NCBI GenBank assembly: GCA_016125215.1 | Contig: WGMF01000002.1 | Coordinates: 62,001 to 126,000, forward strand | Direction: 5' to 3' | Length of the DNA: 64,000 nucleotides | From: Phycisphaera sp. | GTDB taxonomy: Bacteria; Planctomycetota; Phycisphaerae; Phycisphaerales; Phycisphaeraceae | Part shown: positions 1 through 64,000 of the stretch, one piece after another | How the letters are laid out: every line of letters begins with the position of its first letter | Numbering within the stretch: the first letter of the stretch is position 1 | Notes under the pieces: generated by a model | The model's input: only the letters and a program-made list of their open reading frames with translations | Database searches by the model: none | What the model was told of the DNA's origin: nothing | Program-made: the position numbers and the translations under genes

Positions 1-1079
1 ATGACGCGCTCGGCGGCTTGTTTGTAGATGTCTTTGGACCAGTTTGTTTTGCTCCAGACCTCGGCCATGATCTCGGAGGCTTGTGATTGCACGTCGTCCT
101 TGGTCTTGCCTGGCGTGAGCAGGTTGAGCAGGGTCTTGTGGTAGGTGGTGATAAAGCCGTAAAGCTCGCGTTGCCAGGGGGCGTATTTGCCGTTGACCGG
201 CCAGATGCGGCCGATGTCGCTGGTGTAGTAGTTGTAGTCGGGCGCACAATCCATCAGGACGATTTCGCCGTCGACAAGTTCCGCGTCATTGCGGTGGTAG
301 TGACCGACGGGCATGTTCTTGCCGGTAGCGACAATCTGCGGGTAGCCCTCACCGGACGAGCCGTGAGAGAGGTAGATGTAACTGGCCAGCGCGGAGAGTT
401 GGCGTTCGATCAGGCCGGGCTTGGTCATACGCATCGCCTCGGTGACGGCCAGCGCGGAGAGGTGCCCCGCGCGACGCATGATTTCGATTTCCTGTGCGCT
501 CTTGACCCGGCGCATCTCGGCGACGATCTGCGTGAGGGGCTGGATCGTGATCTTCGGGAAGCGCAGCTGGACGAGTGAAGCGAGCTGTTGGGCATCCGAT
601 GGCCGACCGTCCCAGGGGTGGGCGGTGCGCTGGCTTGCGTAGTGTGCCGCCTCGAAGCGCGTACGGCAGGGCAGTTCGTCCTCTGCGTCCTGGAGGTAGA
701 GCTTGGTCACGCTTTTAAGGTCGCTGTCCAGTTCAGAAAGTTCGCGTACGGCGTCGAGACCCGTGTTAGAAAGAATGATGTCCGTGTCCTCCACTCCCAG
801 GCCCACGTCCTCGGGGTGCTTGTTCACGTCTCGGTGGCCAATGTAGAGCGTGGTCTTTCTGTTCCGAGCATCGATGAGCAGCATAGCCCCGGCGATCTCG
901 ACGCCAGAGAAGTAGAAGAAAGTCTTGGACTGCAAAAAGCGCGGCCCCCAGGGTTCGAGCCGACCACGCAGGAGGACGCAGGCCTCCTGGCCAACCTTCT
1001 CCATCAGGCAAGATCGTCGCCGGGCAAACTCGGTGGGGGTGAAGTGCTTCTGGAAATAGCGTGCGTCGGCCTGGGCCAT
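1..1079 (-). CDS. Xaa-Pro aminopeptidase (M24), 3' end outside window
   Basis: Metallopeptidase of the creatinase/aminopeptidase P fold, expected to remove N-terminal residues preceding proline. The frame opens at ATG 1079 and stays open to the window edge (359 codons), so the C-terminus is missing. The N-terminal half matches an aminopeptidase P N-domain (the protein begins MAQADARYFQKHF and contains the stretch FYFSGVEIAGAMLLI). Near positions 180-260 the encoded MDCAPDYNYYTSDIGRIW supplies the first two metal-ligand aspartates of the M24 site (D-x-A and S-D-I). The remaining His/Glu ligands would lie beyond position 1. The gene is divergent from ilvC across 146 bp. Family assignment is firm; the physiological substrate is unknown. 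Confidence 0.85.
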   Translation of the reverse strand, partial: MAQADARYFQKHFTPTEFARRRSCLMEKVGQEACVLLRGRLEPWGPRFLQSKTFFYFSGVEIAGAMLLIDARNRKTTLYIGHRDVNKHPEDVGLGVEDTDIILSNTGLDAVRELSELDSDLKSVTKLYLQDAEDELPCRTRFEAAHYASQRTAHPWDGRPSDAQQLASLVQLRFPKITIQPLTQIVAEMRRVKSAQEIEIMRRAGHLSALAVTEAMRMTKPGLIERQLSALASYIYLSHGSSGEGYPQIVATGKNMPVGHYHRNDAELVDGEIVLMDCAPDYNYYTSDIGRIWPVNGKYAPWQRELYGFITTYHKTLLNLLTPGKTKDDVQSQASEIMAEVWSKTNWSKDIYKQAAERV

Positions 1080-1225
1080 AGTGGGGGACTCTCTCAATGG
1101 GGTCATCATGGGGGAAGTTGAACCACCACTGTACCGACAGGGTTCGGGATGTCATGTTTGACCGGTCATCCCGTGGCTTGTAACGTGGTCCGTCTTTTCC
1201 AAAAGGCCCCCACGGAGACCAAGAC

Positions 1226-2230
1226 ATGGCCATCAAAACGCTCTACGACAAAGACGGCTCACTCGCCCCGCTGCAGGGCAAGACCGTCGCGGTGATCGGG
1301 TACGGCTCGCAGGGCCACGCCCACGCACAGAACCTGCGTGACTCGGGCGTCAAGGTCATCGTCGCCAACCGGCGTGACTCAGCCAACGGCAAGCTTGCCA
1401 TCGAGCACGGTTTCGACCCCATGAGCGTCGAGGACGCGACCAAGAAGGCCGACGTGCTGATCGTCACGCTGCCCGACGAGGTCCAGCCGAACGTGTACGA
1501 AAAGTCGATCAAGCCGAACCTGCGCAAAGGGATGGTGTGGGGTTCGACGCACGGGTTCAATATCCACTTCAAGACGGTCGCATTGCCCAACGATGTTGAC
1601 GTCATCATGGTCGCCCCCAAAGGCCCCGGCCACACGGTGCGCAGCGAATACGAGCGAGGCGGCGGCGTGCCGTGCCTGATGGCCGTCCATCAAGACGCCT
1701 CCGGCAAGGCGCAGGACATTGCGATGGCGTGGGCGATCGGCATCGGCGGCGGACGCGCGGGTGTGCTCAAGACCACCTTCAAGGACGAGTGCGAGACCGA
1801 CCTCTTCGGCGAACAGGCGGTGCTCTGCGGCGGCCTGAGCGCGCTCATCAAAGCCGGCTTCGAGACATTGACTGAAGCGGGTTATCCCCCCGAACTCGCA
1901 TACTTTGAAGTCTGCCACGAGCTCAAGCTCATCATCGACCTGATCGTCCGCGGCGGGCTGACCTACATGCGGTACTCGATCTCCAACACCGCTGAGTTCG
2001 GCGACTACCACACCGGGCCGAAGATCGTCACCGAACAGACCAAGGCGACGATGAAACAGGTGCTCAAGGAAATCCAGGACGGCACGTTTGCTAAGACCTT
2101 CCGCGGCGACTACGCCAAGGGTTTTGCGTGGTTCAAGGCCCAGAAGGAAAAGGACTACAACCACGGCGTGGAGAAGGTCGGACGCGGGCTGCGCCGCATG
2201 ATGCCGTGGATCAAGCCGGTGGAGATGTGA
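1226..2230 (+). CDS. ilvC: Ketol-acid reductoisomerase
   Basis: NAD(P)H-dependent isomeroreductase of valine, leucine and isoleucine synthesis, converting 2-acetolactate to 2,3-dihydroxyisovalerate. The 334-aa length is that of class I enzymes. Residues 19-40 hold the Rossmann motif ([19 protein letters not shown]), followed by the cofactor-specifying loop [10 protein letters not shown]. The knotted C-terminal helical domain carries the magnesium-binding acidic residues ([12 protein letters not shown], then [10 protein letters not shown]). The upstream bases CGGAGACC give a plausible ribosome site for ATG 1226. The amidoligase-type cassette follows in the same direction after 59 bp, so co-transcription is possible, but no functional link is known. 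No leader attenuator or riboswitch is evident in the 146 bp upstream. Confidence 0.97.
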
Positions 2231-2289
2231 GCTTTCAAAGTCGATCTTTCTGACTAAGAGCCGCGACCGGGAGGGAGCGGTCTGTTCTC

Positions 2290-3024
2290 ATGGCCACCAG
2301 CGCATCCATCCTCGACTTCCGCATCACGCCGCAGCCGGATGAATCGAGCTGTGGGCCGGCCTGCCTGCATTCGGTCTACCGCTATCTCAATCACGACGCG
2401 ACACTCGAAAAACTCAGGCACGAGATCGAGCAGCTCGAAGAGGGCGGGACGCTCTCGGTCTACCTCGGTTTGCACGCGCTCGACGCCGGCTTCGACGCGA
2501 CGATCTACACCTGCAACCTCCAGATGTTCGACCCGACGTGGTTTGCGCCCCAGACGCTCGGCGCCACGGCGATGCAGGAAAAACTCCGTGCCCAGTTGAA
2601 GCACAGGCGGTCGCACAAGTTCCGCCAGGCCAGCGAGGCGTACATCCGCTTCCTTGACCGCGGCGGCTACCTCTTCATGGAAGACGTGACGGAAGAACTT
2701 TTTCTCTCTCTGTTCAAGCGCCGCCTGCCCGTGATCGTGGGTCTCAGTGCCACCTGGCTCTACCGCGCGATGCGGGAGAGGCCCGACGACAACAAGGACG
2801 ACGACATCGCCGGCTCGCCCCTGGGCCATTTCGTCGTCGTACACGGTGTCGACCCCAGCGCACGCGTCGCGTATATCGCCGACCCCTACCTGCAAAAACC
2901 CTTCCCGGGGGCACACGCCTACACCATCAGCGTCGATCGGCTCATCGGCGCGATCATGCTCGGCATCGTGACGTACGACGCCAAGCTCCTGGTGATCCAA
3001 CCCCGAGCCACAAAGGCGGTCTGA
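2290..3024 (+). CDS. C39-like papain-fold peptidase of the amidoligase cassette
   Basis: A 244-aa cytoplasmic protein without signal peptide or membrane segment. The N-terminus holds the C39-type active-site stretch QPDESSCGPAC, with the oxyanion glutamine at about residue 15 and the nucleophile cysteine at 21. A late GHFVVVHGVD supplies the histidine, and the DP that follows (ADPYLQKP) matches the usual family ending. No ABC-transporter domains are attached, unlike bacteriocin-exporting C39 proteins. The gene is first in a cassette with an ATP-grasp ligase (2 bp downstream), a GCS2-type ligase and an N-formylglutamate amidohydrolase. Peptidases of this sort are known neighbours of such ligases. 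Inference: it cleaves or transfers the peptide product. It could instead be an amide-forming transferase. Confidence 0.8.
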   Translation: MATSASILDFRITPQPDESSCGPACLHSVYRYLNHDATLEKLRHEIEQLEEGGTLSVYLGLHALDAGFDATIYTCNLQMFDPTWFAPQTLGATAMQEKLRAQLKHRRSHKFRQASEAYIRFLDRGGYLFMEDVTEELFLSLFKRRLPVIVGLSATWLYRAMRERPDDNKDDDIAGSPLGHFVVVHGVDPSARVAYIADPYLQKPFPGAHAYTISVDRLIGAIMLGIVTYDAKLLVIQPRATKAV

Positions 3025-3026
3025 GC

Positions 3027-4526
3027 ATGCCCGTGCTCCTGGTCGTCAATAACCCCGACAACTGGCCTCTGTCGCTCAACGGCGTCGAAGTCGTCGCGGC
3101 GCGTCAGTACCTGACCGACCCGGCGTTCAGCAACATGCGCTACGCGCGAGTGTTCAATCTCTGTCGCTCATACAGTTACCAGAGCCTGGGCTACTACGTC
3201 TCGCTCCTCGCCGAGGCGCGCGGCCACAAGCCCCAGCCCGGCGTCACCACCATCCAGGACATCAAGAGCGCCGCCCTGACGCGCGTCATCTCCGACGACC
3301 TGGACCGCCTCATCCAGAAGACGCTCCACCAGGTGCCCGGTGAGTCGTTCACGCTGAGCATCTACTTCGGCCAGACGCTTGCCAAGCGCGACACGCAGCT
3401 CGGGGCACGGCTCTTCGGGCTTTTTCCCTGCCCGATGATGCGCGCGCAATTCTCACGCAAACGCGAGGAGTGGCTGCTCCAGGGCATTCGGCCTATCCCG
3501 GCCAGCGAGCTGAGTGAAACCCACCGCCAGTTCGCGGTCAACGCCGCCAACGAGTTCTTTGCCCGGCGAGACTGGACCGGCCCGCGTGCCAAGCCGCCCC
3601 GCTACCACCTGGCCATCCTCCACGACCCCGCCGAGGAGCAGGGGCCTTCCGATGAAGCGGCCATCAACAAGTTCATCCGGGCGGCGTACCGCCACGAGAT
3701 GGGCGTCGAGCTGATTACCCGTGACGACTTCGGCCGAATCGGTGAGTTCGACGCGCTCTTCATACGCACCACGACCTTCGTCAACCACCACACCTACCGC
3801 TTTGCCAGCCGGGCCGCCGCCGAGGGCCTGGCGGTGATCGACGACCCCGTCTCCATCGCCCGTTGCACCAACAAGGTCTACCTCGCCGAGCGCCTGGCCG
3901 GCAACGACGTGCCGATCCCCAAGACCATGATCGTCCACCGCGACAACACCGACAGCGTGCTCGAAGAGATCGGCTTGCCCTGCGTGCTCAAGCAGCCCGA
4001 CAGCGCTTTTTCGATGGGGGTCGTCAAGGCCCACACCAAGGAGGAATACACGCAAAAGGTCGAGGATTTACTGGAAAACTCAGAGATGGTCGTGGCCCAG
4101 GAGTTTTTGCCCACCGACTACGACTGGCGCGTCGGCGTGCTCGACGGCAAGCCGCTCTATGTCTGTAAGTACTACATGGCACGCAAGCACTGGCAGATCC
4201 TCTCGCGCGATGCGCAGGGCAAGATCGTCACCGGCAACGCCGACTGCCTGGCTGTCGAGGCCGCCCCCAAGCGCGTCGTGGGCACCGCGGTGCGCGCCGC
4301 GAAGTTGATCGGTGACGGCTTGTACGGCGTCGACCTCAAGCAGGTCAACGGTCGGGTTGTGGTCATCGAGGTCAACGACAACCCCAGCCTCGACTCGGGC
4401 GTCGAGGACCGCGTGCTCAAGGACGAGCTATACAACGCGGTCATCCGGTCGTTCATTCGGCGGATCGAGGCCATCCGGGAAGGGGGCAGCCGACGTGGCC
4501 GACGCGCGTCCAATCCCGCTCTTTGA
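3027..4526 (+). CDS. RimK-family ATP-grasp ligase with N-terminal RLAN-type domain
   Basis: ATP-dependent carboxylate-amine/thiol ligase that should join an amino acid to an acyl-phosphate-activated carboxylate. Residues about 1-190 form the RimK-like ATP-grasp N-terminal (RLAN) region, beginning MPVLLVVNNPDNWPL. Residues about 270-485 are the ATP-grasp catalytic domain: CTNKVYLAERL, the ATP-binding lysine in CVLKQPDSAFSMG, VAQEFLPTDYDWRVGV, and the magnesium-ligand ending VIEVNDNPSLDSGVED. At 499 aa it is longer than plain RimK (about 300) because of the N-terminal domain. It starts 2 bp after the peptidase, and its last 32 bp overlap the next ligase, indicating translational coupling. Substrate is unknown. 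Confidence 0.9.
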   Translation: MPVLLVVNNPDNWPLSLNGVEVVAARQYLTDPAFSNMRYARVFNLCRSYSYQSLGYYVSLLAEARGHKPQPGVTTIQDIKSAALTRVISDDLDRLIQKTLHQVPGESFTLSIYFGQTLAKRDTQLGARLFGLFPCPMMRAQFSRKREEWLLQGIRPIPASELSETHRQFAVNAANEFFARRDWTGPRAKPPRYHLAILHDPAEEQGPSDEAAINKFIRAAYRHEMGVELITRDDFGRIGEFDALFIRTTTFVNHHTYRFASRAAAEGLAVIDDPVSIARCTNKVYLAERLAGNDVPIPKTMIVHRDNTDSVLEEIGLPCVLKQPDSAFSMGVVKAHTKEEYTQKVEDLLENSEMVVAQEFLPTDYDWRVGVLDGKPLYVCKYYMARKHWQILSRDAQGKIVTGNADCLAVEAAPKRVVGTAVRAAKLIGDGLYGVDLKQVNGRVVVIEVNDNPSLDSGVEDRVLKDELYNAVIRSFIRRIEAIREGGSRRGRRASNPAL

Positions 4527-5736
4527 GGCTGTGGGCGTCGAGATCGAGCACATGCTCGTAGATAGCCGGACGCTCGACGTGCGCCCCGTGGCCGACGCGC
4601 TTATGCAGCGAGAAGCCGGGCATCTGACTTCAGATGTCGAGTTCGACGACGTGGCGTGGTCGAACGAGCTGGCCATGCACGTGATCGAACTCAAGACCAA
4701 CACGCCGGCAAAAAACCTTGCGTCGTTGAATGGGGTTTTTGAAAAGCACGTCCGCAAGGTTAGCGCCCATGCGCAGGCTCTGGGCACGCGGCTGATGCCC
4801 ACCGCCATGCACCCGTGGATGGACCCGCACAAGGAATTTCAAAGGTGGCCTCACGACAATCACGAAATCTACCGCGCGTTCGACGCGATTTTTGATTGCC
4901 GGGGCCACGGCTGGGCCAACCTCCAGAGCACGCACATCAATCTCCCTTTTGCAAACGATGACGAGTTCGGGAGGCTGCACGCGGCGATCAGGCTGGTGTT
5001 GCCCATGATCCCGGCGCTGGCGGCGTCGTCACCGATTGCCGACGGACGCCGGACGGGGATCATGGATACCCGCCTCGAAACCTACCGCCACAACGCCGAC
5101 CGCGTCCCGAGCGTGGCCGGTTCGGTGATCCCCGAGCCGATCTTCACGATCGAGGAATACCACGAAAAAATCCTCGAACGCATCTACGCCGACATGCAGC
5201 CGATGGACACCGAAGGCATCCTTCGTGACGAGTGGTGCAACTCTCGCGGCGCGATCGCGAGGTTTGTCCGGAACACCATCGAGGTCCGTGTCATCGACGT
5301 GCAGGAATGCCCGAAGATGGATATCGCGATCGCATCGGTAATCGTGCATGCGATACGGTTATTGGTAGAAGAGCGGTGGTGTTCGTATGAAGACCAGAAG
5401 GCGTGGGGGGTAGACCCGCTGGTGAAGCTATTCAACGCCACTGTGCGCGATGCGGACCATACGGTGATTGCGGATTCGGAATTCCTGAGATTATTCGGGG
5501 TCTCGGGGGCGTGCAGCGCGATGGACTTCTGGCGTTGCCTGATCGAAGACGCCCGGTCTTCCAGGTGGGCTTCGACTTTCGCGGACCTGTCACCGCTTGA
5601 GACCTACATCAAGCGGGGCTCGTTGTCGAAAAGGATTCTTGACGCGGTCGGCGAAGTGGAGCCGGCTTCTCTCAAGCGCGTTTACACCGAGCTCTGTGAC
5701 GGTCTCGTGAACACCGAGGTGTTCCGTGGCGAATAA
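4495..5736 (+). CDS. GCS2-type carboxylate-amine ligase (glutamate-cysteine ligase-like)
   Basis: Second ligase of the cassette, 413 aa, of the glutamine-synthetase-fold glutamate-cysteine ligase 2 (YbdK-like) superfamily, which activates a carboxylate with ATP and couples it to an amine. I place the start at GTG 4495 because GGGAAGGGGG lies about 8 bp upstream and homology begins just after it (FEAVGVEIEHMLVD). The frame is open further upstream, but that part is the shadow of the preceding gene. Visible motifs are the N-terminal GVEIEHM strand, the LAMHVIELKT strand, the HGWANLQSTHINL strand with its histidines, and IEVRVIDVQECPKMD. It overlaps the ATP-grasp gene by 32 bp and the amidohydrolase by 11 bp. 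Two different ligases in one operon suggest a product with at least two amide bonds. Confidence 0.85.
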   Translation: MADARPIPLFEAVGVEIEHMLVDSRTLDVRPVADALMQREAGHLTSDVEFDDVAWSNELAMHVIELKTNTPAKNLASLNGVFEKHVRKVSAHAQALGTRLMPTAMHPWMDPHKEFQRWPHDNHEIYRAFDAIFDCRGHGWANLQSTHINLPFANDDEFGRLHAAIRLVLPMIPALAASSPIADGRRTGIMDTRLETYRHNADRVPSVAGSVIPEPIFTIEEYHEKILERIYADMQPMDTEGILRDEWCNSRGAIARFVRNTIEVRVIDVQECPKMDIAIASVIVHAIRLLVEERWCSYEDQKAWGVDPLVKLFNATVRDADHTVIADSEFLRLFGVSGACSAMDFWRCLIEDARSSRWASTFADLSPLETYIKRGSLSKRILDAVGEVEPASLKRVYTELCDGLVNTEVFRGE

Positions 5737-6559
5737 AACCTCAGCGTCCATCCTTGTCACCGTCGAGCACGGGGGGAACGGTGTCCCCAAGGTCTACAGA
5801 CCGCTTTTTGAAGGCCGTGACGCGCAGCGATTGCTCATGTCCCATCGCGGCTACGACCCCGGCTCATTGCACCTCGGGCGGTATCTTGCACGCACTTTCG
5901 ATGCGCCGCTCGTGACCAATACGGTCACGCGCCTGCTCGTCGACCTCAACCGTTCGGTCCACAACAAATCGCTCTTCTCGGAGTTCACCCGGCCGCTGGG
6001 CCTGACCGAGAAGCGCCTGATCCTCGAGCGGGTCTACATCCCGCACCGCCACGATGTCCACGAGGCGCTCGACAAACTCATGCACAACCGCCGGAGGGAG
6101 ACCCGCGTGATCCACCTCGGCGTCCACTCCTTCACGCCGGTGCTCGATGGCAAGAAACGCACCACCGACCTCGGCCTGCTCTACGACCCCCACCGGCAGT
6201 TGGAGAGGGAGTTTTCACAGAGGTGGAAGCAGGCCCTGACGGATATCGCCCCGACCCTCCGCGTGCGGATGAACGATCCCTACCGGGGCAAGTCCGATGG
6301 CCTGACCACATCGCTGCGCCGCTACTATGCGCCCGACCGCTACATGGGCATCGAACTCGAAGTCAACCAGGCACGACTCCAAAATCCCACACGCTTCCCA
6401 CCCTCCCTCGTGCGAGTGATCGTGGATTCTCTGCATTGGGCAGTTGATCTGCGGAGCACTTCCCGCCTCTTCTCCGCGCCCTCTGCGACCTCCGCGGTGA
6501 AATGCTCTCACGTCAGACGTGCGGGATACTCCTCCGGGCACCGGGCAATGAAACGGTAG
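5726..6559 (+). CDS. N-formylglutamate amidohydrolase-family protein
   Basis: A 277-aa member of the N-formylglutamate amidohydrolase (FGase) family, zinc hydrolases that split an N-acyl amino acid amide. The start GTG 5726 lies inside the end of the ligase gene. Conserved elements are VTVEHGGNGVP near the N-terminus, the Asn/Arg stretch VDLNRS, and the histidine strand IHLGVHSFTPV. No hut histidine-degradation genes adjoin it, so an N-formylglutamate role is unlikely; cleavage of the cassette product or its precursor is more plausible. Oddity: conserved sequence ends near residue 240 (VIVDSLHW). The last 35 or so residues are read through a dispersed repeat (6465-6503), and the final 52 bp overlap the convergent desaturase gene. 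Confidence 0.85.
   Translation: MANKTSASILVTVEHGGNGVPKVYRPLFEGRDAQRLLMSHRGYDPGSLHLGRYLARTFDAPLVTNTVTRLLVDLNRSVHNKSLFSEFTRPLGLTEKRLILERVYIPHRHDVHEALDKLMHNRRRETRVIHLGVHSFTPVLDGKKRTTDLGLLYDPHRQLEREFSQRWKQALTDIAPTLRVRMNDPYRGKSDGLTTSLRRYYAPDRYMGIELEVNQARLQNPTRFPPSLVRVIVDSLHWAVDLRSTSRLFSAPSATSAVKCSHVRRAGYSSGHRAMKR
6465..6503. repeat. Dispersed CTCTGCG-type repeat arm inside a gene tail
   Basis: Contains units of CTCTGCG/CTCCGCG with 9-10 bp spacing, ending GCGGTGAAA. Its reverse complement closely matches the outer left arm of the nested inverted repeat at 15201-15239. It encodes part of the non-conserved C-terminal tail of the FGase-family protein. Confidence 0.75.
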
Positions 6560-7617
6560 ACCGGGTCGGCTTTTTGTTTTTTCTGGATGTCCAAAATGAC
6601 GCGCCAGGTATCGAGGAGGCCGCGCGGGCAGGGGGGCAGTTCTTTCCTGATGAGCCGGTGCAGGCGCGGCAGGTTGTAGCACGGCACCGCCGCGAACATG
6701 TGGTGTTCGGTGTGGTAGTTCATGTGCCAGTAGAGGAACTGGAGAAAGGGATTGAGGTAGATCGTTCGGCAGCAGAGGCGGAAGTCGGGCACGTTGTCGA
6801 CCAGACCCACGTGCTGGGACGAGTTGGTGAAGAAGTGCAGCCAGCCTCCGAACATCATGGGGAACGTGACGGTGGGGATGCCCACCAGCCACGCGGGGGT
6901 GTCGAGGATGGCCAGTGTCACGAAGGTCAGCGCGATGAGCGTGTGTCCGAGGAACACGATGCGTTCCCACCGTGTGTAATCGGCCCGGCGCTTCGGGTCG
7001 GTTTCGGGGAAGAGGGAGAGCGACCACTTGTCCGTGGGGAACCGCCCCATCGCCCTGCGGAGTTTGAATCGTGTGTGGTTCCACGGGTGCTTGAGATTGA
7101 TTAGGCCCCACTTCCACATGTTGGTCAGGTTGTAGTGGACGGGCAGGGTGACCTCGAGGTCGTCGGGCGGGTGGAGGGTGTATCTGTGGTGTTCGGTGTG
7201 GCTGGCCCAGAAGTGGTGGTGGTTGTATTGACCGAGAAAAGAGAAGACGCGCAGGAAGAAGCCGTTGAGCCAGCGGGTCTTGAAGACCGAATCGTGGATG
7301 AGTTCGTGGAAGCCGTTGATGAGGAAGTGCCAGAAGTGGCCGTTGATGAAGACGAGCGGTGCGGTGACGTACCACGGCCAGTGGAGGGCGGAGTAGATTG
7401 CGGAGCTGGATGAGAGGGCAAGCAGGCCGAGGAAACCCAGGGTCTGTGCGAAGCCCAGTGCATCGCTGCGTTTGTTGAGTTTGGCCAGTTCCTCGCGGTC
7501 GACTTTGCAGCGGTACCACTTGACGCGCGTCTTGACGGGGGGGACGGTGTAGGCTGGACCTTGCGTGAGGACATCGCTGTCGGCAAAGGCTGTATTGTCG
7601 GCAGGTGTTTGTGCCAT
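6508..7617 (-). CDS. Membrane fatty acid desaturase
   Basis: Integral-membrane di-iron desaturase that introduces a double bond into an acyl chain. ATG 7617 (MAQTPADN) is preferred, giving 369 aa; the frame is open to 7740 but that would run into the divergent regulator. Three histidine boxes are present: HELIHDS, HTEHHRY, and HMNYHTEHHMF near the C-terminus. Hydrophobic hairpins precede the first box and lie between the second and third (FLGHTLIALTFVTLAIL). The spacing fits the FA_desaturase family; carotenoid or sphingolipid desaturases cannot be excluded. It is divergent from an AraC-type regulator with about 100 bp between starts, which suggests regulation by that protein. The 3' end overlaps the convergent FGase gene by 52 bp. 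Confidence 0.9.
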   Translation of the reverse strand: MAQTPADNTAFADSDVLTQGPAYTVPPVKTRVKWYRCKVDREELAKLNKRSDALGFAQTLGFLGLLALSSSSAIYSALHWPWYVTAPLVFINGHFWHFLINGFHELIHDSVFKTRWLNGFFLRVFSFLGQYNHHHFWASHTEHHRYTLHPPDDLEVTLPVHYNLTNMWKWGLINLKHPWNHTRFKLRRAMGRFPTDKWSLSLFPETDPKRRADYTRWERIVFLGHTLIALTFVTLAILDTPAWLVGIPTVTFPMMFGGWLHFFTNSSQHVGLVDNVPDFRLCCRTIYLNPFLQFLYWHMNYHTEHHMFAAVPCYNLPRLHRLIRKELPPCPRGLLDTWRVILDIQKKQKADPVYRFIARCPEEYPARLT

Positions 7618-7717
7618 GGTGGGTTCGGGGATTCGCGAGGGTTCATCAAAAGTTATTTGATTATCTGATGGGTGCCGGGCCTTGTCGTCCGCGTGAGTCG
7701 ACCGTAGGATTTTGAAC

Positions 7718-8596
7718 ATGTCCCCTAAGCCGAGTGTCATCGAACACTACACGGGCCGATCGCGCGTGCTGCCCGAGTTGGCGGTGCTGGGTTACGACTC
7801 GCACGTGGCCGCGAGCCGGCGTCTGGCGGGACACGTCCACCCCGATGCGTATGAGGTCTGCTACATCAGCAAAGGGCAGGTGAGCTGGTGGGTCGGGCGG
7901 GAGGTCTACCGCGTTGGCAAAGGAGATTTGTACATCACCCGTCCCGGCGAGGAGCACGGGGGCGTGGGGTCGATGATGCACACCTGTGAGCTTTACTTTT
8001 TTCAGATCACCTTCCGCAAGGGGCGGGCGTTGCCGGGGTTGACCGCGGAGCAGACCCGACGCATCGCCAAGGCGTTTGCGGGATTCGGGCACCGCTCTTT
8101 CCCGGCTTCCCGCGCGGTGCGCGAGGGGTTTATCAAGATGATGGCTGCCCAGCGGTCGGGCGGTGAGCTGGCCCAGGTCGCGGCACGGTCGGCGCTGCAC
8201 GAGGTGTTGTTGGGCGTGATCGAGGACCACCGACGCGCGGCGCAAAGCCGAACCGGACGTGAGTCGGACAAGAGCGGTGTGGTCCTTGATGCGATGCACT
8301 GGATCGACGCGCACCTGGACCAGAACGCGCGTGTGGAGGAGATCGCCTGCGCGGTGGGATTGGGGGTGAGCCGATTCCACGAGCGTTTCATGGATGAGGT
8401 CGGCTTTTCACCCAACGACTACCGCACCCGTCGGCGTATCGAAGTGGCCAAAGCCATGTTGTGTCAGGGCAATCAGCCGGCGACGCAGATCGCCCTGAGA
8501 CTGGGTTTTACGACGAGCCAGTATTTTGCCACGGTGTTCCGCCGACACACGGGGCTTTCACCGGTGGCGTTTCGTAAAGAGATGTCAGTTGGATGA
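7718..8596 (+). CDS. AraC-family transcriptional regulator with cupin sensor
   Basis: A 292-aa regulator. The N-terminal half is a cupin-type sensor (HVHPDAYEVCYISKGQVSWWVG, then GDLYITRPGEEHGG). Residues about 190-292 are the double helix-turn-helix of AraC/XylS proteins, with VEEIACAVGLGVSRFHERF and the second helix pair ending FATVFRRHTGLSPVAFR. ATG 7718 is chosen over an upstream TTG at 7712 because AGGA lies about 10 bp before it. The gene is divergent from the desaturase, so it may control membrane-lipid desaturation or an unlinked sugar pathway, as many planctomycete AraC proteins do. The effector is unknown. Confidence 0.9.
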   Translation: MSPKPSVIEHYTGRSRVLPELAVLGYDSHVAASRRLAGHVHPDAYEVCYISKGQVSWWVGREVYRVGKGDLYITRPGEEHGGVGSMMHTCELYFFQITFRKGRALPGLTAEQTRRIAKAFAGFGHRSFPASRAVREGFIKMMAAQRSGGELAQVAARSALHEVLLGVIEDHRRAAQSRTGRESDKSGVVLDAMHWIDAHLDQNARVEEIACAVGLGVSRFHERFMDEVGFSPNDYRTRRRIEVAKAMLCQGNQPATQIALRLGFTTSQYFATVFRRHTGLSPVAFRKEMSVG

Positions 8597-8613
8597 TGTC
8601 AGAGATACCCCAT

Positions 8614-8637
8614 ACCAGTCACCAGTCACCAGTCACC
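8614..8637. repeat. 7-bp tandem repeat (ACCAGTC)x3
   Basis: Three perfect consecutive ACCAGTC units plus ACC lie in the 44-bp gap between convergent genes. The period equals that of the array inside guaA (29514-29548), although the unit differs. Confidence 0.8.
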
Positions 8638-8640
8638 CTA

Positions 8641-9471
8641 TCAATCCACGACCAGTGAAACAGTCTGGGCCTTGAGCGGGAGTTTAATGAGCGTCGGCTC
8701 GATGGCGTTGTCGGTGAGGGTGTATTTCATGAAACCGGTACACCCACCGCCGCGGGGGAAGTGGGAGTCGTCGACGATCAGGTCGCACGATGCGGGGCAC
8801 CAGATGCGCCGCTGTGAGTCTTGCTCGAAATTGGCGTGCCAGTGGACGTGGCCGGAGGCGACGAGTTTGACCCGCGGGTGGTGCAGGCGTTTGACCAGCG
8901 CGTCGCGGACCGGGCCTGTCGGGACCCAGTAGGCGCTCTTGCCCACGACGTGTTCCCTGGGGTCGTTGAGGTAGGCGGGCATGTGCTGGAAGACGGCGAC
9001 GTGAAGGTTTTCGCGGTCAGCGGTCTGGAGCTGGGCGTCGAGGAAATCAAGTTGATGCTTTTCAGACGGCAGACCGCTGCCCATGACCTGCGTGTCCAGG
9101 CCCAACAGGAGCCAGCACCCGAGTTTTTTTGCAAAGCGGTCGTCACCGATGACATCGATCCAGTGTTTCAGGAATGCGGGAGTGACCTCGTGCTTGCCGA
9201 TGCCCGCGCGGTTGCCCACGTCGTGGTTGCCCGGCACCGCGACCCACGGCAAACCCCACCCATCCAGAAGTTTCTTGACCTTGGAGAGCATGTCGGGCAC
9301 GACGTGGCCGTCGGCGGAGATGTCACCGCTGAAGACCACGAGCGCAGGTTGCAGTCGGGTCACCGTGTCGCGCACCACGCTGTGCATCACCAGGGACTCG
9401 GGCTTGTCCGGGTGAACGTGGATGTCGGAGACCTGCACGACGATGAGAGGATGCATGGGGCTTGCACTCAT
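8641..9471 (-). CDS. Calcineurin-like metallophosphoesterase
   Basis: A 276-aa cytoplasmic phosphoesterase with the full set of di-metal motifs: VSDIHVH (D-x-H), FSGDIS (GD), VPGNHDVG (GNHD), FQHMPAY (His) and SGHVHWHA (GHxH). This arrangement is typical of the cyclic-nucleotide phosphodiesterase/Icc-like branch, but the substrate cannot be read from sequence. The start is ATG 9471; a second ATG at 9456 (MHPLIV) would trim five residues and is almost as likely. It is divergent from the DUF255 gene with about 25 bp between starts, so the two 5' regions are tightly packed. Confidence 0.88.
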   Translation of the reverse strand: MSASPMHPLIVVQVSDIHVHPDKPESLVMHSVVRDTVTRLQPALVVFSGDISADGHVVPDMLSKVKKLLDGWGLPWVAVPGNHDVGNRAGIGKHEVTPAFLKHWIDVIGDDRFAKKLGCWLLLGLDTQVMGSGLPSEKHQLDFLDAQLQTADRENLHVAVFQHMPAYLNDPREHVVGKSAYWVPTGPVRDALVKRLHHPRVKLVASGHVHWHANFEQDSQRRIWCPASCDLIVDDSHFPRGGGCTGFMKYTLTDNAIEPTLIKLPLKAQTVSLVVD

Positions 9472-9495
9472 GCGGGGCTATGATGTGTGACCTCG

Positions 9496-12069
9496 ATGCT
9501 CAAAGCCTTGATCGGAAAAACCACGAAGGCACACCGCCAGCCCATACACGGGTGGGGCATCGTGATGATAACTTGCCTTTGCGTTTCGTGCGGAAGGAGC
9601 CCGACACCCCCGGAAGCCCCGCTAGCCCCGGAAGCCCCGCAAACCCCGGAAGTCCCGCAAGCACCGGATGTCCCGCAAGCACCGGATGTCCCGCAAGCCA
9701 GCCCCAAACCCCCTCACTCAAAGCTTACAGAAATCAACACGGAGGCCTCGAATACCGTGCCCGCCCACACCAACGCCCTTGCCCACGAGTCCAGCCCCTA
9801 CCTGCTCCAGCACGCGCACAACCCCGTGGACTGGTTGCCGTGGGGCCGGGAAGCGTTTGACCGCGCCCGTCGGGAGAACAAGCCCATCTTTTTGTCGATC
9901 GGGTATTCGACCTGTTACTGGTGCCACGTCATGGAACGCCAGTGCTTCGAAAACGAAGAGATCGCCGACTTGATGAACAAAAGTTTCATCTGCATCAAGG
10001 TCGACCGCGAAGAGCGCCCCGAAGTGGATGACATCTACATGATGGCGGTGCAGATGATGACGCAGCGCGGGGGTTGGCCGATGAGTTTATTTCTGACGCC
10101 GCCCGGTACATCGGGTGAGGGTGATCCGGGTCTCAAGCCCTTTTGGGCCGGCACCTACATCCCCCCCGAGCCGCGCTACGGGATGATGGGCTTCCCGCAA
10201 CTGCTCGGGGCAATCCACGACGCCTGGACCAGTCAACACGACCAGGTCACCCAGCAGGCTGACCGCGTGGCCGATGCGGTGCATGAGCAATTGGCCGGCC
10301 GTGACCTCTCCGGGCCGATCGGCTTGGCCACAGTCAAACAATCTGTTAGTCAACTCATGCGCCGCCACGATGCCGAGCTGGGCGGGTTCGGGCCGGCCCC
10401 CAAGTTCCCCCAGGCCTCCTTCCTTAATCTCCTCAACGCCTGGATCGGGCACCTCGACGACCCACCCGCCCGTGACGCGCTGCTGCTCACCCTCGATCGG
10501 ATGGCGCGCGGTGGCCTCTTCGACCAGGTCGCCGGCGGGTTCCACCGATACTCCACCGATGAAAAATGGCTCGTGCCCCACTTCGAAAAGATGCTCTACG
10601 ACAACGGCCAACTCGTCGAGGCTTACACCCGCACCCTGCGCATCCCCAACAACCCCCACGCCGACGAGTTTAAGCGCATCATCCGTGCGACATGCGATTA
10701 CGCCCTGCGTGAGATGACCGACGAGACCGGTGCCTTCTGGTCAGCACAGGACGCCGAGGTCGACGCGCGGGAGGGCGGCAACTACGTCTGGACGCCCGAC
10801 GAGGTGCGAAAGGCCATCCCCGATGCAAAGCTCGCCCAGCTTGCCCTCGAACTCTATGGCCTGGACCAAGGCCCCAACTTCCGCGACCCGCACCACGAAG
10901 ACGCGCAGCCCGTCAATGTGCTGTTCATGCCCGAACCCCCGGAAGTTTTTGCCGCCAAACACGGGATGACCCTTGACCAATTGGCGGATGTTCAGAAGCA
11001 GGTCAACGGGTTGCTCTACGCTGTCCGTGCGAAGCGCAAGCAACCCATGACCGATGACAAGGTGCTTGTGAGTTGGAACGGCTTGATGATCGCCGGGCTT
11101 GCGTTGGCTGGCCATGAGTTGCACGAACCGCGTTACCTCGACGCCGGCCGACGTGCCGCCGAAGCGATCGTCGAGCACATGACCACACCCGATGGCTGGC
11201 TTTACCGCACCATGCGCCACGGTTCAGCGAAGACCGACGCGGTCCTCGAAGACTACGCCTTTTTCATCCACGGCTTGATAGCCCTGCACAGAGCCTTGCC
11301 CGGTGACACGCGCTGTCTCGATCACGCAAAGACACTCGTCACCGCTGTGCTGGAGCGCTTTGCGATCGTCGGCGGGGGGTACTACGACACGCTCGATGGG
11401 CGGGGCGACCTCTTTGTGCGGACGCGCTCGGTCTACGACGGCGCGGTGCCCACGGGCGCGTCGGTGATGGTCCACAACATGATCGACCTCTACGAGATCA
11501 CCCACGAGCGCATCTGGCTCGACCGGGCCGGGGCCGATTTACGAAGCGTGGGCGGTGCGCTGCGCGAGCGCGGCGCGGAGATGGCGTGCTGGCAGACAGC
11601 GGTGTTGCGCCTTCTGGAAATCGAACCGTCATTGGGTGAAGAGATCGATCCAGCCGCCGATCAGCGCGTTTCGCCGGTGACACTCTCGTTCGCGCCCGGC
11701 ACGGTTCAACTCGAATCGGGAAAGACACTCGACATCGAACTGCGTATTGCCAGGGGCTACCACATCACCGCCGAGGGCGATGGTGACAAGGGGCTAGCCG
11801 GCCTGACGTTTGATCTTCGCAATATCCCGGGGGTATCGGTCGAGGTGAGCTACCCCGACCCGGTTGAAAAGAAGTATCCTTTCGCGGACGCGCCGCTGAA
11901 GGTTTACGAGGGTGTCGTGAAGGTTCGCCTCACACTCAAGGGCAGCGTCAAGGCGGGTGTGGAAACGGGCTTGAGCAAGGCGGAACTGGTGATGCGTTAC
12001 CAGGTGTGTACGGAGAGCAGTTGCCTCGAAGCGCGTGAGTATGTCGTGCCGGTGGTGTGGCAACAGTAG
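9496..12069 (+). CDS. Secreted DUF255 thioredoxin-like protein with DsbD-alpha-like C-terminus
   Basis: A large three-part protein (857 aa from ATG 9496; GTG 9487 and ATG 9562 are alternatives). The N-terminus has a hydrophobic segment ending in CLCVSCG, a possible but imperfect lipobox. Residues about 36-75 are a proline-rich linker made of PEAP/PEVP/PDVP hexamers. The DUF255 domain follows ([15 protein letters not shown]), with a redox-type CYWCH at about residue 140, then a long alpha-helical six-hairpin-like domain ([24 protein letters not shown]). The last 110 residues resemble the DsbD N-terminal (alpha) domain, including [10 protein letters not shown] with its two cysteines. YyaL/SSP411 relatives usually lack this part. 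Inference: periplasmic thiol-disulfide or copper-linked redox role. Confidence 0.85.
9601..9715 (+). repeat. Proline-rich imperfect tandem repeat in the DUF255 gene
   Basis: Tandem units around CCCGGAAG(C/T)CCCGC and CACCGGATGTCCCGCAAG encode a [16 protein letters not shown] linker. Two 18-bp CACCGGATGTCCCGCAAG units are identical and adjacent. Confidence 0.8.
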
Positions 12070-12091
12070 ATTTGAGGAGAGTTATCGAGTC

Positions 12092-12868
12092 ATGATGGAC
12101 ACGCACTGCCACATCACATTCGAGGGGCTTTTGGAAAAAGCGGACGAAGTCGTGGCCGGCGCGAAGGCGGCGGGGGTCGGGCCGATGATTACGATTGCGA
12201 CCTCGCCCGACCAGGGACCAGAGGCGATTAGGATTGCCGAGCGCCACGAGGGGGTCTACGTCGCGGTCGGGTTGCACCCGCACTACTGCGAGAGTTGGCG
12301 AGATCAATCAGCCTTTTTTTCGGCGATTCGGCCGATGCTGGCCCACCCGAAGGTCGTGGCCCTGGGCGAGATGGGCATGGACCGCCACTACCCCGACCCG
12401 CCGATCGAGTTGCAGCGCGAGTCGTTCCTCTGGCAACTGGAACTGATGCGCGAGCAAGCGCAACTTCCCGGAGTTGTCCACAACCGTGAGGCGACCGACG
12501 ACGTGCTGCCGATCCTGCGTGACTCGGGCATCCCCGGTAACCGGTTTGTCTTCCACTGTTTCACCGGCAGCGATGCGGAGCTGGACGCGATCCTTGAGTT
12601 TGGCGCGATGGTGAGTTTCACGGGGGTCATCACGTTCAAGAATACTCACACCTTGTTGGCCTCGGCGGCGCGCGTGCCGATCGAACGTGTGATGGTCGAG
12701 ACCGACGCCCCGTTCCTCACGCCCGAACCGTTTCGCAAGGTCAAACCCAACGAGCCGAAGTACGTCGTGCATGTCGCCAACAAACTCGCCGAAGCGCGTG
12801 GGATGTCGCCCAAAGAGTTCGAGTCGGCAACGGACGCCAACGCGAGGCGTTTCTTTGGACTGACATGA
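12092..12868 (+). CDS. TatD-family metal-dependent DNase
   Basis: A 258-aa TIM-barrel hydrolase of the TatD family, 3'-5' exonuclease/DNA-repair type nucleases. MMDTHCHITF carries the N-terminal H-x-H, LGEMGMDRHY the catalytic glutamate, PGVVHNREATDD and FVFHCFTGS the metal-binding histidines, and VETDAPFLTPEP the aspartate. The frame is open to 12035, but GAGGAG at 12074-12079 and the conserved MDTHCH mark ATG 12092 (or 12095) as start. It lies 22 bp after the DUF255 gene, so the two are probably co-transcribed. Confidence 0.92.
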   Translation: MMDTHCHITFEGLLEKADEVVAGAKAAGVGPMITIATSPDQGPEAIRIAERHEGVYVAVGLHPHYCESWRDQSAFFSAIRPMLAHPKVVALGEMGMDRHYPDPPIELQRESFLWQLELMREQAQLPGVVHNREATDDVLPILRDSGIPGNRFVFHCFTGSDAELDAILEFGAMVSFTGVITFKNTHTLLASAARVPIERVMVETDAPFLTPEPFRKVKPNEPKYVVHVANKLAEARGMSPKEFESATDANARRFFGLT

Positions 12869-12892
12869 CATCGGGTAAGACGGAACGGATTG

Positions 12893-12982
12893 GACGGGAT
12901 AACAGGACTTGGCGGATCAACAGGAATGAGTATCGATACAGGTTCTGATCCTGTCGATCCTGCACATCCCGTTAACCTGTCG
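12893..12982. repeat. Imperfect inverted repeat of ACAGGAT-type units
   Basis: The left arm (12893-12927) contains GACGGGATAACAGGA and GGATCAACAGGAA. The right arm (12949-12982), reverse-complemented, reads AACGGGATGTGCAGGATCGACAGGA in outline. It fills the gap between tatD and the convergent PilZ gene. Confidence 0.6.
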
Positions 12983-12990
12983 AATTGATA

Positions 12991-13392
12991 TCAAGCCGCG
13001 CGGAGGCCGCAGCGTTTGAGGTAGTCTTCGAGGCGGGTCGAGTCTTCGACGGTGGCGTACTCGGTGAAGACCATGCCCATGCGGACCGGGCCGGGCTCGT
13101 TCACGTCGTCGTGCATGCGGACGATGGAGCCTTTGACCGCGACGGTCACGTTGGGGTAGCCCGGGAGCATGACCCGCCCCTCGACTTGCGAGCCGGGCTT
13201 CAGAGCATCGTCAAGCTCGAAGCGCATCCCGGATCGGCTGATGTCGTAGGCGTAGCCCGTCCAGCGGTAGCGTTTGTCGCCGACCATCCGGAGGCGGACG
13301 AGGGTATACATGGCGGGCAGTCGGAGACGGGGGCAGACACGCGATTCAGCGACGTTGAAGGGTTGGCTTGGGCGCGTGTTCGAGTTGGCCAT
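12991..13392 (-). CDS. PilZ domain protein
   Basis: A 133-aa cytoplasmic protein from ATG 13392 (MANSNTRPSQPF); GGGGAG about 11 bp upstream supports this start over the longer frame to 13440. Residues about 25-130 form one PilZ domain, with the conserved YDISRSGMRFELD core and the strand VTVAVKGSIVRM. The usual RxxxR c-di-GMP motif is replaced by RLRLP, so binding is uncertain. It probably modulates motility, adhesion or exopolysaccharide. It is divergent from the CapD-like gene, a plausible exopolysaccharide partner. Confidence 0.8.
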   Translation of the reverse strand: MANSNTRPSQPFNVAESRVCPRLRLPAMYTLVRLRMVGDKRYRWTGYAYDISRSGMRFELDDALKPGSQVEGRVMLPGYPNVTVAVKGSIVRMHDDVNEPGPVRMGMVFTEYATVEDSTRLEDYLKRCGLRAA

Positions 13393-13609
13393 GGCGGTGT
13401 GAACTCCCCGAGTGGCAGCGAGCGCCCCGTGTGCCCGCATACGTCGCGGGTCCGTCTGTTTTTGTATCGACGCGCGGGTGGGGTGGGTTTATCACTGTTG
13501 TGTGTTTGAAAACGGTTTTATGAACCCGATGTGTGAAGGGATCGGACCCATCGGGCCGATAACTTGGCTAAGCGACCCCGTCAGGGCCGCCGTGGAGGTC
13601 TACGCCCCG

Positions 13610-15193
13610 ATGACGCCCCGCAAAGAGCCCAGACCTAGCCCGACCGACGTCGGCAAGCCCGTCACGCTTCTCGTGGGCACGACGACGAGTGTCCGTGAGC
13701 TTGCGGCCATCCTCGTGACCGTTGAGCCCTCGGCCGCGGTGATCGGCTGTCTGCTGCCGCAAGGGGATGGGGAGCGTTGCGCGTCGCGTGAAAACGACAG
13801 ACTTCAATGTCTCGGCTCTTTTGCGGACCTTGAAAAGATTGCGGGTCAACACCGTGTCGCCCGTGTGCTGGTGAGCCTGCCCGTGGCCATGACCGAGCCG
13901 ATGCTCACGCTCGTTCGGAGGCTCGATTCACTTCGAGTCGAGGGTCAACAGGTGGACTGGCGTTTTCTCCCCACGTGGAATGACCAGCTTGCCGGCCGTA
14001 TTGCTGCGCCGCTCTCGCCGTTCAAGGGGGCCTCACGTGAGGGGGGTGCAGCACGCTACGTCCTGCCCCCGGGCACATCCACATCCCTGCTCGACACAGC
14101 GACACTCATCGACCGTCAGCCCAAGCCGCTGGACCGACGGGCCATCGCGCGTGTGCTCACCGGCAAGCGCGTGCTCATCACCGGCTCGGGGGGTTCGATC
14201 GGTTCGGAGATCGCCCGCATCGTCGCCTCCTTCGAGCCGGCCCAACTCCTGCTCGTCGAACGCGCGGAGAACGCGCTGTTCGAGATCGACCGACTTATTG
14301 CCCGTCAATTTCCCCGGGTCCCGCGCAAGGCCCTGCTCCACGACATCACCGACGCGCCGCGCACCGAGTCACTCTTTGCCGAACACCGCCCGCAAGCCGT
14401 CTTCCACGCCGCCGCCCACAAGCATGTGCCCATGATGGAGGACCACCCCTCCGCCGCGGTCGAGAACAACTTCTTCGGCACACGTTCCGTCGTCGACGCC
14501 GCCTGCGAATACGGGGCTGAGCACTTCGTGATGATCTCCACCGATAAAGCGGTCAACCCCTCGTCCGTCATGGGTGCGACCAAACGTCTGGCGGAACTCT
14601 ACGTCCAATACCAGGCCGGCCGGTCGCAGACCATCCTGAGCATGGTCCGCTTCGGCAACGTCCTCGGGTCGGCGTGCAGCGTCCTCCCCATCTGGTCGCA
14701 GCAACTCTCTGGGGGTTTGCCGATCACCGTCACCCACCCGGACATGACGCGCTACTTCATGACCATCCCCGAAGCCGCCGGCTTGGTCTTACAAAGCGCT
14801 GCACTGGCGCAGGGCGGAGAGGTCTTTTTGCTCGACATGGGGCAGCCCATCCGAATCGTCGACCTGGCGCGACGGTTCATCCAATCGCACGGCCTGACAC
14901 CCGACGACGACGTGCCCATTGTCTACACCGGCATCCGTCCCGGCGAAAAACTCTTCGAGGAACTGGCCTACGACAGCGAAGACATGGCCCCGACCGCCCA
15001 CGCCTCCGTACGCATCTGGCGTATGATCCCCCCGGAAGCCGCGCGCATCCAAAAGATCATCCAGACTTTCGACGCCCTGCGCCGCCGCAGCGCCTCCGAC
15101 ACCCACCTCTACCAACACGCCACCCGCGAAGCGATCCACACCGCCTTGCGCGACGCACTGCCCGAAATGATCGCCAAACCCCTCGCGGCGTGA
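13610..15193 (+). CDS. CapD/FlaA1-like nucleotide-sugar 4,6-dehydratase
   Basis: Polysaccharide biosynthesis protein of the SDR family that acts on UDP-N-acetylhexosamine. From ATG 13610 (GGAGG 9 bp upstream) it has 527 aa; the frame is open to 13412 and ATG 13520 is an alternative. Residues about 1-170 form a Rossmann-like nucleotide-binding region (VTLLVGTTTSVRELAA) without the four transmembrane helices of WbpM-type enzymes. The catalytic SDR domain begins at ITGSGGSIGSEIARI and contains HAAAHKHVPMME, the STDKAVNPSSVMGATKRLAE active-site region (with Met-Lys in place of the usual Tyr-Lys) and GIRPGEKLFEEL near the end. It should make a deoxy- or inverted amino-sugar precursor for a surface glycan. 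Confidence 0.88.
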   Translation: MTPRKEPRPSPTDVGKPVTLLVGTTTSVRELAAILVTVEPSAAVIGCLLPQGDGERCASRENDRLQCLGSFADLEKIAGQHRVARVLVSLPVAMTEPMLTLVRRLDSLRVEGQQVDWRFLPTWNDQLAGRIAAPLSPFKGASREGGAARYVLPPGTSTSLLDTATLIDRQPKPLDRRAIARVLTGKRVLITGSGGSIGSEIARIVASFEPAQLLLVERAENALFEIDRLIARQFPRVPRKALLHDITDAPRTESLFAEHRPQAVFHAAAHKHVPMMEDHPSAAVENNFFGTRSVVDAACEYGAEHFVMISTDKAVNPSSVMGATKRLAELYVQYQAGRSQTILSMVRFGNVLGSACSVLPIWSQQLSGGLPITVTHPDMTRYFMTIPEAAGLVLQSAALAQGGEVFLLDMGQPIRIVDLARRFIQSHGLTPDDDVPIVYTGIRPGEKLFEELAYDSEDMAPTAHASVRIWRMIPPEAARIQKIIQTFDALRRRSASDTHLYQHATREAIHTALRDALPEMIAKPLAA

Positions 15194-15200
15194 TAGCGTA

Positions 15201-15408
15201 TTCACCGCAGAGATCGCAGAGGACGCGGAGAAGAGGGGGAAAAATCTATCCGCAGATGACGCAGATTCCAAAGGCAGATAATCAGGATGGCACCCAACCT
15301 GTTGGTGCCTGCGCGTCGGGTATGTTCTGAATCTTGTCCCCATCTGCGTCATCTGCGGATCACTCTTCCCCTGCCTCTCTCCGCGTCCTCTGCGTCCTCT
15401 GCGGTGAA
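15201..15408. repeat. Nested inverted repeat (three palindromes in one)
   Basis: Outer arms are 15201-15239 and about 15371-15408 (TTCACCGCAGAG... against ...CTCTGCGGTGAA, 9-10 bp period). Inner arms 15248-15266 and 15342-15360 are exact 19-bp reverse complements built on ATCCGCAGATGACGCAGAT. A small hairpin at 15289-15309 (GGCACC / GGTGCC) sits at the centre. It fills the gap between the CapD-like gene and rph; no open frame or promoter stands out. Confidence 0.9.
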
Positions 15409-15449
15409 ACCGGTTTGATCTTCGTTCCGTATGCCGGTATCACATCGCG

Positions 15450-16175
15450 ATGTCCAAGAATAAAACTCACAAGCGTAAGGCTGACCAGCTTCGGTCCGTG
15501 ACGATCAAGCCGTATCCCTCCCGTGCCCCCGGAAGTGTGGTGATCGAGCAGGGGGATACACGGGTGTTGTGTACCGCGTCGATCTCCGAGGAGCCGCCCA
15601 AGTGGCTGATCGATAAAGCCACCGGTAAGGCGACGCGCGGGTGGGTGACGGCGGAATACAACATGCTCCCGGGTTCGACGCCGGACCGTAAGAAGCGCGG
15701 GCCGGACAGCCGGGCGACGGAGATCCAACGCCTCATCTCTCGCTGCCTGCGAGCCGGCATCAACCTGGATCAACTCCCGGGGGTGGCGATCACGTGTGAT
15801 TGCGACGTGCTCAATGCCGACGGCGGGACGCGGACGGCTTCGATCACCGGGGCGTTCGTCGCGCTGTGCCAGGCAATCAAGCACGCCAAGAAGATCGGCC
15901 TGATCCCCCAAAACGCCAGGCCCGTGCGTGCGATAGTTGCCGCGGTGAGTGTCGGGATCATCGATGGCAAGCCGATGCTCGACCTCGATTACCCCCTAGA
16001 CAGCAGGGCCGATGTGGACATGAATGTCGCTATGGACAGCGAAGGGCATTATGTCGAGGTACAGGGGACCGCCGAGGTCGCGACGTTCAACAAGGCCCAA
16101 CTCGACGCGATGCTCAAGCTGGCACAAAAGGGCATCCGCCAACTCATCACGGTGCAGCGCCGGGTGATAAGATAA
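15450..16175 (+). CDS. rph: RNase PH
   Basis: Phosphorolytic 3'-5' exoribonuclease that trims tRNA precursors. The 241-aa length and sequence are typical: an N-terminal GSVVIEQGDTRVLCTAS, WVTAEYNMLPGSTPDRKKR, the RATEIQRLISRCLR segment, and the phosphate/metal-site region CDVLNADGGTRTASITGA with DLDYPLDSRADVDMN. It ends 9 bp before the first LptF/G-type permease and could share its transcript. The start ATG 15450 follows 41 bp after the nested inverted repeat, so the promoter may lie upstream of or inside that repeat. Confidence 0.97.
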   Translation: MSKNKTHKRKADQLRSVTIKPYPSRAPGSVVIEQGDTRVLCTASISEEPPKWLIDKATGKATRGWVTAEYNMLPGSTPDRKKRGPDSRATEIQRLISRCLRAGINLDQLPGVAITCDCDVLNADGGTRTASITGAFVALCQAIKHAKKIGLIPQNARPVRAIVAAVSVGIIDGKPMLDLDYPLDSRADVDMNVAMDSEGHYVEVQGTAEVATFNKAQLDAMLKLAQKGIRQLITVQRRVIR

Positions 16176-16184
16176 CGCTGACCG

Positions 16185-17888
16185 ATGCCCTGGACGCTCT
16201 ACCGCTACATGACGACCGAGATGGTGAAGCTGCTGGTGCTCTGCACCGCGGTGCTGGTGATCGTTGTGGACTTCGCGGTGGCAATCAAGCCGCTATCGGA
16301 CGGGGACCTGGGGCCGACGGCGCTGTTGCGGTACATGTACTACATGACGCCGTTGATCCTGGGCTTTGTCGTGCCGTTTGCAGCCTCGTTTGCGGCGACG
16401 ATGGTGTTTAACCGGTTGTCGAACGACAACGAGGTGCTCGCCTGCCGCGCGTCGGGCATGAGCTACCCGGTCATCATGTTGCCGGTGATGTTGTTGGGGC
16501 TGGTGTTGCTCGGTGGGCTGTATTACATGAGTAATTTCATCGTGCCGAGCTTCTACCGCAATGCCAAGGAGGTTCTGCAGGCGGATATCGCCAAGCTTGT
16601 AGTGGCTCGCATCGGCCGGGGTGAATCGGTACGCATGCAGAACCAGTGGGTTCTCTTTGCCGACGCCGCAGCCGAGTCGAGCGAGGTGCCGACCGTGCCG
16701 GGTTCCACGGTGCAGCCGTCACAACTGCTCATCCTCCAGGGCGCTGCGATGGGGCGGATCGGGCCTGACAATCGGTTGCGCAGCGACAGCACCGCCGAGC
16801 GTGCCGACGTGTTCATCTGGAATATCGACGGCGAGACCTGGTTGACGGCCAAGCTCCGGAACGTCACGCACTTCGATCCCGAGGCCGGCCAGATGCGCGT
16901 CAGCCTCGAATCACCCGACACGCCCGCCATCCGTCTGGACACTCGCCTCAACGAGCAGCCGATGTTCCTGAGCCTGACCGACTTGCGTGAGATCTCCGAC
17001 AATCCGGAGAAGTACCGCCCCGTGCGTGAGAAGAAGCGTGCGCTCTCTGAAGAGCTTGGATCGCTCCTGATTCTTGAATCGCTGACACGGGCGATGGAGC
17101 GTGACACCCAGAGCAAGGGCGTCGAGTTGCTCGGCCCGGCGGGCGACCGTTACCGCATCTATTCACCCGCTGTACGGTTGGACAAAGGTGTGATCGTCCT
17201 GCGTGCGCAGCCGGGGTCCTCGCTTGAAGACCCGCTCATTCCTACGGGCCAGAAGCCGGGTCTCGTGCGTGTGGACCGCGTGTCGAGTGGCGTGGTGATC
17301 CGCAGGATCGAGGCGATATCGGGGGTCATCACCCTTGAGCCCGGCGGGCCGGAGGTCGAGCCGCGCATCAGGATCAAGTTGATCGAATCGCGTGAGTACG
17401 ACACCCGTGTGACCGGCCTGGGCACGGAGCACGCCAGCGTCGACCTGCCCCGAAGCCGATGGCCCGAGGCAGTCGTCGGACCGCTCAACGACCTGAGCAT
17501 CGCAGAACTGATGACGCGGGCATCGGAAAAGCGTTATCAATCCAAGAACGTCTACGACGCTCTGGCCAACCTTCACTGGATGATCCTGCTGCTCAAGCGG
17601 GTGATGGTCTCGCAGGTCTCGACACGGGCCGCCTCCGCGGTGGTCTGCTTGCTCGTGATGTTGCTCGGCGCGGTGCTGGCAATCCGTCTGCGTGGCTCGC
17701 TGCCGCTGGTCGTTTACATGTGGAGCGTCCTGGCGGCTTTCATCGGCACGCTCATCGTCCGCACGGGCAACAATTTCTGCGGCGACATGACCATGTCTTT
17801 CAACCTGGGCATCTTCGTCACCTGGGTCGGCAACGCCACGCTTCTGGCCGTCATCGGCGCAATCTACTGGAGACTGCGGAGGACGTAG
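16185..17888 (+). CDS. LptF/LptG-type lipopolysaccharide export permease (first copy)
   Basis: Inner-membrane permease of the YjgP/YjgQ family that, with its partner, LptB and LptC, extracts lipopolysaccharide toward the outer membrane. 567 aa, well above the usual 360, because the periplasmic region between the two three-helix bundles is expanded. N-terminal helices: LVLCTAVLVIVVDF, PLILGFVVPFAASFAA, and VIMLPVMLLGLVLLGGLYY; the cytoplasmic loop FNRLSNDNEVLACRASGMSY is the characteristic coupling-helix motif. C-terminal helices begin at AASAVVCLLVMLLGA. The second permease lies 248 bp downstream. No lptB ATPase is in the window. Confidence 0.88.
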   Translation: MPWTLYRYMTTEMVKLLVLCTAVLVIVVDFAVAIKPLSDGDLGPTALLRYMYYMTPLILGFVVPFAASFAATMVFNRLSNDNEVLACRASGMSYPVIMLPVMLLGLVLLGGLYYMSNFIVPSFYRNAKEVLQADIAKLVVARIGRGESVRMQNQWVLFADAAAESSEVPTVPGSTVQPSQLLILQGAAMGRIGPDNRLRSDSTAERADVFIWNIDGETWLTAKLRNVTHFDPEAGQMRVSLESPDTPAIRLDTRLNEQPMFLSLTDLREISDNPEKYRPVREKKRALSEELGSLLILESLTRAMERDTQSKGVELLGPAGDRYRIYSPAVRLDKGVIVLRAQPGSSLEDPLIPTGQKPGLVRVDRVSSGVVIRRIEAISGVITLEPGGPEVEPRIRIKLIESREYDTRVTGLGTEHASVDLPRSRWPEAVVGPLNDLSIAELMTRASEKRYQSKNVYDALANLHWMILLLKRVMVSQVSTRAASAVVCLLVMLLGAVLAIRLRGSLPLVVYMWSVLAAFIGTLIVRTGNNFCGDMTMSFNLGIFVTWVGNATLLAVIGAIYWRLRRT

Positions 17889-17904
17889 CGGGGCGATCCA
17901 TCTG

Positions 17905-18133
17905 GCCGCAAATGAACGCGAATAAACGCAAATGGAGGCAGAATTTCCGAGCAATACACGCCAAGCGGGATCAATTAACTCAAGGGTATGACATGTACGG
18001 TCACGTATGAGCATAGAACATGTTGCATGTCTGACCCATTCAATATCGATGCCGTTCTTTTAACATTAGAGATCATTCCCACTCAACCGATCCGTGTCTT
18101 TCTTCGCGTTCATTCGCGTTCATTCGCGGCTAA
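17905..18133. repeat. Inverted repeat of CGCGAATGAA units between the two lpt permeases
   Basis: The left arm, 17905-17937, contains CCGCAAATGAACGCGAATAA. The right arm, 18099-18133, contains the reverse complement type CGCGTTCATTCGCGTTCATT. The period is 10 bp and arm identity is high but imperfect. The right arm ends 3 bp before the ATG of the downstream permease, so it overlaps where the ribosome site should be. The 160 bp between the arms hold no recognisable gene. Confidence 0.85.
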
Positions 18134-18136
18134 CCC

Positions 18137-19261
18137 ATGCGTACCCTCGACCGTTACATCATCCGCCAGTTCCTTATCAACTTTGTCATCCTGACGGTGG
18201 CGCTCTTGCTGGTGTTTATCGTGGTGGACGTGGTGATCGACCTCGATGAATTTCTCGAAGCCGGCCAGGAACAGGCGACGGCCCACAACGGCAGTGTCGT
18301 CCTCTGGACGGCCTGGGCGCTGGTCGACTGGTACACGCCAGTGATCTGCTTCGTCTATTCGTATCTTTGCGGGCTGATTACCGTGGCCGCGATGGGGTTC
18401 ACTTTTTCTTCGCTCTCACGCTCCCGTGAACTCACGGCGATGGCCAGCGGCGGGATCAGCCTCTACCGGGTCGCCTTGCCGGTGATCGTGGTGGGGGGCG
18501 TGCTCAACCTCATGGCGCTGCCGGACCAGGAACTGCTCATCCCCACCATGGCGCAGAAACTCGCGAGGCAGAAGTCCGAGGTCGGGAAAGAGACCACACA
18601 GAATTTTTCTTTCTACTACGTTCCAGACGACCGGGGCCAGCTTTTTTCTGCCGCCGCCTTCGATGTCCGCAGCCGATCGCTCTCGGGGGTGACGATCCTT
18701 CAACGTGACAAAGAAGGCAAATTGATTCAGCACATCACCGCGTCGAGCGCCACGTGGGATGAATCGAATCAGCGCTGGGTCCTGGCCGGCGGCGACAGTG
18801 TCAAGCCCCTGGCTTCGGCGGCCACCTCGTCACCGTCACAGGGGATCCCTGTGGCGGAGTACGTGGCCACCAACCTCACGCCCGACCGCCTGCTCGCCAA
18901 GCGGGCCGTGATCTACCCGATGTTCCTGAGCGTCGCGCAGCTGCGTGAGATGGCCACGATCGCGCGCGACAGCCGAGCCGAGTCCTCCAAGTTCCTGCGC
19001 ATCATCCACAGCCGATTCAGCCTGATCGTGGTCAACCTGCTGATCCTGATGCTCGGCCTGCCGTTCTTCGTACGTTGCACGACGAGCAACATGCTCACCG
19101 ACACGGTCGCGGCGGCGGGTGTGTGCATCGGGGCGTGGTTCATGGCGCTGGTGATGTCGATCACGGTCGGCAGCGTGCTCAACCCCGTGGCGATGGCGTG
19201 GCTGCCGGTCGTGATCCTGCTCCCGGTGAGCACGGCGTGGCTGATGCGGCTGCGTACTTGA
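18137..19261 (+). CDS. LptF/LptG-type lipopolysaccharide export permease (second copy)
   Basis: Partner permease of the first copy, 374 aa, close to the usual family length. The start [16 protein letters not shown] is the classic YjgP/YjgQ N-terminus, followed by a long helix ([17 protein letters not shown]), the coupling-loop motif [22 protein letters not shown], a periplasmic beta region (about 150-260) and three C-terminal helices starting at [20 protein letters not shown] canonical Shine-Dalgarno is missing because the repeat arm reaches 3 bp from the ATG. The pair implies an LPS-bearing outer membrane. Confidence 0.9.
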
Positions 19262-19346
19262 GATTGCGCCGTTTTCCGCTACGATTTCGAAGATTTGCAC
19301 ACGTGGGGCACGGGACACCGGCCTCCAAACCACACGCGAGCCGGAC

Positions 19347-22300
19347 ATGCCCAAACGCACCGACATCAAGACCATCCTCATCATCGGCTCTGGCCCCATC
19401 GTCATCGGGCAGGGCTGCGAGTTCGACTACTCCGGCACGCAGGCGTGCAAAGCCCTGCGCGAGGAGGGGTATCAGGTTGTGCTCGTCAACTCCAACCCGG
19501 CCACGATCATGACCGACCCGGAGTTCGCCGACCGCACCTACATCGAACCCATCACGCCCGAAGCCGTCACCAAGATCATCGAAAAAGAAAAAGACGGCCC
19601 GTTCCACATCGACGCACTGCTCCCCACGCTCGGCGGGCAGACCGCGCTCAACTGCGCCTGCAAGCTCTTCGACGATGGCGTGCTCACAAGGTTGGGCGTC
19701 GAGATGATCGGCGCCAACCGCGAGGTGATCTACCGCGCCGAGGATAGAAAACTTTTCAAGGAGATCGTCGAGTCGATCGGGCTGAAGATGCCCAAGGCGG
19801 GGATTGCCAACTCGATGGACGATGCGTGGCGAGTGGTTGAGACCACGGGCCTGCCGGCGATCATCCGGCCGGCTTTCACGCTTGGCGGCACGGGCGGCGG
19901 TATTGCCTACAACCGCGAGGAGTTCGAGGACATCGTCCGCCGCGGCCTCGACGCCTCGATGACCCACCAGGTCCTCATCGACCAGTCCGTACTCGGGTGG
20001 AAAGAGTACGAACTCGAGGTCATGCGCGACCACGACGACAACGTCGTCATCATCTGCACCATCGAAAACTTCGACCCGATGGGCGTCCACACCGGCGATT
20101 CGATCACCGTCGCCCCCGCCCAGACGCTCACGGACAAGGAATACCAGCAGATGCGTGACGCGGCGCTGGCGATCATCCGTGAGATCGGCGTCGAGACCGG
20201 AGGGTGCAACATCCAGTTCGCAATCAACCCCTCACCCGGAAACGACGCGGGGGAGATGGTCGTGGTCGAGATGAACCCGCGCGTCTCGCGCAGCTCGGCC
20301 CTGGCGTCGAAGGCCACAGGGTTCGCCATTGCCAAAATCGCCGCCAAGCTCGCCGTCGGGTACACCTTGTGGGAACTGCCCAACGACATCACCGGCAAGA
20401 CCGTCGCGTGCTTCGAGCCGACCATCGATTACGTCGTGACCAAGATCCCGCGCTGGACTTTCGAGAAGTTCCCCGACGCCGACGAGACGCTGACCACGCA
20501 GATGAAGTCCGTCGGCGAAGCGATGAGCATCGGGCGAACTTTCAAGGAGAGCCTGCAAAAAGGTATCCGGTCGATGGAGGTCAAGCGCTTCGGGCTCGGG
20601 CTGGACGCGAATGACAAGTGGCTCAACGCCCAGCGCGACAGCGAAAAGGCCGGCGACTTCCCGATCGACCCGTCCAAGCTCCGGCGAAAGCTTACCGTGC
20701 CCTCGCAAGGCCGGTTGTATTACATCCGCTACGCCTTCAAGATGGGCTGGACGATTGATGAGGTTTACGAGGCCACGAAGATCGACAAGTGGTTCCTCGA
20801 CCAGATCAAGCAGCTCGTAGACTTTGAGAATGACCTGACACAATGTAAGAATCTGGAAGCGGTCGATCGGGACCTGATGTTCCGGGCCAAGCAGTTGGGC
20901 TACTCCGACCCACAGCTTGCGAACCTGTTCCTGGGCAAGATTTCGACACAGACGATCCTGAAGGTGAGGGCCTACCGCAAGTCGCTGGGTGTGCAGCCGG
21001 TCTACAAGCTCGTGGACACCTGCGCCGCGGAGTTCGAGGCGGCGACGCCGTATTACTACTCGACGTACGAGACGCCAATTTACAAATACAGCCCGACCGA
21101 TTCAGTCGGGTCTTCCGGTGGGCGCGGCGATGCGTCACCCGACCGCGACGGTCGGGCAGTGTACGACGACGAAATCCGCGTCAGTGATCGGAAAAAGATC
21201 ATGATCCTCGGCGGCGGCCCCAACCGCATCGGGCAGGGGATCGAGTTTGATTATTGCTGCGTACAGGCGGCTTTTGCGGCCGACGAACTGGGGTTTGAAT
21301 CGGTCATGGTCAACTCGAACCCGGAGACGGTGAGCACGGACTACGACACGAGCGACCTGCTCTTTTTCGAGCCGCTCACATTGGAAGACGTGCTGAACAT
21401 CTACGACCGTCTTGACGCGGGCAAGGGGCTGGTCCACGGTGTGATCGTGCAGTTCGGCGGTCAGACGCCGTTGAACCTGGCCAAGGGGCTGCGTGAGGCG
21501 GGCGTGCCGATCATCGGGACGAGTGTCGACTCGATTGAACTGGCCGAGGACCGCGAGCGTTTTGCGACCCTGCTCAAAAAGCTCGACATCAAGCAACCGA
21601 CCAACGGCATCGCATACAACGTCGACCAGGCGATCGAGATTGCGAGGCACATCGGCTATCCCGTGCTCGTGCGTCCGAGCTTTGTGCTCGGCGGGCGTGC
21701 GATGGAGACCGTCTTTGATGACGAACAGTTGCGTCACTACATGGCCATTGCGATCGGGGCCAGCGACATCGAGGGGCAACCGATTTTGATTGACGACTTC
21801 CTCTCGGAGGCCATCGAGTGCGATGTGGACGTGATCGCGGACTTTGAGGAGAGTGGCCAAGTGACCAAGTGGCCAAGTGGTCAAGTGAAAGACCATGGGT
21901 CCGATTCCACACACTCGGCCACTCGGCCACTCGGCCACACGGCGACTTCTTTAGTCTGCGGTGTCATGGAACACATCGAGGAAGCGGGCATCCATTCGGG
22001 CGACTCGGCGTGTGCGATCCCGCCGTATTCATTGCCCGCCGGCGTGGTCGAAGACCTGCGTGACAAGTCGCGTCGCATCGCCGAGGCGCTGGGTGTGCGC
22101 GGCTTGATGAACGTGCAGTACGCCATTAAGAGAAGTGGCCAAGTGGCCGAGTGGCCAAGTGGTCAAGTGAAAGACAATGACTCTGGTTCCGCTCGCTCGG
22201 CCACACGGCCACTCGACCACTCGGCCACTTCTTCTTACGAGACCTATGTGCTCGAAGTGAACCCCCGTGCCTCGCGCACCGTGCCGTTCGTAAGCAAGGC

Positions 22301-23009
22301 GACCGGCTTGCCGTGGGCTCGGATCGCGGCCAAGGTGATGGCGGGCAAGAGCCTCGTGGAACTGGGTGTGACCGAAGAGGTCGAGCCGGCGCACACGTCC
22401 GTCAAGGAGTCCGTGTTCCCGTTCTCGAAGTTCCCGGGGGTGGACGTGATCCTCGGTCCCGAGATGCGGTCGACGGGCGAGGTGATGGGGACGGACATGG
22501 ACTTTGCGATCGCCTTTGCCAAGAGCCAGATGGCGGCGGGGACGGTCCTGCCCACGGGCGGCAAGGTTTTCCTGAGTGTGCGGGACAGCGACAAGCCACA
22601 GATCGTCAGCGTGGCGCGGCGGCTCTGCGAGATGGGCTTCGAGGTCCACTCGACCGGCGGGACGCACGAGTTCCTCGCGTCACGGGGTGTGAAGACTCAG
22701 AGAGTGCTCAAGATCAGCGAGGGCAGGCCCAACGCCATCGACCTGATCAAGAACGGCGAACTGTCGTTGGTCATCAACACGCCGACGCGCAAGGGCATCC
22801 GCAGTGACGAGGGTCGGCTGCGCTCGACGGCTGTGCGTTTTGCGGTGCCGATGATCACGACGACGACGGCGGCGTCCGCGGCGGTGACGTCGATCGCGGC
22901 TTTACAATCCGGCGGGTGGGGCGTGCGTTCACTCCAGGAGTACGCAGTCCAGACCCCCGCGAGGAAGCTGGCACGCAAGCCCGCCGCCGCGCCCAGCGGC
23001 GCGATCTAA
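19347..23009 (+). CDS. carB: Carbamoyl-phosphate synthase large subunit with three in-frame repeat inserts
   Basis: ATP-dependent synthase making carbamoyl phosphate for pyrimidine and arginine synthesis. 1220 aa against about 1073 in E. coli. The N-terminal carboxyphosphate half starts [19 protein letters not shown]; the second half restarts at [19 protein letters not shown]; both contain the ATP-grasp ending [12 protein letters not shown] / [11 protein letters not shown]. The C-terminal MGS-like allosteric domain is present ([17 protein letters not shown]). Much of the extra length comes from three non-conserved tracts read from palindromic repeats: residues about 582-606, 835-868 and 929-963. 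All flanking conserved motifs stay in frame, so the gene looks functional. carA is not in the window. Confidence 0.96.
21090..21164. repeat. Palindromic insert 1 in carB
   Basis: Two hairpins lie side by side: CCCGAC / GTCGGG at 21092-21110 and CCCGACC / GGTCGGG at 21138-21156. They encode about 25 residues (residues 582-606) between the conserved STYE segment and the second synthetase half, where E. coli CarB has a linker of only about ten residues. Confidence 0.8.
21852..21950. repeat. 99-bp palindromic element, copy 1, in frame in carB
   Basis: The left half is 8-bp units (AGTGGCCA, AGTGACCA, AGTGGCCA, AGTGGTCA). The right half is inverted units (ACTCGGCC three times, ACACGGCG). It is translated as 33 residues beginning [14 protein letters not shown], placed between the conserved DVDVIAD and [13 protein letters not shown] segments. 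By eye about 85 of 99 bases match copy 2. Confidence 0.92.
22134..22232. repeat. 99-bp palindromic element, copy 2, in frame in carB
   Basis: Same length, reading frame and architecture as copy 1, 183 bp after its end. With three bases on the left the outer ends form perfect 10-bp terminal inverted repeats (AGAAGTGGCC at 22131-22140, GGCCACTTCT at 22223-22232). It is translated as [14 protein letters not shown] followed by a Ser/Ala-rich tail, between NVQYAIK and [10 protein letters not shown]. Confidence 0.92.
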
Positions 23010-23037
23010 CAACATGTAAGCATGACCTTCGGGGGGC

Positions 23038-23517
23038 TTAAGCCACTTCGCCCGGCGCCAGGAAGGCGGCCGATGCGTCTTCCGTGGGCACCGCGGATTC
23101 GTCGCCCATGGCGATCTCGGAGTGGGGCACACCCAGGAGGCAGAGCAACCCCGTCTCGGCACAGAACTGGCTGCCGATGAGATAGACGCCCTCTTCGATC
23201 TTGGAGCAGTGGCGGACGATGATCGCCTGCTGCCCGATCACCGAACCGTGGCTGATGAAGTGGACGCGCCACGTGGAGTTGCGTTCGATCGGTTCGGGAG
23301 AGATAAATCCCAGCCCCGCGCGGCCGACGTCACGGATCATCACCGCACGGGGCAACTGGTCGAGTCGGTTGTGGTCCATCGGGGAAAGCTCGGCTTCTCC
23401 GCGCACAACAAATCGACGGTACTGCCGTTTGCCCTCGACCTTCTTCGGGTCGCGCAGTGATTCGGCTTTGGTCAGGGCGTCAAGAAGTTGTTTGGGGTCT
23501 CTGGCAATCATGACCAT
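23038..23517 (-). CDS. PilZ domain protein
   Basis: About 159 aa from ATG 23517 (MVMIARDPKQLL); ATG 23565 and an internal ATG at 23511 are possible. Residues about 30-130 look like a PilZ domain: EGKRQYRRFVVRGEAEL provides the RxxxR-like c-di-GMP motif (RQYRR), and MIRDVGRAGLGFISPEPI resembles the D/NxSxxG strand with the serine replaced. It probably reports c-di-GMP level to a motility or adhesion process. It faces carB tail to tail with 28 bp between stops. It is distinct from the PilZ gene at 13 kb, sharing only the fold. Confidence 0.72.
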   Translation of the reverse strand: MVMIARDPKQLLDALTKAESLRDPKKVEGKRQYRRFVVRGEAELSPMDHNRLDQLPRAVMIRDVGRAGLGFISPEPIERNSTWRVHFISHGSVIGQQAIIVRHCSKIEEGVYLIGSQFCAETGLLCLLGVPHSEIAMGDESAVPTEDASAAFLAPGEVA

Positions 23518-23833
23518 CGTCTCCCGCCAACCCCCGGGTTCTGAAACACGACACGGTATTTCCATCTTCGGAAGGGCGGGGCACTGGCTTGAATCCGCAA
23601 GAAACTTAAATTGACAGGGCTTGACCTACCCGTACAGGTATCTGATCCCGTCCAATAAAAACACCCTGAAACGGTCAGGATTGAAGCCGAGCGTCTACGT
23701 CTTCAACAGCGATAAAACAGATAGACCACGACCTGTTGAGGTCGGCCTTTCTCGGCATGCGGGATATCAGACAAGATGCCAGCCTCGGTTGGACGTAACA
23801 GCGAGGCCAACACCACACGTCAACTTTGCAAGC
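23518..23833. other. Non-coding gap with one small hairpin
   Basis: About 316 bp between a PilZ gene and a lipoprotein gene, both on the minus strand. A short palindrome, CGACCT-GTTG-AGGTCG, lies at 23729-23744. On the minus strand it would sit 90 bp after the lipoprotein stop and could be a weak terminator, but it lacks a following T-run. No other feature is evident. Confidence 0.5.
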
Positions 23834-24115
23834 TTAGGGAACGGGGTATTCCGTCAGCGGGACAGGGCGGTTGCGGAGAAGGATCCAGTCGATGTCGTCG
23901 TGGATCTGTCGCCAGGTGGTGTTTTCGTTGACCGCGATCTCGCTCTTTCGCTGCTCGCTGGAGAGTGCGATGCCTTCGAGTTCGGGCGACGGGTTGTTCC
24001 GCACGCCCCACGCCGAGACATGTTTTTGGTTTGAGCACCCAGTCAGCATGGCGACTGCACCCAGTGCCATTGCGAGGGACATTGTCACGACAAGTCGGCC
24101 ATGTAGTTTGGACAT
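23834..24115 (-). CDS. Small lipoprotein, unknown function
   Basis: A 93-aa protein starting at ATG 24115 with AGGAG about 7 bp upstream. The signal peptide MSKLHGRLVVTMSLAMALGA leads to the lipobox LTGC, so the mature lipoprotein should begin at that cysteine (about residue 28) and be anchored in a membrane. The mature part is short, charged and ends DDIDWILLRNRPVPLTEYPVP. I recognise no domain. It lies downstream of the OmpA-like gene in the same direction (89 bp), which suggests a cell-envelope role. Planctomycete genomes have many lineage-specific lipoproteins of this size. Confidence 0.75.
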   Translation of the reverse strand: MSKLHGRLVVTMSLAMALGAVAMLTGCSNQKHVSAWGVRNNPSPELEGIALSSEQRKSEIAVNENTTWRQIHDDIDWILLRNRPVPLTEYPVP

Positions 24116-24204
24116 CACACGCTCCTGAAAACCGCGGAACACGCAAAGCAATCAGTACCATTCTCTGACACCGACGGTGTGGTGTCAACCCTCGACCCGA
24201 TCGG

Positions 24205-25071
24205 TTATTTATACAACGCGGGGCTGTCCTGCTCACGGATGACAGGCCCGCCGGTTGTGTCGGGGGCAGCCGGGGCAGGCGCGGTCGACGGTGCGGGGGC
24301 CACGCCCAGGTCGGGCATTGGCACGAGATAGATCTCAACGCGGCGATTAGGCTCAGCGCCCTTGCCGCGGCCGGTGGGGTTGGCCACGACCGGCCTGAAC
24401 TCGCCATACCCGCCGATGCCCATGCGGGTCTCGTTCACACCCGCGCCCTTGAGCACCTGCATGACGGAGATCGCACGGAAGGCAGACAAGCCCCAGTTGT
24501 CGCCATATTTCTGACGACCGGTGGCGCTGGTGACGGGGACGTTGTCGGTATGGCCGACGATGCGGACCTCGTACTTGCCAGCGGCGGGGGTGTTGAAGAT
24601 GCGTGCCAGTTCGGACAGGCCTCGCTTGGCCTCGTCGTTCACGTTGGTCGAGCCGAGTGCAAAGGTCAGGTCACTGGCAAGCTTAATCATGCCGCGCTGC
24701 GGGTCGTAGGTCATCAGGCCCGGGTGCATCTCAGCCAATTCGACAAGGGCCTGGTCGGTGACGGCATCGACCGGGCCACCGACGCCGAGCCTGCGGATGC
24801 GGTCTTCGAGGTCAGCGAGTTTGCGCTGGTATTCCGCCACCTGGGCCTGGGCATCGGCCAGCCGCTGGTCGAGTGCGGAGTCCGATCCACGCGCCGCCTG
24901 CAACTGGGCCACAAGGGCCTGGCAGGATTCCAGTCGGCTCTTGAGCTCGATCACCTGCTCTTCACTGCGTCGCAGCGAGTCCTGCAGCGCGTCGCGTTCG
25001 GATTGAGCAACACAGCCAAAGCCCATCGAGGCCAGCACGACCACCACTGTCCATTTGCACCATGCGTTCAT
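24205..25071 (-). CDS. OmpA/MotB-family peptidoglycan-binding lipoprotein-like protein
   Basis: A 288-aa envelope protein. A hydrophobic N-terminus ends GFGCVAQ, a near-lipobox cysteine. Residues about 25-95 form a coiled coil (RRSEEQVIELKSRLESC...), and residues about 130-255 an OmpA-like domain with the diaminopimelate-binding signature VRIVGHTDNVPV and the closing ANPTGRGKGAEPNRRVEIYLVP. A Pro/Ala-rich tail follows. It should link the outer membrane or a complex to peptidoglycan. It is divergent from the amidohydrolase gene (172 bp between starts). Confidence 0.88.
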   Translation of the reverse strand: MNAWCKWTVVVVLASMGFGCVAQSERDALQDSLRRSEEQVIELKSRLESCQALVAQLQAARGSDSALDQRLADAQAQVAEYQRKLADLEDRIRRLGVGGPVDAVTDQALVELAEMHPGLMTYDPQRGMIKLASDLTFALGSTNVNDEAKRGLSELARIFNTPAAGKYEVRIVGHTDNVPVTSATGRQKYGDNWGLSAFRAISVMQVLKGAGVNETRMGIGGYGEFRPVVANPTGRGKGAEPNRRVEIYLVPMPDLGVAPAPSTAPAPAAPDTTGGPVIREQDSPALYK

Positions 25072-25243
25072 CGTCCGTGATCCTTTCGCGGGAAGTGAGT
25101 TATGTTGTTATGAATATCCGGACGGGTCAGCCAGACCGGCCCGGTTCGTGTCCCTGTGACTATCAGGCTACCGTCTGGAGCGGGGTAGTCAATCGGGCCA
25201 CCGATCGTCCCCCGCAAAACTTCGGCCAACACCGGCTTTTGCC

Positions 25244-26521
25244 ATGAATCCACCCTTGCCAGACCCGTCTCGGTCCAACCCCGCTCCGTATGGGACCGCC
25301 GGCGTCGTGGCGTACCGTGTCGGCGCGGTGCGGGACGCGTTTGGACTCCAACTCGGGCCGAGTTTGATCCTCGTTGACGTGGGGTCCAGGACAATCCTAG
25401 ACATACTTGAAATAGACACGCCACCTAAAGACTATCCCACAATCGACTATTCCAATTCCGTCGTCTGGCCGGCGATGGTCAACGCACACACGCACCTGGA
25501 CCTCTGTGCTTGTGATCCTCAACCCTATCCCGGCAGTTTCACCGCGTGGCTGTCGCAGGTCTTGGCATCGCGGGGGGCTGTCAAGGCCGCCCAAGTCACA
25601 CAAGCCGTGGCTTATGGCCTGGACCTGTCGGTCAACGCGGGTGTCGGCTACATGGGGGATATCGCCCACACACCCGAAGCCTGCATGGCGCGATGGCGGT
25701 TTGAAAAAGCAACAGGCACACGGATCGTCAAGGTGGGATTATTTGAAATCACCGGTCGTGGCAGCCGGGAGCGGTGGGCTTGTCAGGAGATGGATCGGTT
25801 CATCGATGAAAATACCCCACACATTCCTGTCATCGGCCTGCAACCTCACGCGCCTTATTCGACTGGTCTGGGCGTCTACAAACATGCGGTCGCTCTGGCC
25901 AATACGCACGGTTTGCACCTGAGCACGCACCTGGCCGAGACCGAGGAGGAGATCGAGTTCACCCGCGACGGCTCCGGGCCGCTCGCGGACCTGCTGCGCA
26001 GCGTGCGCGGGGACGACGCCGACATCCGTGCCACGGGGCTTGATCCTATTCAAGTGTTAGCCGGCCCGCTCGCGCAGGCACACTGGCTCCTTGCCCACTG
26101 CAACTACGTCACCGACGAGAACATCGCCTTCCTTGCCAAGTGTGGCGCATCGGTCGCCTACTGTCCGATGGCCCACGCATACTTCCACCACAAGCCCCAC
26201 CGTTACCGCGACATGCTCGACGCAGGCGTCAACGTCTGCCTCGGCACAGACTCCATCGTCTGCGCTCCGCCTGACTCACAACAACCGCTCTCCATCCTCG
26301 ACGAGATGCGCCTGCTCTACCGACGCGACGGCACACCCCCCGACACGCTGCTCCAAATGGCCACCCTCCACGGCCTGCGCGCCCTGGGCCTCTCCGAAGA
26401 TTTTGCACGGATCGCCCCCGGATGCCCCGCTCAACTCGCATCCGCGCAATTCAACGCCGACCTCGACACCGACCCCTTCGAGCAGGTGCTCCGCTCTGAC
26501 GTGCCCGTAAGCCCGATTTGA
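25244..26521 (+). CDS. Amidohydrolase-superfamily deaminase-type enzyme
   Basis: A 425-aa metal-dependent hydrolase of the ATZ/TRZ deaminase group, a composite barrel with a single catalytic metal. Ligands visible: MVNAHTHLDL (H-x-H), a third His in LSTHLAETEEE, the fourth in WLLAHCNYV, and the catalytic aspartate in LGTDSIVCAPPDS. LQPHAPYST and VAYCPMAHAYFHH are typical of enzymes deaminating purine-like substrates (guanine, S-adenosylhomocysteine, aminofutalosine), but the exact substrate cannot be chosen from sequence. It starts at ATG 25244 and precedes the dehydrogenase by 69 bp without obvious functional linkage. Confidence 0.85.
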   Translation: MNPPLPDPSRSNPAPYGTAGVVAYRVGAVRDAFGLQLGPSLILVDVGSRTILDILEIDTPPKDYPTIDYSNSVVWPAMVNAHTHLDLCACDPQPYPGSFTAWLSQVLASRGAVKAAQVTQAVAYGLDLSVNAGVGYMGDIAHTPEACMARWRFEKATGTRIVKVGLFEITGRGSRERWACQEMDRFIDENTPHIPVIGLQPHAPYSTGLGVYKHAVALANTHGLHLSTHLAETEEEIEFTRDGSGPLADLLRSVRGDDADIRATGLDPIQVLAGPLAQAHWLLAHCNYVTDENIAFLAKCGASVAYCPMAHAYFHHKPHRYRDMLDAGVNVCLGTDSIVCAPPDSQQPLSILDEMRLLYRRDGTPPDTLLQMATLHGLRALGLSEDFARIAPGCPAQLASAQFNADLDTDPFEQVLRSDVPVSPI

Positions 26522-26590
26522 AGCCGATCTCTAGCTCCCGGTACGCCCCGCGTTGATCTATGATGGTGTGCCCACAACAGGAGCCACACC

Positions 26591-27628
26591 ATGCAAGCCG
26601 TCGTCCTCGAAGCCAAGCACGATATCAAGATCCGCGACATCGACCCCGGTGAAAAACTCTCGCCCCGCGACGTACGCATCCGCATCCACACCGTCGGCGT
26701 GTGTGGCTCGGATGTCCACTACTACACCCACGGTCGCATCGGGCCCTTCGTCGTCGAAAAGCCCATGATCCTCGGCCACGAAGCCTCCGGTACCGTCCTC
26801 GAAGTCGGCCGCGACGTGAAGCACCTCAAGACCGGCGACCGCGTCACGATGGAGCCCGGCATCCCCGACCCCAACTCCAAAGCCTCACGCCTGGGGATGT
26901 ATAACCTCGACCCCGCTGTCCGCTTCTGGGCCACGCCGCCCATCCACGGCGTATTGCGCCCCGAGGTCATCCACCCAGCCGACTTCACCTTCAAGGTCCC
27001 CGACAACGTCAGCTTCGCCGAGGCCGCGATGGTCGAACCGCTCGCGGTGGGCATGCACGCCGCCACCAAAGCCAAAGTCAAGCCCGGCGACCTGGCGGTC
27101 GTCATCGGCGCAGGCCCCATCGGCATGGTCACCGCCCTGGCCGCCCTCGCCGCCGGCTGCAGCCGCGTCGTCATGGCGGACATCGTCGACGAAAAACTCG
27201 CCCTTGCCGCGACGCTCGGCCCGGTCACCCCCGTCAACGTCAAAAACAAGAACCTCAAACAATTTGTCAGTGACATGACCGAGGGCTGGGGCGCGGACGT
27301 GATCTTCGAGTGCTCCGGCTCCCCGCGCGTGGCCCCGACCTTGTTCGACCCGCTTGCTCCCGGCGGAACCGTCGTCTGGGTCGGCATGCCCGTCGAACCC
27401 GTCTCGTTCGATATCGTGGCCGCCCAGGTCAAGGAAGCCCGCATCGAAACCGTCTTCCGCTACGCCCACGTCTACCCCCGAGCCCTCGCCTTACTCGGCT
27501 CCGGCCAGATCAACGTCAAACCCCTCATCACCGACACCTTCCCGTTCGAAAAGAGTAAAGAAGCCTTCGACTTCGCGGTGAAAATGCCCCCGACGAGCGT
27601 AAAGGCCCAGATCGAGTTGCCGGCGTAA
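26591..27628 (+). CDS. Zinc-dependent sorbitol/xylitol dehydrogenase-like enzyme (MDR family)
   Basis: A 345-aa medium-chain dehydrogenase oxidising a sugar alcohol with NAD. The catalytic zinc site is seen in [19 protein letters not shown] and [10 protein letters not shown]. The nucleotide-binding motif is [19 protein letters not shown] at about residues 172-190, followed by the acidic residue in VMADIVD, which favours NAD over NADP. The four-cysteine structural zinc loop is absent and is replaced by [21 protein letters not shown], as in xylitol/sorbitol dehydrogenases. It is convergent with the URO-D-like gene across a hairpin. Confidence 0.88.
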
Positions 27629-27670
27629 GTGGGGCGGTTGGCTCTCTGAAATTCGACTTTGTCAATACAC

Positions 27671-27699
27671 ACATGGCGTGGCCGCGAAGGCCGCCATGT
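27671..27699. terminator. Hairpin between convergent genes
   Basis: ACATGGCG-T-GGCC on the left and GGCC-GCCATGT on the right form an 11-bp stem with one bulge and a GCGAA loop. There is no clear T-run on either side, so it may be a processing or pause hairpin and not a classical intrinsic terminator. Confidence 0.5.
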
Positions 27700-27745
27700 G
27701 ATTTACGCCGGCAAACACAAACTGTCAGGAACCAACACCTGGATA

Positions 27746-28816
27746 TCAGCCAACCCACATTGCCACACGGTCGATAAAGCGTCTTGCTTCTTCAGCCAGG
27801 CACCGTCCCCCGACAGACAACCACACCCCCTCGGGTTTGAGGTGTTCCATCACGCACAGGGCATCGGGGATGTCCGCGCAGATCACCTGAAGGGCTTTGC
27901 CCTTGCCCTGAGCTTTGCGGTAGACCTCGATCCAGTCCGAGGCACGACCGCCGCCCGCACCGTAGACCCACTGCAGGGCGTCGAGTTCTTCGCAAGCCAG
28001 CAGCGCGTCGAGGTGCTTGAGCGCCCCGGGTCCGTCGAGGTGGAAAAGACTACGGTCGAGGTATCGCATCTCTTGCACGATCGAGGGCAGGATCGTCCGC
28101 TCGAAAGCATCAGGCGAGATCATGCAGATAAAGTCGCAACTGACAATATACATGCGACCGTTATGAAGCACGGGTGTCCAACCCGTGCTTGGCTGACCCG
28201 CCGTGGCAATCGGCAAGCCCAAGTCTTCATACATCGTGGCAAAAGAACCGGTCACGTGTTCGCAAGCCAACCGGACACCCTCGGGGTCGTCCATGATGTC
28301 GATGCAAAGCTCCTGCGGGTCGCGCAGGCTGGCCAGCAGGTCACCGTTGGTATGCAGGTCGGTCATTGCGGTCAGCCACCGGCCGCGACCGGCTTCCAGT
28401 GACAGCCGCGTCATCCGCCGAAGCGTCTGCCAGTATGCGTTCTCAAGGTCGGGCTTGAGGTTCATCACCTCGCGGATGTTTTCGACTATGGGCTTGGACC
28501 ACGACGTGTGCTGGCCGAATTCAAGTCCACACCCGAACACCGTGGCGCAGACCTCCGGCCCGAGGTTGGGCATATACACCGGCAAGGTCTCGGCAAGATA
28601 GATGCCCGACTCGAACTCGCGCCTCACGGATTCGATCTGATACTCGGCGTCCATCCACCGTTCACGAAGAGAACCGTGGTGCTCGGTCATGCTGGCGGGG
28701 GGCCTGATCGGCTGGACCCCGATTGATACCAGCGGCCGATCGATGATCTGCCGATTCCACCACGCCTCGAAACGTTCGAGCACCCGATCAAACTCTGGAT
28801 TCAGTGATACCTGCAT
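27746..28816 (-). CDS. Uroporphyrinogen decarboxylase-like protein (URO-D superfamily)
   Basis: A 356-aa cytoplasmic protein that looks like the divergent URO-D/corrinoid-methyltransferase-like group seen in planctomycetes and acidobacteria, not heme-pathway HemE. Supporting elements are ISPDAFERTILPSI, the barrel-end stretch SLFHLDGPGALKHLDALL, and LDALQWVYGAG. HemE's N-terminal arginine motif is missing. A function in heme synthesis is therefore unlikely; methyl transfer or sugar catabolism is possible. Oddity: residues about 209-217 (STGWTPVLH) are read from a perfect 10-bp-stem palindrome at 28166-28190. The alcohol dehydrogenase is convergent and the guaA gene lies upstream. Confidence 0.6.
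   Translation of the reverse strand: MQVSLNPEFDRVLERFEAWWNRQIIDRPLVSIGVQPIRPPASMTEHHGSLRERWMDAEYQIESVRREFESGIYLAETLPVYMPNLGPEVCATVFGCGLEFGQHTSWSKPIVENIREVMNLKPDLENAYWQTLRRMTRLSLEAGRGRWLTAMTDLHTNGDLLASLRDPQELCIDIMDDPEGVRLACEHVTGSFATMYEDLGLPIATAGQPSTGWTPVLHNGRMYIVSCDFICMISPDAFERTILPSIVQEMRYLDRSLFHLDGPGALKHLDALLACEELDALQWVYGAGGGRASDWIEVYRKAQGKGKALQVICADIPDALCVMEHLKPEGVWLSVGGRCLAEEARRFIDRVAMWVG
28166..28190. repeat. Perfect hairpin inside the URO-D-like gene
   Basis: Arms AAGCACGGGT (28166-28175) and ACCCGTGCTT (28181-28190) with a 5-nt loop. It lies in frame in the coding sequence. Confidence 0.88.
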
Positions 28817-28909
28817 CGCAAGGACTCCGGTGCCCCACCCCGCGACGGAAAAATCATTTCTATTGCATGGGTTGTCTCAAGAGTTGTTCACGTATAGCAC
28901 CGCGCGGGT

Positions 28910-30571
<1,662 letters not shown>

Positions 30572-30637
30572 GTGGGTGTTCCCGTCAAAACGCGGATGAT
30601 AACAATTTCACGGCTTTGCCGACGGGTTGGTTATAAA

Positions 30638-31489
30638 ATGAAACGTATGACTTATTACGTCAGGGCGATCAAAACCGGCCTGGGCTTGCTTATCGTGTTC
30701 ACAGCGGTGTGCGTCCGTGTGTGTCAGGCGACACCTCCGGGGCTTGAACCGCAACAACTCGAACAGCTCAAGAGCGGCGCGGTGGACCACGCCCGTTCAC
30801 TCGACGACGCGGGTCTGTACCCCTTGCTCCAGAACGCCGCGTGGTGGCAGGCGGGCGATATCACCGGGGCGACGATCCCCGATTACAACGAGTTGCTCGA
30901 ACACCCAGCCGACCACCGGGGCGAGTTGTTCCTGATCGAGGGTGAATTGGCCGGTGTGCCGGACAAGGTGGGTCGGCTCTCGAGGCCCGGGCCGTGGGAC
31001 CAGACGCTGCAACAGTGGGGCATCCGTGTGCAGGCAAACCCGGACATGGTCGCGGTGGTGCTGCTGCTCGACCCGCCCAGCGACCAGGCCCGACCGAAAG
31101 TCGGCACACGTGTGCGTCTGCCGGCGCGGTTTTACAAGGTCTGGATCGGCGTGAACCAGTTCGACCAGCCCAAGCCTTACACTTTGTTTGTGGGGCGTTC
31201 GCTGGCCTCAGTGCAAGCCGGCTACACCGGCCCGACGCCCCCGAAGGTTTCCCCATCGCAATCCGTTGGGGTCGTCCTGGCACTGGTTGCGATCATGGGC
31301 GGGGCGTTCTGGATGATCCGCCGATCGCTCAAGGTCAAACCCCTGCGCAGTAGCGACCACTTCCGGCACCGCCGTGACGATGACGACGGCGCGGACACCG
31401 ACGACGGCCCGCCGCTCCCCGAGGACCCGGTCGAAGCCATGAAAGAACTCGAACGCAGGCGGAAGGAGTCTGGTGAGCAATCGATTTGA
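30638..31489 (+). CDS. Membrane-anchored protein with extracytoplasmic domain, unknown function
   Basis: 283 aa from ATG 30638 (MKRMTYY); ATG 30647 is an alternative. A signal peptide (TGLGLLIVFTAVCVRVCQA) is followed by an extracytoplasmic domain of about 170 residues: a helical start (LEPQQLEQLKSGAVDHARSL) and then a beta-rich part with GELFLIEGELAGV and ARFYKVWIGVN, reminiscent of an OB-like fold. One transmembrane helix lies at about residues 208-227 (SVGVVLALVAIMGGAFWMI), and the cytoplasmic tail is very acidic then charged (DDDDGADTDDG, MKELERRRKESG). I know no named family. It is divergent from guaA with about 66 bp between starts. Confidence 0.75.
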   Translation: MKRMTYYVRAIKTGLGLLIVFTAVCVRVCQATPPGLEPQQLEQLKSGAVDHARSLDDAGLYPLLQNAAWWQAGDITGATIPDYNELLEHPADHRGELFLIEGELAGVPDKVGRLSRPGPWDQTLQQWGIRVQANPDMVAVVLLLDPPSDQARPKVGTRVRLPARFYKVWIGVNQFDQPKPYTLFVGRSLASVQAGYTGPTPPKVSPSQSVGVVLALVAIMGGAFWMIRRSLKVKPLRSSDHFRHRRDDDDGADTDDGPPLPEDPVEAMKELERRRKESGEQSI

Positions 31490-31517
31490 GGTGCACAACA
31501 ACTCAACGAACGCGGGG

Positions 31518-31602
31518 AGTAACCGCTGATTTCGCGGATTGCACAGATTCGTAACGATTAATCCGCACCTAATCTGCGTGATCTGCGAAATCTGCGGTTA
31601 CT
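31518..31602. repeat. Inverted repeat of CGCAGATT-type units
   Basis: The left arm 31518-31549 and right arm 31571-31602 (AATCTGCGTGATCTGCGAAA...GGTTACT) are 32 bp each and match as reverse complements at about 27 positions. The loop is 21 bp. It sits in the 179-bp gap before aroB; the remaining 66 bp before aroB contain nothing else I can name. Confidence 0.88.
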
Positions 31603-31668
31603 CCGGGAAACCACCCGACAGCCAAAACGATTTCACCTCTTCGTGGTTATGGGATATTCTTTCCCACC

Positions 31669-32766
31669 ATGCCGACGGTCCAACTCAAGCTCGAACACCA
31701 CCGCTACGACATCCGCGTCGAGCGGGGGGCTTTGAAAAAACTCGGGCAATGGGTGAGTGAGGTCGCACCGCACGCGCGGTGTGGTTTACTGTGCGATGAA
31801 AATGTGAAGCCTCTGCACGGACCGGCGGCCGAGTTGTCATTGAAGTCAGCCGGGTTTTCGCCCGTCACGCTCACCGTCGCGCAGGGCGAAGCGGGCAAGA
31901 GCCTTGACACCTATGCATTACTTCAGAGCAAGCTCGTCCAGGCCCACCTCGAACGCAAAAGCCCGGTCATCGCGCTGGGCGGTGGGGTCACCGGCGACAC
32001 TGCCGGCTTCGTCGCGGCGACCTACCTGCGTGGCGTGCCGTTTGTTCAGTGTCCCACGACGTTGCTGGCGATGGTCGACGCCTCCGTCGGCGGCAAAGTC
32101 GGCGTCAACCTGCCCGAGGGCAAGAACCTCGTCGGCGCGTTCCACCAACCCGTGCTCGTCGTGATCGACACCGACACCCTGGCCACACTCCCGCCGCGCG
32201 AGCTGCGCTGCGGTTTGGCTGAGTGCGTCAAACACGCTGTCATACGAGACCCCCGGAAGCTCGATTGGCTTGAAGAGCACCTCGATAAAATCTTGGCACT
32301 CGACCCCGATGCGCTCGTCGAACTGGTGACATGGAACGTGCAGATCAAGGCCAACGTCGTCATGGCGGACGAAAAAGAAACGGGCGAGCGTGCCCACCTC
32401 AACTTCGGCCACACGTTTGCCCACGCCATCGAGGCGACACAGGGCTACGACAGCGCCGCGGCCTACCACCACGGCGAAGCGGTCGCGCTGGGCATGGTGG
32501 CCGCGACACGGTTAGCCATCGACACCGGCGTGTGTGGCGACGCGCAGCTCATCGACCGGCTCGTGAATATCCTCAAGCGCATCGGGTTGCCCACGGGAAA
32601 GGCCCCGCTCAAGCCCACCCCCGAGTTGATGGCGTCGATGCAACTCGACAAGAAAGTGGCCGGCGGAAAAATCCGCCTCGTGCTCCCCACACACACCGGC
32701 GGCGTCACCATCCGCAGCGACATTCCGCTCGACGCCATCGCCGCCGCGTGGGACAGCATGCGTTGA
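31669..32766 (+). CDS. aroB: 3-dehydroquinate synthase
   Basis: Second enzyme of the shikimate pathway, converting DAHP to 3-dehydroquinate with NAD and a divalent metal. 365 aa, normal length. Recognisable elements: LGGGVTGDTAGFVAATYLRGVPFVQ, PTTLLAMVDASVGGKVGVNLPEGKN, the metal-site GLAECVKHAVI, HLNFGHTFAHAIEA and YHHGEAVALGM. All metal ligands (Glu in LAECVK, His in GHTFAHA, His in HHGEAV) are present. ATG 31669 is the only sensible start. It is convergent with the DUF4870 gene, 24 bp apart. Confidence 0.97.
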   Translation: MPTVQLKLEHHRYDIRVERGALKKLGQWVSEVAPHARCGLLCDENVKPLHGPAAELSLKSAGFSPVTLTVAQGEAGKSLDTYALLQSKLVQAHLERKSPVIALGGGVTGDTAGFVAATYLRGVPFVQCPTTLLAMVDASVGGKVGVNLPEGKNLVGAFHQPVLVVIDTDTLATLPPRELRCGLAECVKHAVIRDPRKLDWLEEHLDKILALDPDALVELVTWNVQIKANVVMADEKETGERAHLNFGHTFAHAIEATQGYDSAAAYHHGEAVALGMVAATRLAIDTGVCGDAQLIDRLVNILKRIGLPTGKAPLKPTPELMASMQLDKKVAGGKIRLVLPTHTGGVTIRSDIPLDAIAAAWDSMR

Positions 32767-32790
32767 GGGATTCAGCCGGGCCCCACCCCA

Positions 32791-33237
32791 TCACTTGATT
32801 AGACGGAACGAGTAGGGGTACTTGTAGTGCTCGCCCTTGCTCGCGGCGATAGCCGCCAGGATCACAAAGACGATCTCGGCGATCACTACCGCAAACAGCA
32901 GAGGGATGGTCACGCAGAAAACAAAGGGGATGAAGCTCAAAATTCCCAGGACGAACGCCACGATCAGCACCGAGATCTGGAAGTTGACCGACTCTTTGCC
33001 CTGCTCGTCGATGAAGGGGTGTTCGTCCTTTTTCATCAGCCAGAGGACCAGTGGCCCGATGATGTTGCCCATGGGTACGACGTAGCCCGCAAATGCCAGG
33101 AGGTGGCAGAGCATCCCCATGTTCTGTGCGTTCTTGTCGGACTCTGTGCCCACCGCGGCGGGAGTCGGCTCGGGGGCCGGCGTGACGGGGGGCGTCGTGG
33201 GTTCGGTTTCCGGTGATGCGTTGTTCTGCTCTTCCAT
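32791..33237 (-). CDS. DUF4870 membrane protein
   Basis: 148 aa from ATG 33237, with AGGAGG about 7 bp upstream. The N-terminal 35 residues are Pro/Thr/Glu-rich and probably disordered. Then comes the DUF4870 (Tic20-like) module: MGMLCHLLAFAGYVVPMGNIIGPLVLWL, the loop KKDEHPFIDEQGKESVNFQ, and two more helices (VLIVAFVLGILSFI and PLLFAVVIAEIVFVILAAIAA). The KxxxPFVDxxGKxxxNFQ motif is diagnostic of the family. The function is unknown; members often sit beside envelope transport genes. It is divergent from the ExbD-like gene (97 bp). Confidence 0.88.
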   Translation of the reverse strand: MEEQNNASPETEPTTPPVTPAPEPTPAAVGTESDKNAQNMGMLCHLLAFAGYVVPMGNIIGPLVLWLMKKDEHPFIDEQGKESVNFQISVLIVAFVLGILSFIPFVFCVTIPLLFAVVIAEIVFVILAAIAASKGEHYKYPYSFRLIK

Positions 33238-33334
33238 GCGGGGCCTCCTTGGATATGGAAGGGTGTGAGGTGTGCCCTGAACCCCCATGATGATGCCAGC
33301 GATTTGGTCCCTGTCAAACGGGTAGAATGACCGC

Positions 33335-33778
33335 ATGAGGAGCATCCGACGCAACGACCTCTCTCCGCGTGTGGAGATGACGCCGATGATCGACGTGATC
33401 TTCTTGCTGCTGACGTTTTTCATCTACTCGATGACCCTGATGATCGTCCAGCCGAACCTGTTGCCGGTGACGTTGGCGGCGGTGGGTTCGGGCGGTGGGG
33501 CTGAGGCGGGGCTGATGCGTGTGCTCACGATCGACAAGGCGGGCGACCTCTACCTGAATCAGGATAGGCTTTCATGGGATGAACTCGATGGGCGATTGAC
33601 CGAGTGGACGAAACTCGACCCGCAGCCGGGCGTCTATCTGGCGATGGAGGCGTCGGGCAACGTCGACCGCGGGCCGACGTTTGTCAGGCTTGTCGAGATG
33701 GTGAGCAAAGCGGGGTTGAAGAATGTGTCGATCGTGGGTTCGCCCCCGGAAGCGGGCGGGGTAAAGGGTGACAAGTGA
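33335..33778 (+). CDS. ExbD/TolR-family proton-channel component
   Basis: 147-aa inner-membrane protein. A short basic cytoplasmic N-terminus (MRSIRRNDLSPRVEMTPMIDVIFLLL) leads into a single helix; the conserved aspartate in PMIDVIFLLLTFF is the proton-conducting residue. The periplasmic domain runs from about residue 45 (LTIDKAGDLYLNQDRLSWDELDGRL) and matches ExbD. The expected ExbB/TolQ/MotA-like partner is not adjacent. The following gene encodes a TonB-like protein, which points to energising outer-membrane uptake. Confidence 0.9.
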   Translation: MRSIRRNDLSPRVEMTPMIDVIFLLLTFFIYSMTLMIVQPNLLPVTLAAVGSGGGAEAGLMRVLTIDKAGDLYLNQDRLSWDELDGRLTEWTKLDPQPGVYLAMEASGNVDRGPTFVRLVEMVSKAGLKNVSIVGSPPEAGGVKGDK

Positions 33779-33801
33779 CAGGTGATGGATGACAGGGACG
33801 C

Positions 33802-35049
33802 ATGAACTTGCGTGGTCGGAATGCCATGAAAGAGCGTGAGCCGATTCTGCCTTTGGTGATGGGCGCCGTGGTGGCCGTGGTGCGGCACTTTGCGCTCGTG
33901 CCGACGGTGGCCAGAGGGCTGCTGGGTTCGCGTGGCGATTTTCAATCACGTGCCCGTTTTCACGACGGCAAGCGTGTTGACCCACCCAAACAAGATGTGA
34001 CTGATGATCCAACATTAAAACCCCCCGCGCCCGAATTGCCCGAGCCGGTGGTCGAGGTCGGGCAGGAGGACTCACCGATCAAGCAATCGATCGCGTGGAT
34101 TTCCTATGACTCTTTCGAGCAGATGCGCGCGCCGCGTGCCCCGACGTGGCAACCCGAACAGCAGACACAAGTCGACCCGGTGACACAGGCCCCGACGCCG
34201 ATCGACCCGACGCCGCCTGATCCCAATAGGATCAGTCAACCCTCACCGGCTCAAGCCGCCGCGTCACAGCCCCAGCCTCAACCGCAGCCCCAACTTCAGC
34301 CCGATCAACCACCCGTAGAGGTCGAGCTGACCACCGCCCCGACCCACGCTTCCCCACCTGTTCCCGAATCACCACAACCCGTGGAGGCTGCGCAACCCAC
34401 CGGACCTCAGCCACTCCCTGAAGCCCGCGATCAGTTAGCCATGCTTCCCCCACCCCCGGATGTAACCCCGCCCCCGGAAGTGATCCAGGGTCTATCAACG
34501 ATGACAAAGGAACCTGCTCAAGACGAACGCCCACACCCTCCGGGTGTGGGTTCCCCCGACACCCCGACCCCCAGCAACCCTGCCATATCTGAGCCAGCAC
34601 AAAACCCCACCGTCACCCCTGAAAATCAAACACCCCCTCCAACTCCCACGCACAACGAAACCCCGCCCAGCCCCGACATCCACAGCCAATCCAATCCCAC
34701 CGTCTCGCCCAAGACCGACAGTGAAAGCCCCGCCACCACGCCCGACCGAGATGACAAAGCTGTCAAGCCCGGCAAGGTCCTCGCACGCCAGGGCCTGCGT
34801 ATCCAGACCGCGGTGCCCCGATTCGACCCCGTGGCCATCTGGAGTTCGATCCCCAGCAACCCCGTTGTGCGGTTAACCTTTAACAACAAGGGCGACGCCG
34901 TCAACGCCGTGGTCGTCAAATCCACCGGCTACCCCAATATCGACGCCCCGATCCTGGCCAGCCTCTACAAGTGGAAAGCCCAGGGCAAAAAGCTCGAACA
35001 GATCGAGGGCACATTCGACATGGAAATCACGCTCTTGTTGGGACCATAG
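33802..35049 (+). CDS. TonB-like protein with long proline-rich linker
   Basis: 415 aa. N-terminal hydrophobic stretch (ILPLVMGAVVAVVRHFALVPTV) as signal anchor, a very long Pro/Gln/Thr-rich periplasmic spacer (about 65-320), and a C-terminal domain of about 80 residues (VVRLTFNNKGDAVNAVVVKSTGYPNIDAPILASLYKW in part) resembling the TonB C-terminal fold. It should span the periplasm to a TonB-dependent receptor and work with the ExbD-like protein 23 bp upstream. Within the linker, PHPPGVG is read from a perfect 9-bp-stem hairpin (34530-34550) also found between genes nearby. The Pro-rich composition makes such an insertion tolerable. Confidence 0.72.
   Translation: MNLRGRNAMKEREPILPLVMGAVVAVVRHFALVPTVARGLLGSRGDFQSRARFHDGKRVDPPKQDVTDDPTLKPPAPELPEPVVEVGQEDSPIKQSIAWISYDSFEQMRAPRAPTWQPEQQTQVDPVTQAPTPIDPTPPDPNRISQPSPAQAAASQPQPQPQPQLQPDQPPVEVELTTAPTHASPPVPESPQPVEAAQPTGPQPLPEARDQLAMLPPPPDVTPPPEVIQGLSTMTKEPAQDERPHPPGVGSPDTPTPSNPAISEPAQNPTVTPENQTPPPTPTHNETPPSPDIHSQSNPTVSPKTDSESPATTPDRDDKAVKPGKVLARQGLRIQTAVPRFDPVAIWSSIPSNPVVRLTFNNKGDAVNAVVVKSTGYPNIDAPILASLYKWKAQGKKLEQIEGTFDMEITLLLGP
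34530..34550. repeat. CCCACACCC hairpin, copy in TonB-like gene
   Basis: Arms CCCACACCC and GGGTGTGGG with a 3-nt loop. It is in frame in the proline-rich linker. Confidence 0.88.
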
Positions 35050-35060
35050 CCCCCCGAACG

Positions 35061-35079
35061 CCACACCCACCGGGTGTGG
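35061..35079. repeat. CCACACCC hairpin, intergenic copy
   Basis: Arms CCACACCC and GGGTGTGG with loop ACC, 11 bp after the TonB-like stop and about 20 bp before the next gene. It may act as a transcript-end hairpin. Same family as 34530-34550 and 38438-38458. Confidence 0.8.
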
Positions 35080-35099
35080 GTCCACACGAAAGTCACCCC

Positions 35100-35450
35100 A
35101 TGCAAAAACGCGAACCCGAAGGCATCGTCATCGCCTGCGACTTCTGTGGCACCGACTGGGACGAAATCAAACCCATGATCGAGGGCCACCACGGCTCGGT
35201 CCTCTGTCTCGAGTGCCTCAAACAAGCGCTTAGAGACCTGGCCCCCAGCGACGGCGAGTTCACCTGCACCCTCTGCCTCCGCACCGCACTGCCCGCCGGC
35301 ACGCCAGCCTGGTCGCCCACCGATCACAACAACGGAGCCAACCCCGACGCCCGGGCCTGCGAAGACTGCATCCACCAGGCCGCCCGCGCCTTTGACAAAG
35401 ACCCCGATGTCGATTGGAAGCGACCCAGAACACATGCACCTGAAAACTGA
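35100..35450 (+). CDS. Small protein with four CxxC pairs (zinc-ribbon-like)
   Basis: 116 aa from ATG 35100 (MQKREPEG); the frame is open upstream to 34971, but that part overlaps the TonB-like gene. It has four cysteine pairs: CDFC, CLEC, CTLC and CEDC, enough for two zinc sites. The first half resembles a zinc-ribbon or ClpX-type zinc-finger module (IVIACDFCGTDW...GSVLCLECLKQAL). No signal peptide, no catalytic motif. Probably a nucleic-acid or protein-binding adaptor; function unknown. It sits between the TonB-like gene and a lipoprotein gene in the same direction. Confidence 0.7.
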   Translation: MQKREPEGIVIACDFCGTDWDEIKPMIEGHHGSVLCLECLKQALRDLAPSDGEFTCTLCLRTALPAGTPAWSPTDHNNGANPDARACEDCIHQAARAFDKDPDVDWKRPRTHAPEN

Positions 35451-35469
35451 ACATCATGGATAACCTTAG

Positions 35470-35928
35470 ATGCAATGGGTCTACGTCATCATCGCGATTG
35501 TCTTGCTTGCTGGATGTTCCGACAGGTCGGCTCCCACGGTCGCCCCGAACGTCACCGCAAAGCAGCAAGCCGGTGCCGCAGCCTCGATGGGGCTGACTTT
35601 CCCGCAGGGCACGCGTTTTCTTTTTTATCACCGCGCCTCGGAGGCGGGCGGGTTGCCCGGGCCGGACGACGCGGTACACCTGAAGATCGAACTGCCGGCT
35701 TCCCTACTAACCGACTTCCTGGCGCAGCCTCCGCTGACGAACGCCCGGTGGACGGGGGGGCACTCGCTGATGACGGACATGCTCAATTGGCCGCAGTGGA
35801 AACCATCGAGCGTTACGAAGTTCCGCTCCGAACAGTTCCAGTTGCCCCACGGTCAGGGGCTGAACGTGTTGATCGACGACGATCAAGCCGACCCGAAGGT
35901 TGTTTACCTGTTGTGGTTTGAGACGTGA
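35470..35928 (+). CDS. Lipoprotein, unknown function
   Basis: 152 aa. MQWVYVIIAIVLLAGCSDRS is a textbook lipoprotein signal with lipobox LAGC at about residue 16. The mature protein has a globular part with GTRFLFYHRASE, WTGGHSLMTDML and KVVYLLWFET; I recognise no domain. It starts 19 bp after the CxxC protein gene and may be the last gene of the ExbD-TonB group. Similar small lipoproteins are frequent in planctomycetes. Confidence 0.72.
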   Translation: MQWVYVIIAIVLLAGCSDRSAPTVAPNVTAKQQAGAAASMGLTFPQGTRFLFYHRASEAGGLPGPDDAVHLKIELPASLLTDFLAQPPLTNARWTGGHSLMTDMLNWPQWKPSSVTKFRSEQFQLPHGQGLNVLIDDDQADPKVVYLLWFET

Positions 35929-35975
35929 AAGCGGATCGACTTTAGACGATCAATCTGGAAATGGTCACAATCTAC

Positions 35976-36088
35976 AGTCACAGACCGTCACGCTCTGTCA
36001 CAGTTGAGCGATGCGGCCGGGACAGTCGATGTGATGAAAACCCCGGAAAAATCCTTGCGAAGTCACGCCCTGTCACGGTCTGTCACAG
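35976..36088. repeat. Two direct copies of a GTCACNNNCN array
   Basis: Copy A at 35976-36003 and copy B at 36061-36088, both 28 bp starting AGTCAC and ending CTGTCACAG, with an internal 10-bp period. By eye about 22 positions agree. They flank a 57-bp spacer before tRNA-His; nothing else is evident between 35929 and 36110. Confidence 0.75.
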
Positions 36089-36110
36089 ATCGGCGTGAAG
36101 GGGCAAAAAG

Positions 36111-36185
36111 GGTGACCGAGGGGATTCGAACCCCCGACCCCCTGGACCACAACCAGGTGCTCTAACCAACTGAGCTACGGTCACC
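36111..36185 (-). tRNA. tRNA-His (GUG)
   Basis: Full cloverleaf on the minus strand: acceptor GTGACCG/CGGTCAC preceded by G-1 (36185) facing C73 (36111), the hallmark of histidine tRNA. The anticodon loop TTGTGGT gives GUG. The T-loop is TTCGAAT. CCA is not encoded (CTT follows). A T-run (CTTTTT) directly follows the 3' end on the minus strand. Confidence 0.97.
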
Positions 36186-36513
36186 GTCGGGTCGGCAGCG
36201 GGTGAGCGATTCGACTCGTGCCGATCCGGTAAATTAGGCCCAATCGGGGGAACTGTCAAACGTTCAACTTGATCCACGCGTGGGCTTGTCTTGGCTTGGC
36301 CTGGGTGTGGCAGAGCGCGTTGCGTGGTGGGGGCGGCGCGGGTTATGGGATGCACGTGCGGGCTGACGGCACGGGGACGCCCCGGCTGTGCTGTGTATCA
36401 CGGTGATGCCATATCCGGGTTATCAATCATGACCCCTTAACGGTCGATAAACCCCCCGGCTGCGCTTTGTCGGGCGGCCGGCTCTTGTCACACGAACACA
36501 CGAGGTCAACCCC
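36186..36513. other. Intergenic region between tRNA-His and CheV
   Basis: 328 bp holding the tRNA-His promoter (36231-36259) on the minus strand and, on the plus strand, GAGG just before the CheV ATG. I see no gene, repeat or clear plus-strand promoter in the rest. Confidence 0.5.
36231..36259 (-). promoter_or_regulatory. Sigma-70-like promoter of tRNA-His
   Basis: On the minus strand TTGACA (36259-36254), a 17-bp spacer, then TAATTT (36236-36231), 45 bp upstream of the tRNA 5' end. The -35 box is a perfect consensus. Confidence 0.65.
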
Positions 36514-37503
36514 ATGAGCAGCAAGTCCACAGCAAGCGCATCGAACGTCAAGGGCCAGGCCAAGGGCCAGGCCAAGGCCCAGGCCGAGATTTTGCTCGAA
36601 TCCGGCACGAATGAGTTGGAGGTCCTCGTCTTTTCGCTCGGTTCGGGGACGTACGGCGTCAACGTCGCCAAGGTGCGCGAGGTCATCCTGCCCACGCGCG
36701 TGACTGCCAGCCCCGACCAGCACCCGGCTGTATTAGGCATGTTCAACCTGCGCGGCGGCGTGCTGCCCCTGGTCGACCTGCACAAATACTTCGGCGTCGA
36801 GCCCAGCCAGACCGACCGCAACAAGTACAAGATCATCGTCACCGAGTTCAACGGTTTCCGCGCGGGGTTTGTCGTCGAGGGCGTCGAGCAGATCTACCGT
36901 ATGAGCTGGACGAACATGCGGCCCGTGCCCGAGTCCGGCCAGAGCGAGCAGTTTGCCATCACCGGCATCACCGAGATCAACCAGCGCCTCGTGCTCATGC
37001 TCGACTTCGAGTCGATCATCGACCACATCAACATGCAGGACTCGCTGCACGTCGAAAAGGTGGACAACACACTCGGCGTCGACCGAGGCAGCAGCCGGGT
37101 GTTTCTCGCGGAGGACTCGAACTTCATCCGCAACATCATGGTCAACGTCCTCAAGGCCAGCGGTTACACGGACGTTTCGGTCCACAACAACGGTTATGCC
37201 CTCTGGAACGCGCTGAGCGCGCAGCGCGATGAACAGGGCGGTGAAGACGGCAGACCGACCGTGATCGTCACCGACATCGAGATGCCGCAGATGGACGGTT
37301 TAGCGGTGACGCGGCACGTCAAGGACGACCCGGCCCTGCGTAACATCCCTGTGATTCTTTTCAGTTCGCTCATCACGCAGGACACGCTGCACAAGGGCAA
37401 GCAGGTCGGTGCGGACGAGCAGATTGCCAAGCCCCAGCTCATGCAGCTTGTGGAGATTGTGGACCGCTGGGTGAGCAAGGCGACGCAGCGCAAGGCGGCG
37501 TGA
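36514..37503 (+). CDS. cheV: CheV-type chemotaxis coupling protein (CheW + receiver)
   Basis: 329 aa. After a low-complexity Gly/Gln/Ala/Lys start (KGQAKGQAKAQAE), residues about 30-175 are a CheW domain (LEVLVFSLGSGTYGVNVAKVREVI, FNLRGGVLPLVDLHKYF, ITGITEINQRLVLMLDFESI). Residues about 195-325 are a response-regulator receiver: acidic pocket in FLAEDSN, phosphoacceptor in VIVTDIEMPQMDG, a serine in ILFSSLIT and lysine in AKPQLMQL. This order defines CheV, which links receptors to CheA and tunes adaptation. No other chemotaxis genes are in the window. The upstream GAGG supports ATG 36514. Confidence 0.92.
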   Translation: MSSKSTASASNVKGQAKGQAKAQAEILLESGTNELEVLVFSLGSGTYGVNVAKVREVILPTRVTASPDQHPAVLGMFNLRGGVLPLVDLHKYFGVEPSQTDRNKYKIIVTEFNGFRAGFVVEGVEQIYRMSWTNMRPVPESGQSEQFAITGITEINQRLVLMLDFESIIDHINMQDSLHVEKVDNTLGVDRGSSRVFLAEDSNFIRNIMVNVLKASGYTDVSVHNNGYALWNALSAQRDEQGGEDGRPTVIVTDIEMPQMDGLAVTRHVKDDPALRNIPVILFSSLITQDTLHKGKQVGADEQIAKPQLMQLVEIVDRWVSKATQRKAA

Positions 37504-37522
37504 GGCGACTCAACTCACAAGT

Positions 37523-37571
37523 CGGCTAAGCCGATGGGAGGGTCGTAGCGGTTGTACCGACCGTGACGACC
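37523..37571. repeat. Two short palindromes upstream of the sulfotransferase
   Basis: CGGCT-A-AGCCG at 37523-37533, and a compound hairpin at 37541-37571 with outer arms GGTCGT / ACGACC and inner arms CGGT / ACCG. They lie in the 70-bp gap and end 2 bp before ATG 37574, so they could affect translation or end the cheV transcript. Confidence 0.6.
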
Positions 37572-37573
37572 GG

Positions 37574-38395
37574 ATGGCCACCATGCTGCCGAACTTTATT
37601 GGACTGGGTGTGCAACGGGCCGCGACGACGTGGTTGCACCACTGTTTATCCGAGCACCCGAACGTCTTTGTGCCCGAGGCCAAGGAGTTGTTCTACTTCT
37701 CTACGCGCTACGAGATGGGGCAAGAGTGGTACGAATCGCACTTCAAGCCGACGCCCGACCAGACCGCAGTGGGTGAGATCACACCCAGCTACCTCCAGCA
37801 CCCCGGGGCGGCACAACGCATGGCAGAGCTTGTCCCGGACGCCAGGCTCTTTGTCGTGCTGCGCGAGCCGGTGTCGCGGGCCTACTCCGCTTACCAGCTA
37901 TTCAAAGATAAGCGTTACGCAGACGCCTCCTTTGCACAGGCCTGCACACCCGAGAGCGACCTGGTCCACCACAGCCTCTACGCCTCGGCACTGAGCGGGT
38001 TTTACCGCTGTTTCCCGCGTGAAAACGTGCGCGTCTATCTCTACGAACAGGTCGAGCAGGACCGTGACAACACGTTGCGTGATCTCTATCGCCACCTGGG
38101 TGTGGATGAGTCATTCAAACCGAGCGTCGCGGACAAGCGTGTAAACGCCGCGGTCTTCCCCCGCACGCAGGGAGCGCTGCGCTCGGCGGGCCTGGGATGG
38201 TCGATCAACATGCTGCGAGACACGCCCATCGGTGAGTGGATCAAGCGACGTGTCGTCCCCACCAGCGCACAGGCCGTCTCGCGTGACCCCATCCCGATCG
38301 AAGAAGCCCAGCGGGTCCGTGCCACGTTTCACGATGACGTTATGAAGTTACAGGACCTTCTCGACCGCGACCTCTCCCACTGGCTCGCCGCCTGA
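37574..38395 (+). CDS. Sulfotransferase (PAPS-dependent)
   Basis: 273 aa from ATG 37574; ATG 37583 (MLPNFIGLG) is equally possible. It transfers sulfate from PAPS, here probably to a glycan. The 5'-phosphosulfate loop is FIGLGVQRAATTWLHHCLSEHP (usual GxxKxGTT, here R-A-A-T-T). The 3'-phosphate-binding strand is LFVVLREPVSRAYSAYQ with Arg and Ser conserved. HFKP and the late VNAAVFPRTQ also fit. It lies at the start of a surface-glycan gene run (GT9, ligase-like, radical SAM, GT4), which supports a polysaccharide-sulfation role. Confidence 0.88.
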   Translation: MATMLPNFIGLGVQRAATTWLHHCLSEHPNVFVPEAKELFYFSTRYEMGQEWYESHFKPTPDQTAVGEITPSYLQHPGAAQRMAELVPDARLFVVLREPVSRAYSAYQLFKDKRYADASFAQACTPESDLVHHSLYASALSGFYRCFPRENVRVYLYEQVEQDRDNTLRDLYRHLGVDESFKPSVADKRVNAAVFPRTQGALRSAGLGWSINMLRDTPIGEWIKRRVVPTSAQAVSRDPIPIEEAQRVRATFHDDVMKLQDLLDRDLSHWLAA

Positions 38396-38437
38396 CCCCC
38401 GGAATTTCCCCCGGAATTTCCCCCGAAAGATGCAAAG
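38396..38437. repeat. CCCCGGAATTTC direct repeats
   Basis: Two tandem CCCCGGAATTTC units and a partial third, directly after the sulfotransferase stop and before the CCCACACCC hairpin. Confidence 0.7.
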
Positions 38438-38458
38438 CCCACACCCTCCGGGTGTGGG
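38438..38458. repeat. CCCACACCC hairpin, intergenic copy
   Basis: Perfect 9-bp arms with a TCC loop, identical to the in-frame copy at 34530-34550. It lies 43 bp after the sulfotransferase stop. Confidence 0.88.
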
Positions 38459-38581
38459 ATTATCGAGCAAGAACCCACTCACCTCGATTAAGCCCTGTAT
38501 CGATTGTGCCGACCATAACGGTTGTAGGGCCCCCGGAAATAGTGTGGGGCTGCATCCCCGCGCGATCGGCTGTTGTACCCC

Positions 38582-39955
38582 ATGCCCAGCGACCCCAACC
38601 CCAGCCCGACCATGTCGCACCTGCCCGCCGCCAAGCGGGGCTATCGCCTGGCCATGCCGCCGGGCCTGCCGAGCTTCGACATCGCGCCCGATTGCCGACA
38701 CTATCGCGGCGACAAGCCCTGCCTGCACAACCGCCTCTGCAAGGGGTGTGAACATTACGAGCCATACGCGCAGCGCATCTGTGTCATCAAGCTCGGTGCC
38801 TTGGGCGACGTCGTCCGCACACTCTGCATCCTGCCCGAACTGCGAAAGCGCTACCCCCAATCGCACATCACCTGGGTCAGCCTGCCCAATGGCTGTCGCA
38901 TGATCGACGGCCACCCGATGATCGACCGTGTCATCGCTTTCGAGACGATGGCGTGCGTCGGCCTCACCCAGGAGGTCTTTGACCTGGTCATCAACCTCGA
39001 CAAGGAGCAGCAACCCTGCGCTCTGGCGATGTCGCTCTTTGCCCGGAAGAAACTCGGCGTCGGACTCTCCGACTTCGGCACACCGATCCCCATCAACGAA
39101 GAGGCACAGCACTACTTCAACCTCGGCCTGTCCGACGACCTCAAGTTCCGTCAGAACACCAAAAGCTACCCGCGGCTGGTCTACGAAGCATTTGGCTGGC
39201 AATACCGTGGCCAGCGCTACGAACTGCCGCGCAGCGAAGAGCAGCGTGACAGGATGATGATTGCACTGGCCTCCCTGGGTTGGAGGCCCGGAGCGGTGAC
39301 GGTCGGTGTGAACGTCGGCGCTGGGAAGGTCTTTGCCAACAAGATGTGGCCCCCTGAAAAGACGGCTGAGGTGATTGCCCGTCTCGTCAACGACCGGCCC
39401 GAAGTGCAGGTCCTGCTGCTCGGCGGCCCGGGTGAACGCCACGCGGTGGACACCATCAAACACATCCTCGCCGACACGTCGCCCGAAGCACGGGTCACCG
39501 ATCCCGGCACGGAACACAGCGAACAGGCGTTCGTCGCGCTGGTCGATTGTTGCGATGCGCTCTTCACCGGCGACACGATGGCCATGCACGTTGCCATCGC
39601 GCTGGGCAAGCGTGTGGTGGCTTTCTTCGGGCCGACCTGCGAGCAGGAGATCGAGCTGTTCGGCAGGGGTGAAAAACTCGTGGCACAGGTCCCCTGTGGC
39701 CCGTGTTACAAACGCCGGTGCGACCACGACCACGCATGCATCGATGCCGTCACCACGCAACAGGCCGTGGACGCGATCGGTCGATCCATCGAATCTCTGG
39801 ACACGCAAGCCAATCGGCCTCAAACCGTAAACGAACCGTCACGCTCGGAGGTTCAACCCGACGACTCACCCATCCCCGCGCAGCCTGTACGCAGCGACAC
39901 GTTTTCGATCTTCACCCAACTGACCCAGTCCATGACCAACAAACGCTCCGCATGA
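38582..39955 (+). CDS. Family 9 glycosyltransferase (heptosyltransferase-like)
   Basis: 457 aa from ATG 38582; an in-frame TTG at 38573 and ATG 38612 are alternatives. GT9 enzymes add heptose or related sugars to LPS-type cores. The N-terminal 55 residues hold a cysteine-rich element (C-RHYRGDKPC, then LCKGC) before the catalytic start ICVIKLGALGDVVRTLCILPEL. Substrate-binding VGVNVGAGKVFANKMWPPEKTAEV and the donor-site TGDTMAMHVAIALGKRVVAFFGPT are clear, with a CGPCYKRRCDHDHAC cysteine loop. The last 70 residues are a low-complexity tail without family match. Confidence 0.88.
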   Translation: MPSDPNPSPTMSHLPAAKRGYRLAMPPGLPSFDIAPDCRHYRGDKPCLHNRLCKGCEHYEPYAQRICVIKLGALGDVVRTLCILPELRKRYPQSHITWVSLPNGCRMIDGHPMIDRVIAFETMACVGLTQEVFDLVINLDKEQQPCALAMSLFARKKLGVGLSDFGTPIPINEEAQHYFNLGLSDDLKFRQNTKSYPRLVYEAFGWQYRGQRYELPRSEEQRDRMMIALASLGWRPGAVTVGVNVGAGKVFANKMWPPEKTAEVIARLVNDRPEVQVLLLGGPGERHAVDTIKHILADTSPEARVTDPGTEHSEQAFVALVDCCDALFTGDTMAMHVAIALGKRVVAFFGPTCEQEIELFGRGEKLVAQVPCGPCYKRRCDHDHACIDAVTTQQAVDAIGRSIESLDTQANRPQTVNEPSRSEVQPDDSPIPAQPVRSDTFSIFTQLTQSMTNKRSA

Positions 39956-39980
39956 AACGCCACCGGGCGACCGCTGAACC

Positions 39981-41378
39981 ATGAAACAGTTCATCCTGCT
40001 GACATCCTTGCTCATGCTGGCCGGCTTCGGCGGGTTGTACCACCCCTTCTGGGCAATTATTGTTTACTACGCGCTGGCCATGCTCAGGCCCAACTACCTC
40101 TGGCAGTGGGCGCTGCCCACCGACGTACGATGGTCGCTCTGTGCCGCGGTGCTCGTGGTGGTCAGTATCCTGCTCCACTCCAAGCGGTTCCCACTCAACA
40201 AAACCATTTCGCCGGCCTTCTGGCTCACGCTGGCCTTCTCCGGCTGGATCGCGCTGAGCTGCATCACCGCCTACGACCCCAACACCGCCGCCCACTACGC
40301 CTACGAATACGGAAAGATCCTGCTCATCGCGATGATTACCCTTGCCTTCGTCGACAAGCTCTGGCAGGTGCGCGCGATGGCAATGTGCATCTTCCTCACG
40401 CTGGGGTACATCGCTTACGAGATCAACTTCACGTACCTCATCGACGGACGACTCGACGTCTACCACAACGGCTTCGGCGGGCTGGACAACAACGGCGCGG
40501 GGTTGCTCATCGCGCTGGGGATCCCTTTTGCCTTCGCCGCGGTGGTCTGTGCCCCCAAACATTGGCAGCGCGGCGTCGGGGCGCTGGTCGGCCTCATGAT
40601 GCTTCACGCCATGTTGATGACCTACTCACGTGGCGCGATGATCGCCTCGCTCGTCGGCGTCGTCTGGTTGCTCATCAAACAGCGCAACCGTACGCAGGCT
40701 CTGGCGATGGGGCTGGTGATTGTCATGGCCGTCTCTTTCCTGGCGGGCAAGGAGATCCGGCAGCGTTTCTACTCCACCGTGAACTTCGAGCAGGACGGCA
40801 GCGCGCAAGCCCGGTTCGACAGCTGGTCCGCCGCGTGGGAGATGGTCTCCGACAACCCGATCACCGGCAAAGGTATCCGCAACGCCAACGTCTACTCCTA
40901 CAACTACGGAGCCGACCGTCAGAACCGCACCATCCACAGCCAGTACCTCCAACTCACCGCCGACGCCGGCATCCCCGCCGGGGCGCTCTATCTCACGATC
41001 CTCGGCTTTGCCCTGTGGCAGAGCCAGCGCGCGATCGGCATCTCACGCCGACGGCTAGACCGCCTGCCGCACGATAAAGAGCCAGACCCCGCGCTGTCTC
41101 AAGCGATCCACATAGCCGCCGCTTACCAGTCCTCGCTGGTCATCTTCATCTGCGGGGCGTGCTTCCTGTCGCTGGACTTTTTCGAGGTCGCGTGGCTGTT
41201 GATCGTGATGAGCAGCCTGATGCCACGGGCCGTTGAAAACTATCTCGACGAGCAGGACCACGCGAAGGCTCGCAGCGAAGAATCCCCGCACCGTAAACAC
41301 GCACGCAAGCGAACGGCCATCCACGACCTGGCGCGGCCGATCGTCCACTCACCGCTGGCGGGCAAGGGAGGCGTCTGA
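39981..41378 (+). CDS. O-antigen ligase-like polytopic membrane protein
   Basis: 465 aa with about 11-12 transmembrane helices and a long periplasmic loop, the architecture of WaaL/Wzy ligases and polymerases. The central MTYSRGAMIASLVGVVWLL and RFDSWSAAWEMVSDNPITGKGIRN, followed by HSQYLQLTADAGIPA, correspond to the Wzy_C conserved region with its arginine and histidine. The N-terminus (GGLYHPFWAIIVYYALAMLRPNY) resembles the putative O-glycosylation ligases found near exosortase systems; this is from memory and unproven. It is 25 bp after GT9 and 2 bp before the radical SAM gene. Confidence 0.82.
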   Translation: MKQFILLTSLLMLAGFGGLYHPFWAIIVYYALAMLRPNYLWQWALPTDVRWSLCAAVLVVVSILLHSKRFPLNKTISPAFWLTLAFSGWIALSCITAYDPNTAAHYAYEYGKILLIAMITLAFVDKLWQVRAMAMCIFLTLGYIAYEINFTYLIDGRLDVYHNGFGGLDNNGAGLLIALGIPFAFAAVVCAPKHWQRGVGALVGLMMLHAMLMTYSRGAMIASLVGVVWLLIKQRNRTQALAMGLVIVMAVSFLAGKEIRQRFYSTVNFEQDGSAQARFDSWSAAWEMVSDNPITGKGIRNANVYSYNYGADRQNRTIHSQYLQLTADAGIPAGALYLTILGFALWQSQRAIGISRRRLDRLPHDKEPDPALSQAIHIAAAYQSSLVIFICGACFLSLDFFEVAWLLIVMSSLMPRAVENYLDEQDHAKARSEESPHRKHARKRTAIHDLARPIVHSPLAGKGGV

Positions 41379-41380
41379 AC

Positions 41381-42631
41381 ATGACCGCACTGAACATCAC
41401 CCGTGAAGTCGATGGCTGCCTCGCGCGGACCGTGGCGGCCACCTCGTCGCTCAAAGCCCGCACACGCTCCTGGCGTGTGGTGTCACGTCTGTTTGAGGGT
41501 GTTGACTTCCTCGCTCGCGGCGTATTCCACGTCTGGCGAAACCGCCGATACCTCTCGCCGATCAAGCTTGCCAACATGGCCCTGGTCAATATCCAGTTCC
41601 ACTTCAAGAGCGAGTACGTCGTCGGTCGGCCGTACCGGATGAAGATCGAATCGACCAACATCTGCAACACCCAGTGCCAGCTCTGCCCGACTGGGATTGG
41701 CCTCGAGGGTCGGCCCAAGGGCAAGATGACTTTCGAGCAATACGCCGGCCTCGTCGATCAGCTCAAGACCACGCTCGTGGCGCTGGACTTGTCGATGTGG
41801 GGCGACCCGCTGATCGTGCCGGACATCTTCGAGATGATCCGTTACGCCCACGACCGTCGAATCTGGACCTACATCAGCTCGAACCTGCACGCCTTCAAGA
41901 TCAAGCCCCCGCGCGGCGGCGGGAAAGACCAGGCCACACGCCTCGTCGAATCGGGCCTGGACCTGATGACCTGCTCACTCCACGGCGCGACGCAGGCAAC
42001 CTATGAAATCTATCAACCGGGCAAACGGCTTGACGAGTCGATCGAAAAGATCAAACACATCATGGCCACGCGCGACCGGATAGGGTCGAAAACACCCGAC
42101 ATCCAGCTCAACTTTGTGGTGACAAAATTCAACGAGCACGAACGCGGGGACTTCAAGAAGCTCGCCGAGTCGCTGGGTTGTCGGGCGGTCTTTTCGTGGG
42201 CGGCGCTCAACACGCGCTTCCTCAACAAGGACCAGAAGCTTCAGCCGCTCGGTCTGGCCGACGACGTGCTCAAGAAAAAGACGCGCGACCACATCGACAA
42301 GTGGCTACCCACCCAGGGCGGCGACCGACTCGAAATCTACCGTGAGATGCACGAGCGGGGCGAGCTCAACGGCGAAGACTACAACGGTAAAAAGGCGTTC
42401 GGTTGTTCCTGGCCGTGGCGTCAGAGCGTCATCAACTGGGACGGTCAGGTCGTGACCTGCTGCGGGAGTTTCGAGCAGTGGGAGGACATGGGCAACGTCT
42501 TCGAGCAGCCGTTCAGTCGGGTATGGAACAGCCGAAAGTACCGCATGGCCCGGCGGAGCTTCAAGAAGAAAGTCGAGGGCGCGGACGCGAAGGACAACCC
42601 CTGCGCGACTTGCCCGGGTGTGATGCTTTGA
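41381..42631 (+). CDS. Radical SAM protein with SPASM-like C-terminus
   Basis: 416 aa. The radical SAM cluster motif is CNTQCQLC (C-x3-C-x2-C) at about residue 97-104, after KIESTNI. Barrel motifs include LDLSMWGDPLIV and LMTCSLHGATQATYEIYQPG. The C-terminal part has further cysteines (FGCSWPW, VVTCCGSFE, NPCATCPG) typical of a SPASM/twitch auxiliary Fe-S domain. It lies inside the glycan cluster, 2 bp after the ligase-like gene, so modification of a sugar or lipid-linked intermediate is likely. Planctomycete glycan clusters often carry such proteins. Substrate unknown. Confidence 0.9.
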   Translation: MTALNITREVDGCLARTVAATSSLKARTRSWRVVSRLFEGVDFLARGVFHVWRNRRYLSPIKLANMALVNIQFHFKSEYVVGRPYRMKIESTNICNTQCQLCPTGIGLEGRPKGKMTFEQYAGLVDQLKTTLVALDLSMWGDPLIVPDIFEMIRYAHDRRIWTYISSNLHAFKIKPPRGGGKDQATRLVESGLDLMTCSLHGATQATYEIYQPGKRLDESIEKIKHIMATRDRIGSKTPDIQLNFVVTKFNEHERGDFKKLAESLGCRAVFSWAALNTRFLNKDQKLQPLGLADDVLKKKTRDHIDKWLPTQGGDRLEIYREMHERGELNGEDYNGKKAFGCSWPWRQSVINWDGQVVTCCGSFEQWEDMGNVFEQPFSRVWNSRKYRMARRSFKKKVEGADAKDNPCATCPGVML

Positions 42632-42636
42632 CACCT

Positions 42637-42676
42637 TAACCGCCAAGACGCCACGCACGCCAAGAGATCGCCAAGA
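42637..42676. repeat. Single arm of CGCCAAGA-type repeat
   Basis: Consecutive units AACCGCCAAGA, CGCCACGCA, CGCCAAGAGAT, CGCCAAGAAGA with 9-11 bp spacing. It is a single arm without a visible inverted partner, in the 59-bp gap before the GT4 gene. Confidence 0.7.
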
Positions 42677-42690
42677 AGAGAGACCGTACA

Positions 42691-43998
42691 TTGACCCAGG
42701 CAAGTGTTAAATTCTGGCGAGATACCTTGGGACAACCCGCCGAGCGTGCGGCGACATCGCGGCCCGTGATCCTGCACGCGCGGGTCGTGGCTGGCAGCGG
42801 GGGCGGGCCGGACAAGACGATCCTGGCCTCGGCGCCGCACATGGCGCGAACACGCTCACGCATGGCGGCGCTCTACATTCACCCACGTCATGACGACGGC
42901 ATCCACGTCATCCGTGAACGGGCCGGGCTTACAGGCTGTGAGTTGCACACGATTCCCGAGGACGGCCCGCTCGACCCGCGCACGGTGACGCAGGCCATCG
43001 AACTGTGCAGGACGCTCGGCGTTGCCGTCTGGCATGGGCACGATTACAAAACCAACCTGCTGGGCCTGATCCTGCGTCGCTTTTGGCCGATGCGGCTCGT
43101 CACCACGATCCACGGCTGGACCTGGGACACGCTGCGGACGCGCGTCTACTACCGTGTCGACAACTGGTGTCTGAAGCGCTACGAGCGCGTGATGGCGGTC
43201 AGCCCGCTTCATCTTACACATTGTAAGAGACTTGGCATCCCGGATGAGAAAGTCGTTTATATCCCCAACGGTGTGGACACGGAGGTCTTCAGGCCCGAGG
43301 GGCGATTGATGGACGGGGGAACTTCCCGGGGCGGGGCGGAGGTGGAGAGCGAGGGGGAGGCGCGTTGGGTGGACGGGAGTATCCCACGCCTGGACGGCGT
43401 GGGCATTGCAAGGGATGCGGGGCGATTCGTGTTGGGCGTGGTGGCACGGCTCAGTCCCGAGAAGGGTGTGGACCGTGCGATCCGTTGCCTCTCAGCCATC
43501 ACCGGCAGAGGGCGTGACGTGGAACTGCGCATCGTCGGTGATGGGCCCGAGCGAGAGAGGCTTGAAGCGCTGGCTTCGAGTCTGGGCGTGGCGGAGCGGG
43601 TGAGATGGGGCGGATGGGAGAAGGACATGGCCGCGGCGTACCGGGGCATGGACGCCCTGTTACTGCCGAGCCTGACCGAGGGGATGCCCAACGCGGTGCT
43701 CGAAGCGATGGCGTGCGGCGTGCCGGTGGCGGCGACGGACGTGGGCGGTGTGCGTGAATTACTCGACGAAGGCCGCTGCGGAGTGGTGCTGGATGCCAGG
43801 GATGATACGGCCTGGCCGACGGTCATCGAACCGCTGCTGGTCAGCCCGGGGCGGCGCATCGAACTGGCCCGGCGTGCGCGGGAGCGTGTGGTCGAAAACT
43901 ACTCCTTCGACCGGCGCATGGCCAAAGAGATCGCGGTGTATGAGGACGTGCTGGGCGTGACGCTGCGGGATGTCCCGGCTGTGCGCCGCGCCGCCTGA
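42691..43998 (+). CDS. Family 4 glycosyltransferase with a 40-residue in-frame insert
   Basis: 435 aa, starting at TTG 42691 with an AAGAGAG ribosome site about 8 bp upstream. GT-B fold retaining glycosyltransferase: acceptor domain opens VILHARVVAGSGGGPDKT, donor domain VLGVVARLSPEKGVDRAIRCL, and the catalytic E-x7-E in PSLTEGMPNAVLEAMACGVPV. Between IPNGVDTEVFRPEG and RFVLGVVARLSPEKG, where the family usually joins directly, there are about 40 non-conserved residues (204-243) read from a palindromic insert. That insert is flanked by direct repeats. It belongs to the surface-glycan run, likely adding a hexose to the same polymer. Confidence 0.9.
   Translation: MTQASVKFWRDTLGQPAERAATSRPVILHARVVAGSGGGPDKTILASAPHMARTRSRMAALYIHPRHDDGIHVIRERAGLTGCELHTIPEDGPLDPRTVTQAIELCRTLGVAVWHGHDYKTNLLGLILRRFWPMRLVTTIHGWTWDTLRTRVYYRVDNWCLKRYERVMAVSPLHLTHCKRLGIPDEKVVYIPNGVDTEVFRPEGRLMDGGTSRGGAEVESEGEARWVDGSIPRLDGVGIARDAGRFVLGVVARLSPEKGVDRAIRCLSAITGRGRDVELRIVGDGPERERLEALASSLGVAERVRWGGWEKDMAAAYRGMDALLLPSLTEGMPNAVLEAMACGVPVAATDVGGVRELLDEGRCGVVLDARDDTAWPTVIEPLLVSPGRRIELARRARERVVENYSFDRRMAKEIAVYEDVLGVTLRDVPAVRRAA
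43299..43427. repeat. 120-bp in-frame insert with 9-bp flanking direct repeats
   Basis: GGGGCGATT occurs at 43299-43307 and again at 43419-43427, 120 bp (40 codons) apart. Inside are palindromes GGGAA-C-TTCCC (43317-43327) and CCCACGCC / GGCGTGGG with a 5-nt loop (43383-43403), and three TGGACGG motifs. Confidence 0.8.
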
Positions 43999-44016
43999 CC
44001 GATACAATCCCCGACC

Positions 44017-44766
44017 GTGCTGTTTGAGAACCTGCCTTCCAAGTTCATCGCGGCAAGCGTGCTTGCGGTCTTTGTGACCGTGATCGCCTACATCCACAGT
44101 GTCCGCATCAAGACGCTGATCTATTGTCTGCCCGTGCCGTTTGTCTGTGCGTACCTTGTGACCGGACGCCATATCGACACGACGAACGTGATCGGCGTGC
44201 TGTTGATGGTGAGTTACCACTGGACGGTCTATTTTTCGCGCATGAGATTGAGCTGGCCCATGGCGGTGGCGATCCCGCTGGGCGTGTGTGTCTATCTCAG
44301 CGGCGCGCGTCTGGCGATGGCGACGACGGAGTGGCCGATCGTTTATGCGGCGTTCCCCGTGGGGGTGGCGGTGCTCACGGGGGCGTGGCTGTATCGACCG
44401 GAGCACGAACAGGGCCACCGCAGCCGGGCGCCGGTGTGGGTGAAGCTGCCCTCGGTCTTTGCCATCGCGGTGGTGATGTACACGTTGACGCCGTTGTTCG
44501 GCGGGGCGGTGACGATGTTCCCTTACGCCGGGACGCTGACGAGCTACGAGATGCGCAAGAGCCTGCGCACGCTGGCGGGGCAGGTGACGATCAACTCGAT
44601 CGCTTTCGTGTTCATGATGGTCGTGATGTGGGGCGTGCAGGACCGCTTGCCGAGGTTGGGCACGCTGGGCGTGGGCATGGTTGTGGTGGTGGGGACGCTG
44701 GGGGTGATCTACGCGATGGGACTGGGTCGGCCGGCGGGTTTTGCGGACGTGCCGGAGCAGAGTTGA
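44017..44766 (+). CDS. Polytopic membrane protein, unknown function
   Basis: 249 aa, GTG start 44017, 18 bp after the GT4 gene. It has seven or eight predicted hydrophobic helices, among them AASVLAVFVTVIAYIHSV, TLIYCLPVPFVCAYLV, MAVAIPLGVCVYLSGA and NSIAFVFMMVVMWGV. The cytoplasmic loops are short. I do not recognise a family. Its position suggests a role in export or assembly of the glycan made by the cluster, but this is inference only. Confidence 0.7.
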   Translation: MLFENLPSKFIAASVLAVFVTVIAYIHSVRIKTLIYCLPVPFVCAYLVTGRHIDTTNVIGVLLMVSYHWTVYFSRMRLSWPMAVAIPLGVCVYLSGARLAMATTEWPIVYAAFPVGVAVLTGAWLYRPEHEQGHRSRAPVWVKLPSVFAIAVVMYTLTPLFGGAVTMFPYAGTLTSYEMRKSLRTLAGQVTINSIAFVFMMVVMWGVQDRLPRLGTLGVGMVVVVGTLGVIYAMGLGRPAGFADVPEQS

Positions 44767-44852
44767 TTTCACGAGAGGGTTGCGTGAACCGATTATCGTG
44801 GTGTTATGATGCTTGCCCGTGTTCTGACGTATTTTTGAAACGCGAGTAGACC

Positions 44853-45320
44853 ATGACCGAGGTGCGGCGAGCCGACTTGTTTGACGAGACCGACTGCGCA
44901 GCGGTCGTTGCGTTGGTGAACACCTACAGCCTCGATCCGCTCGGCGCGGGGCAGCCCTTGAGCGAAGAGGCACGTGGTCGGCTGATCCCGGCTTTACGGG
45001 AAGCGCCGTCGTGTGTGTGTTTCATCGCACGCCGGCAGGGGGCCGACATCGGGTTGGTGGTGTGTTTTCGATTTGCGACGACCTTCAATGCCCGACCGGC
45101 GTTGAACATCCACGACGTGATCGTCCACCCCGACCACCGCGGCGTGGGAGTGGGTCGGGCGATGCTTGATACGGTCGAGCGTTATGCCCGGGAAGAGCTT
45201 GGTTGCGCGAAGTTGAGCCTGGAGGTGCGCACGGATAACGCGGTGGCACGGGGGCTTTACGCCTCGCTGGGTTTTTCAGCGGGCGAACACGTTTACGAGT
45301 ATTGGACCAAGCCTCTGTAA
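44853..45320 (+). CDS. GNAT-family N-acetyltransferase
   Basis: 155 aa cytosolic acetyltransferase. The acetyl-CoA-binding motif A is seen in HDVIVHPDHRGVGVGRAMLDTVERYA (R-x-x-G-x-G/A), followed by motif B (LSLEVRTDNAVARGLYASLGFSAGEH), which ends in the typical N-x-x-A-x-x-L-Y-x-x-x-G-F pattern. The N-terminus contains a leading beta strand (TEVRRADLFDETDCAAVVALV). Substrate unknown. Upstream a TATGAT box preceded by TTGCGT (about 19-bp spacing) lies roughly 40-65 bp before ATG 44853 and could be the promoter. Confidence 0.9.
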   Translation: MTEVRRADLFDETDCAAVVALVNTYSLDPLGAGQPLSEEARGRLIPALREAPSCVCFIARRQGADIGLVVCFRFATTFNARPALNIHDVIVHPDHRGVGVGRAMLDTVERYAREELGCAKLSLEVRTDNAVARGLYASLGFSAGEHVYEYWTKPL

Positions 45321-45324
45321 ACCA

Positions 45325-45371
45325 ACGGGCCCGTGCGAGTGTTCAGCCGCGTCCAGCGTGCCTGGGCCCGT
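45325..45371. terminator. Inverted repeat between convergent genes
   Basis: Perfect 8-bp arms ACGGGCCC (45325-45332) and GGGCCCGT (45364-45371) with a 31-nt loop, filling the 53-bp gap between the GNAT gene and the lipoprotein gene. No T-run follows on either strand, so termination is only suggested by position. Confidence 0.45.
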
Positions 45372-45373
45372 CT

Positions 45374-46024
45374 TCAGCGTTTGACATTCATGTCTATCGA
45401 GGCGGTGGTCGTCTTGCCCGTCGAGGCGTCGGTGATGGCCACGGAGACGGTGAGCTTGGTTGCGGCCTCGGGCATTTCGGTGGGCAGGGTGAGTTCGAGC
45501 GTGTAGTGCGAGCCGGTCATGCCGGAGCGGTAGGCGTCGCTGAACTCGGTGGGGGTGTAGGCACGGCGGGCGAGGGTGACGGGTTTGGCCTTGATGTCGG
45601 CGTCGGGGCTGACAGGGAGATAGGTCGCTTCGAGGAGCGCCGAGCCTGCGACGGGGATGAGTCGGCCTTTCTGGTCGAGTGTGTCGCAGTAGAGGCGCAC
45701 CGTATCGTCCTTGCCGTCGTTGTGGGTGTCGATGGGGCCTGAGTATCTGCCGAAGGTGATCGAGGCAAAGCGGGGGAGGTCATCGGGCCTGACGCCCTCG
45801 ACGGACTTGGGCAGAGGCAGGTTGCGGGCCTTGAGTTCGTCGATCTCGGCGACGCGCGCAGCGAGGTTCTTTTCGAGTTTGTCGACCTCGGCCTGGAGTT
45901 GGAAGTTTTTTTCACGCAGGTCGTCGAGTTGTTTATCCACGGGCGTGTAACCGCCGACACGGATGTTGGATTTGCATCCGATGACAGAGATCAGGAGCAC
46001 CATTGTCATCACGGTGCGTTTCAC
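45374..46024 (-). CDS. Coiled-coil lipoprotein, unknown function
   Basis: 216 aa. Signal peptide MKRTVMTMVLLISVIGC ends in a lipobox-like VIGC at residue 17. Residues about 30-65 form a coiled coil (DKQLDDLREKNFQLQAEVDKLEKNLAAR in part). The rest (about 75-216) is beta-rich: FASITFGRYSGPIDTHNDGKDDTVRLYCD and a closing Thr-rich strand set (LTVSVAITDASTGKTTTASI), resembling an immunoglobulin-like or C2-like sandwich. No family is recognised. It lies 12 bp downstream of clpP on the same strand and may be co-transcribed. Confidence 0.75.
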   Translation of the reverse strand: MKRTVMTMVLLISVIGCKSNIRVGGYTPVDKQLDDLREKNFQLQAEVDKLEKNLAARVAEIDELKARNLPLPKSVEGVRPDDLPRFASITFGRYSGPIDTHNDGKDDTVRLYCDTLDQKGRLIPVAGSALLEATYLPVSPDADIKAKPVTLARRAYTPTEFSDAYRSGMTGSHYTLELTLPTEMPEAATKLTVSVAITDASTGKTTTASIDMNVKR

Positions 46025-46036
46025 GGCGGGCCTCCG

Positions 46037-46663
46037 TTATTCCTCTTCGGTCTTGTGCGTGGCGGCCATGGAGTCGGGGATGTGGCTGAGGACCTTGTCG
46101 GCACAGCCGTACGCCACGGTTTCGTCGGCGTCGAGCCAGTGGTCGCGTTCACAATCTTTGGCAACGGTGTCGTAATCCTTGCCGGTGTGGTTGGCCATGA
46201 GTTCGAAGAGCTTCTTGCGTGTGCGGATCATCTCTTTGGCTTGGATGCCCAGGTCGGTGGCCACGCCCTCCATGACGCCGCCGATCAGGGGCTGGTGGAG
46301 CAGGACGCGGCTGTTGGGGAGCATGAAGCGCTTGCCGTTTGTGCCGGCCATAAGCAGCAGCGACCCCATCGAGGCCGCCAGGCCGATGCAGTAGGTCGCC
46401 ACGTCACACCGCACGAATTGCATGGTGTCGTAGATGCCCAGGCCCGCGCTGACGGACCCGCCGGGGGAGTTGATGTAAAAGTGGATGTCGGCCTTGGGGT
46501 TTTCGTTGGATAGGAACAGGAGCTGCGCGACGATGAGGTTGGCCACGTCGTCCGTGACCGGTCCGCCGAGGAAGATGACGCGGTCTTTGAGCAGGCGGGA
46601 GTAGATGTCGTAGGCGCGTTCGCCCCGGCCGGATTTCTCGATCACCATCGGGATCAGGTTCAT
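46037..46663 (-). CDS. clpP: ATP-dependent Clp protease proteolytic subunit
   Basis: 208-aa serine protease that forms the double heptameric ring fed by ClpX/ClpA. Catalytic serine in [14 protein letters not shown], histidine in [11 protein letters not shown], and aspartate in the segment around [27 protein letters not shown]-terminal [18 protein letters not shown] and [17 protein letters not shown] match the family from start to end. No clpX lies next to it, which is common when a genome has several clpP copies. It is divergent from the ABC permease gene (203 bp). Confidence 0.95.
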
Positions 46664-46866
46664 GCTCGGTTCCTCGTTGCGTGATTCGTGGAGTCTGTGT
46701 GTGGGTCGCTGGGGACTGCTTGACTATCGGGTCAAAATGGATTCTAGCATCAACGCGGGGCCCGGCCAACGTGTTACCGAAAACCGGTCGGCTCACACGG
46801 CGGGGCGATGCAGGCTACGATAAGCACCGGGCCCGGCGTGGATCGTTGGCCCCACTGGAGTATGTC

Positions 46867-47721
46867 ATGACGCAACTCACGACCACGGGGTTGGACGCCT
46901 CGGTCCGTTCGGGGCTTTGGCTTTCGACACGCACGCTCTGGCAGCGCGAGATGGTACGGTTCTTCCGGCAGCGCAACCGGGTGATCGGTGCGCTGGCCAC
47001 ACCGATCGTCTTCTGGCTCCTGCTCGGCGGCGGGTTGAACAGGTCGTTCACCGTGAGCAACGCAGCCTCCACGAGCACCGGCGGAATCGGGTACCTGGAA
47101 TACTTCTTCCCCGGCACCGTCGTGCTGATCCTGCTCTTCACCGCGATCTTTTCCACGATCAGTGTCATCGAAGATCGGCGGGAGGGATTCCTGCAAGGTG
47201 TTCTGGTTTCGCCGATGCCTCGCCTGGCACTGGTGCTGGGAAAGGTGTTCGGCGGGGCGACGATCGCGACGGTGCAGGGACTCCTGTTCCTTGCGGTCTG
47301 GCCCTGGGTCGGGCACGTGCATTGGGACGGCACGGAGGTGCTGTGGTTGCTCGGGGCGCTGCCGGTGATGTTTGTACTCTCGTGTGCGCTGACGGGGCTG
47401 GGCCTGTGCATAGCCTGGCCGATGGACTCGACGGCTGGGTTTCACGCGGTGATGAACTTATTCCTGATGCCGATGTGGTTTCTCTCCGGCGCGGTGTTCC
47501 CGTATACGCAGGCACCGAGCGTGATGCGTTGGATCATGCTGTGCAACCCGCTCACGTACGGTCAGACGGCGTTTGCCTCGACGCTCGGGGGGGGGCGTGT
47601 CCACAGCCCCTCGCCGCTCGGGCCGATCCCCTCGATGGGGGTCACGCTGCTCTTTGCGGTCGGCACGGTCACTTTTGGTCACGCGCTGGTGAATCGGCGA
47701 CGACGGGACGGTTCGTCATGA
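46867..47721 (+). CDS. ABC-2 type transporter permease
   Basis: 284 aa from ATG 46867 (CTGGAG about 8 bp upstream); the frame is open to 46681. It has six transmembrane helices: VIGALATPIVFWLLLGGG, TVVLILLFTAIFSTISVI, the EDRREGFLQGVLVSPMPRLALVLGKV motif characteristic of ABC-2 permeases, LLGALPVMFVLSCALTGLGLCI, AVMNLFLMPMWFLSGAVFP, and VTLLFAVGTVTFGHAL. The ATP-binding subunit is missing from the neighbourhood. It overlaps the SCO1 gene by 4 bp (ATGA), and DUF420 follows; this trio is often seen near cytochrome oxidase or heme genes. Confidence 0.88.
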   Translation: MTQLTTTGLDASVRSGLWLSTRTLWQREMVRFFRQRNRVIGALATPIVFWLLLGGGLNRSFTVSNAASTSTGGIGYLEYFFPGTVVLILLFTAIFSTISVIEDRREGFLQGVLVSPMPRLALVLGKVFGGATIATVQGLLFLAVWPWVGHVHWDGTEVLWLLGALPVMFVLSCALTGLGLCIAWPMDSTAGFHAVMNLFLMPMWFLSGAVFPYTQAPSVMRWIMLCNPLTYGQTAFASTLGGGRVHSPSPLGPIPSMGVTLLFAVGTVTFGHALVNRRRRDGSS

Positions 47722-48413
47722 CCTGGCCGGTTCAACGTACGATTGTGATCCTGCTTGCGCTGGCGTCGCTGGGCACCACGGCCCTGATCGTGCTCAACAT
47801 CGCTCGTAACAGGCACGCAACCGCCGGCCACGGTGCGACAGCGATGCAATCCGGCGGCGCTTCACCTACGGTCTTTGACAATCCCATCGCGCTGCCGGCC
47901 TTTGAGTTGACCGAGCGCTCGGGTCAACCCGTGACACTCGAAACGCTCAAGGGCAAGGCCTCGGTCGTGTGTTTTATTTACACGCATTGTGCCGGCCCGT
48001 GCCCGCGGATCACGTCGGTGATGGCCGGCCTGCAAGGCCAACTCGACAAACTGGGGACGCGGGATCACGTTCGGCTGGTATCGATCAGCGTCGACCCTGA
48101 GCGCGACACGCCCGAGCGCCTTCGTGAATACGCCGGCTGGGCGCACGCGGACGGCGAACACTGGCTCTTCCTGACCGGCCCCCGGAAGGACATCTGGGCG
48201 CTGATCAAAGACGGCTTCAAGCAACCGGTTGCAGAAAACCCCGACAACACAACCGACCCGATCCTCCACACGCAGAAACTCGTGCTCGTGGACGCCGAGG
48301 GAAGAATCCGTGGCTTCTACCGGGCGCTCGACGAGTCGCTGCCCGATGGCACGGTGGTGAAAAGCCAGATTGATGAACTGCTCAACGACATCAACCGACT
48401 CAGCGGGAAATAA
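47718..48413 (+). CDS. SCO1/SenC family copper-binding thioredoxin-fold protein
   Basis: 231 aa membrane-anchored protein (TIVILLALASLGTTALIVLNI). It delivers copper to the Cu-A site of cytochrome c oxidase. Motifs: FELTERSGQPVTLETLKGKASVVCFIYTHCAGPC, with the copper-ligand CxxxC, then VRLVSISVDPERDTPERLREYA and the late histidine in DPILHTQKLVLVD. The start ATG 47718 overlaps the permease stop (ATGA). The frame is open far upstream to 46917 in the permease region; that part is not coding. Confidence 0.9.
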   Translation: MTWPVQRTIVILLALASLGTTALIVLNIARNRHATAGHGATAMQSGGASPTVFDNPIALPAFELTERSGQPVTLETLKGKASVVCFIYTHCAGPCPRITSVMAGLQGQLDKLGTRDHVRLVSISVDPERDTPERLREYAGWAHADGEHWLFLTGPRKDIWALIKDGFKQPVAENPDNTTDPILHTQKLVLVDAEGRIRGFYRALDESLPDGTVVKSQIDELLNDINRLSGK

Positions 48414-48416
48414 ACG

Positions 48417-48824
48417 ATGTTGCCCACAATCAACGCCTGCCTCAACGCGCTGGCGACGGTGCTTCTTGTGATCGGTTACATCTTCATCAAACGAAAAAAC
48501 GTCGATGCCCACAGGCGCTGCATGATCGCGGCGTTCTGTGTGTCGTGCGTGTTCCTGGTGTTCTACGTCGTGGACAAGATTCTCAAGCACGGCGTCCACA
48601 CCCCGTTCAACCACGGGGGCGTGGTGAGGTACGCCTATTACACCATGCTCATCACGCACGTGATCCTGGCGATGACGGTGCCGGTGTTTGCGATCGTGCT
48701 CATCCGCCTGGCGCTCAAGGGTCGGTTTGAGGCACACAGAAAGTTGGCCAAAATTGGTTACCCGGTCTGGCTCTACGTCTCCGTCACCGGTGTGCTGATT
48801 TACTTTGCGTTGTACGTGTTCTGA
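48417..48824 (+). CDS. DUF420 membrane protein
   Basis: 135 aa with four transmembrane helices: LNALATVLLVIGYIFI, MIAAFCVSCVFLVFYVV, YYTMLITHVILAMTVPVFAIVLI and YPVWLYVSVTGVLIYFALYVF. The sequence HRRCMIAAFCVSCVFL and the conserved histidines (AHRRCM, THVIL, FEAHRKLAK) identify DUF420, a family found with cytochrome oxidase and SCO genes. It starts 3 bp after SCO1. A role in oxidase assembly or heme/copper handling is likely, but no oxidase subunit is in the window. Confidence 0.9.
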   Translation: MLPTINACLNALATVLLVIGYIFIKRKNVDAHRRCMIAAFCVSCVFLVFYVVDKILKHGVHTPFNHGGVVRYAYYTMLITHVILAMTVPVFAIVLIRLALKGRFEAHRKLAKIGYPVWLYVSVTGVLIYFALYVF

Positions 48825-48875
48825 CTCGGATGCGCTTCAACCCCGCGCGAGGCTTTAACGTATGATGGCCTGTTG

Positions 48876-49787
48876 ATGCAGCAATTCCCTGTAAAAAGCG
48901 ATGGATTCGTGCCGCCGACCGCCGGGCAGGTGGCGGGCTATCTCGACAGCCACCCAGCGAGGTTGCCGTCGCGTTGGATGATGTGGATGCCGCTGATCGG
49001 GGTGGGGTTTGTCATCGCGCTGGCGGCGTCGATCGGTGGGGGGGTGGCACAGGTGCTCCCGTGGCTGGTGATGTTCGCGCTTCTGGGCTACCTGGGTTAC
49101 AAGGGCAGGCGTGTACGCTTTCTCGATAAACGGGTCGCCGACGCGCACGAACTGGCGATGCTGCGCATGATGCCCGCGTCGCTCCGGCTGACTTGGCGGT
49201 TGCTGCCGCAGCTTGTGACGCTGCCGAATCTTTATGGACGGGCGCTGTCTCTGCTGGCGCTGTCGTTGCATATCCTCGGTTCGCACGAGGCGGCGCTTGT
49301 GGCGTATGACCGGGTGATCTCGGGCATCCCCTCGGAGAGTCCGATGGCTTTCCAGTTACGGCTTCAACGCTGTCTGGCGTGGTTGGCCAACGACCAGATC
49401 ACACCGGCGGAGGACGAACTCCGCAGGCTGCAGAATCAAAGCACAGACATCCAGACCCCGCCCGCCATCATCGCGGCCCTGCGGTACACAAGGCTCTATC
49501 AACAGGTCCGCACGTACCATTTTGCCGACGCGGTGGAGATGGAGCACGACCTGCTGGCAACCCTGGCACCGCTGGGGATCGACGCGGGTTACGGGTACGC
49601 GCTCATGGCCCATTCGTTTTTGCATGTGAAGGTTAGCGAACCGGAAAACCCGGCGAAATTGCTCGCATCGGCAAAAGAATGGTGGCGGTTGGCCACGATG
49701 CTCATCCCCCCCGGCGACCTCGCGCAGCGTGTACCCGAACTGCGTGAGGCCGCGGACACGCTCCCCGCGACACACTGGCCGTTATGA
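48876..49787 (+). CDS. Membrane protein with TPR-like region, unknown function
   Basis: 303 aa from ATG 48876; an in-frame TTG precedes it at 48873. Two hydrophobic helices lie at about residues 35-70 (WMPLIGVGFVIALAASIGGG and VLPWLVMFALLGYLGY). The remainder is all-helical with TPR-like periodicity (LRLTWRLLPQLVTLPNLYGRALSLLALSLHILG, YDRVISGIP, LQRCLAWLANDQI). I recognise no family. It overlaps the next gene by 4 bp (ATGA), and the two proteins look like a pair. Confidence 0.72.
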   Translation: MQQFPVKSDGFVPPTAGQVAGYLDSHPARLPSRWMMWMPLIGVGFVIALAASIGGGVAQVLPWLVMFALLGYLGYKGRRVRFLDKRVADAHELAMLRMMPASLRLTWRLLPQLVTLPNLYGRALSLLALSLHILGSHEAALVAYDRVISGIPSESPMAFQLRLQRCLAWLANDQITPAEDELRRLQNQSTDIQTPPAIIAALRYTRLYQQVRTYHFADAVEMEHDLLATLAPLGIDAGYGYALMAHSFLHVKVSEPENPAKLLASAKEWWRLATMLIPPGDLAQRVPELREAADTLPATHWPL

Positions 49788-50671
49788 ACTCCCACAACCT
49801 CACAACCCCGCACCCGACAAACGCCGACGTGCCGGACTTCGATCCGCGCCGGTTCGAGCGACAGACATTGCTGGACAACCTCTATCAGTGGGCGGTGCTG
49901 GGCGTGATCTCGGTGATCGTGGTGATCGAGATGCTGATGGGGGGCGGGGGCACGACGACGACGGTGCTCGTGTTTGTGGTTTTTGCCGCGTGGCTGGCGA
50001 TGAGCCTGGCCGACGCACGCACCGCTTCGACCCTTCCCCAGATCAGCGCGCAACTCGGCCACGACCCCAACGCCGCGGGCGGGCTTATCTCACAGGGAAT
50101 TTCCCGCACAGTGATGAACCGTGCGGTGCGATTCGAGCTGTACCACAGGTTGGCCATCCTCAAGCACACGAAGGGCGACCTGGTCCAGTCGGGGGCGATA
50201 TGCAGCGCCCTGTTATCCCAACGGCTCGGCAGCGCCGAGCGCGTGCGTCCGCAGTTGCTCGTGATGCTCTGCGAGTCACGACTCGTGGTGGGAGATTACG
50301 CGACCGCCTATTCGTCGCTGGTCCAACTGCACGGGTGCAAGCTCTCCCTGGCCGAGATGCTGCAGCTTACGGGATTGCAGACTCGTTACGAGGTGTCGAT
50401 GGGCTACGACGCCGCGGCCCTGCGGAACGTGAGGCAGCGGGTCGAACTGTCTGAACTCATGCCGACCGGCCCGTGCATCGCGCTGCACCAGACGCTGGCA
50501 CTTGCGGCCGGACGCACCGGACGGGCAGAGCTTTCCGCGTTCCTTCAATCGCGAGCCAATCTTTTAGCCGGCCGCAAAGAACCACCCGCCGTCGATGAGC
50601 TGACCGGCGATCCCCCCATTGTGGACATCAATCCCAACCCCGCCACCGAACCGACGCCATGGAACACCTGA
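49784..50671 (+). CDS. Membrane protein with TPR-like region, unknown function (pair member)
   Basis: 295 aa. One or two helices near residues 35-75 (WAVLGVISVIVVIEML and TVLVFVVFAAWLAMSLA) precede an all-helical soluble region (LYHRLAILKHTKGDLVQSGAICSALL, LLVMLCESRLVVGDYATAYSSLVQL) that resembles tetratricopeptide repeats. The tail is Pro/Asn-rich. Layout and context match the preceding gene, so the two may be diverged paralogues acting together as a membrane scaffold. The start overlaps the previous stop by 4 bp, and its last 13 bp overlap the antiporter gene. Confidence 0.72.
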   Translation: MNSHNLTTPHPTNADVPDFDPRRFERQTLLDNLYQWAVLGVISVIVVIEMLMGGGGTTTTVLVFVVFAAWLAMSLADARTASTLPQISAQLGHDPNAAGGLISQGISRTVMNRAVRFELYHRLAILKHTKGDLVQSGAICSALLSQRLGSAERVRPQLLVMLCESRLVVGDYATAYSSLVQLHGCKLSLAEMLQLTGLQTRYEVSMGYDAAALRNVRQRVELSELMPTGPCIALHQTLALAAGRTGRAELSAFLQSRANLLAGRKEPPAVDELTGDPPIVDINPNPATEPTPWNT

Positions 50672-51750
50672 TCCCCGCCGAGTGGTTTTTCGGTTTGGCG
50701 TGGTACTGGCTGTTGCTCATCACGGCTGGGTCTGTCGTGGCGCTGTCGCTTGGCGCGGACTGGCTCGTGGGCGGTGCGGCCGGGCTGGCGTATCGGTTTG
50801 GTTTGCCCAAGGTCATCGTCGGCGCGACGATTGTTTCCCTGGGCACGACCAGCCCGGAGGCGGCCGTCTCGGTCATGGCGGCGTGGAACGGCGACGCGGG
50901 TCTGGCGCTGGGCAACGCCGTCGGGTCGATCATCGCCGACACGGGCTTGATTTTTGGTTTGGGCTGTTTGATGACCCAGCTCCCGGCTGATGCGTTCGTG
51001 CTCAAGCGGCAGGGCCTTGTGAAGATGGCCACGGTGGGGCTGCTCGCGTTGATCTGCTACGCCTGCTTTGCCGTCATGGGCAATCAGGCGGAGCTTGGCC
51101 GGTGGTTCGGGGTGTTGATGCTCGTGCTGCTCGTGGGGTATATGGCCGTCAGCGTCCGGTGGGCCAAAGAGCATCCGCAGGGTGAGCCTTTCATTGCGCC
51201 ACAAGCCGACCAGACCCCCGAAAGTCCGAAAGACAAGGATGATTCGTGTGAACCTCAAACCGTGCCCGTGGTGTTGATTCTCAAGCTGCTGGTCGGCCTA
51301 TCGGTGGTGATCGTGGCCAGTCACGTGATGGTGACTAGCGTGAGCGTCTTGGCCGGTCAGTGGGGCGTGCCGCAGGTCGTCATCGCGGGGACGCTTGTGG
51401 CGGTGGGTACGTCGATGCCTGAACTGGTCGTGGGGATGGCGGCCATCATGAAGGGGCACAAGGAGATCCTGCTGGGCAACGTGATCGGCGCGGATATCCT
51501 CAACGTGCTCTTTGTCACCGGCGCCGCGGCGGTGGCCAAGCCCTTGCCATTGATCGATGCGACTTCGTCAACCCCGGCGATCTTTCTATGGCTTCACCTG
51601 CCCGTGATGCTTGTGGTGCTGGGGCTGTTCTGGGGGTTTATCACCGTGTCGATCCGCCGTGGTCACTTTGTGCGGTGGTACGGTGTACCGATGCTGCTGC
51701 TTTATGCGGGGTACGTCGCGGCGGGATTTGTTTTCGGCACAGCCGGTTGA
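50659..51750 (+). CDS. CaCA-family cation antiporter (YrbG-like Ca2+/Na+ exchanger)
   Basis: 363 aa with about ten transmembrane helices and the two inverted alpha repeats that define the family: VGATIVSLGTTSPEAAVSVM with GNAVGSIIADTG, and IAGTLVAVGTSMPELVVGM with GNVIGADILNVLF. The conserved glutamates in both TSPE/SMPE motifs are the ion ligands. A charged cytoplasmic loop of about 40 residues separates the halves. It should exchange Ca2+ (or Na+/K+) for Na+ or H+ across the inner membrane. Confidence 0.92.
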   Translation: MEHLIPAEWFFGLAWYWLLLITAGSVVALSLGADWLVGGAAGLAYRFGLPKVIVGATIVSLGTTSPEAAVSVMAAWNGDAGLALGNAVGSIIADTGLIFGLGCLMTQLPADAFVLKRQGLVKMATVGLLALICYACFAVMGNQAELGRWFGVLMLVLLVGYMAVSVRWAKEHPQGEPFIAPQADQTPESPKDKDDSCEPQTVPVVLILKLLVGLSVVIVASHVMVTSVSVLAGQWGVPQVVIAGTLVAVGTSMPELVVGMAAIMKGHKEILLGNVIGADILNVLFVTGAAAVAKPLPLIDATSSTPAIFLWLHLPVMLVVLGLFWGFITVSIRRGHFVRWYGVPMLLLYAGYVAAGFVFGTAG

Positions 51751-51757
51751 CGCTGGA

Positions 51758-51786
51758 TTTGCCGTTATCGTTTGCCGACTTATAAT
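51758..51786 (+). promoter_or_regulatory. Promoter of tRNA-Ala
   Basis: TATAAT at 51781-51786 with TTTGCC at 51758-51763 and a 17-bp spacer. The tRNA starts 15 bp after the -10 box. Confidence 0.65.
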
Positions 51787-51801
51787 GGTCCGCTTCCCCA
51801 C

Positions 51802-51874
51802 GGGGCCGTAGCTCAATTGGGAGAGCGCCTGGATGGCATCTAGGAGGTTAGGGGTTCGATCCCCCTCGGCTCCA
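51802..51874 (+). tRNA. tRNA-Ala (GGC)
   Basis: 73-nt cloverleaf: acceptor GGGGCCG/CGGCTCC (one G-U pair), D-loop GCTCAATTGGGAGAGC, anticodon loop ATGGCAT giving GGC, T-loop TTCGATC, discriminator A at 51874. CCA is not encoded (CAT follows). It closely resembles E. coli tRNA-Ala(GGC). Confidence 0.96.
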
Positions 51875-51886
51875 CATCATTAAACA

Positions 51887-51922
51887 CCGCAATCCATTAG
51901 ACGATATGGGTTGCGGTTTTTT
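51887..51922 (+). terminator. Intrinsic terminator of tRNA-Ala
   Basis: Stem CCGCAATCC (51887-51895) / GGGTTGCGG (51908-51916), 9 bp with one G-U pair and a 12-nt loop, followed by six T (51917-51922). Strong Rho-independent terminator. Confidence 0.88.
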
Positions 51923-51929
51923 AATATTT

Positions 51930-52919
51930 TCAGCGGGTCTGCCCGGACGGTCTTGTGAGCTGTTCGATCAGGAAGTCTTCCGGGGTTGCGTGGCGCACAT
52001 CCTCGGCTTGTGGGTAGACGACCTCGCACGGGATGCCCAATTCCCCGCAGCGCTGTTGCAGGCCCACGCCGAAATTTGCGGTGTGGGTGGGGTCGGATTG
52101 ATCCCGCCCCATGTCCGGGGCCGTGTTATAGAACAGGCAGACCAGCGGGTCGTCTGGAGTAGCCAGCGCATAGGGCGAATACTCTTTTATCCACGGCAGG
52201 ATCGCCTCGCGGTCTGCGAGGAACTGGTTGAAACTTTTCTTACCGAAGGCGTGTCCGCCATACCCACTGTTGGGCGTCCACTCTTTCATTTGCGCAGGGT
52301 CAAGCGTCGTCTGCGGCCCTTTGACCGCAACACAAGTCAGACGGGTGGACTGACGCGCTACCACGTCTTCGCTGTCAGGGTCGGCCATGTCGTCGTGGTA
52401 CGCAAGCCAGAGGCTGGTACAGGCGCCGGCGGACCCTCCGGCGGCCCCGATACGAGACGGGTCGATGTTCCACTCTGCAGCCTTGGAGCGTAAAAACTGT
52501 AGCGCACGGGCGGCGTCGTGCATGGGCGCTTTGACGGGCGGCACAACGCCCTCGGCGTGACACATCAGACGGTAATTGATCGCCGCCACCGAGATGCCCG
52601 CGTCCAGCAATCTCTGAGCATCGACAAATCGGCTCATCCGTTCCTTGCTGCCGCCCATCCATCCACCCCCGTGGATCACAAGCACCAGCGGTGTCGGTTT
52701 ATCGGATTGGGCCCCCCAGAAGTCGAGGACATGGCGTTCGTGTTCACCGTAATGAACACCCGAAAACGTGGGGGGGGGGACGTCTCCCTCAAAACCGGTC
52801 GCCTTGCCCGCGCCTTTTGGCTTCGGGTTCGGCTGACCCGGAGAAGTCTCATCACCCATCGCCGAGAACTCCGCCAAGGTGATCGTTGCAAGCATAACGA
52901 GCAAGCAGATGGAGTTCAT
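51930..52919 (-). CDS. Secreted alpha/beta-hydrolase (BD-FAE-like esterase)
   Basis: 329 aa. Signal peptide MNSICLLVMLATITLAEFSA, then a linker of Pro/Gly/Lys. The catalytic core is of the lipase/esterase type: oxyanion motif VIHGGGWMGGS, nucleophile elbow GAAGGSAGACTSLW with the catalytic serine, and a late aspartate/histidine pair (PDDPLVCLFYN; the terminal segment EDVRHATPEDF). Esterases of this type de-acylate plant or algal polysaccharides. It abuts the 902-aa protein gene without a spacer and is the last gene of a four-gene minus-strand secreted operon, so a carbohydrate-esterase role is likely. Confidence 0.8.
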   Translation of the reverse strand: MNSICLLVMLATITLAEFSAMGDETSPGQPNPKPKGAGKATGFEGDVPPPTFSGVHYGEHERHVLDFWGAQSDKPTPLVLVIHGGGWMGGSKERMSRFVDAQRLLDAGISVAAINYRLMCHAEGVVPPVKAPMHDAARALQFLRSKAAEWNIDPSRIGAAGGSAGACTSLWLAYHDDMADPDSEDVVARQSTRLTCVAVKGPQTTLDPAQMKEWTPNSGYGGHAFGKKSFNQFLADREAILPWIKEYSPYALATPDDPLVCLFYNTAPDMGRDQSDPTHTANFGVGLQQRCGELGIPCEVVYPQAEDVRHATPEDFLIEQLTRPSGQTR

Positions 52920-55628
52920 TTATGGGTCCTGCTTTTCGGGTGTGCTGATGCGGATGTTCCGATAGGTCGCCGATCGTGTGAACATGTGTCGCAAGCCGAT
53001 GCGGCCCTCGGTGATGGGCGGGAGATGGTTGTTGGTGAAATGGCAGTAGTAGACCTGCCCGGGGTTTTCGATACGCAAGTAAATGTCACGGTCCTTCTTG
53101 ATGACGGTGACATGGTGCTTCACACCGGTCTGGAAGAGGTCCGTTGGGAAATAGTCCGGTACGAGATCGGTGTTCTTCAGGCCGGCTTTATGCGGCACGT
53201 ACCGTCGGGCACGGATGTATTGCGTGTCGTCGTCATCGGTGTTGCCGAAGGCGGCGTAACTGACGTGGTAGGTGTTCATGTTGTCATAGTACATCTTCAT
53301 CGCGGGGACTTTGCGCAGGTCGTTCCATTTGGTGATGTCCTTGTCGTAAGGCCCCTCGCCGCTGCCGGTGGCTTGGATGTAGAGGATGTTGACGCAGCGT
53401 TTTTCGTGGTCGAGCCGGGTGTAGTCGAACTCGATCTTCACGTCACCCTCGAAGCTTTGTTTGATCCACAGCACCATGTGATGGGCGTCGTTCTTAAACT
53501 CGGGACCGGCGGTGAGGGTCATGCCCTCGGGCCCGTTGGCCACCTTGCCGACCTCGCCGTCGAGGAACCACTTGTCTTTCCAGTCGCCGGTGCAGGGGTC
53601 GGAAAAAACGACCCGCCAACTTGGGGCGTCTGCCCGCTCAAAGGCTTTCCGCTCCTGGGGGTTGTGGATCATTTGCTTCACGTTGCCTCCGATCTGCTCG
53701 TTGCTCTCGGTTCGCCCGTTGAAATCCAGCGAGATTTTCCGTCCGTCTTTCTCGAGGGTAACGATACCGCTGCCGTGGAAGGAGTTCAGGTAAGGGCTGT
53801 CAAAGACCTTGTCGGGGTATAAATCGACCGGCTTGTCGTTGATACGGGGCACCGGCAGCTTGCCGCCAAGCTCCATGCGAGTCTCGACGCCCAGGTCGTC
53901 CTTGAAGGCGTAAGACACGCAGCCGTCGGTGATGGTGTATTCATGGCCGGCCAGGTAGGTGAGGAAGTCCTCGAGTGTGGGGTGCTTGGACTCGCGGGAG
54001 CCAACAAACGCCACGGTCGGTTTGTCCGCCTTCGGCCAAAGCCAGCGGGCGTCATTGTTGTCGTTTCGGCTGGCTTCATTGCGCTGGGTGGGGTCGGCCT
54101 GCTTGAACTCGTAGTTCTTCCCCGTCGCATTGGGGTCGGCGTCGAGGAACTTGACCCCGAGCCAGGCTGCACCTTCATGGACCACCAACCAGCCGTCTTT
54201 CTCGACGATGCGTTCCTGAATGTCTTTGGGGAAGTAGACCCGCATCTGACCGGTCTGCTTGGCGTTGGGGTGCGTGGCGACCAGCATGACGTTGCGGTGC
54301 TGCACCGCGATGTGCTGGTTGTAGGTCTTGCCGTTGCCCAGCCCGACGGACTGCGGGAAGACGCGGGCATTGGGGCCAGTCGCAAAGACGATGCCTTGCC
54401 AGCGGTTCTGCGTGTTGATCGCGGCGTAGTCGGTGCGCGTATCGAGCATCCAACCGCCCATGATGTAGTCCGGCGTACAGTAGCTGTAGCGCAGCATCCC
54501 GCCGGCTTTGGGGTCCATGTCATAGAACCCTCGCCCACCGCCCCCGCCCGCCACCTTCGCCGGCCGCGTCGATTGATACACGAACGGCGTGAACGATCCT
54601 TTGTCTAGCGCGATATCCATCACCACATCCGGCGGTTCATACCGTGAGGTCGAGAGGATCAACTGCGACTGGATCCCGTTGCTTGCCCAGTACCAGCCCT
54701 TGATCCCCATCAGGGCCTTGCCCATCAGGTTCCACGAGTCGCTCCCGCCTGACTGTGAGTAAGAACCCTGGTAGCAGCGCGTTTTGCCGCCACCGCGGAT
54801 GCCGTTGAGCTGGTCGATCGACCAGTCCGCCCACGTCAGGTCCAGCAGCAGTTTCATGCGGTGGCGCACGGTCGGGTCCTGGGCAAACTCATACATATTG
54901 ACAATCTCACCGATAAACCACTTGCCGTAGGTCGGGGAGATCTCGACGAACAAGCCGTTCTTCGCGCGTTCGAGCGCGTATTGCGCGTAATACGCTTCCC
55001 ACGCCTTGACGTGCTCGGTCGGGTTGTGGCCGTCGGGAAGCTTGCGGTCCGTGTATGCGGGTAGATGTTGTATGGCCTGCAGCGCGAGGTAAGCGTTGGA
55101 CAGGTCCATCATGTCGTGGTTTTCACTGCCCTGGATGTGCCAGATGTTTTTGAGGTTCGCGCGTTCGACCGTGCTCTTGCCGCAGCCATAAAGAAACAGC
55201 ATCTCTTCGAGTTGTGCCTGCACGTTCTGCGCCAGCCGACCGGGGAAGAACGGGCTCTTGTCGTTGAAGAAGTAATAGACCCGCAGCCAGGTTCGCATCC
55301 GCCACTTTGCGTCGAGTGCCTCGTCGACGCTCACTGTGTTGTCTTCCCCCGCGATGGCCTTGAGCGCGGACCGCAGTTGCTCGTTGGCCCGGTCCAGGTC
55401 TGTGCCGGTGTAGAGGCAGGCCAACGCGTAGACCGGGGCATAGGTCGTGAGGCCCTCTTTGCTCACGGGGGTGGCAACCAGCTCATCCATGAGCTTGCTG
55501 CCGAACTCCCTGCGACGCGCCCGGGCATCGTGGATAGCCGAGTCATCAGCGCTGCCCGCGATAGCGGTCGAACCAAGTGTCAGCAGCATCACGATCAAAC
55601 TATAGAAGAATGCTTGACGGGTGGACAT
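52920..55628 (-). CDS. Large secreted lyase-like protein with DUF1961-type C-terminus
   Basis: 902 aa. Signal peptide (FFYSLIVMLLTLGSTAIAG). Residues about 30-480 are helical with the motif SENHDMMDLSN and WADWSIDQLNGIRGGGKTRCYQGSYSQSGG, resembling the (alpha/alpha) toroid of polysaccharide lyases. A beta-rich middle follows (GGMLRYSYCTPDYIMGG, DSPYLNSFHGSGIVTLEKDGRKISLDFN). The last 220 residues match DUF1961 (WFLDGEVGKV, EGDVKIEFDYTRLDHEKRCVNI, ITEGRIGLRHMF), a concanavalin-like fold. It is paralogous to the 657-aa protein two genes upstream over the first two parts. Exact substrate unknown; lyase or glucuronyl hydrolase activity is inference. Confidence 0.72.
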   Translation of the reverse strand: MSTRQAFFYSLIVMLLTLGSTAIAGSADDSAIHDARARRREFGSKLMDELVATPVSKEGLTTYAPVYALACLYTGTDLDRANEQLRSALKAIAGEDNTVSVDEALDAKWRMRTWLRVYYFFNDKSPFFPGRLAQNVQAQLEEMLFLYGCGKSTVERANLKNIWHIQGSENHDMMDLSNAYLALQAIQHLPAYTDRKLPDGHNPTEHVKAWEAYYAQYALERAKNGLFVEISPTYGKWFIGEIVNMYEFAQDPTVRHRMKLLLDLTWADWSIDQLNGIRGGGKTRCYQGSYSQSGGSDSWNLMGKALMGIKGWYWASNGIQSQLILSTSRYEPPDVVMDIALDKGSFTPFVYQSTRPAKVAGGGGGRGFYDMDPKAGGMLRYSYCTPDYIMGGWMLDTRTDYAAINTQNRWQGIVFATGPNARVFPQSVGLGNGKTYNQHIAVQHRNVMLVATHPNAKQTGQMRVYFPKDIQERIVEKDGWLVVHEGAAWLGVKFLDADPNATGKNYEFKQADPTQRNEASRNDNNDARWLWPKADKPTVAFVGSRESKHPTLEDFLTYLAGHEYTITDGCVSYAFKDDLGVETRMELGGKLPVPRINDKPVDLYPDKVFDSPYLNSFHGSGIVTLEKDGRKISLDFNGRTESNEQIGGNVKQMIHNPQERKAFERADAPSWRVVFSDPCTGDWKDKWFLDGEVGKVANGPEGMTLTAGPEFKNDAHHMVLWIKQSFEGDVKIEFDYTRLDHEKRCVNILYIQATGSGEGPYDKDITKWNDLRKVPAMKMYYDNMNTYHVSYAAFGNTDDDDTQYIRARRYVPHKAGLKNTDLVPDYFPTDLFQTGVKHHVTVIKKDRDIYLRIENPGQVYYCHFTNNHLPPITEGRIGLRHMFTRSATYRNIRISTPEKQDP

Positions 55629-55655
55629 CGGAGGACTCTTGGGGTGTGTATGGCA

Positions 55656-57596
55656 TCACGGGTGACAGGGCGTCAGTGTGAATTGGCGGATCGTCACGCC
55701 CCCGAACTCGGGGCCGCTGCTCGTCCACACCAGTTTCCCGTATTGCTCGGGCACCCTGCGCGTGAAGTTCAGCGTGTTGGTTCCCGCGACGAGGGTGATG
55801 CGTACCGGTTCCGAGTCCACCCATTGGCCGAGCGTGAAAGGCAGGGGGATGTCGGTCGATCTGTCTTGGCCGTTGAGCGTAAGCTGTAAAGACTGGTCGC
55901 GGTTGATGGTCACGACCCTGGCGGAGAGTTGATATTCGCCTGCTTTGGGAAGCGTGACCTCGTAAACGAACGACTCCGGATTGCCCTTGCGTCGGTAATG
56001 CATCTGAATACCGCCAAGGCTCGATTCCATGAAGAGAATCTTTGCGGTGCTTTCGCTCGGCGTGATGCAGGCCGCGGCCGGGATCGTGACCACGCCCCGT
56101 TCATTGATGTCAATACGTCGATCCTCCGGACCGATGGCCGGGGTGGTCAGGGGGGAGTCTTTTTCCGGTCTTCGTTTGTAGTCCCGGGCAAGTGCGAAAG
56201 CATCTTCGGTCCATGGCACGCGATCGTCGTCGTAGTTCGGCCAGGCTTTGCTCACGAGGATTCGCTTCTGGTTGAGGGCAAGGGCGTGCCAGAAGCCACC
56301 CGTCCCCGAAACCATGCCGTTGATCTTTTCCTGCCCGAGGCCGTCACCGATCCAGCCGCAGCGCAGGGCTTTGAGATAGTCTTGTGGGTTTTTGCGCGCC
56401 ATCTGGTCGAGGCGAAAGACCGTGGAATACATGGCTTCAGGCTTGTCACTGGTCCAGTAGGACCCCGACCAGCCGATGCCCAGCGCGGTGGTCCATCCGT
56501 ATGGCGTCCAGTACGTCATGGCGGTGTGAGCCTTGCCCCGTGTGCCCCAGGTCGGGATTCCGAAGCTTCGCGTCGTGGCGCGACCGAGAGTAGCCTTGGG
56601 CCCGCAACGACCGCCCGCATTCAGGATCGCTTGGATGTTGGTCAGTCCTTCCTCGTATTCGGGTGTCTTTTGGGGGATATCTTCGTTGATAGCCATGTAT
56701 TTGTCACGGGGATATTCCGTGGCGATCGTGTCGGGACGATAGTTGCGCACCATGCTTCGCAACCAGGCCAATTCTTCCTCGGTGCAGTAATCATTGATGA
56801 TGTGACGGCATTCCCATGTGGTCATATTCTCGAAGGCGGGGTCGAGTTCCTTATTGAGATACCACTTTTCGTAAGCGAGATAGCGTCGGATCGGGTCAAT
56901 CCCGGTGTATTGACAGAGTTCCGGGGCGGCCAGTTCCACCGCGGTCGCCACGGCGAGGCGATTGAGAATCCCCTCATTGGGTTCTTTGCTGGCCGAACGG
57001 ATGGACTCGTAGATCTCCATCGCCTTGCCGTATCGACCGGCTTTGGCGCCACCGGCGATCAGAATTTGTTGCATCAGATTGTGATCGGCAAGCAGCGAGT
57101 CGAGCCGTGCCTTGTAAGCCGTGCCCTGTTGTGCATAGACCGCCAGGCCGCGCGGCGTCGCGTTGCTCAGCACGGCACACTTCACAAGGTCCTGATCCAT
57201 CGCGTCACTGCCAAGAGAGCTTTCCAGCGAGTCGAGGATGGAACGGGCCCTGTCCATGGTTGCTCGTTGGCGTTTGAAATCCTTGTAGATACCGCTGTCG
57301 CGTTGCTGCTTGGGCTTGTCCTTGCTTCCTTCTTTCTGTTTCTGGAACCGGGGACCTTCGTCTTCATGGGCCTTAAGAAAGGCCGCTTTCATGGCGGGAT
57401 CGACCTGGGGCAGTTTCGCCTTGATACTGACTTGCAGGGCTGCCAGCATCTTCTGGTACTCGGCCAGATACTGCTGACCCTCGGCTGTGAGCGTAACCTG
57501 TTGCTCCACATTCTTCGGGCCGGCAAAACAAGTCATGGCGCAAACCACGACCAGGGTGATCGGCAACGTCCATCGCAAAGTTCTGATCTTTAACAT
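55656..57596 (-). CDS. Secreted protein with transglutaminase-like core and CBM-like C-terminus
   Basis: 646 aa from ATG 57596 (MLKIRTLRW), AAAGA upstream; ATG 57602 is an alternative. Signal peptide TLPITLVVVCAMTCFA. A long helical N-terminal region follows (AEYQKMLAALQVSIKAKLP onwards). Around residue 350 comes AGGRCGPKATLGRATTRSFGIPTWGTRGKAHTAMTYW in part, with a cysteine and later a histidine in the order of transglutaminase-like cores. The C-terminal 130 residues form a beta sandwich ending IRQFTLTPCHP, like carbohydrate-binding modules. It lies between two paralogous lyase-like genes (27 and 50 bp gaps). Function unknown; a peptidase or cross-linking role on glycoconjugates is possible. 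Confidence 0.62.
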   Translation of the reverse strand: MLKIRTLRWTLPITLVVVCAMTCFAGPKNVEQQVTLTAEGQQYLAEYQKMLAALQVSIKAKLPQVDPAMKAAFLKAHEDEGPRFQKQKEGSKDKPKQQRDSGIYKDFKRQRATMDRARSILDSLESSLGSDAMDQDLVKCAVLSNATPRGLAVYAQQGTAYKARLDSLLADHNLMQQILIAGGAKAGRYGKAMEIYESIRSASKEPNEGILNRLAVATAVELAAPELCQYTGIDPIRRYLAYEKWYLNKELDPAFENMTTWECRHIINDYCTEEELAWLRSMVRNYRPDTIATEYPRDKYMAINEDIPQKTPEYEEGLTNIQAILNAGGRCGPKATLGRATTRSFGIPTWGTRGKAHTAMTYWTPYGWTTALGIGWSGSYWTSDKPEAMYSTVFRLDQMARKNPQDYLKALRCGWIGDGLGQEKINGMVSGTGGFWHALALNQKRILVSKAWPNYDDDRVPWTEDAFALARDYKRRPEKDSPLTTPAIGPEDRRIDINERGVVTIPAAACITPSESTAKILFMESSLGGIQMHYRRKGNPESFVYEVTLPKAGEYQLSARVVTINRDQSLQLTLNGQDRSTDIPLPFTLGQWVDSEPVRITLVAGTNTLNFTRRVPEQYGKLVWTSSGPEFGGVTIRQFTLTPCHP

Positions 57597-57646
57597 GTCC
57601 ATTCTTTCAAGTCTTAGCTTTTTCGTACTTCCCAATACGGGTGTTG

Positions 57647-59620
57647 TCACCTGGTCGTGTGCGATTCGAGTGCGTTGAAATCGAGCACGACTTTGCGGTC
57701 GCCTTTGGAGATCGTGACGACACCGCTGTTGTAGTCGCTGTTGAGGAACGGGCTGTCGTAGACCTTAGCCGGGCTGTAATCCACGGGCTTGCCGTTGATG
57801 GTGGGCGTTTTCTGGTAACTCGTGTCCAGAGTCAATGCGTCGCCGTAGATCGTTTGATAATGAAGTACCGGGCCTTCCATTCGGACCAAGCAGGCCTTAA
57901 CCTTCGCCTTGAATGCATCGTAACTCTCGACATCGGTCTTGGCCATGACCTCCAGGATCACTGGGGCGTATTCGTTCTCCGGGGTCAAGATGAAACCCGG
58001 TGGTGTGGCGAATGAAGTCCCTTCCTCTTTCGTGCCTCCCAAAACACGTTCGTCAAGCTTGAAGTCACCCTCGGCCACACGAACGGCCGCGTACGCGCCG
58101 GGCGCTTCGACAAAGACGATGTTGTCCTCACGGACAGGCTCACTCAAGCCGTTCTTGGAAAACCACACCATCATCTCCGCAACGTCTTTGCTCTGCTTGA
58201 GTTTCTGCGTAATCAGGCTGCCCTTGCTCTGCACGGACCAGAACTGGTTGAAGCACACGCGGTTGTCCGCCGGTCGGGGAACCGGAACGATGCGCGGGTC
58301 ACCTTCACCGGCGAAGATCACGCCTTGCCATCGGCTCTGACTGCTGATCCCGACCCAGTCGGACGTAGGCCGGGCCTCGGTCATCGGTGTGCCGATGATG
58401 AACGATGGGTCGCAATAGCTGTATCGCAAGATACCCCCGCCGTCGAGCCGGAACTGGTTGGGCTTCTGGTCCGGTCGATCCATCTTCGGGAAGGTGTGGC
58501 CCTGTTCGCCAAGCCCTTGGACGCGCTGCCGAACCTCGTATCGTCCCCGGCCCTGGGTGTCGAGCGCGATATCCGCCACGACGGTCGGCGGACGGTAGCC
58601 GCTGAGAAGAGCATCCACGTCGTGCCCGTTCAGCTCCGGCTGGTTGCCGATCGCAAAGTAGAGCCACGCCAGCACCGCGTTGCCGTGGTTTCGACTCTGG
58701 ATATAGGCGTTGTTTCCCTTGAGGCGTGAGGCTCCGCCGCCCATGTGTCCCATGATCTGTTCCTCGGCCCAGTACGCAAAGTACATATCGAGGAACATCC
58801 CCGCGGCCTTCTTCAATCGCTCGTCCCCGAAGTCGTAGAAGTTATAGAAGCCCTTGACCATCGTGGCGTTGTAGCCGTCGCTGCGCATCTCGGCACAGAT
58901 GCCCCGTTTCGCACGCTCCCGACAGTATTCGATGATGTAAGCGTTCCAGGCCTCATACTGCTGGGCCAGGGTCGAGCCGTCATCGCACTTGAGGTCCTTG
59001 TATCTGGGCAGGTCTTTGGCGTATTTGGAAAAGTGCCAGTGACACGTAAAGTCCATCACGTGATGGTTTTCGGAGCTGTAGACATTCCAGGTCTCGGACG
59101 TCTTGTATTCCGCTTTGCCAAGCCAAGAGCAGGTCTTTGTGTAAATCCATATCGGTTCGAGAACCTTGGCCTCGGTCTCTTTGGTGATCCGACCCGCGTG
59201 CAAACTGCCGTGCGGGCCGTACAACTCCAGAAGGCGCAGGACGATCTCGGCGTGCCAGTGGAAGCTGTCCCGATCAGGGATGGCCGACGAGTTATCGAGG
59301 TAATACTGTGCGTTTTCAACCAGAGCCGAGTTGGCCTCGTCGATTTTTTCGTTCAAGTAAAGACACCGCGCGGCAAACGCCATCATCGAATAGGAGTAAC
59401 CCCGCACATAGTTGCCGCGCCCGGGTGAGAGAGGCGGGTTCTTCTTCGCGCGCTCGAGCGGCTTGCCGGCCTCGGCTTTGAAGATCGCATCGACTCGCTG
59501 GTCGAAACCCGCCAGGACCGCTTCGGGACTCAAGTTCCCACGATCCTCGGTGGCGATAGCCTGCGTTGAAATGATAAGCATCAGGAAGATTCCGATCACG
59601 GGTTTGTATAGATGTAGCAT
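57647..59620 (-). CDS. Secreted lyase-like protein (paralogue of the 902-aa protein)
   Basis: 657 aa from ATG 59620; the frame is open to 59818, but the signal peptide (LYKPVIGIFLMLIISTQAIA) starts at 59620. The toroid-like helical part contains SSENHHVMDFTCHWHF and MGGGASRLKGNNAYIQSRNHGNAVL; the beta part contains GGGILRYSYCDPSFIIGT, SRWQGVIFAG and DSPFLNSDYNSGVVTISKGDRKVVLDFN. These match the 902-aa protein closely in order and spacing. It lacks the DUF1961 domain. It is first in the operon. The many histidines in the SENH and RNHGNAV segments could be catalytic, as in Asn/His-Tyr lyases. Confidence 0.72.
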   Translation of the reverse strand: MLHLYKPVIGIFLMLIISTQAIATEDRGNLSPEAVLAGFDQRVDAIFKAEAGKPLERAKKNPPLSPGRGNYVRGYSYSMMAFAARCLYLNEKIDEANSALVENAQYYLDNSSAIPDRDSFHWHAEIVLRLLELYGPHGSLHAGRITKETEAKVLEPIWIYTKTCSWLGKAEYKTSETWNVYSSENHHVMDFTCHWHFSKYAKDLPRYKDLKCDDGSTLAQQYEAWNAYIIEYCRERAKRGICAEMRSDGYNATMVKGFYNFYDFGDERLKKAAGMFLDMYFAYWAEEQIMGHMGGGASRLKGNNAYIQSRNHGNAVLAWLYFAIGNQPELNGHDVDALLSGYRPPTVVADIALDTQGRGRYEVRQRVQGLGEQGHTFPKMDRPDQKPNQFRLDGGGILRYSYCDPSFIIGTPMTEARPTSDWVGISSQSRWQGVIFAGEGDPRIVPVPRPADNRVCFNQFWSVQSKGSLITQKLKQSKDVAEMMVWFSKNGLSEPVREDNIVFVEAPGAYAAVRVAEGDFKLDERVLGGTKEEGTSFATPPGFILTPENEYAPVILEVMAKTDVESYDAFKAKVKACLVRMEGPVLHYQTIYGDALTLDTSYQKTPTINGKPVDYSPAKVYDSPFLNSDYNSGVVTISKGDRKVVLDFNALESHTTR

Positions 59621-60093
59621 AGGGGCACTGGCTGGATATCCCGTTCCACGGGACACTGGGTATCGATTGTTTGGAGGGGGTCGCACCGAATTTAACGCAG
59701 CCGGCTCACGGGCTATTGCCCCGCGGCCCAATCCATGAGCAATACAAGCCCATCGCCTTAAACGCCGTTGCTCCCCGGCCCAGCAGGACATGAAGGTGTT
59801 GCGTGGCGCTGTGATCATACTGAAGCTTTATTCGCGGACGCTGCTGTCGGTCAAGGCGCAGTCGGGGATGGAAGTGTCACGGTTGTAAACCTGTGGGGGA
59901 TTGGGGAACGGGTCTGTATTGCGAACGGGTTTGGTGCATGTGTTATTACCTGTTCCCCACGCCCGGCTTCTGTGTGATAGAAGGATCGTGTAGTCTCTGC
60001 TACTGCCGACATTGAGCTCCATGGTGTCACCGATCTTCCAGAGCTTCTTATGTTTTCTCACAGTGCCTGATCCACCGACCGAGTTTTGAAAAA
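59621..60093. other. Long non-coding gap upstream of the secreted operon
   Basis: About 470 bp with no gene I can support. A hairpin TCCCGT-TCC-ACGGGA lies at 59639-59653, 19 bp before the operon's ATG on the minus strand. It probably holds the operon promoter; no clear -35/-10 pair is evident. Confidence 0.5.
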
Positions 60094-60124
60094 CGGCGAC
60101 GCAGCATGGTACGCTGCGCCGCCG
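60086..60124 (-). terminator. Intrinsic terminator of the PEP-CTERM gene
   Basis: On the minus strand, an 11-bp stem with one internal mismatch (CGGCG/CGCCG plus CGCAGC/GCTGCG, 60094-60124) is followed by TTTTTC (60093-60088). It lies 44 bp after the stop of the PEP-CTERM gene. Confidence 0.82.
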
Positions 60125-60168
60125 CTGGAGGAGGATTGAAGTAGACGCACTCACAGAGCCACATCGAA

Positions 60169-60972
60169 TCAAGCAAAGCGGCGGCGATAGAGGGCCATGC
60201 CCAAACCCACAAGCCCAACGACGAGCGTCGCCGGTTCGGGGATGGTGATCACTTCAAACGCCGCGGCGTCGATACGCCGGTAGTCGGCGGCAGGGGGGGT
60301 AAGCCCGCTGAGAGTCCACTGGTAGGTATGCGTGCCCGCAGCGACCGACCCTTTGTAAGCCGCGGCGCCTTCGGCCGAGCCGATGTTGTTATCGGTGTAA
60401 ATCACTGTCGGGTTCGGTGAGTTCACCGTGATAGCCCTGTTGGTGTTGTTCCCATTGAAATTAACGACGTTGAAGGTTTCGACCGTGGTGACAAGGTTTA
60501 CGGTGTTGGATTGTGAAGCCGAGGTGCCCGTGTTGTGGAGCGCTATCGCCTGGTTAAGCCCCAGATTGCCATCGATGGAAACCCAGCCGGCGGCAAAACC
60601 GTTCCGCGTGCCATAGCCGCTCATGTCGACGACCACGTTGGTCCCGGAGATTCCTGGTGTGGACAGGTCGAGATACCAGATGGCGGAGTTGGTCAGATTG
60701 CCCACAGCCAGATTCATGGCTTTGCCGCCATAGGTCACCGTCATCGCGTTGCCGGTCAGGCCGCCCAACTCGTCCGAGGTCATCACAATCAGCATGTCGG
60801 CACCGGCCCCAACCGAGATCGACTGGGTCACGGTAGCGCCGGGTGCCGAGCCACCGAAGTTACCATGGTTGACATCGATGATCGACGCCTGAGTAGAGCC
60901 GGTGACCCATGCCGTGAGACACATGACGGTCAGGACTGTAAAGAGGCGTCGGGGTGAAATTCTTGTTGACAT
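60169..60972 (-). CDS. PEP-CTERM sorting-domain secreted protein
   Basis: 267 aa. N-terminal signal peptide (RLFTVLTVMCLTAWVTGSTQA), a beta-rich body with many Gly/Asn/Thr/Ser, and a C-terminal PEP-CTERM signal: the PEPAT motif, the helix LVVGLVGLGMAL and the basic end YRRRFA. Such proteins are cleaved and attached to the surface or matrix by an exosortase/archaeosortase-type enzyme, and are often glycosylated. No exosortase is in the window. Located next to XylR-like regulators and the secreted operon, it may be part of the same carbohydrate response. AGGA 10 bp upstream supports ATG 60972. Confidence 0.88.
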   Translation of the reverse strand: MSTRISPRRLFTVLTVMCLTAWVTGSTQASIIDVNHGNFGGSAPGATVTQSISVGAGADMLIVMTSDELGGLTGNAMTVTYGGKAMNLAVGNLTNSAIWYLDLSTPGISGTNVVVDMSGYGTRNGFAAGWVSIDGNLGLNQAIALHNTGTSASQSNTVNLVTTVETFNVVNFNGNNTNRAITVNSPNPTVIYTDNNIGSAEGAAAYKGSVAAGTHTYQWTLSGLTPPAADYRRIDAAAFEVITIPEPATLVVGLVGLGMALYRRRFA

Positions 60973-61103
60973 GGATATGTCATCCTGTGTGGATAAGTAA
61001 AGTACGAGTCAGGGTTGTAGATTGACTCACGCACATGAGCTAAACCTACAGCCAAATACCTATTCACTATTGTCGCCCCGATTCCCCCCAATACAATGCG
61101 AAA

Positions 61104-61111
61104 ATGCGCAT
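61104..61111. promoter_or_regulatory. Candidate operator ATGCGCAT
   Basis: An 8-bp perfect palindrome 40 bp upstream of the regulator ATG and within the divergent region with the PEP-CTERM gene. Short enough to occur by chance. Confidence 0.25.
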
Positions 61112-61151
61112 AATTATAAGGATTTGCAAAAAGTCGGTTATACTGTGGATT

Positions 61152-62285
61152 ATGACCAGTCCCCAAACACCCTTCCGCGTCGCCATGGCGTCCGAATTTC
61201 GGTCGGAAAACAGCTACGGCAGCTTCATGGGGGTGTTGGATTACAAGCAGCAGGTCGGCCACTGGCAACTCGTGGGGCATATCCAGAACCCGGTGATCGC
61301 GTTCGAGGACATCGACTTCAAAAACATCGACGGAGTGATCGGGTTCTTTCGGCAACAGAGCTGGGCCGACGCCGCCATCAACGCCGGCGTTGCGGCGGTG
61401 AACTTTTCCAACGCGGTCTACGAAATCCCCTTGCCCAGAGTGGGCAACGACGACCACGCCATCGGTGCGCTGGGTGGCGAGCACCTGCTCGAGCGAGGCT
61501 TTGTTCACTTCGGGTTTATTATGTCGCCACACACGTGGTATTCACATCGCAGGCTGGAGGGGTTTGAACGGGTGATCGTTCGTGGGGCGGAAAGGCAGTG
61601 CCACGTCCTGGATACGATGCGGTCAGCCAACGATATATCCTCCATCAAGGCCTGGCTAGACCGCATGCCCAGGCCGATCGGCGTGATGGCCGCCAACGAC
61701 GTGATCGGTTGTCACGCGATAGAGGCCGCCTTGTCGCTGGGCTTGAACGTGCCCGATGACGTGGCGGTCGTCGGGGTGGACAACGACCGGTGGTTGACTC
61801 AATTTGCGCCCAAGCCCATGTCGAGCATCGAGCCCGACTGGCGACAGATCGGCTACAAGGCGGCACAGATGCTCGACGCGCTCATGCACGGCCAGACGCC
61901 CGAGTCGCCCAGGTGGGTCCCTCCGCTGCGTGCCGTAACCCGTCATAGCAGCGACATTGTTGTGGCACAGGACCCGATCGTTGCACAGGCGCTGCGTTAC
62001 ATCCGTGATCATTTTGCCAGGGGCATCGGCGTCGAGAGCGTGCTCGACGTGGTGGGCGTCTCCCGGAGGAACCTCGAATCCCGCATGAAACGCTCGGTTG
62101 GCCATACGCCTTACACCGTCATCTGCAGGGTTCAGATCGAGCACGCCAAGAAACTGCTCGTCGAGACCCGCCAGACGATGGCCCAGGTCGCACAAGCCTG
62201 CGGCATCGGGCAGGAACAGTTCTACCCCGTCTTCAAACGCATCACCGGCATGACCCCCGGCGATTACCGCCAACGGTTTAGCTGA
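61152..62285 (+). CDS. XylR-like regulator (LacI-type sensor + AraC-type HTH)
   Basis: 377 aa from ATG 61152 (MTSPQTPFRVA); the frame is open to 61104. Residues about 5-270 are a periplasmic-binding/LacI-type sugar sensor (GVIGFFRQQSWADAAINAGVAAVNFSN, IGALGGEHLLERGFVHFGFI, GVMAANDVIGCHAIEAALSLGLNVPDDVAVVGVDND). Residues about 280-377 form an AraC-type helix-turn-helix pair ending IGQEQFYPVFKRITGMTPGDYRQRF. There is no N-terminal LacI helix-turn-helix. This is the E. coli XylR arrangement. It probably binds a sugar released from polysaccharide and controls the PEP-CTERM gene or the secreted operon. Confidence 0.9.
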   Translation: MTSPQTPFRVAMASEFRSENSYGSFMGVLDYKQQVGHWQLVGHIQNPVIAFEDIDFKNIDGVIGFFRQQSWADAAINAGVAAVNFSNAVYEIPLPRVGNDDHAIGALGGEHLLERGFVHFGFIMSPHTWYSHRRLEGFERVIVRGAERQCHVLDTMRSANDISSIKAWLDRMPRPIGVMAANDVIGCHAIEAALSLGLNVPDDVAVVGVDNDRWLTQFAPKPMSSIEPDWRQIGYKAAQMLDALMHGQTPESPRWVPPLRAVTRHSSDIVVAQDPIVAQALRYIRDHFARGIGVESVLDVVGVSRRNLESRMKRSVGHTPYTVICRVQIEHAKKLLVETRQTMAQVAQACGIGQEQFYPVFKRITGMTPGDYRQRFS

Positions 62286-63516
62286 TCGTTAATGGATGTG
62301 ATGCTGTCTGTCGAGATTTGATGCGGTACTGACGCGGCGTGGTGCCGTACTCTTTGCAGAACGACCCGTGCAGGAAGTTGGGGGATTTGAAGCCGACCAG
62401 CGGTGCAAGTTCACTGACCGGCTTATTCGTGGTGCGCAGCAGCTGGGCAAAGCGTTCGAGCCTGACTCTGCGCAATTCGGCGTGCATACCCCGACTGTAG
62501 TGTTTGCGGAACAGACGTTCGAGCTTGTAACGCGGCGTCCGCAACGCCGCCGCCACGTCGTCGACGGAAATGTCGTGGTCCAATCGGTCCCAGATATAAC
62601 GGATCGCGCGGGCAACCAGCGGGTGCTCGACGGCGAGGATATCGGTGCTGCGCCGTGTTTCGATTCGGGGTGGGGAGATGTACGTCCTGGTCGGTACGGT
62701 CTTGCCTTCGATCAACCGTTCGAGCAGGTCTATCGCCACACGCATGGCTTCCGTGCGCCCGAGGTCGATCGCCGAGATCGGCTCGCTCATCATCTCACAG
62801 GTCGAGCGGTGGTTGCCTACTGACAGCAGCGCCACGTCCTCCGGGACCGACAAGCCCAGGCGCTTGCACATCATGCTGGCGATGTTCGCGTAGTGATCGC
62901 TGCAGGCCAGGAGCCCCACAGGCTTGGGCAGGGCGCTGAGCCAGTCGATGAACTTGGCGTTGCGACTCTGTAGCCGGGAACACGACGGAGCGGCTTCTCC
63001 GTCGATCCGGTTCCCTTCAATTGTCTTGATGAGATATTGTTCACACCTGCAACCCCGCGCATGGGCTTGTTCAACCAGACCTGTTTCAATCAAGGGCACG
63101 ATGTCCATTGCCCGATGCCCGAACATCGCCAGATCGTGAAAGCCTCGTTCTGCAAAATGGTCTACCGCCATCCGGCCCGCTTGCGTGAAATCGGGTAACA
63201 CCACGGGCACAGCGGTGTCCTCCGGGTGTTCAAGCCGACCTAACCGAACGATCGGGCACCCAAGCTTTCTCAGGCGGATGACTTTGGGCACGGTCGGCAG
63301 GTGGGTGATCAACGCACCCGTCGGTTTGGGTTCACCCGACAAAGTGTCTTCTATGAAGCCCATATTCAACAATCGCCATCCCCGTGCTCGGGCATGTTCG
63401 ACCAAGACCTCAAAAGGCCCGTCATCCAGGTCGAAAGAAGTCTTTGTAGAGAGCATAACGAGAGGCTCATGACGTCTTAAGCGTATATTATTCAAACTCT
63501 TACGTTTCGTAATCAT
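62278..63516 (-). CDS. XylR-like regulator (second, divergent paralogue)
   Basis: 412 aa from ATG 63516 (MITKRKSLNNIR), AGAAAG about 9 bp upstream; the frame is open to 63570. Same architecture as the neighbour: sensor domain (MAVDHFAERGFHDLAMFGH, KPVGLLACSDHYANIASMMCKRLGLSVPEDVALLSVG in part) and C-terminal AraC-type helix-turn-helix pair (ISVDDVAAALRTPRYKLERLF, then VSELAPLVGFKSPNFLHGSFCKEYGTTPRQYR). The two stops overlap by 8 bp tail to tail. It probably controls the secreted gene that begins at the window end. Confidence 0.88.
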   Translation of the reverse strand: MITKRKSLNNIRLRRHEPLVMLSTKTSFDLDDGPFEVLVEHARARGWRLLNMGFIEDTLSGEPKPTGALITHLPTVPKVIRLRKLGCPIVRLGRLEHPEDTAVPVVLPDFTQAGRMAVDHFAERGFHDLAMFGHRAMDIVPLIETGLVEQAHARGCRCEQYLIKTIEGNRIDGEAAPSCSRLQSRNAKFIDWLSALPKPVGLLACSDHYANIASMMCKRLGLSVPEDVALLSVGNHRSTCEMMSEPISAIDLGRTEAMRVAIDLLERLIEGKTVPTRTYISPPRIETRRSTDILAVEHPLVARAIRYIWDRLDHDISVDDVAAALRTPRYKLERLFRKHYSRGMHAELRRVRLERFAQLLRTTNKPVSELAPLVGFKSPNFLHGSFCKEYGTTPRQYRIKSRQTASHPLTIS

Positions 63517-63627
63517 TGTGGGTTTCTTTCTTGAAGAGTCCCCTTGACGGTTGTTCCAACCTCTAGACATTTTACCAGAATAGTATGAAAAGTGGATAAA
63601 ATATGTTTCAGAAATTGAATTGAAAAC

Positions 63628-63643
63628 GCACTAATCGTAGTGC
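63628..63643. promoter_or_regulatory. Candidate operator palindrome
   Basis: GCACTA-ATCG-TAGTGC, a perfect 6-bp-arm palindrome in the AT-rich region between the XylR-like regulator (minus) and the secreted gene (plus). LacI-type operators are short palindromes of this kind. Confidence 0.35.
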
Positions 63644-63836
63644 ATGATAGACCTGCTCACTAGTTGTGTGGGCACGCAATGGTTGTCCTATGAAGGGCAA
63701 TTCGGCTAATTCTCGAATTCAACTCAACCCGGAAGCATAAGTGGAGGACTCAAGCGTGTTTGTTAAGAAGATGGTGACAACGTTGGTGGCTGCTTTATCA
63801 GTTCCTATAAGTAATCCCCTAACAGGAGAAACCAAC

Positions 63837-64000
63837 ATGATTCGAAACCCATTCATCACAAAGAGGAAAACCATGACTCGCAACGCACTACTCATCACCG
63901 CCACCCTGATCGCAGCTCCGTTGCTCGGCCTGGCCGCGACCTCGGCCCAGGCCGCACTCATTACGCAGGACGGCGACAACAGCGCCTCCGAAGACTGGAA
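63837..64000 (+). CDS. Secreted protein, 5' part only
   Basis: The window ends in this gene. Starting at ATG 63837 (AGGAG about 8 bp upstream) the frame is open to the end. An internal ATG at 63873, also with a good GAGG site, begins the signal peptide MTRNALLITATLIAAPLLGLAATSAQA, which has an AQA cleavage site at about residue 39 counted from 63837. A further in-frame GTG at 63756 has GGAGGA upstream, so three start signals are stacked. The mature part starts ALITQDGDNSASEDW. Planctomycete PEP-CTERM or lectin-type secreted proteins begin like this, but the C-terminus is not visible. Confidence 0.55.
   Translation, partial: MIRNPFITKRKTMTRNALLITATLIAAPLLGLAATSAQAALITQDGDNSASEDW

Follow-up and report, generated by a model that had tools for sequence, protein, structure and literature searches.

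Multicopy palindromes with arms of tandem octamers lie in frame in carB and other conserved genes of a Phycisphaera genome and its order

The 64,000-nucleotide stretch of Phycisphaera sp. DNA analyzed here (the window) carries at 19347..23009, on the forward strand, a carB gene for the large subunit of carbamoyl-phosphate synthase (1220 aa; NCBIfam NF003671.0, PRK05294.1, 1591 bits), of which the same genome (G000, completeness 98%) holds no second full-length match. This gene hosts two copies of a 99-bp element, likewise on the forward strand: copy 1 at 21852..21950, encoding CarB residues 836-868, and copy 2 at 22134..22232, encoding residues 930-962. A first-pass annotation had described two related palindromes in one shared frame at these coordinates, which we confirm, and its estimate by eye of about 85 matches over 99 positions equals the computed value of 85/99 (86% over 100 bases in the repeat comparison). 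The arms are inverted and built of 8-bp units, as had been proposed, with AGTGGCCR repeated in tandem in both copies and a middle unrelated to the arms. In copy 1 the left arm (21852..21888) consists of AGTGGYCR units and ends in AAGTGA, and the right arm (21911..21950) consists of tandem 8-bp units in inverted orientation, the limits of both arms being approximate. In copy 2 the left arm (22131..22170) pairs with the right arm (22193..22232, ending in GGCCACTTCT), the two being 83% complementary. The perfect 10-bp terminal inverted repeat reported for this copy was also found (AGAAGTGGCC, at 22131-22140 and 22223-22232); since it starts at 22131, the palindrome begins 3 bp ahead of the 99-bp repeat.

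Both copies are multiples of 3 in length and free of stop codons in the carB frame, again as first described. A phmmer comparison with Escherichia coli CarB placed an alignment gap at each insert (query 834|869 versus E. coli 771|774 for insert 1 and query 930|964 versus 835|835 for insert 2), which bears out the claim that they interrupt segments contiguous in E. coli. That claim needs qualifying for loop 1: family relatives have a longer loop there than E. coli does, and the empty site is thus not just the turn seen in E. coli. Among 30 CarB loci, 29 of them from relatives, loop 2 could be located by pattern in 28 and loop 1 in 20. Loop 2 has 41 residues in G000 versus 7 to 28 in 27 relatives, loop 1 has 36 versus 8 to 35 in 19 relatives, and the inserted residues are absent from CarB of the family relatives examined. 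Of the 30 CarB loci, the one of G000 alone included lptG, and the viral collection contained no relative of it. Because single-sequence structure prediction for CarB residues 612-1055 gave a pLDDT of 34 and was discarded, placement of the inserts in surface loops is based on alignment rather than on a model. The palindromicity of each loop was matched by 0 of 300 mononucleotide shuffles. Across the window we counted 17 unit-pair matches, 15 of them in the two carB copies, against 3.57 expected from shuffles, and none of 100 shuffles of the window attained 17. Predicted RNA folding gave z scores of -5.4 and -8.2 for the carB copies, and hairpins predicted over the six inserts folded ranged from -3.2 to -8.3. 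The only Rfam matches in the window at gathering thresholds were two tRNAs.

Neither the comparison with CarB of family relatives nor a genome search for further copies, the two lines of refutation proposed with the first-pass annotation, overturned its reading. With a DNA pattern of 2.5 units and up to 3 mismatches, AGTGGCCR gave 82 matches in G000 versus 2 for the reversed control. Grouping yielded 23 loci, with paired arms at 13 of them: 5 are genic copies, 8 are further paired palindromes, and the remaining 10 have one arm only. Two of these last (contigs C4 and C42) consist of one 3-mismatch match each and could be chance. Pfam and NCBIfam place the genic copies in carB (two), queG, the gene of an RluD-type pseudouridine synthase, and that of an SNF2-family helicase. 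Arms, middle, orientation, and frame are common to all five, and a peptide profile built from them ranked these copies first at E values of 1e-18 or better, the next locus following at 2.5e-8. The other 18 loci are not demonstrated to be genic; two uncertain cases, L061 and L062, were left out of the genic count. At the former (L061:2959-3116), the open reading frame (ORF) of a proton-antiporter-family (NuoN-like) protein runs into the element and stops within its right arm, so its C terminus may be element encoded; at the latter, an unpaired arm falls within an open frame located upstream of a ThiS domain. The family is multicopy and occurs both between genes and inside conserved genes, where its copies are in frame, stop-free, and in one phase.

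The lengths of the five genic copies (99, 99, 105, 96, and 96 bp) are all multiples of 3, and two to five of the six frames are open in each. Of the six frames, the one used is the least hydrophobic by residue fraction in every case (0.09 to 0.12 versus 0.20 to 0.40) and ranks lowest in mean hydropathy in four of five, the SNF2 copy being the exception. Selection to stay readable, one of the two possibilities raised at first reading, is supported by these lengths and by the use of the least hydrophobic frame. Among the eight paired nongenic copies, four are multiples of 3, and zero to four frames are open. dN/dS was below 1 in 8 of 10 pairs of genic copies over short stretches (13 to 26 codons), while the changed codons between carB copies 1 and 2 include 9 nonsynonymous and 3 synonymous; such comparisons would point weakly at best to selection on the peptide itself. 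Since middles of nongenic copies are mostly unrelated to each other, the five genic copies and a few more are the only cases in which the entire unit has clearly been copied. At ten measured gaps the arm of a nongenic copy lies 7 to 19 bp from the start or stop of a neighboring ORF.

We also observed by eye that some middles of the nongenic copies at L058, L063, L064, L065, L067, L070, L071, and L072 are terminator-like, as if the arms bracketed entire spacers. A tRNA-Arg gene has a single arm 15 bp upstream of it (L060:2992-3118). Many AGTGGCCR arms appear, again by eye, to carry GGTC or GACC in place of GGCC, a pattern expected from deamination of methylated C in GGCC.

Beyond G000, a search with the DNA of copy 1 matched 2 of 41 genomes, its own and, weakly, G019. 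The peptide profile matched 21 of 400 genomes of the order when the best candidates of each genome were scored, and its own genome alone among 392 across the phylum. Elsewhere in the order, similar palindromes are built from the variant units AGGGGCCR, AGTGGCAA-type, and the 7-bp CGGGTAT; AGGGGCCR matched 90 times in G054, 39 in G019, 2 in G106, once in G097, and not at all in G000 or in the reversed control. In-frame hosts across the order include PurL, AtpG, LeuRS, ValRS (three copies), RuvB, MutS, PriA, NadA, DnaK, and TGT. Twenty-six order-wide profile matches were examined in context. Pfam-supported hosts among them are ValRS (three copies in one ORF), UbiD, and a histidine kinase in G219; AcsA, PurL, QueG, AtpG, and a GNAT-like ORF (two copies; family below cut-off) in G054; PurL in G352; and CarB in G336, at a different site. 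A copy in a PMT_2 ORF of G219 sits close to where the frame begins and may lie ahead of the true start, and several matches, such as L197, lie outside genes. Because the profile search favors one frame, we added a sample drawn by DNA pattern and blind to frame, comprising 20 hand-chosen regions (18 of G054 and 2 of G019). Of its 23 clusters, 14 lie within ORFs having a Pfam match: PriA (two), MutS, RuvB, SNF2, NadA, TGT, RarA, LeuRS, PutA (one arm only), DnaK, two GNAT-like ORFs (one below the family cut-off), and MutS of G019. The other nine comprise two without a spanning ORF and seven with a spanning ORF but no Pfam match.

Within a genus, an empty site is seen in PurL, where the insert of G054 (28 residues net) is missing in its congeners G019 and G097. 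PurL of G019 is 89% and 81% identical to that of G054 on either side of the site; four residues beside the insert differ too, so the position of the junction is approximate. The QueG loop could be located by pattern in 10 of 30 loci; it forms a palindrome in G000, G054, and G019 and none in the other seven, including G097 and G106 of the G054 genus. Its arms are of the AGTGGCC type in G054 and of the AGGGGCC type in G019. Three of 20 genomes have a palindrome at CarB loop 1, each with a different sequence: AGTGGCCR in G000, CGGGTAT with a unit period of 7 bp in G006, and a third in G014 (L122). Similarly, the TGT loop holds the 7-bp family in G006 and AGGGGCCR in G054, and the SNF2 loop is occupied in both G000 and G054. 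The occurrence of different unit families at one loop across genera might reflect reuse of a tolerant loop or, alternatively, the exchange of one unit for another. At the limits drawn for the carB copies, whose exact position is uncertain, there is no 2- to 9-bp direct repeat that would indicate a target-site duplication, and none is evident at the PurL site.

We surveyed tandem tracts in 400 kb of G000 and 302 kb of G006 for an inverted partner within 250 bp downstream. For periods 7, 8, 9, and 10, such partners accompany 1/27, 2/13, 9/62, and 2/10 tracts in G000 and 10/58, 2/13, 4/29, and 1/8 in G006, one period-9 case in G000 (L245) resembling an ordinary coding repeat. Partners in the same orientation numbered 5 in total, and tracts with periods of 5, 6, 11, 12, or 13 in the same 400 and 302 kb had no partner, inverted or same-orientation. 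The window itself contains palindromes of other units. Two nested ones lie between ORFs at 15201-15408, the outer (arms 15201-15231 and 15378-15408, a CGCAGAG-type 9-bp unit) starting 7 bp past the upstream ORF stop and the inner having arms at 15237-15266 and 15342-15371 with a CGCAGAT-type unit. Another, with arms of a 10-bp unit of the AACGCGAATA type, fills the inter-ORF gap at 17905-18130, 16 bp from the upstream stop and 6 bp from the downstream ATG. Scanning one genome for each of 84,980 species with an exact 21-base array pattern returned 36 stretches in many phyla, mostly one-way, with both orientations in 4 of the 36. Arrays of the AGTGGCCR-type 8-bp unit (L077-L112, L143), mostly one-way, occur in Streptomyces, Nocardia, Victivallis, Omnitrophota, and Burkholderiales records and in a viral contig; in the 84,980-species scan, similar arrays also occur in named planctomycete records.

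We then compared codon phase in 18 genic copies from three genomes, namely, the 13 paired genic copies of the G054/G019 sample (PutA omitted) and the five of G000. At the right end, the outermost unit has the same codon phase in 17 of these 18 copies, which may not be fully independent events; the exception is DnaK. The left end falls into the three phases 8, 5, and 5 times; the five G000 copies agree in their left phase, and the 13 others are divided among all three. Two to five of the six frames are often open in these copies, so stop codons alone cannot account for the fixed right-end phase.

Taken together, we consider it probable, from sequence comparison, that these are nonautonomous palindromes akin to MITEs or REPINs, with lineage-specific arms of 8-bp units, that are translated as hydrophilic loops and survive in genes only when in frame. 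They would spread as hairpin-forming DNA, as MITEs and REPINs do, with a putative transposase acting in trans. An insertion into a gene would be survivable only in a tolerant surface loop, with a net length divisible by 3 and a reading frame both open and hydrophilic; translation would then add a soluble loop some 33 residues long, and copies would diverge after insertion. Whichever of the three frames is read, an 8-bp unit encodes the same peptide cycle, and a stop-free array is therefore open in any frame, leaving the middle and the total length to decide; this property may be what lets 8-bp arrays enter genes. The number of sites, the lineage-specific unit families, and the empty site within a genus also lend support to the first-pass suggestion of a mobile peptide-coding module. 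The reason for a fixed right-end phase beside a free left end is not obvious, and we count it against this explanation, together with the lack of a direct repeat at the limits drawn, the mostly unrelated middles of nongenic copies, the weak signal of selection on the peptide, and the occurrence of Y1_Tnp genes in carriers and noncarriers alike.

Other explanations account for parts of the data. Variation in the length of loop 1 within the family would suit ordinary lineage-specific extensions of CarB that are palindromic by chance, but the two loops of one gene have 85 of 99 bases in common, none of the 300 shuffles matched the palindromicity of either loop, and the presence of additional copies in unrelated genes refutes this reading, to which we give practically no credence. 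A less easily dismissed alternative is that slippage and template switching at hairpins generate the arrays in place, their likeness reflecting sequence-biased repair. The unrelated middles of most nongenic copies, the differences in unit number between copies, and the tracts of period 7 to 10 with inverted partners, which use many different units in two genomes, are consistent with such an origin. However, the five genic copies are alike in the middle as well as the arms, the unit sequence is genome specific with dozens of matches, and an 8-bp slip would destroy the frame; we regard local origin as improbable.

It is also conceivable that the palindromes are functional regulatory sites in DNA or RNA, such as binding arrays or 3'-end structures, with a selected role for the genic copies. 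The short gaps between ten measured arms and neighboring ORF ends favor this, as do the opposite-strand paired octanucleotide arrays of Geobacter, which the accessible part of the report interprets as global regulator sites (PMC2700814). Against it, the host genes seem to share no evident pathway, the profile matches 21 of 400 genomes of the order (best candidates scored), and units differ among genera, so a regulatory function is in our view an unlikely general explanation. Finally, the inserts might be present in mRNA yet absent from protein, through ribosome bypassing or through RNA or protein processing. Their stable predicted hairpins would fit, and bypassed palindromes are described in mitochondria of the yeast Magnusiomyces in the text available from PMC6649704. 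Yet bypassing requires neither a length divisible by 3 nor an open frame, both of which hold for all five genic copies of G000, and it requires no fixed phase, whereas one right-end phase prevails in 17 of 18 copies. The Rfam result in the window also counts against this reading, and we hold absence of the inserts from the protein to be very unlikely.

A stronger statement could be ventured: that self-spreading tandem-unit palindromes are a standing source of new protein loops in the order, with phase-locked entry into coding sequence and a unit replaceable (AGTGGCC, AGGGGCC, CGGGTAT) at one and the same loop. We offer this tentatively and think it doubtful as a whole. A phase-locked 3' end combined with a free 5' end is an asymmetry unexpected of a symmetric palindrome, and, if true, the phase lock would mean either insertion coupled to transcription or translation or very strong selection on the peptide exit. 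The question of whether mobile DNA creates new protein segments can draw on a gene that carries three copies, on several loops in which different unit families occur, and on many natural insertion experiments (DnaK, RuvB, LeuRS, AtpG, CarB, and others, and PurL with its empty site in congeners).

REP sequences, BIMEs, and REPINs, which are moved by RAYT transposases, are inverted doublets with variable middles that form lineage-specific families and spread between genes. The elements described here share these traits, but the GTAG/CGTC tags are absent from both carB copies, the arms are arrays, and many copies are genic and in frame. Y1_Tnp, considered as a marker of carriers and rejected, is present in 19 of 20 genomes tested, carriers and noncarriers alike. 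With MITEs the elements share terminal inverted repeats, a length of about 100 bp, and the lack of a transposase of their own. Protein-coding palindromes are reportedly, in the words of a 2002 title by Ogata and others, a unique but recurrent feature of Rickettsia. As far as the accessible parts of the reports go, the Rickettsia palindromic elements (RPEs) are palindromic, about 150 bp long, and multicopy, many of them being set in frame within unrelated genes and encoding a conserved peptide (PMC10969869, PMC3733652), and they end in a CGTC tag (PMC3733652). The likeness to RPEs noted at first reading stands for behavior: a palindrome with inverted arms is present at 23 loci, with genic copies of 96 to 105 bp, and five copies are inserted in frame in four unrelated genes with one peptide profile and one preferred frame. 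It does not extend to sequence class, since CGTC is absent from both strands of both carB copies and the arms are lineage-specific arrays of tandem 8-bp (or 7-bp) units, the comparison with RPEs being by description rather than by consensus sequence.

The closest anatomy, likened by description rather than by sequence, is that of arrays in Geobacter metallireducens (PMC2700814) and Xanthomonas (PMC4692102), where the available text describes about four 7- to 8-bp units per array, often in inverted pairs, with paired arrays of Geobacter occurring within genes too (PMC2700814). In those same portions, the arrays are interpreted as regulator sites, regulatory RNA elements, or G-quadruplex repeats and are not described as translated in-frame inserts of housekeeping enzymes. 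PARCEL palindromes resemble ours in coding dyad symmetry that spreads between proteins but, in the part of PMC2996958 available, are tandem domain repeats, mostly of membrane or surface proteins, in contrast to the single inserts in enzyme loops seen here. Mitochondrial palindromes of Nematomorpha likewise lie within functional coding genes but are perfect and mitochondrial and, in the excerpts of PMC6649704, are described as distinct from the Rickettsia elements. A literature search covering a minority of subscription journals gave no report of palindromes being translated in planctomycetes, nor of tandem-unit palindromes serving as in-frame inserts in proteins. In-frame palindromes were previously known mainly from Rickettsia, and, judged by their sequences, those described here appear to form a distinct class, with tandem-octamer arms and lineage-specific units, in frame in core enzymes outside Rickettsia.
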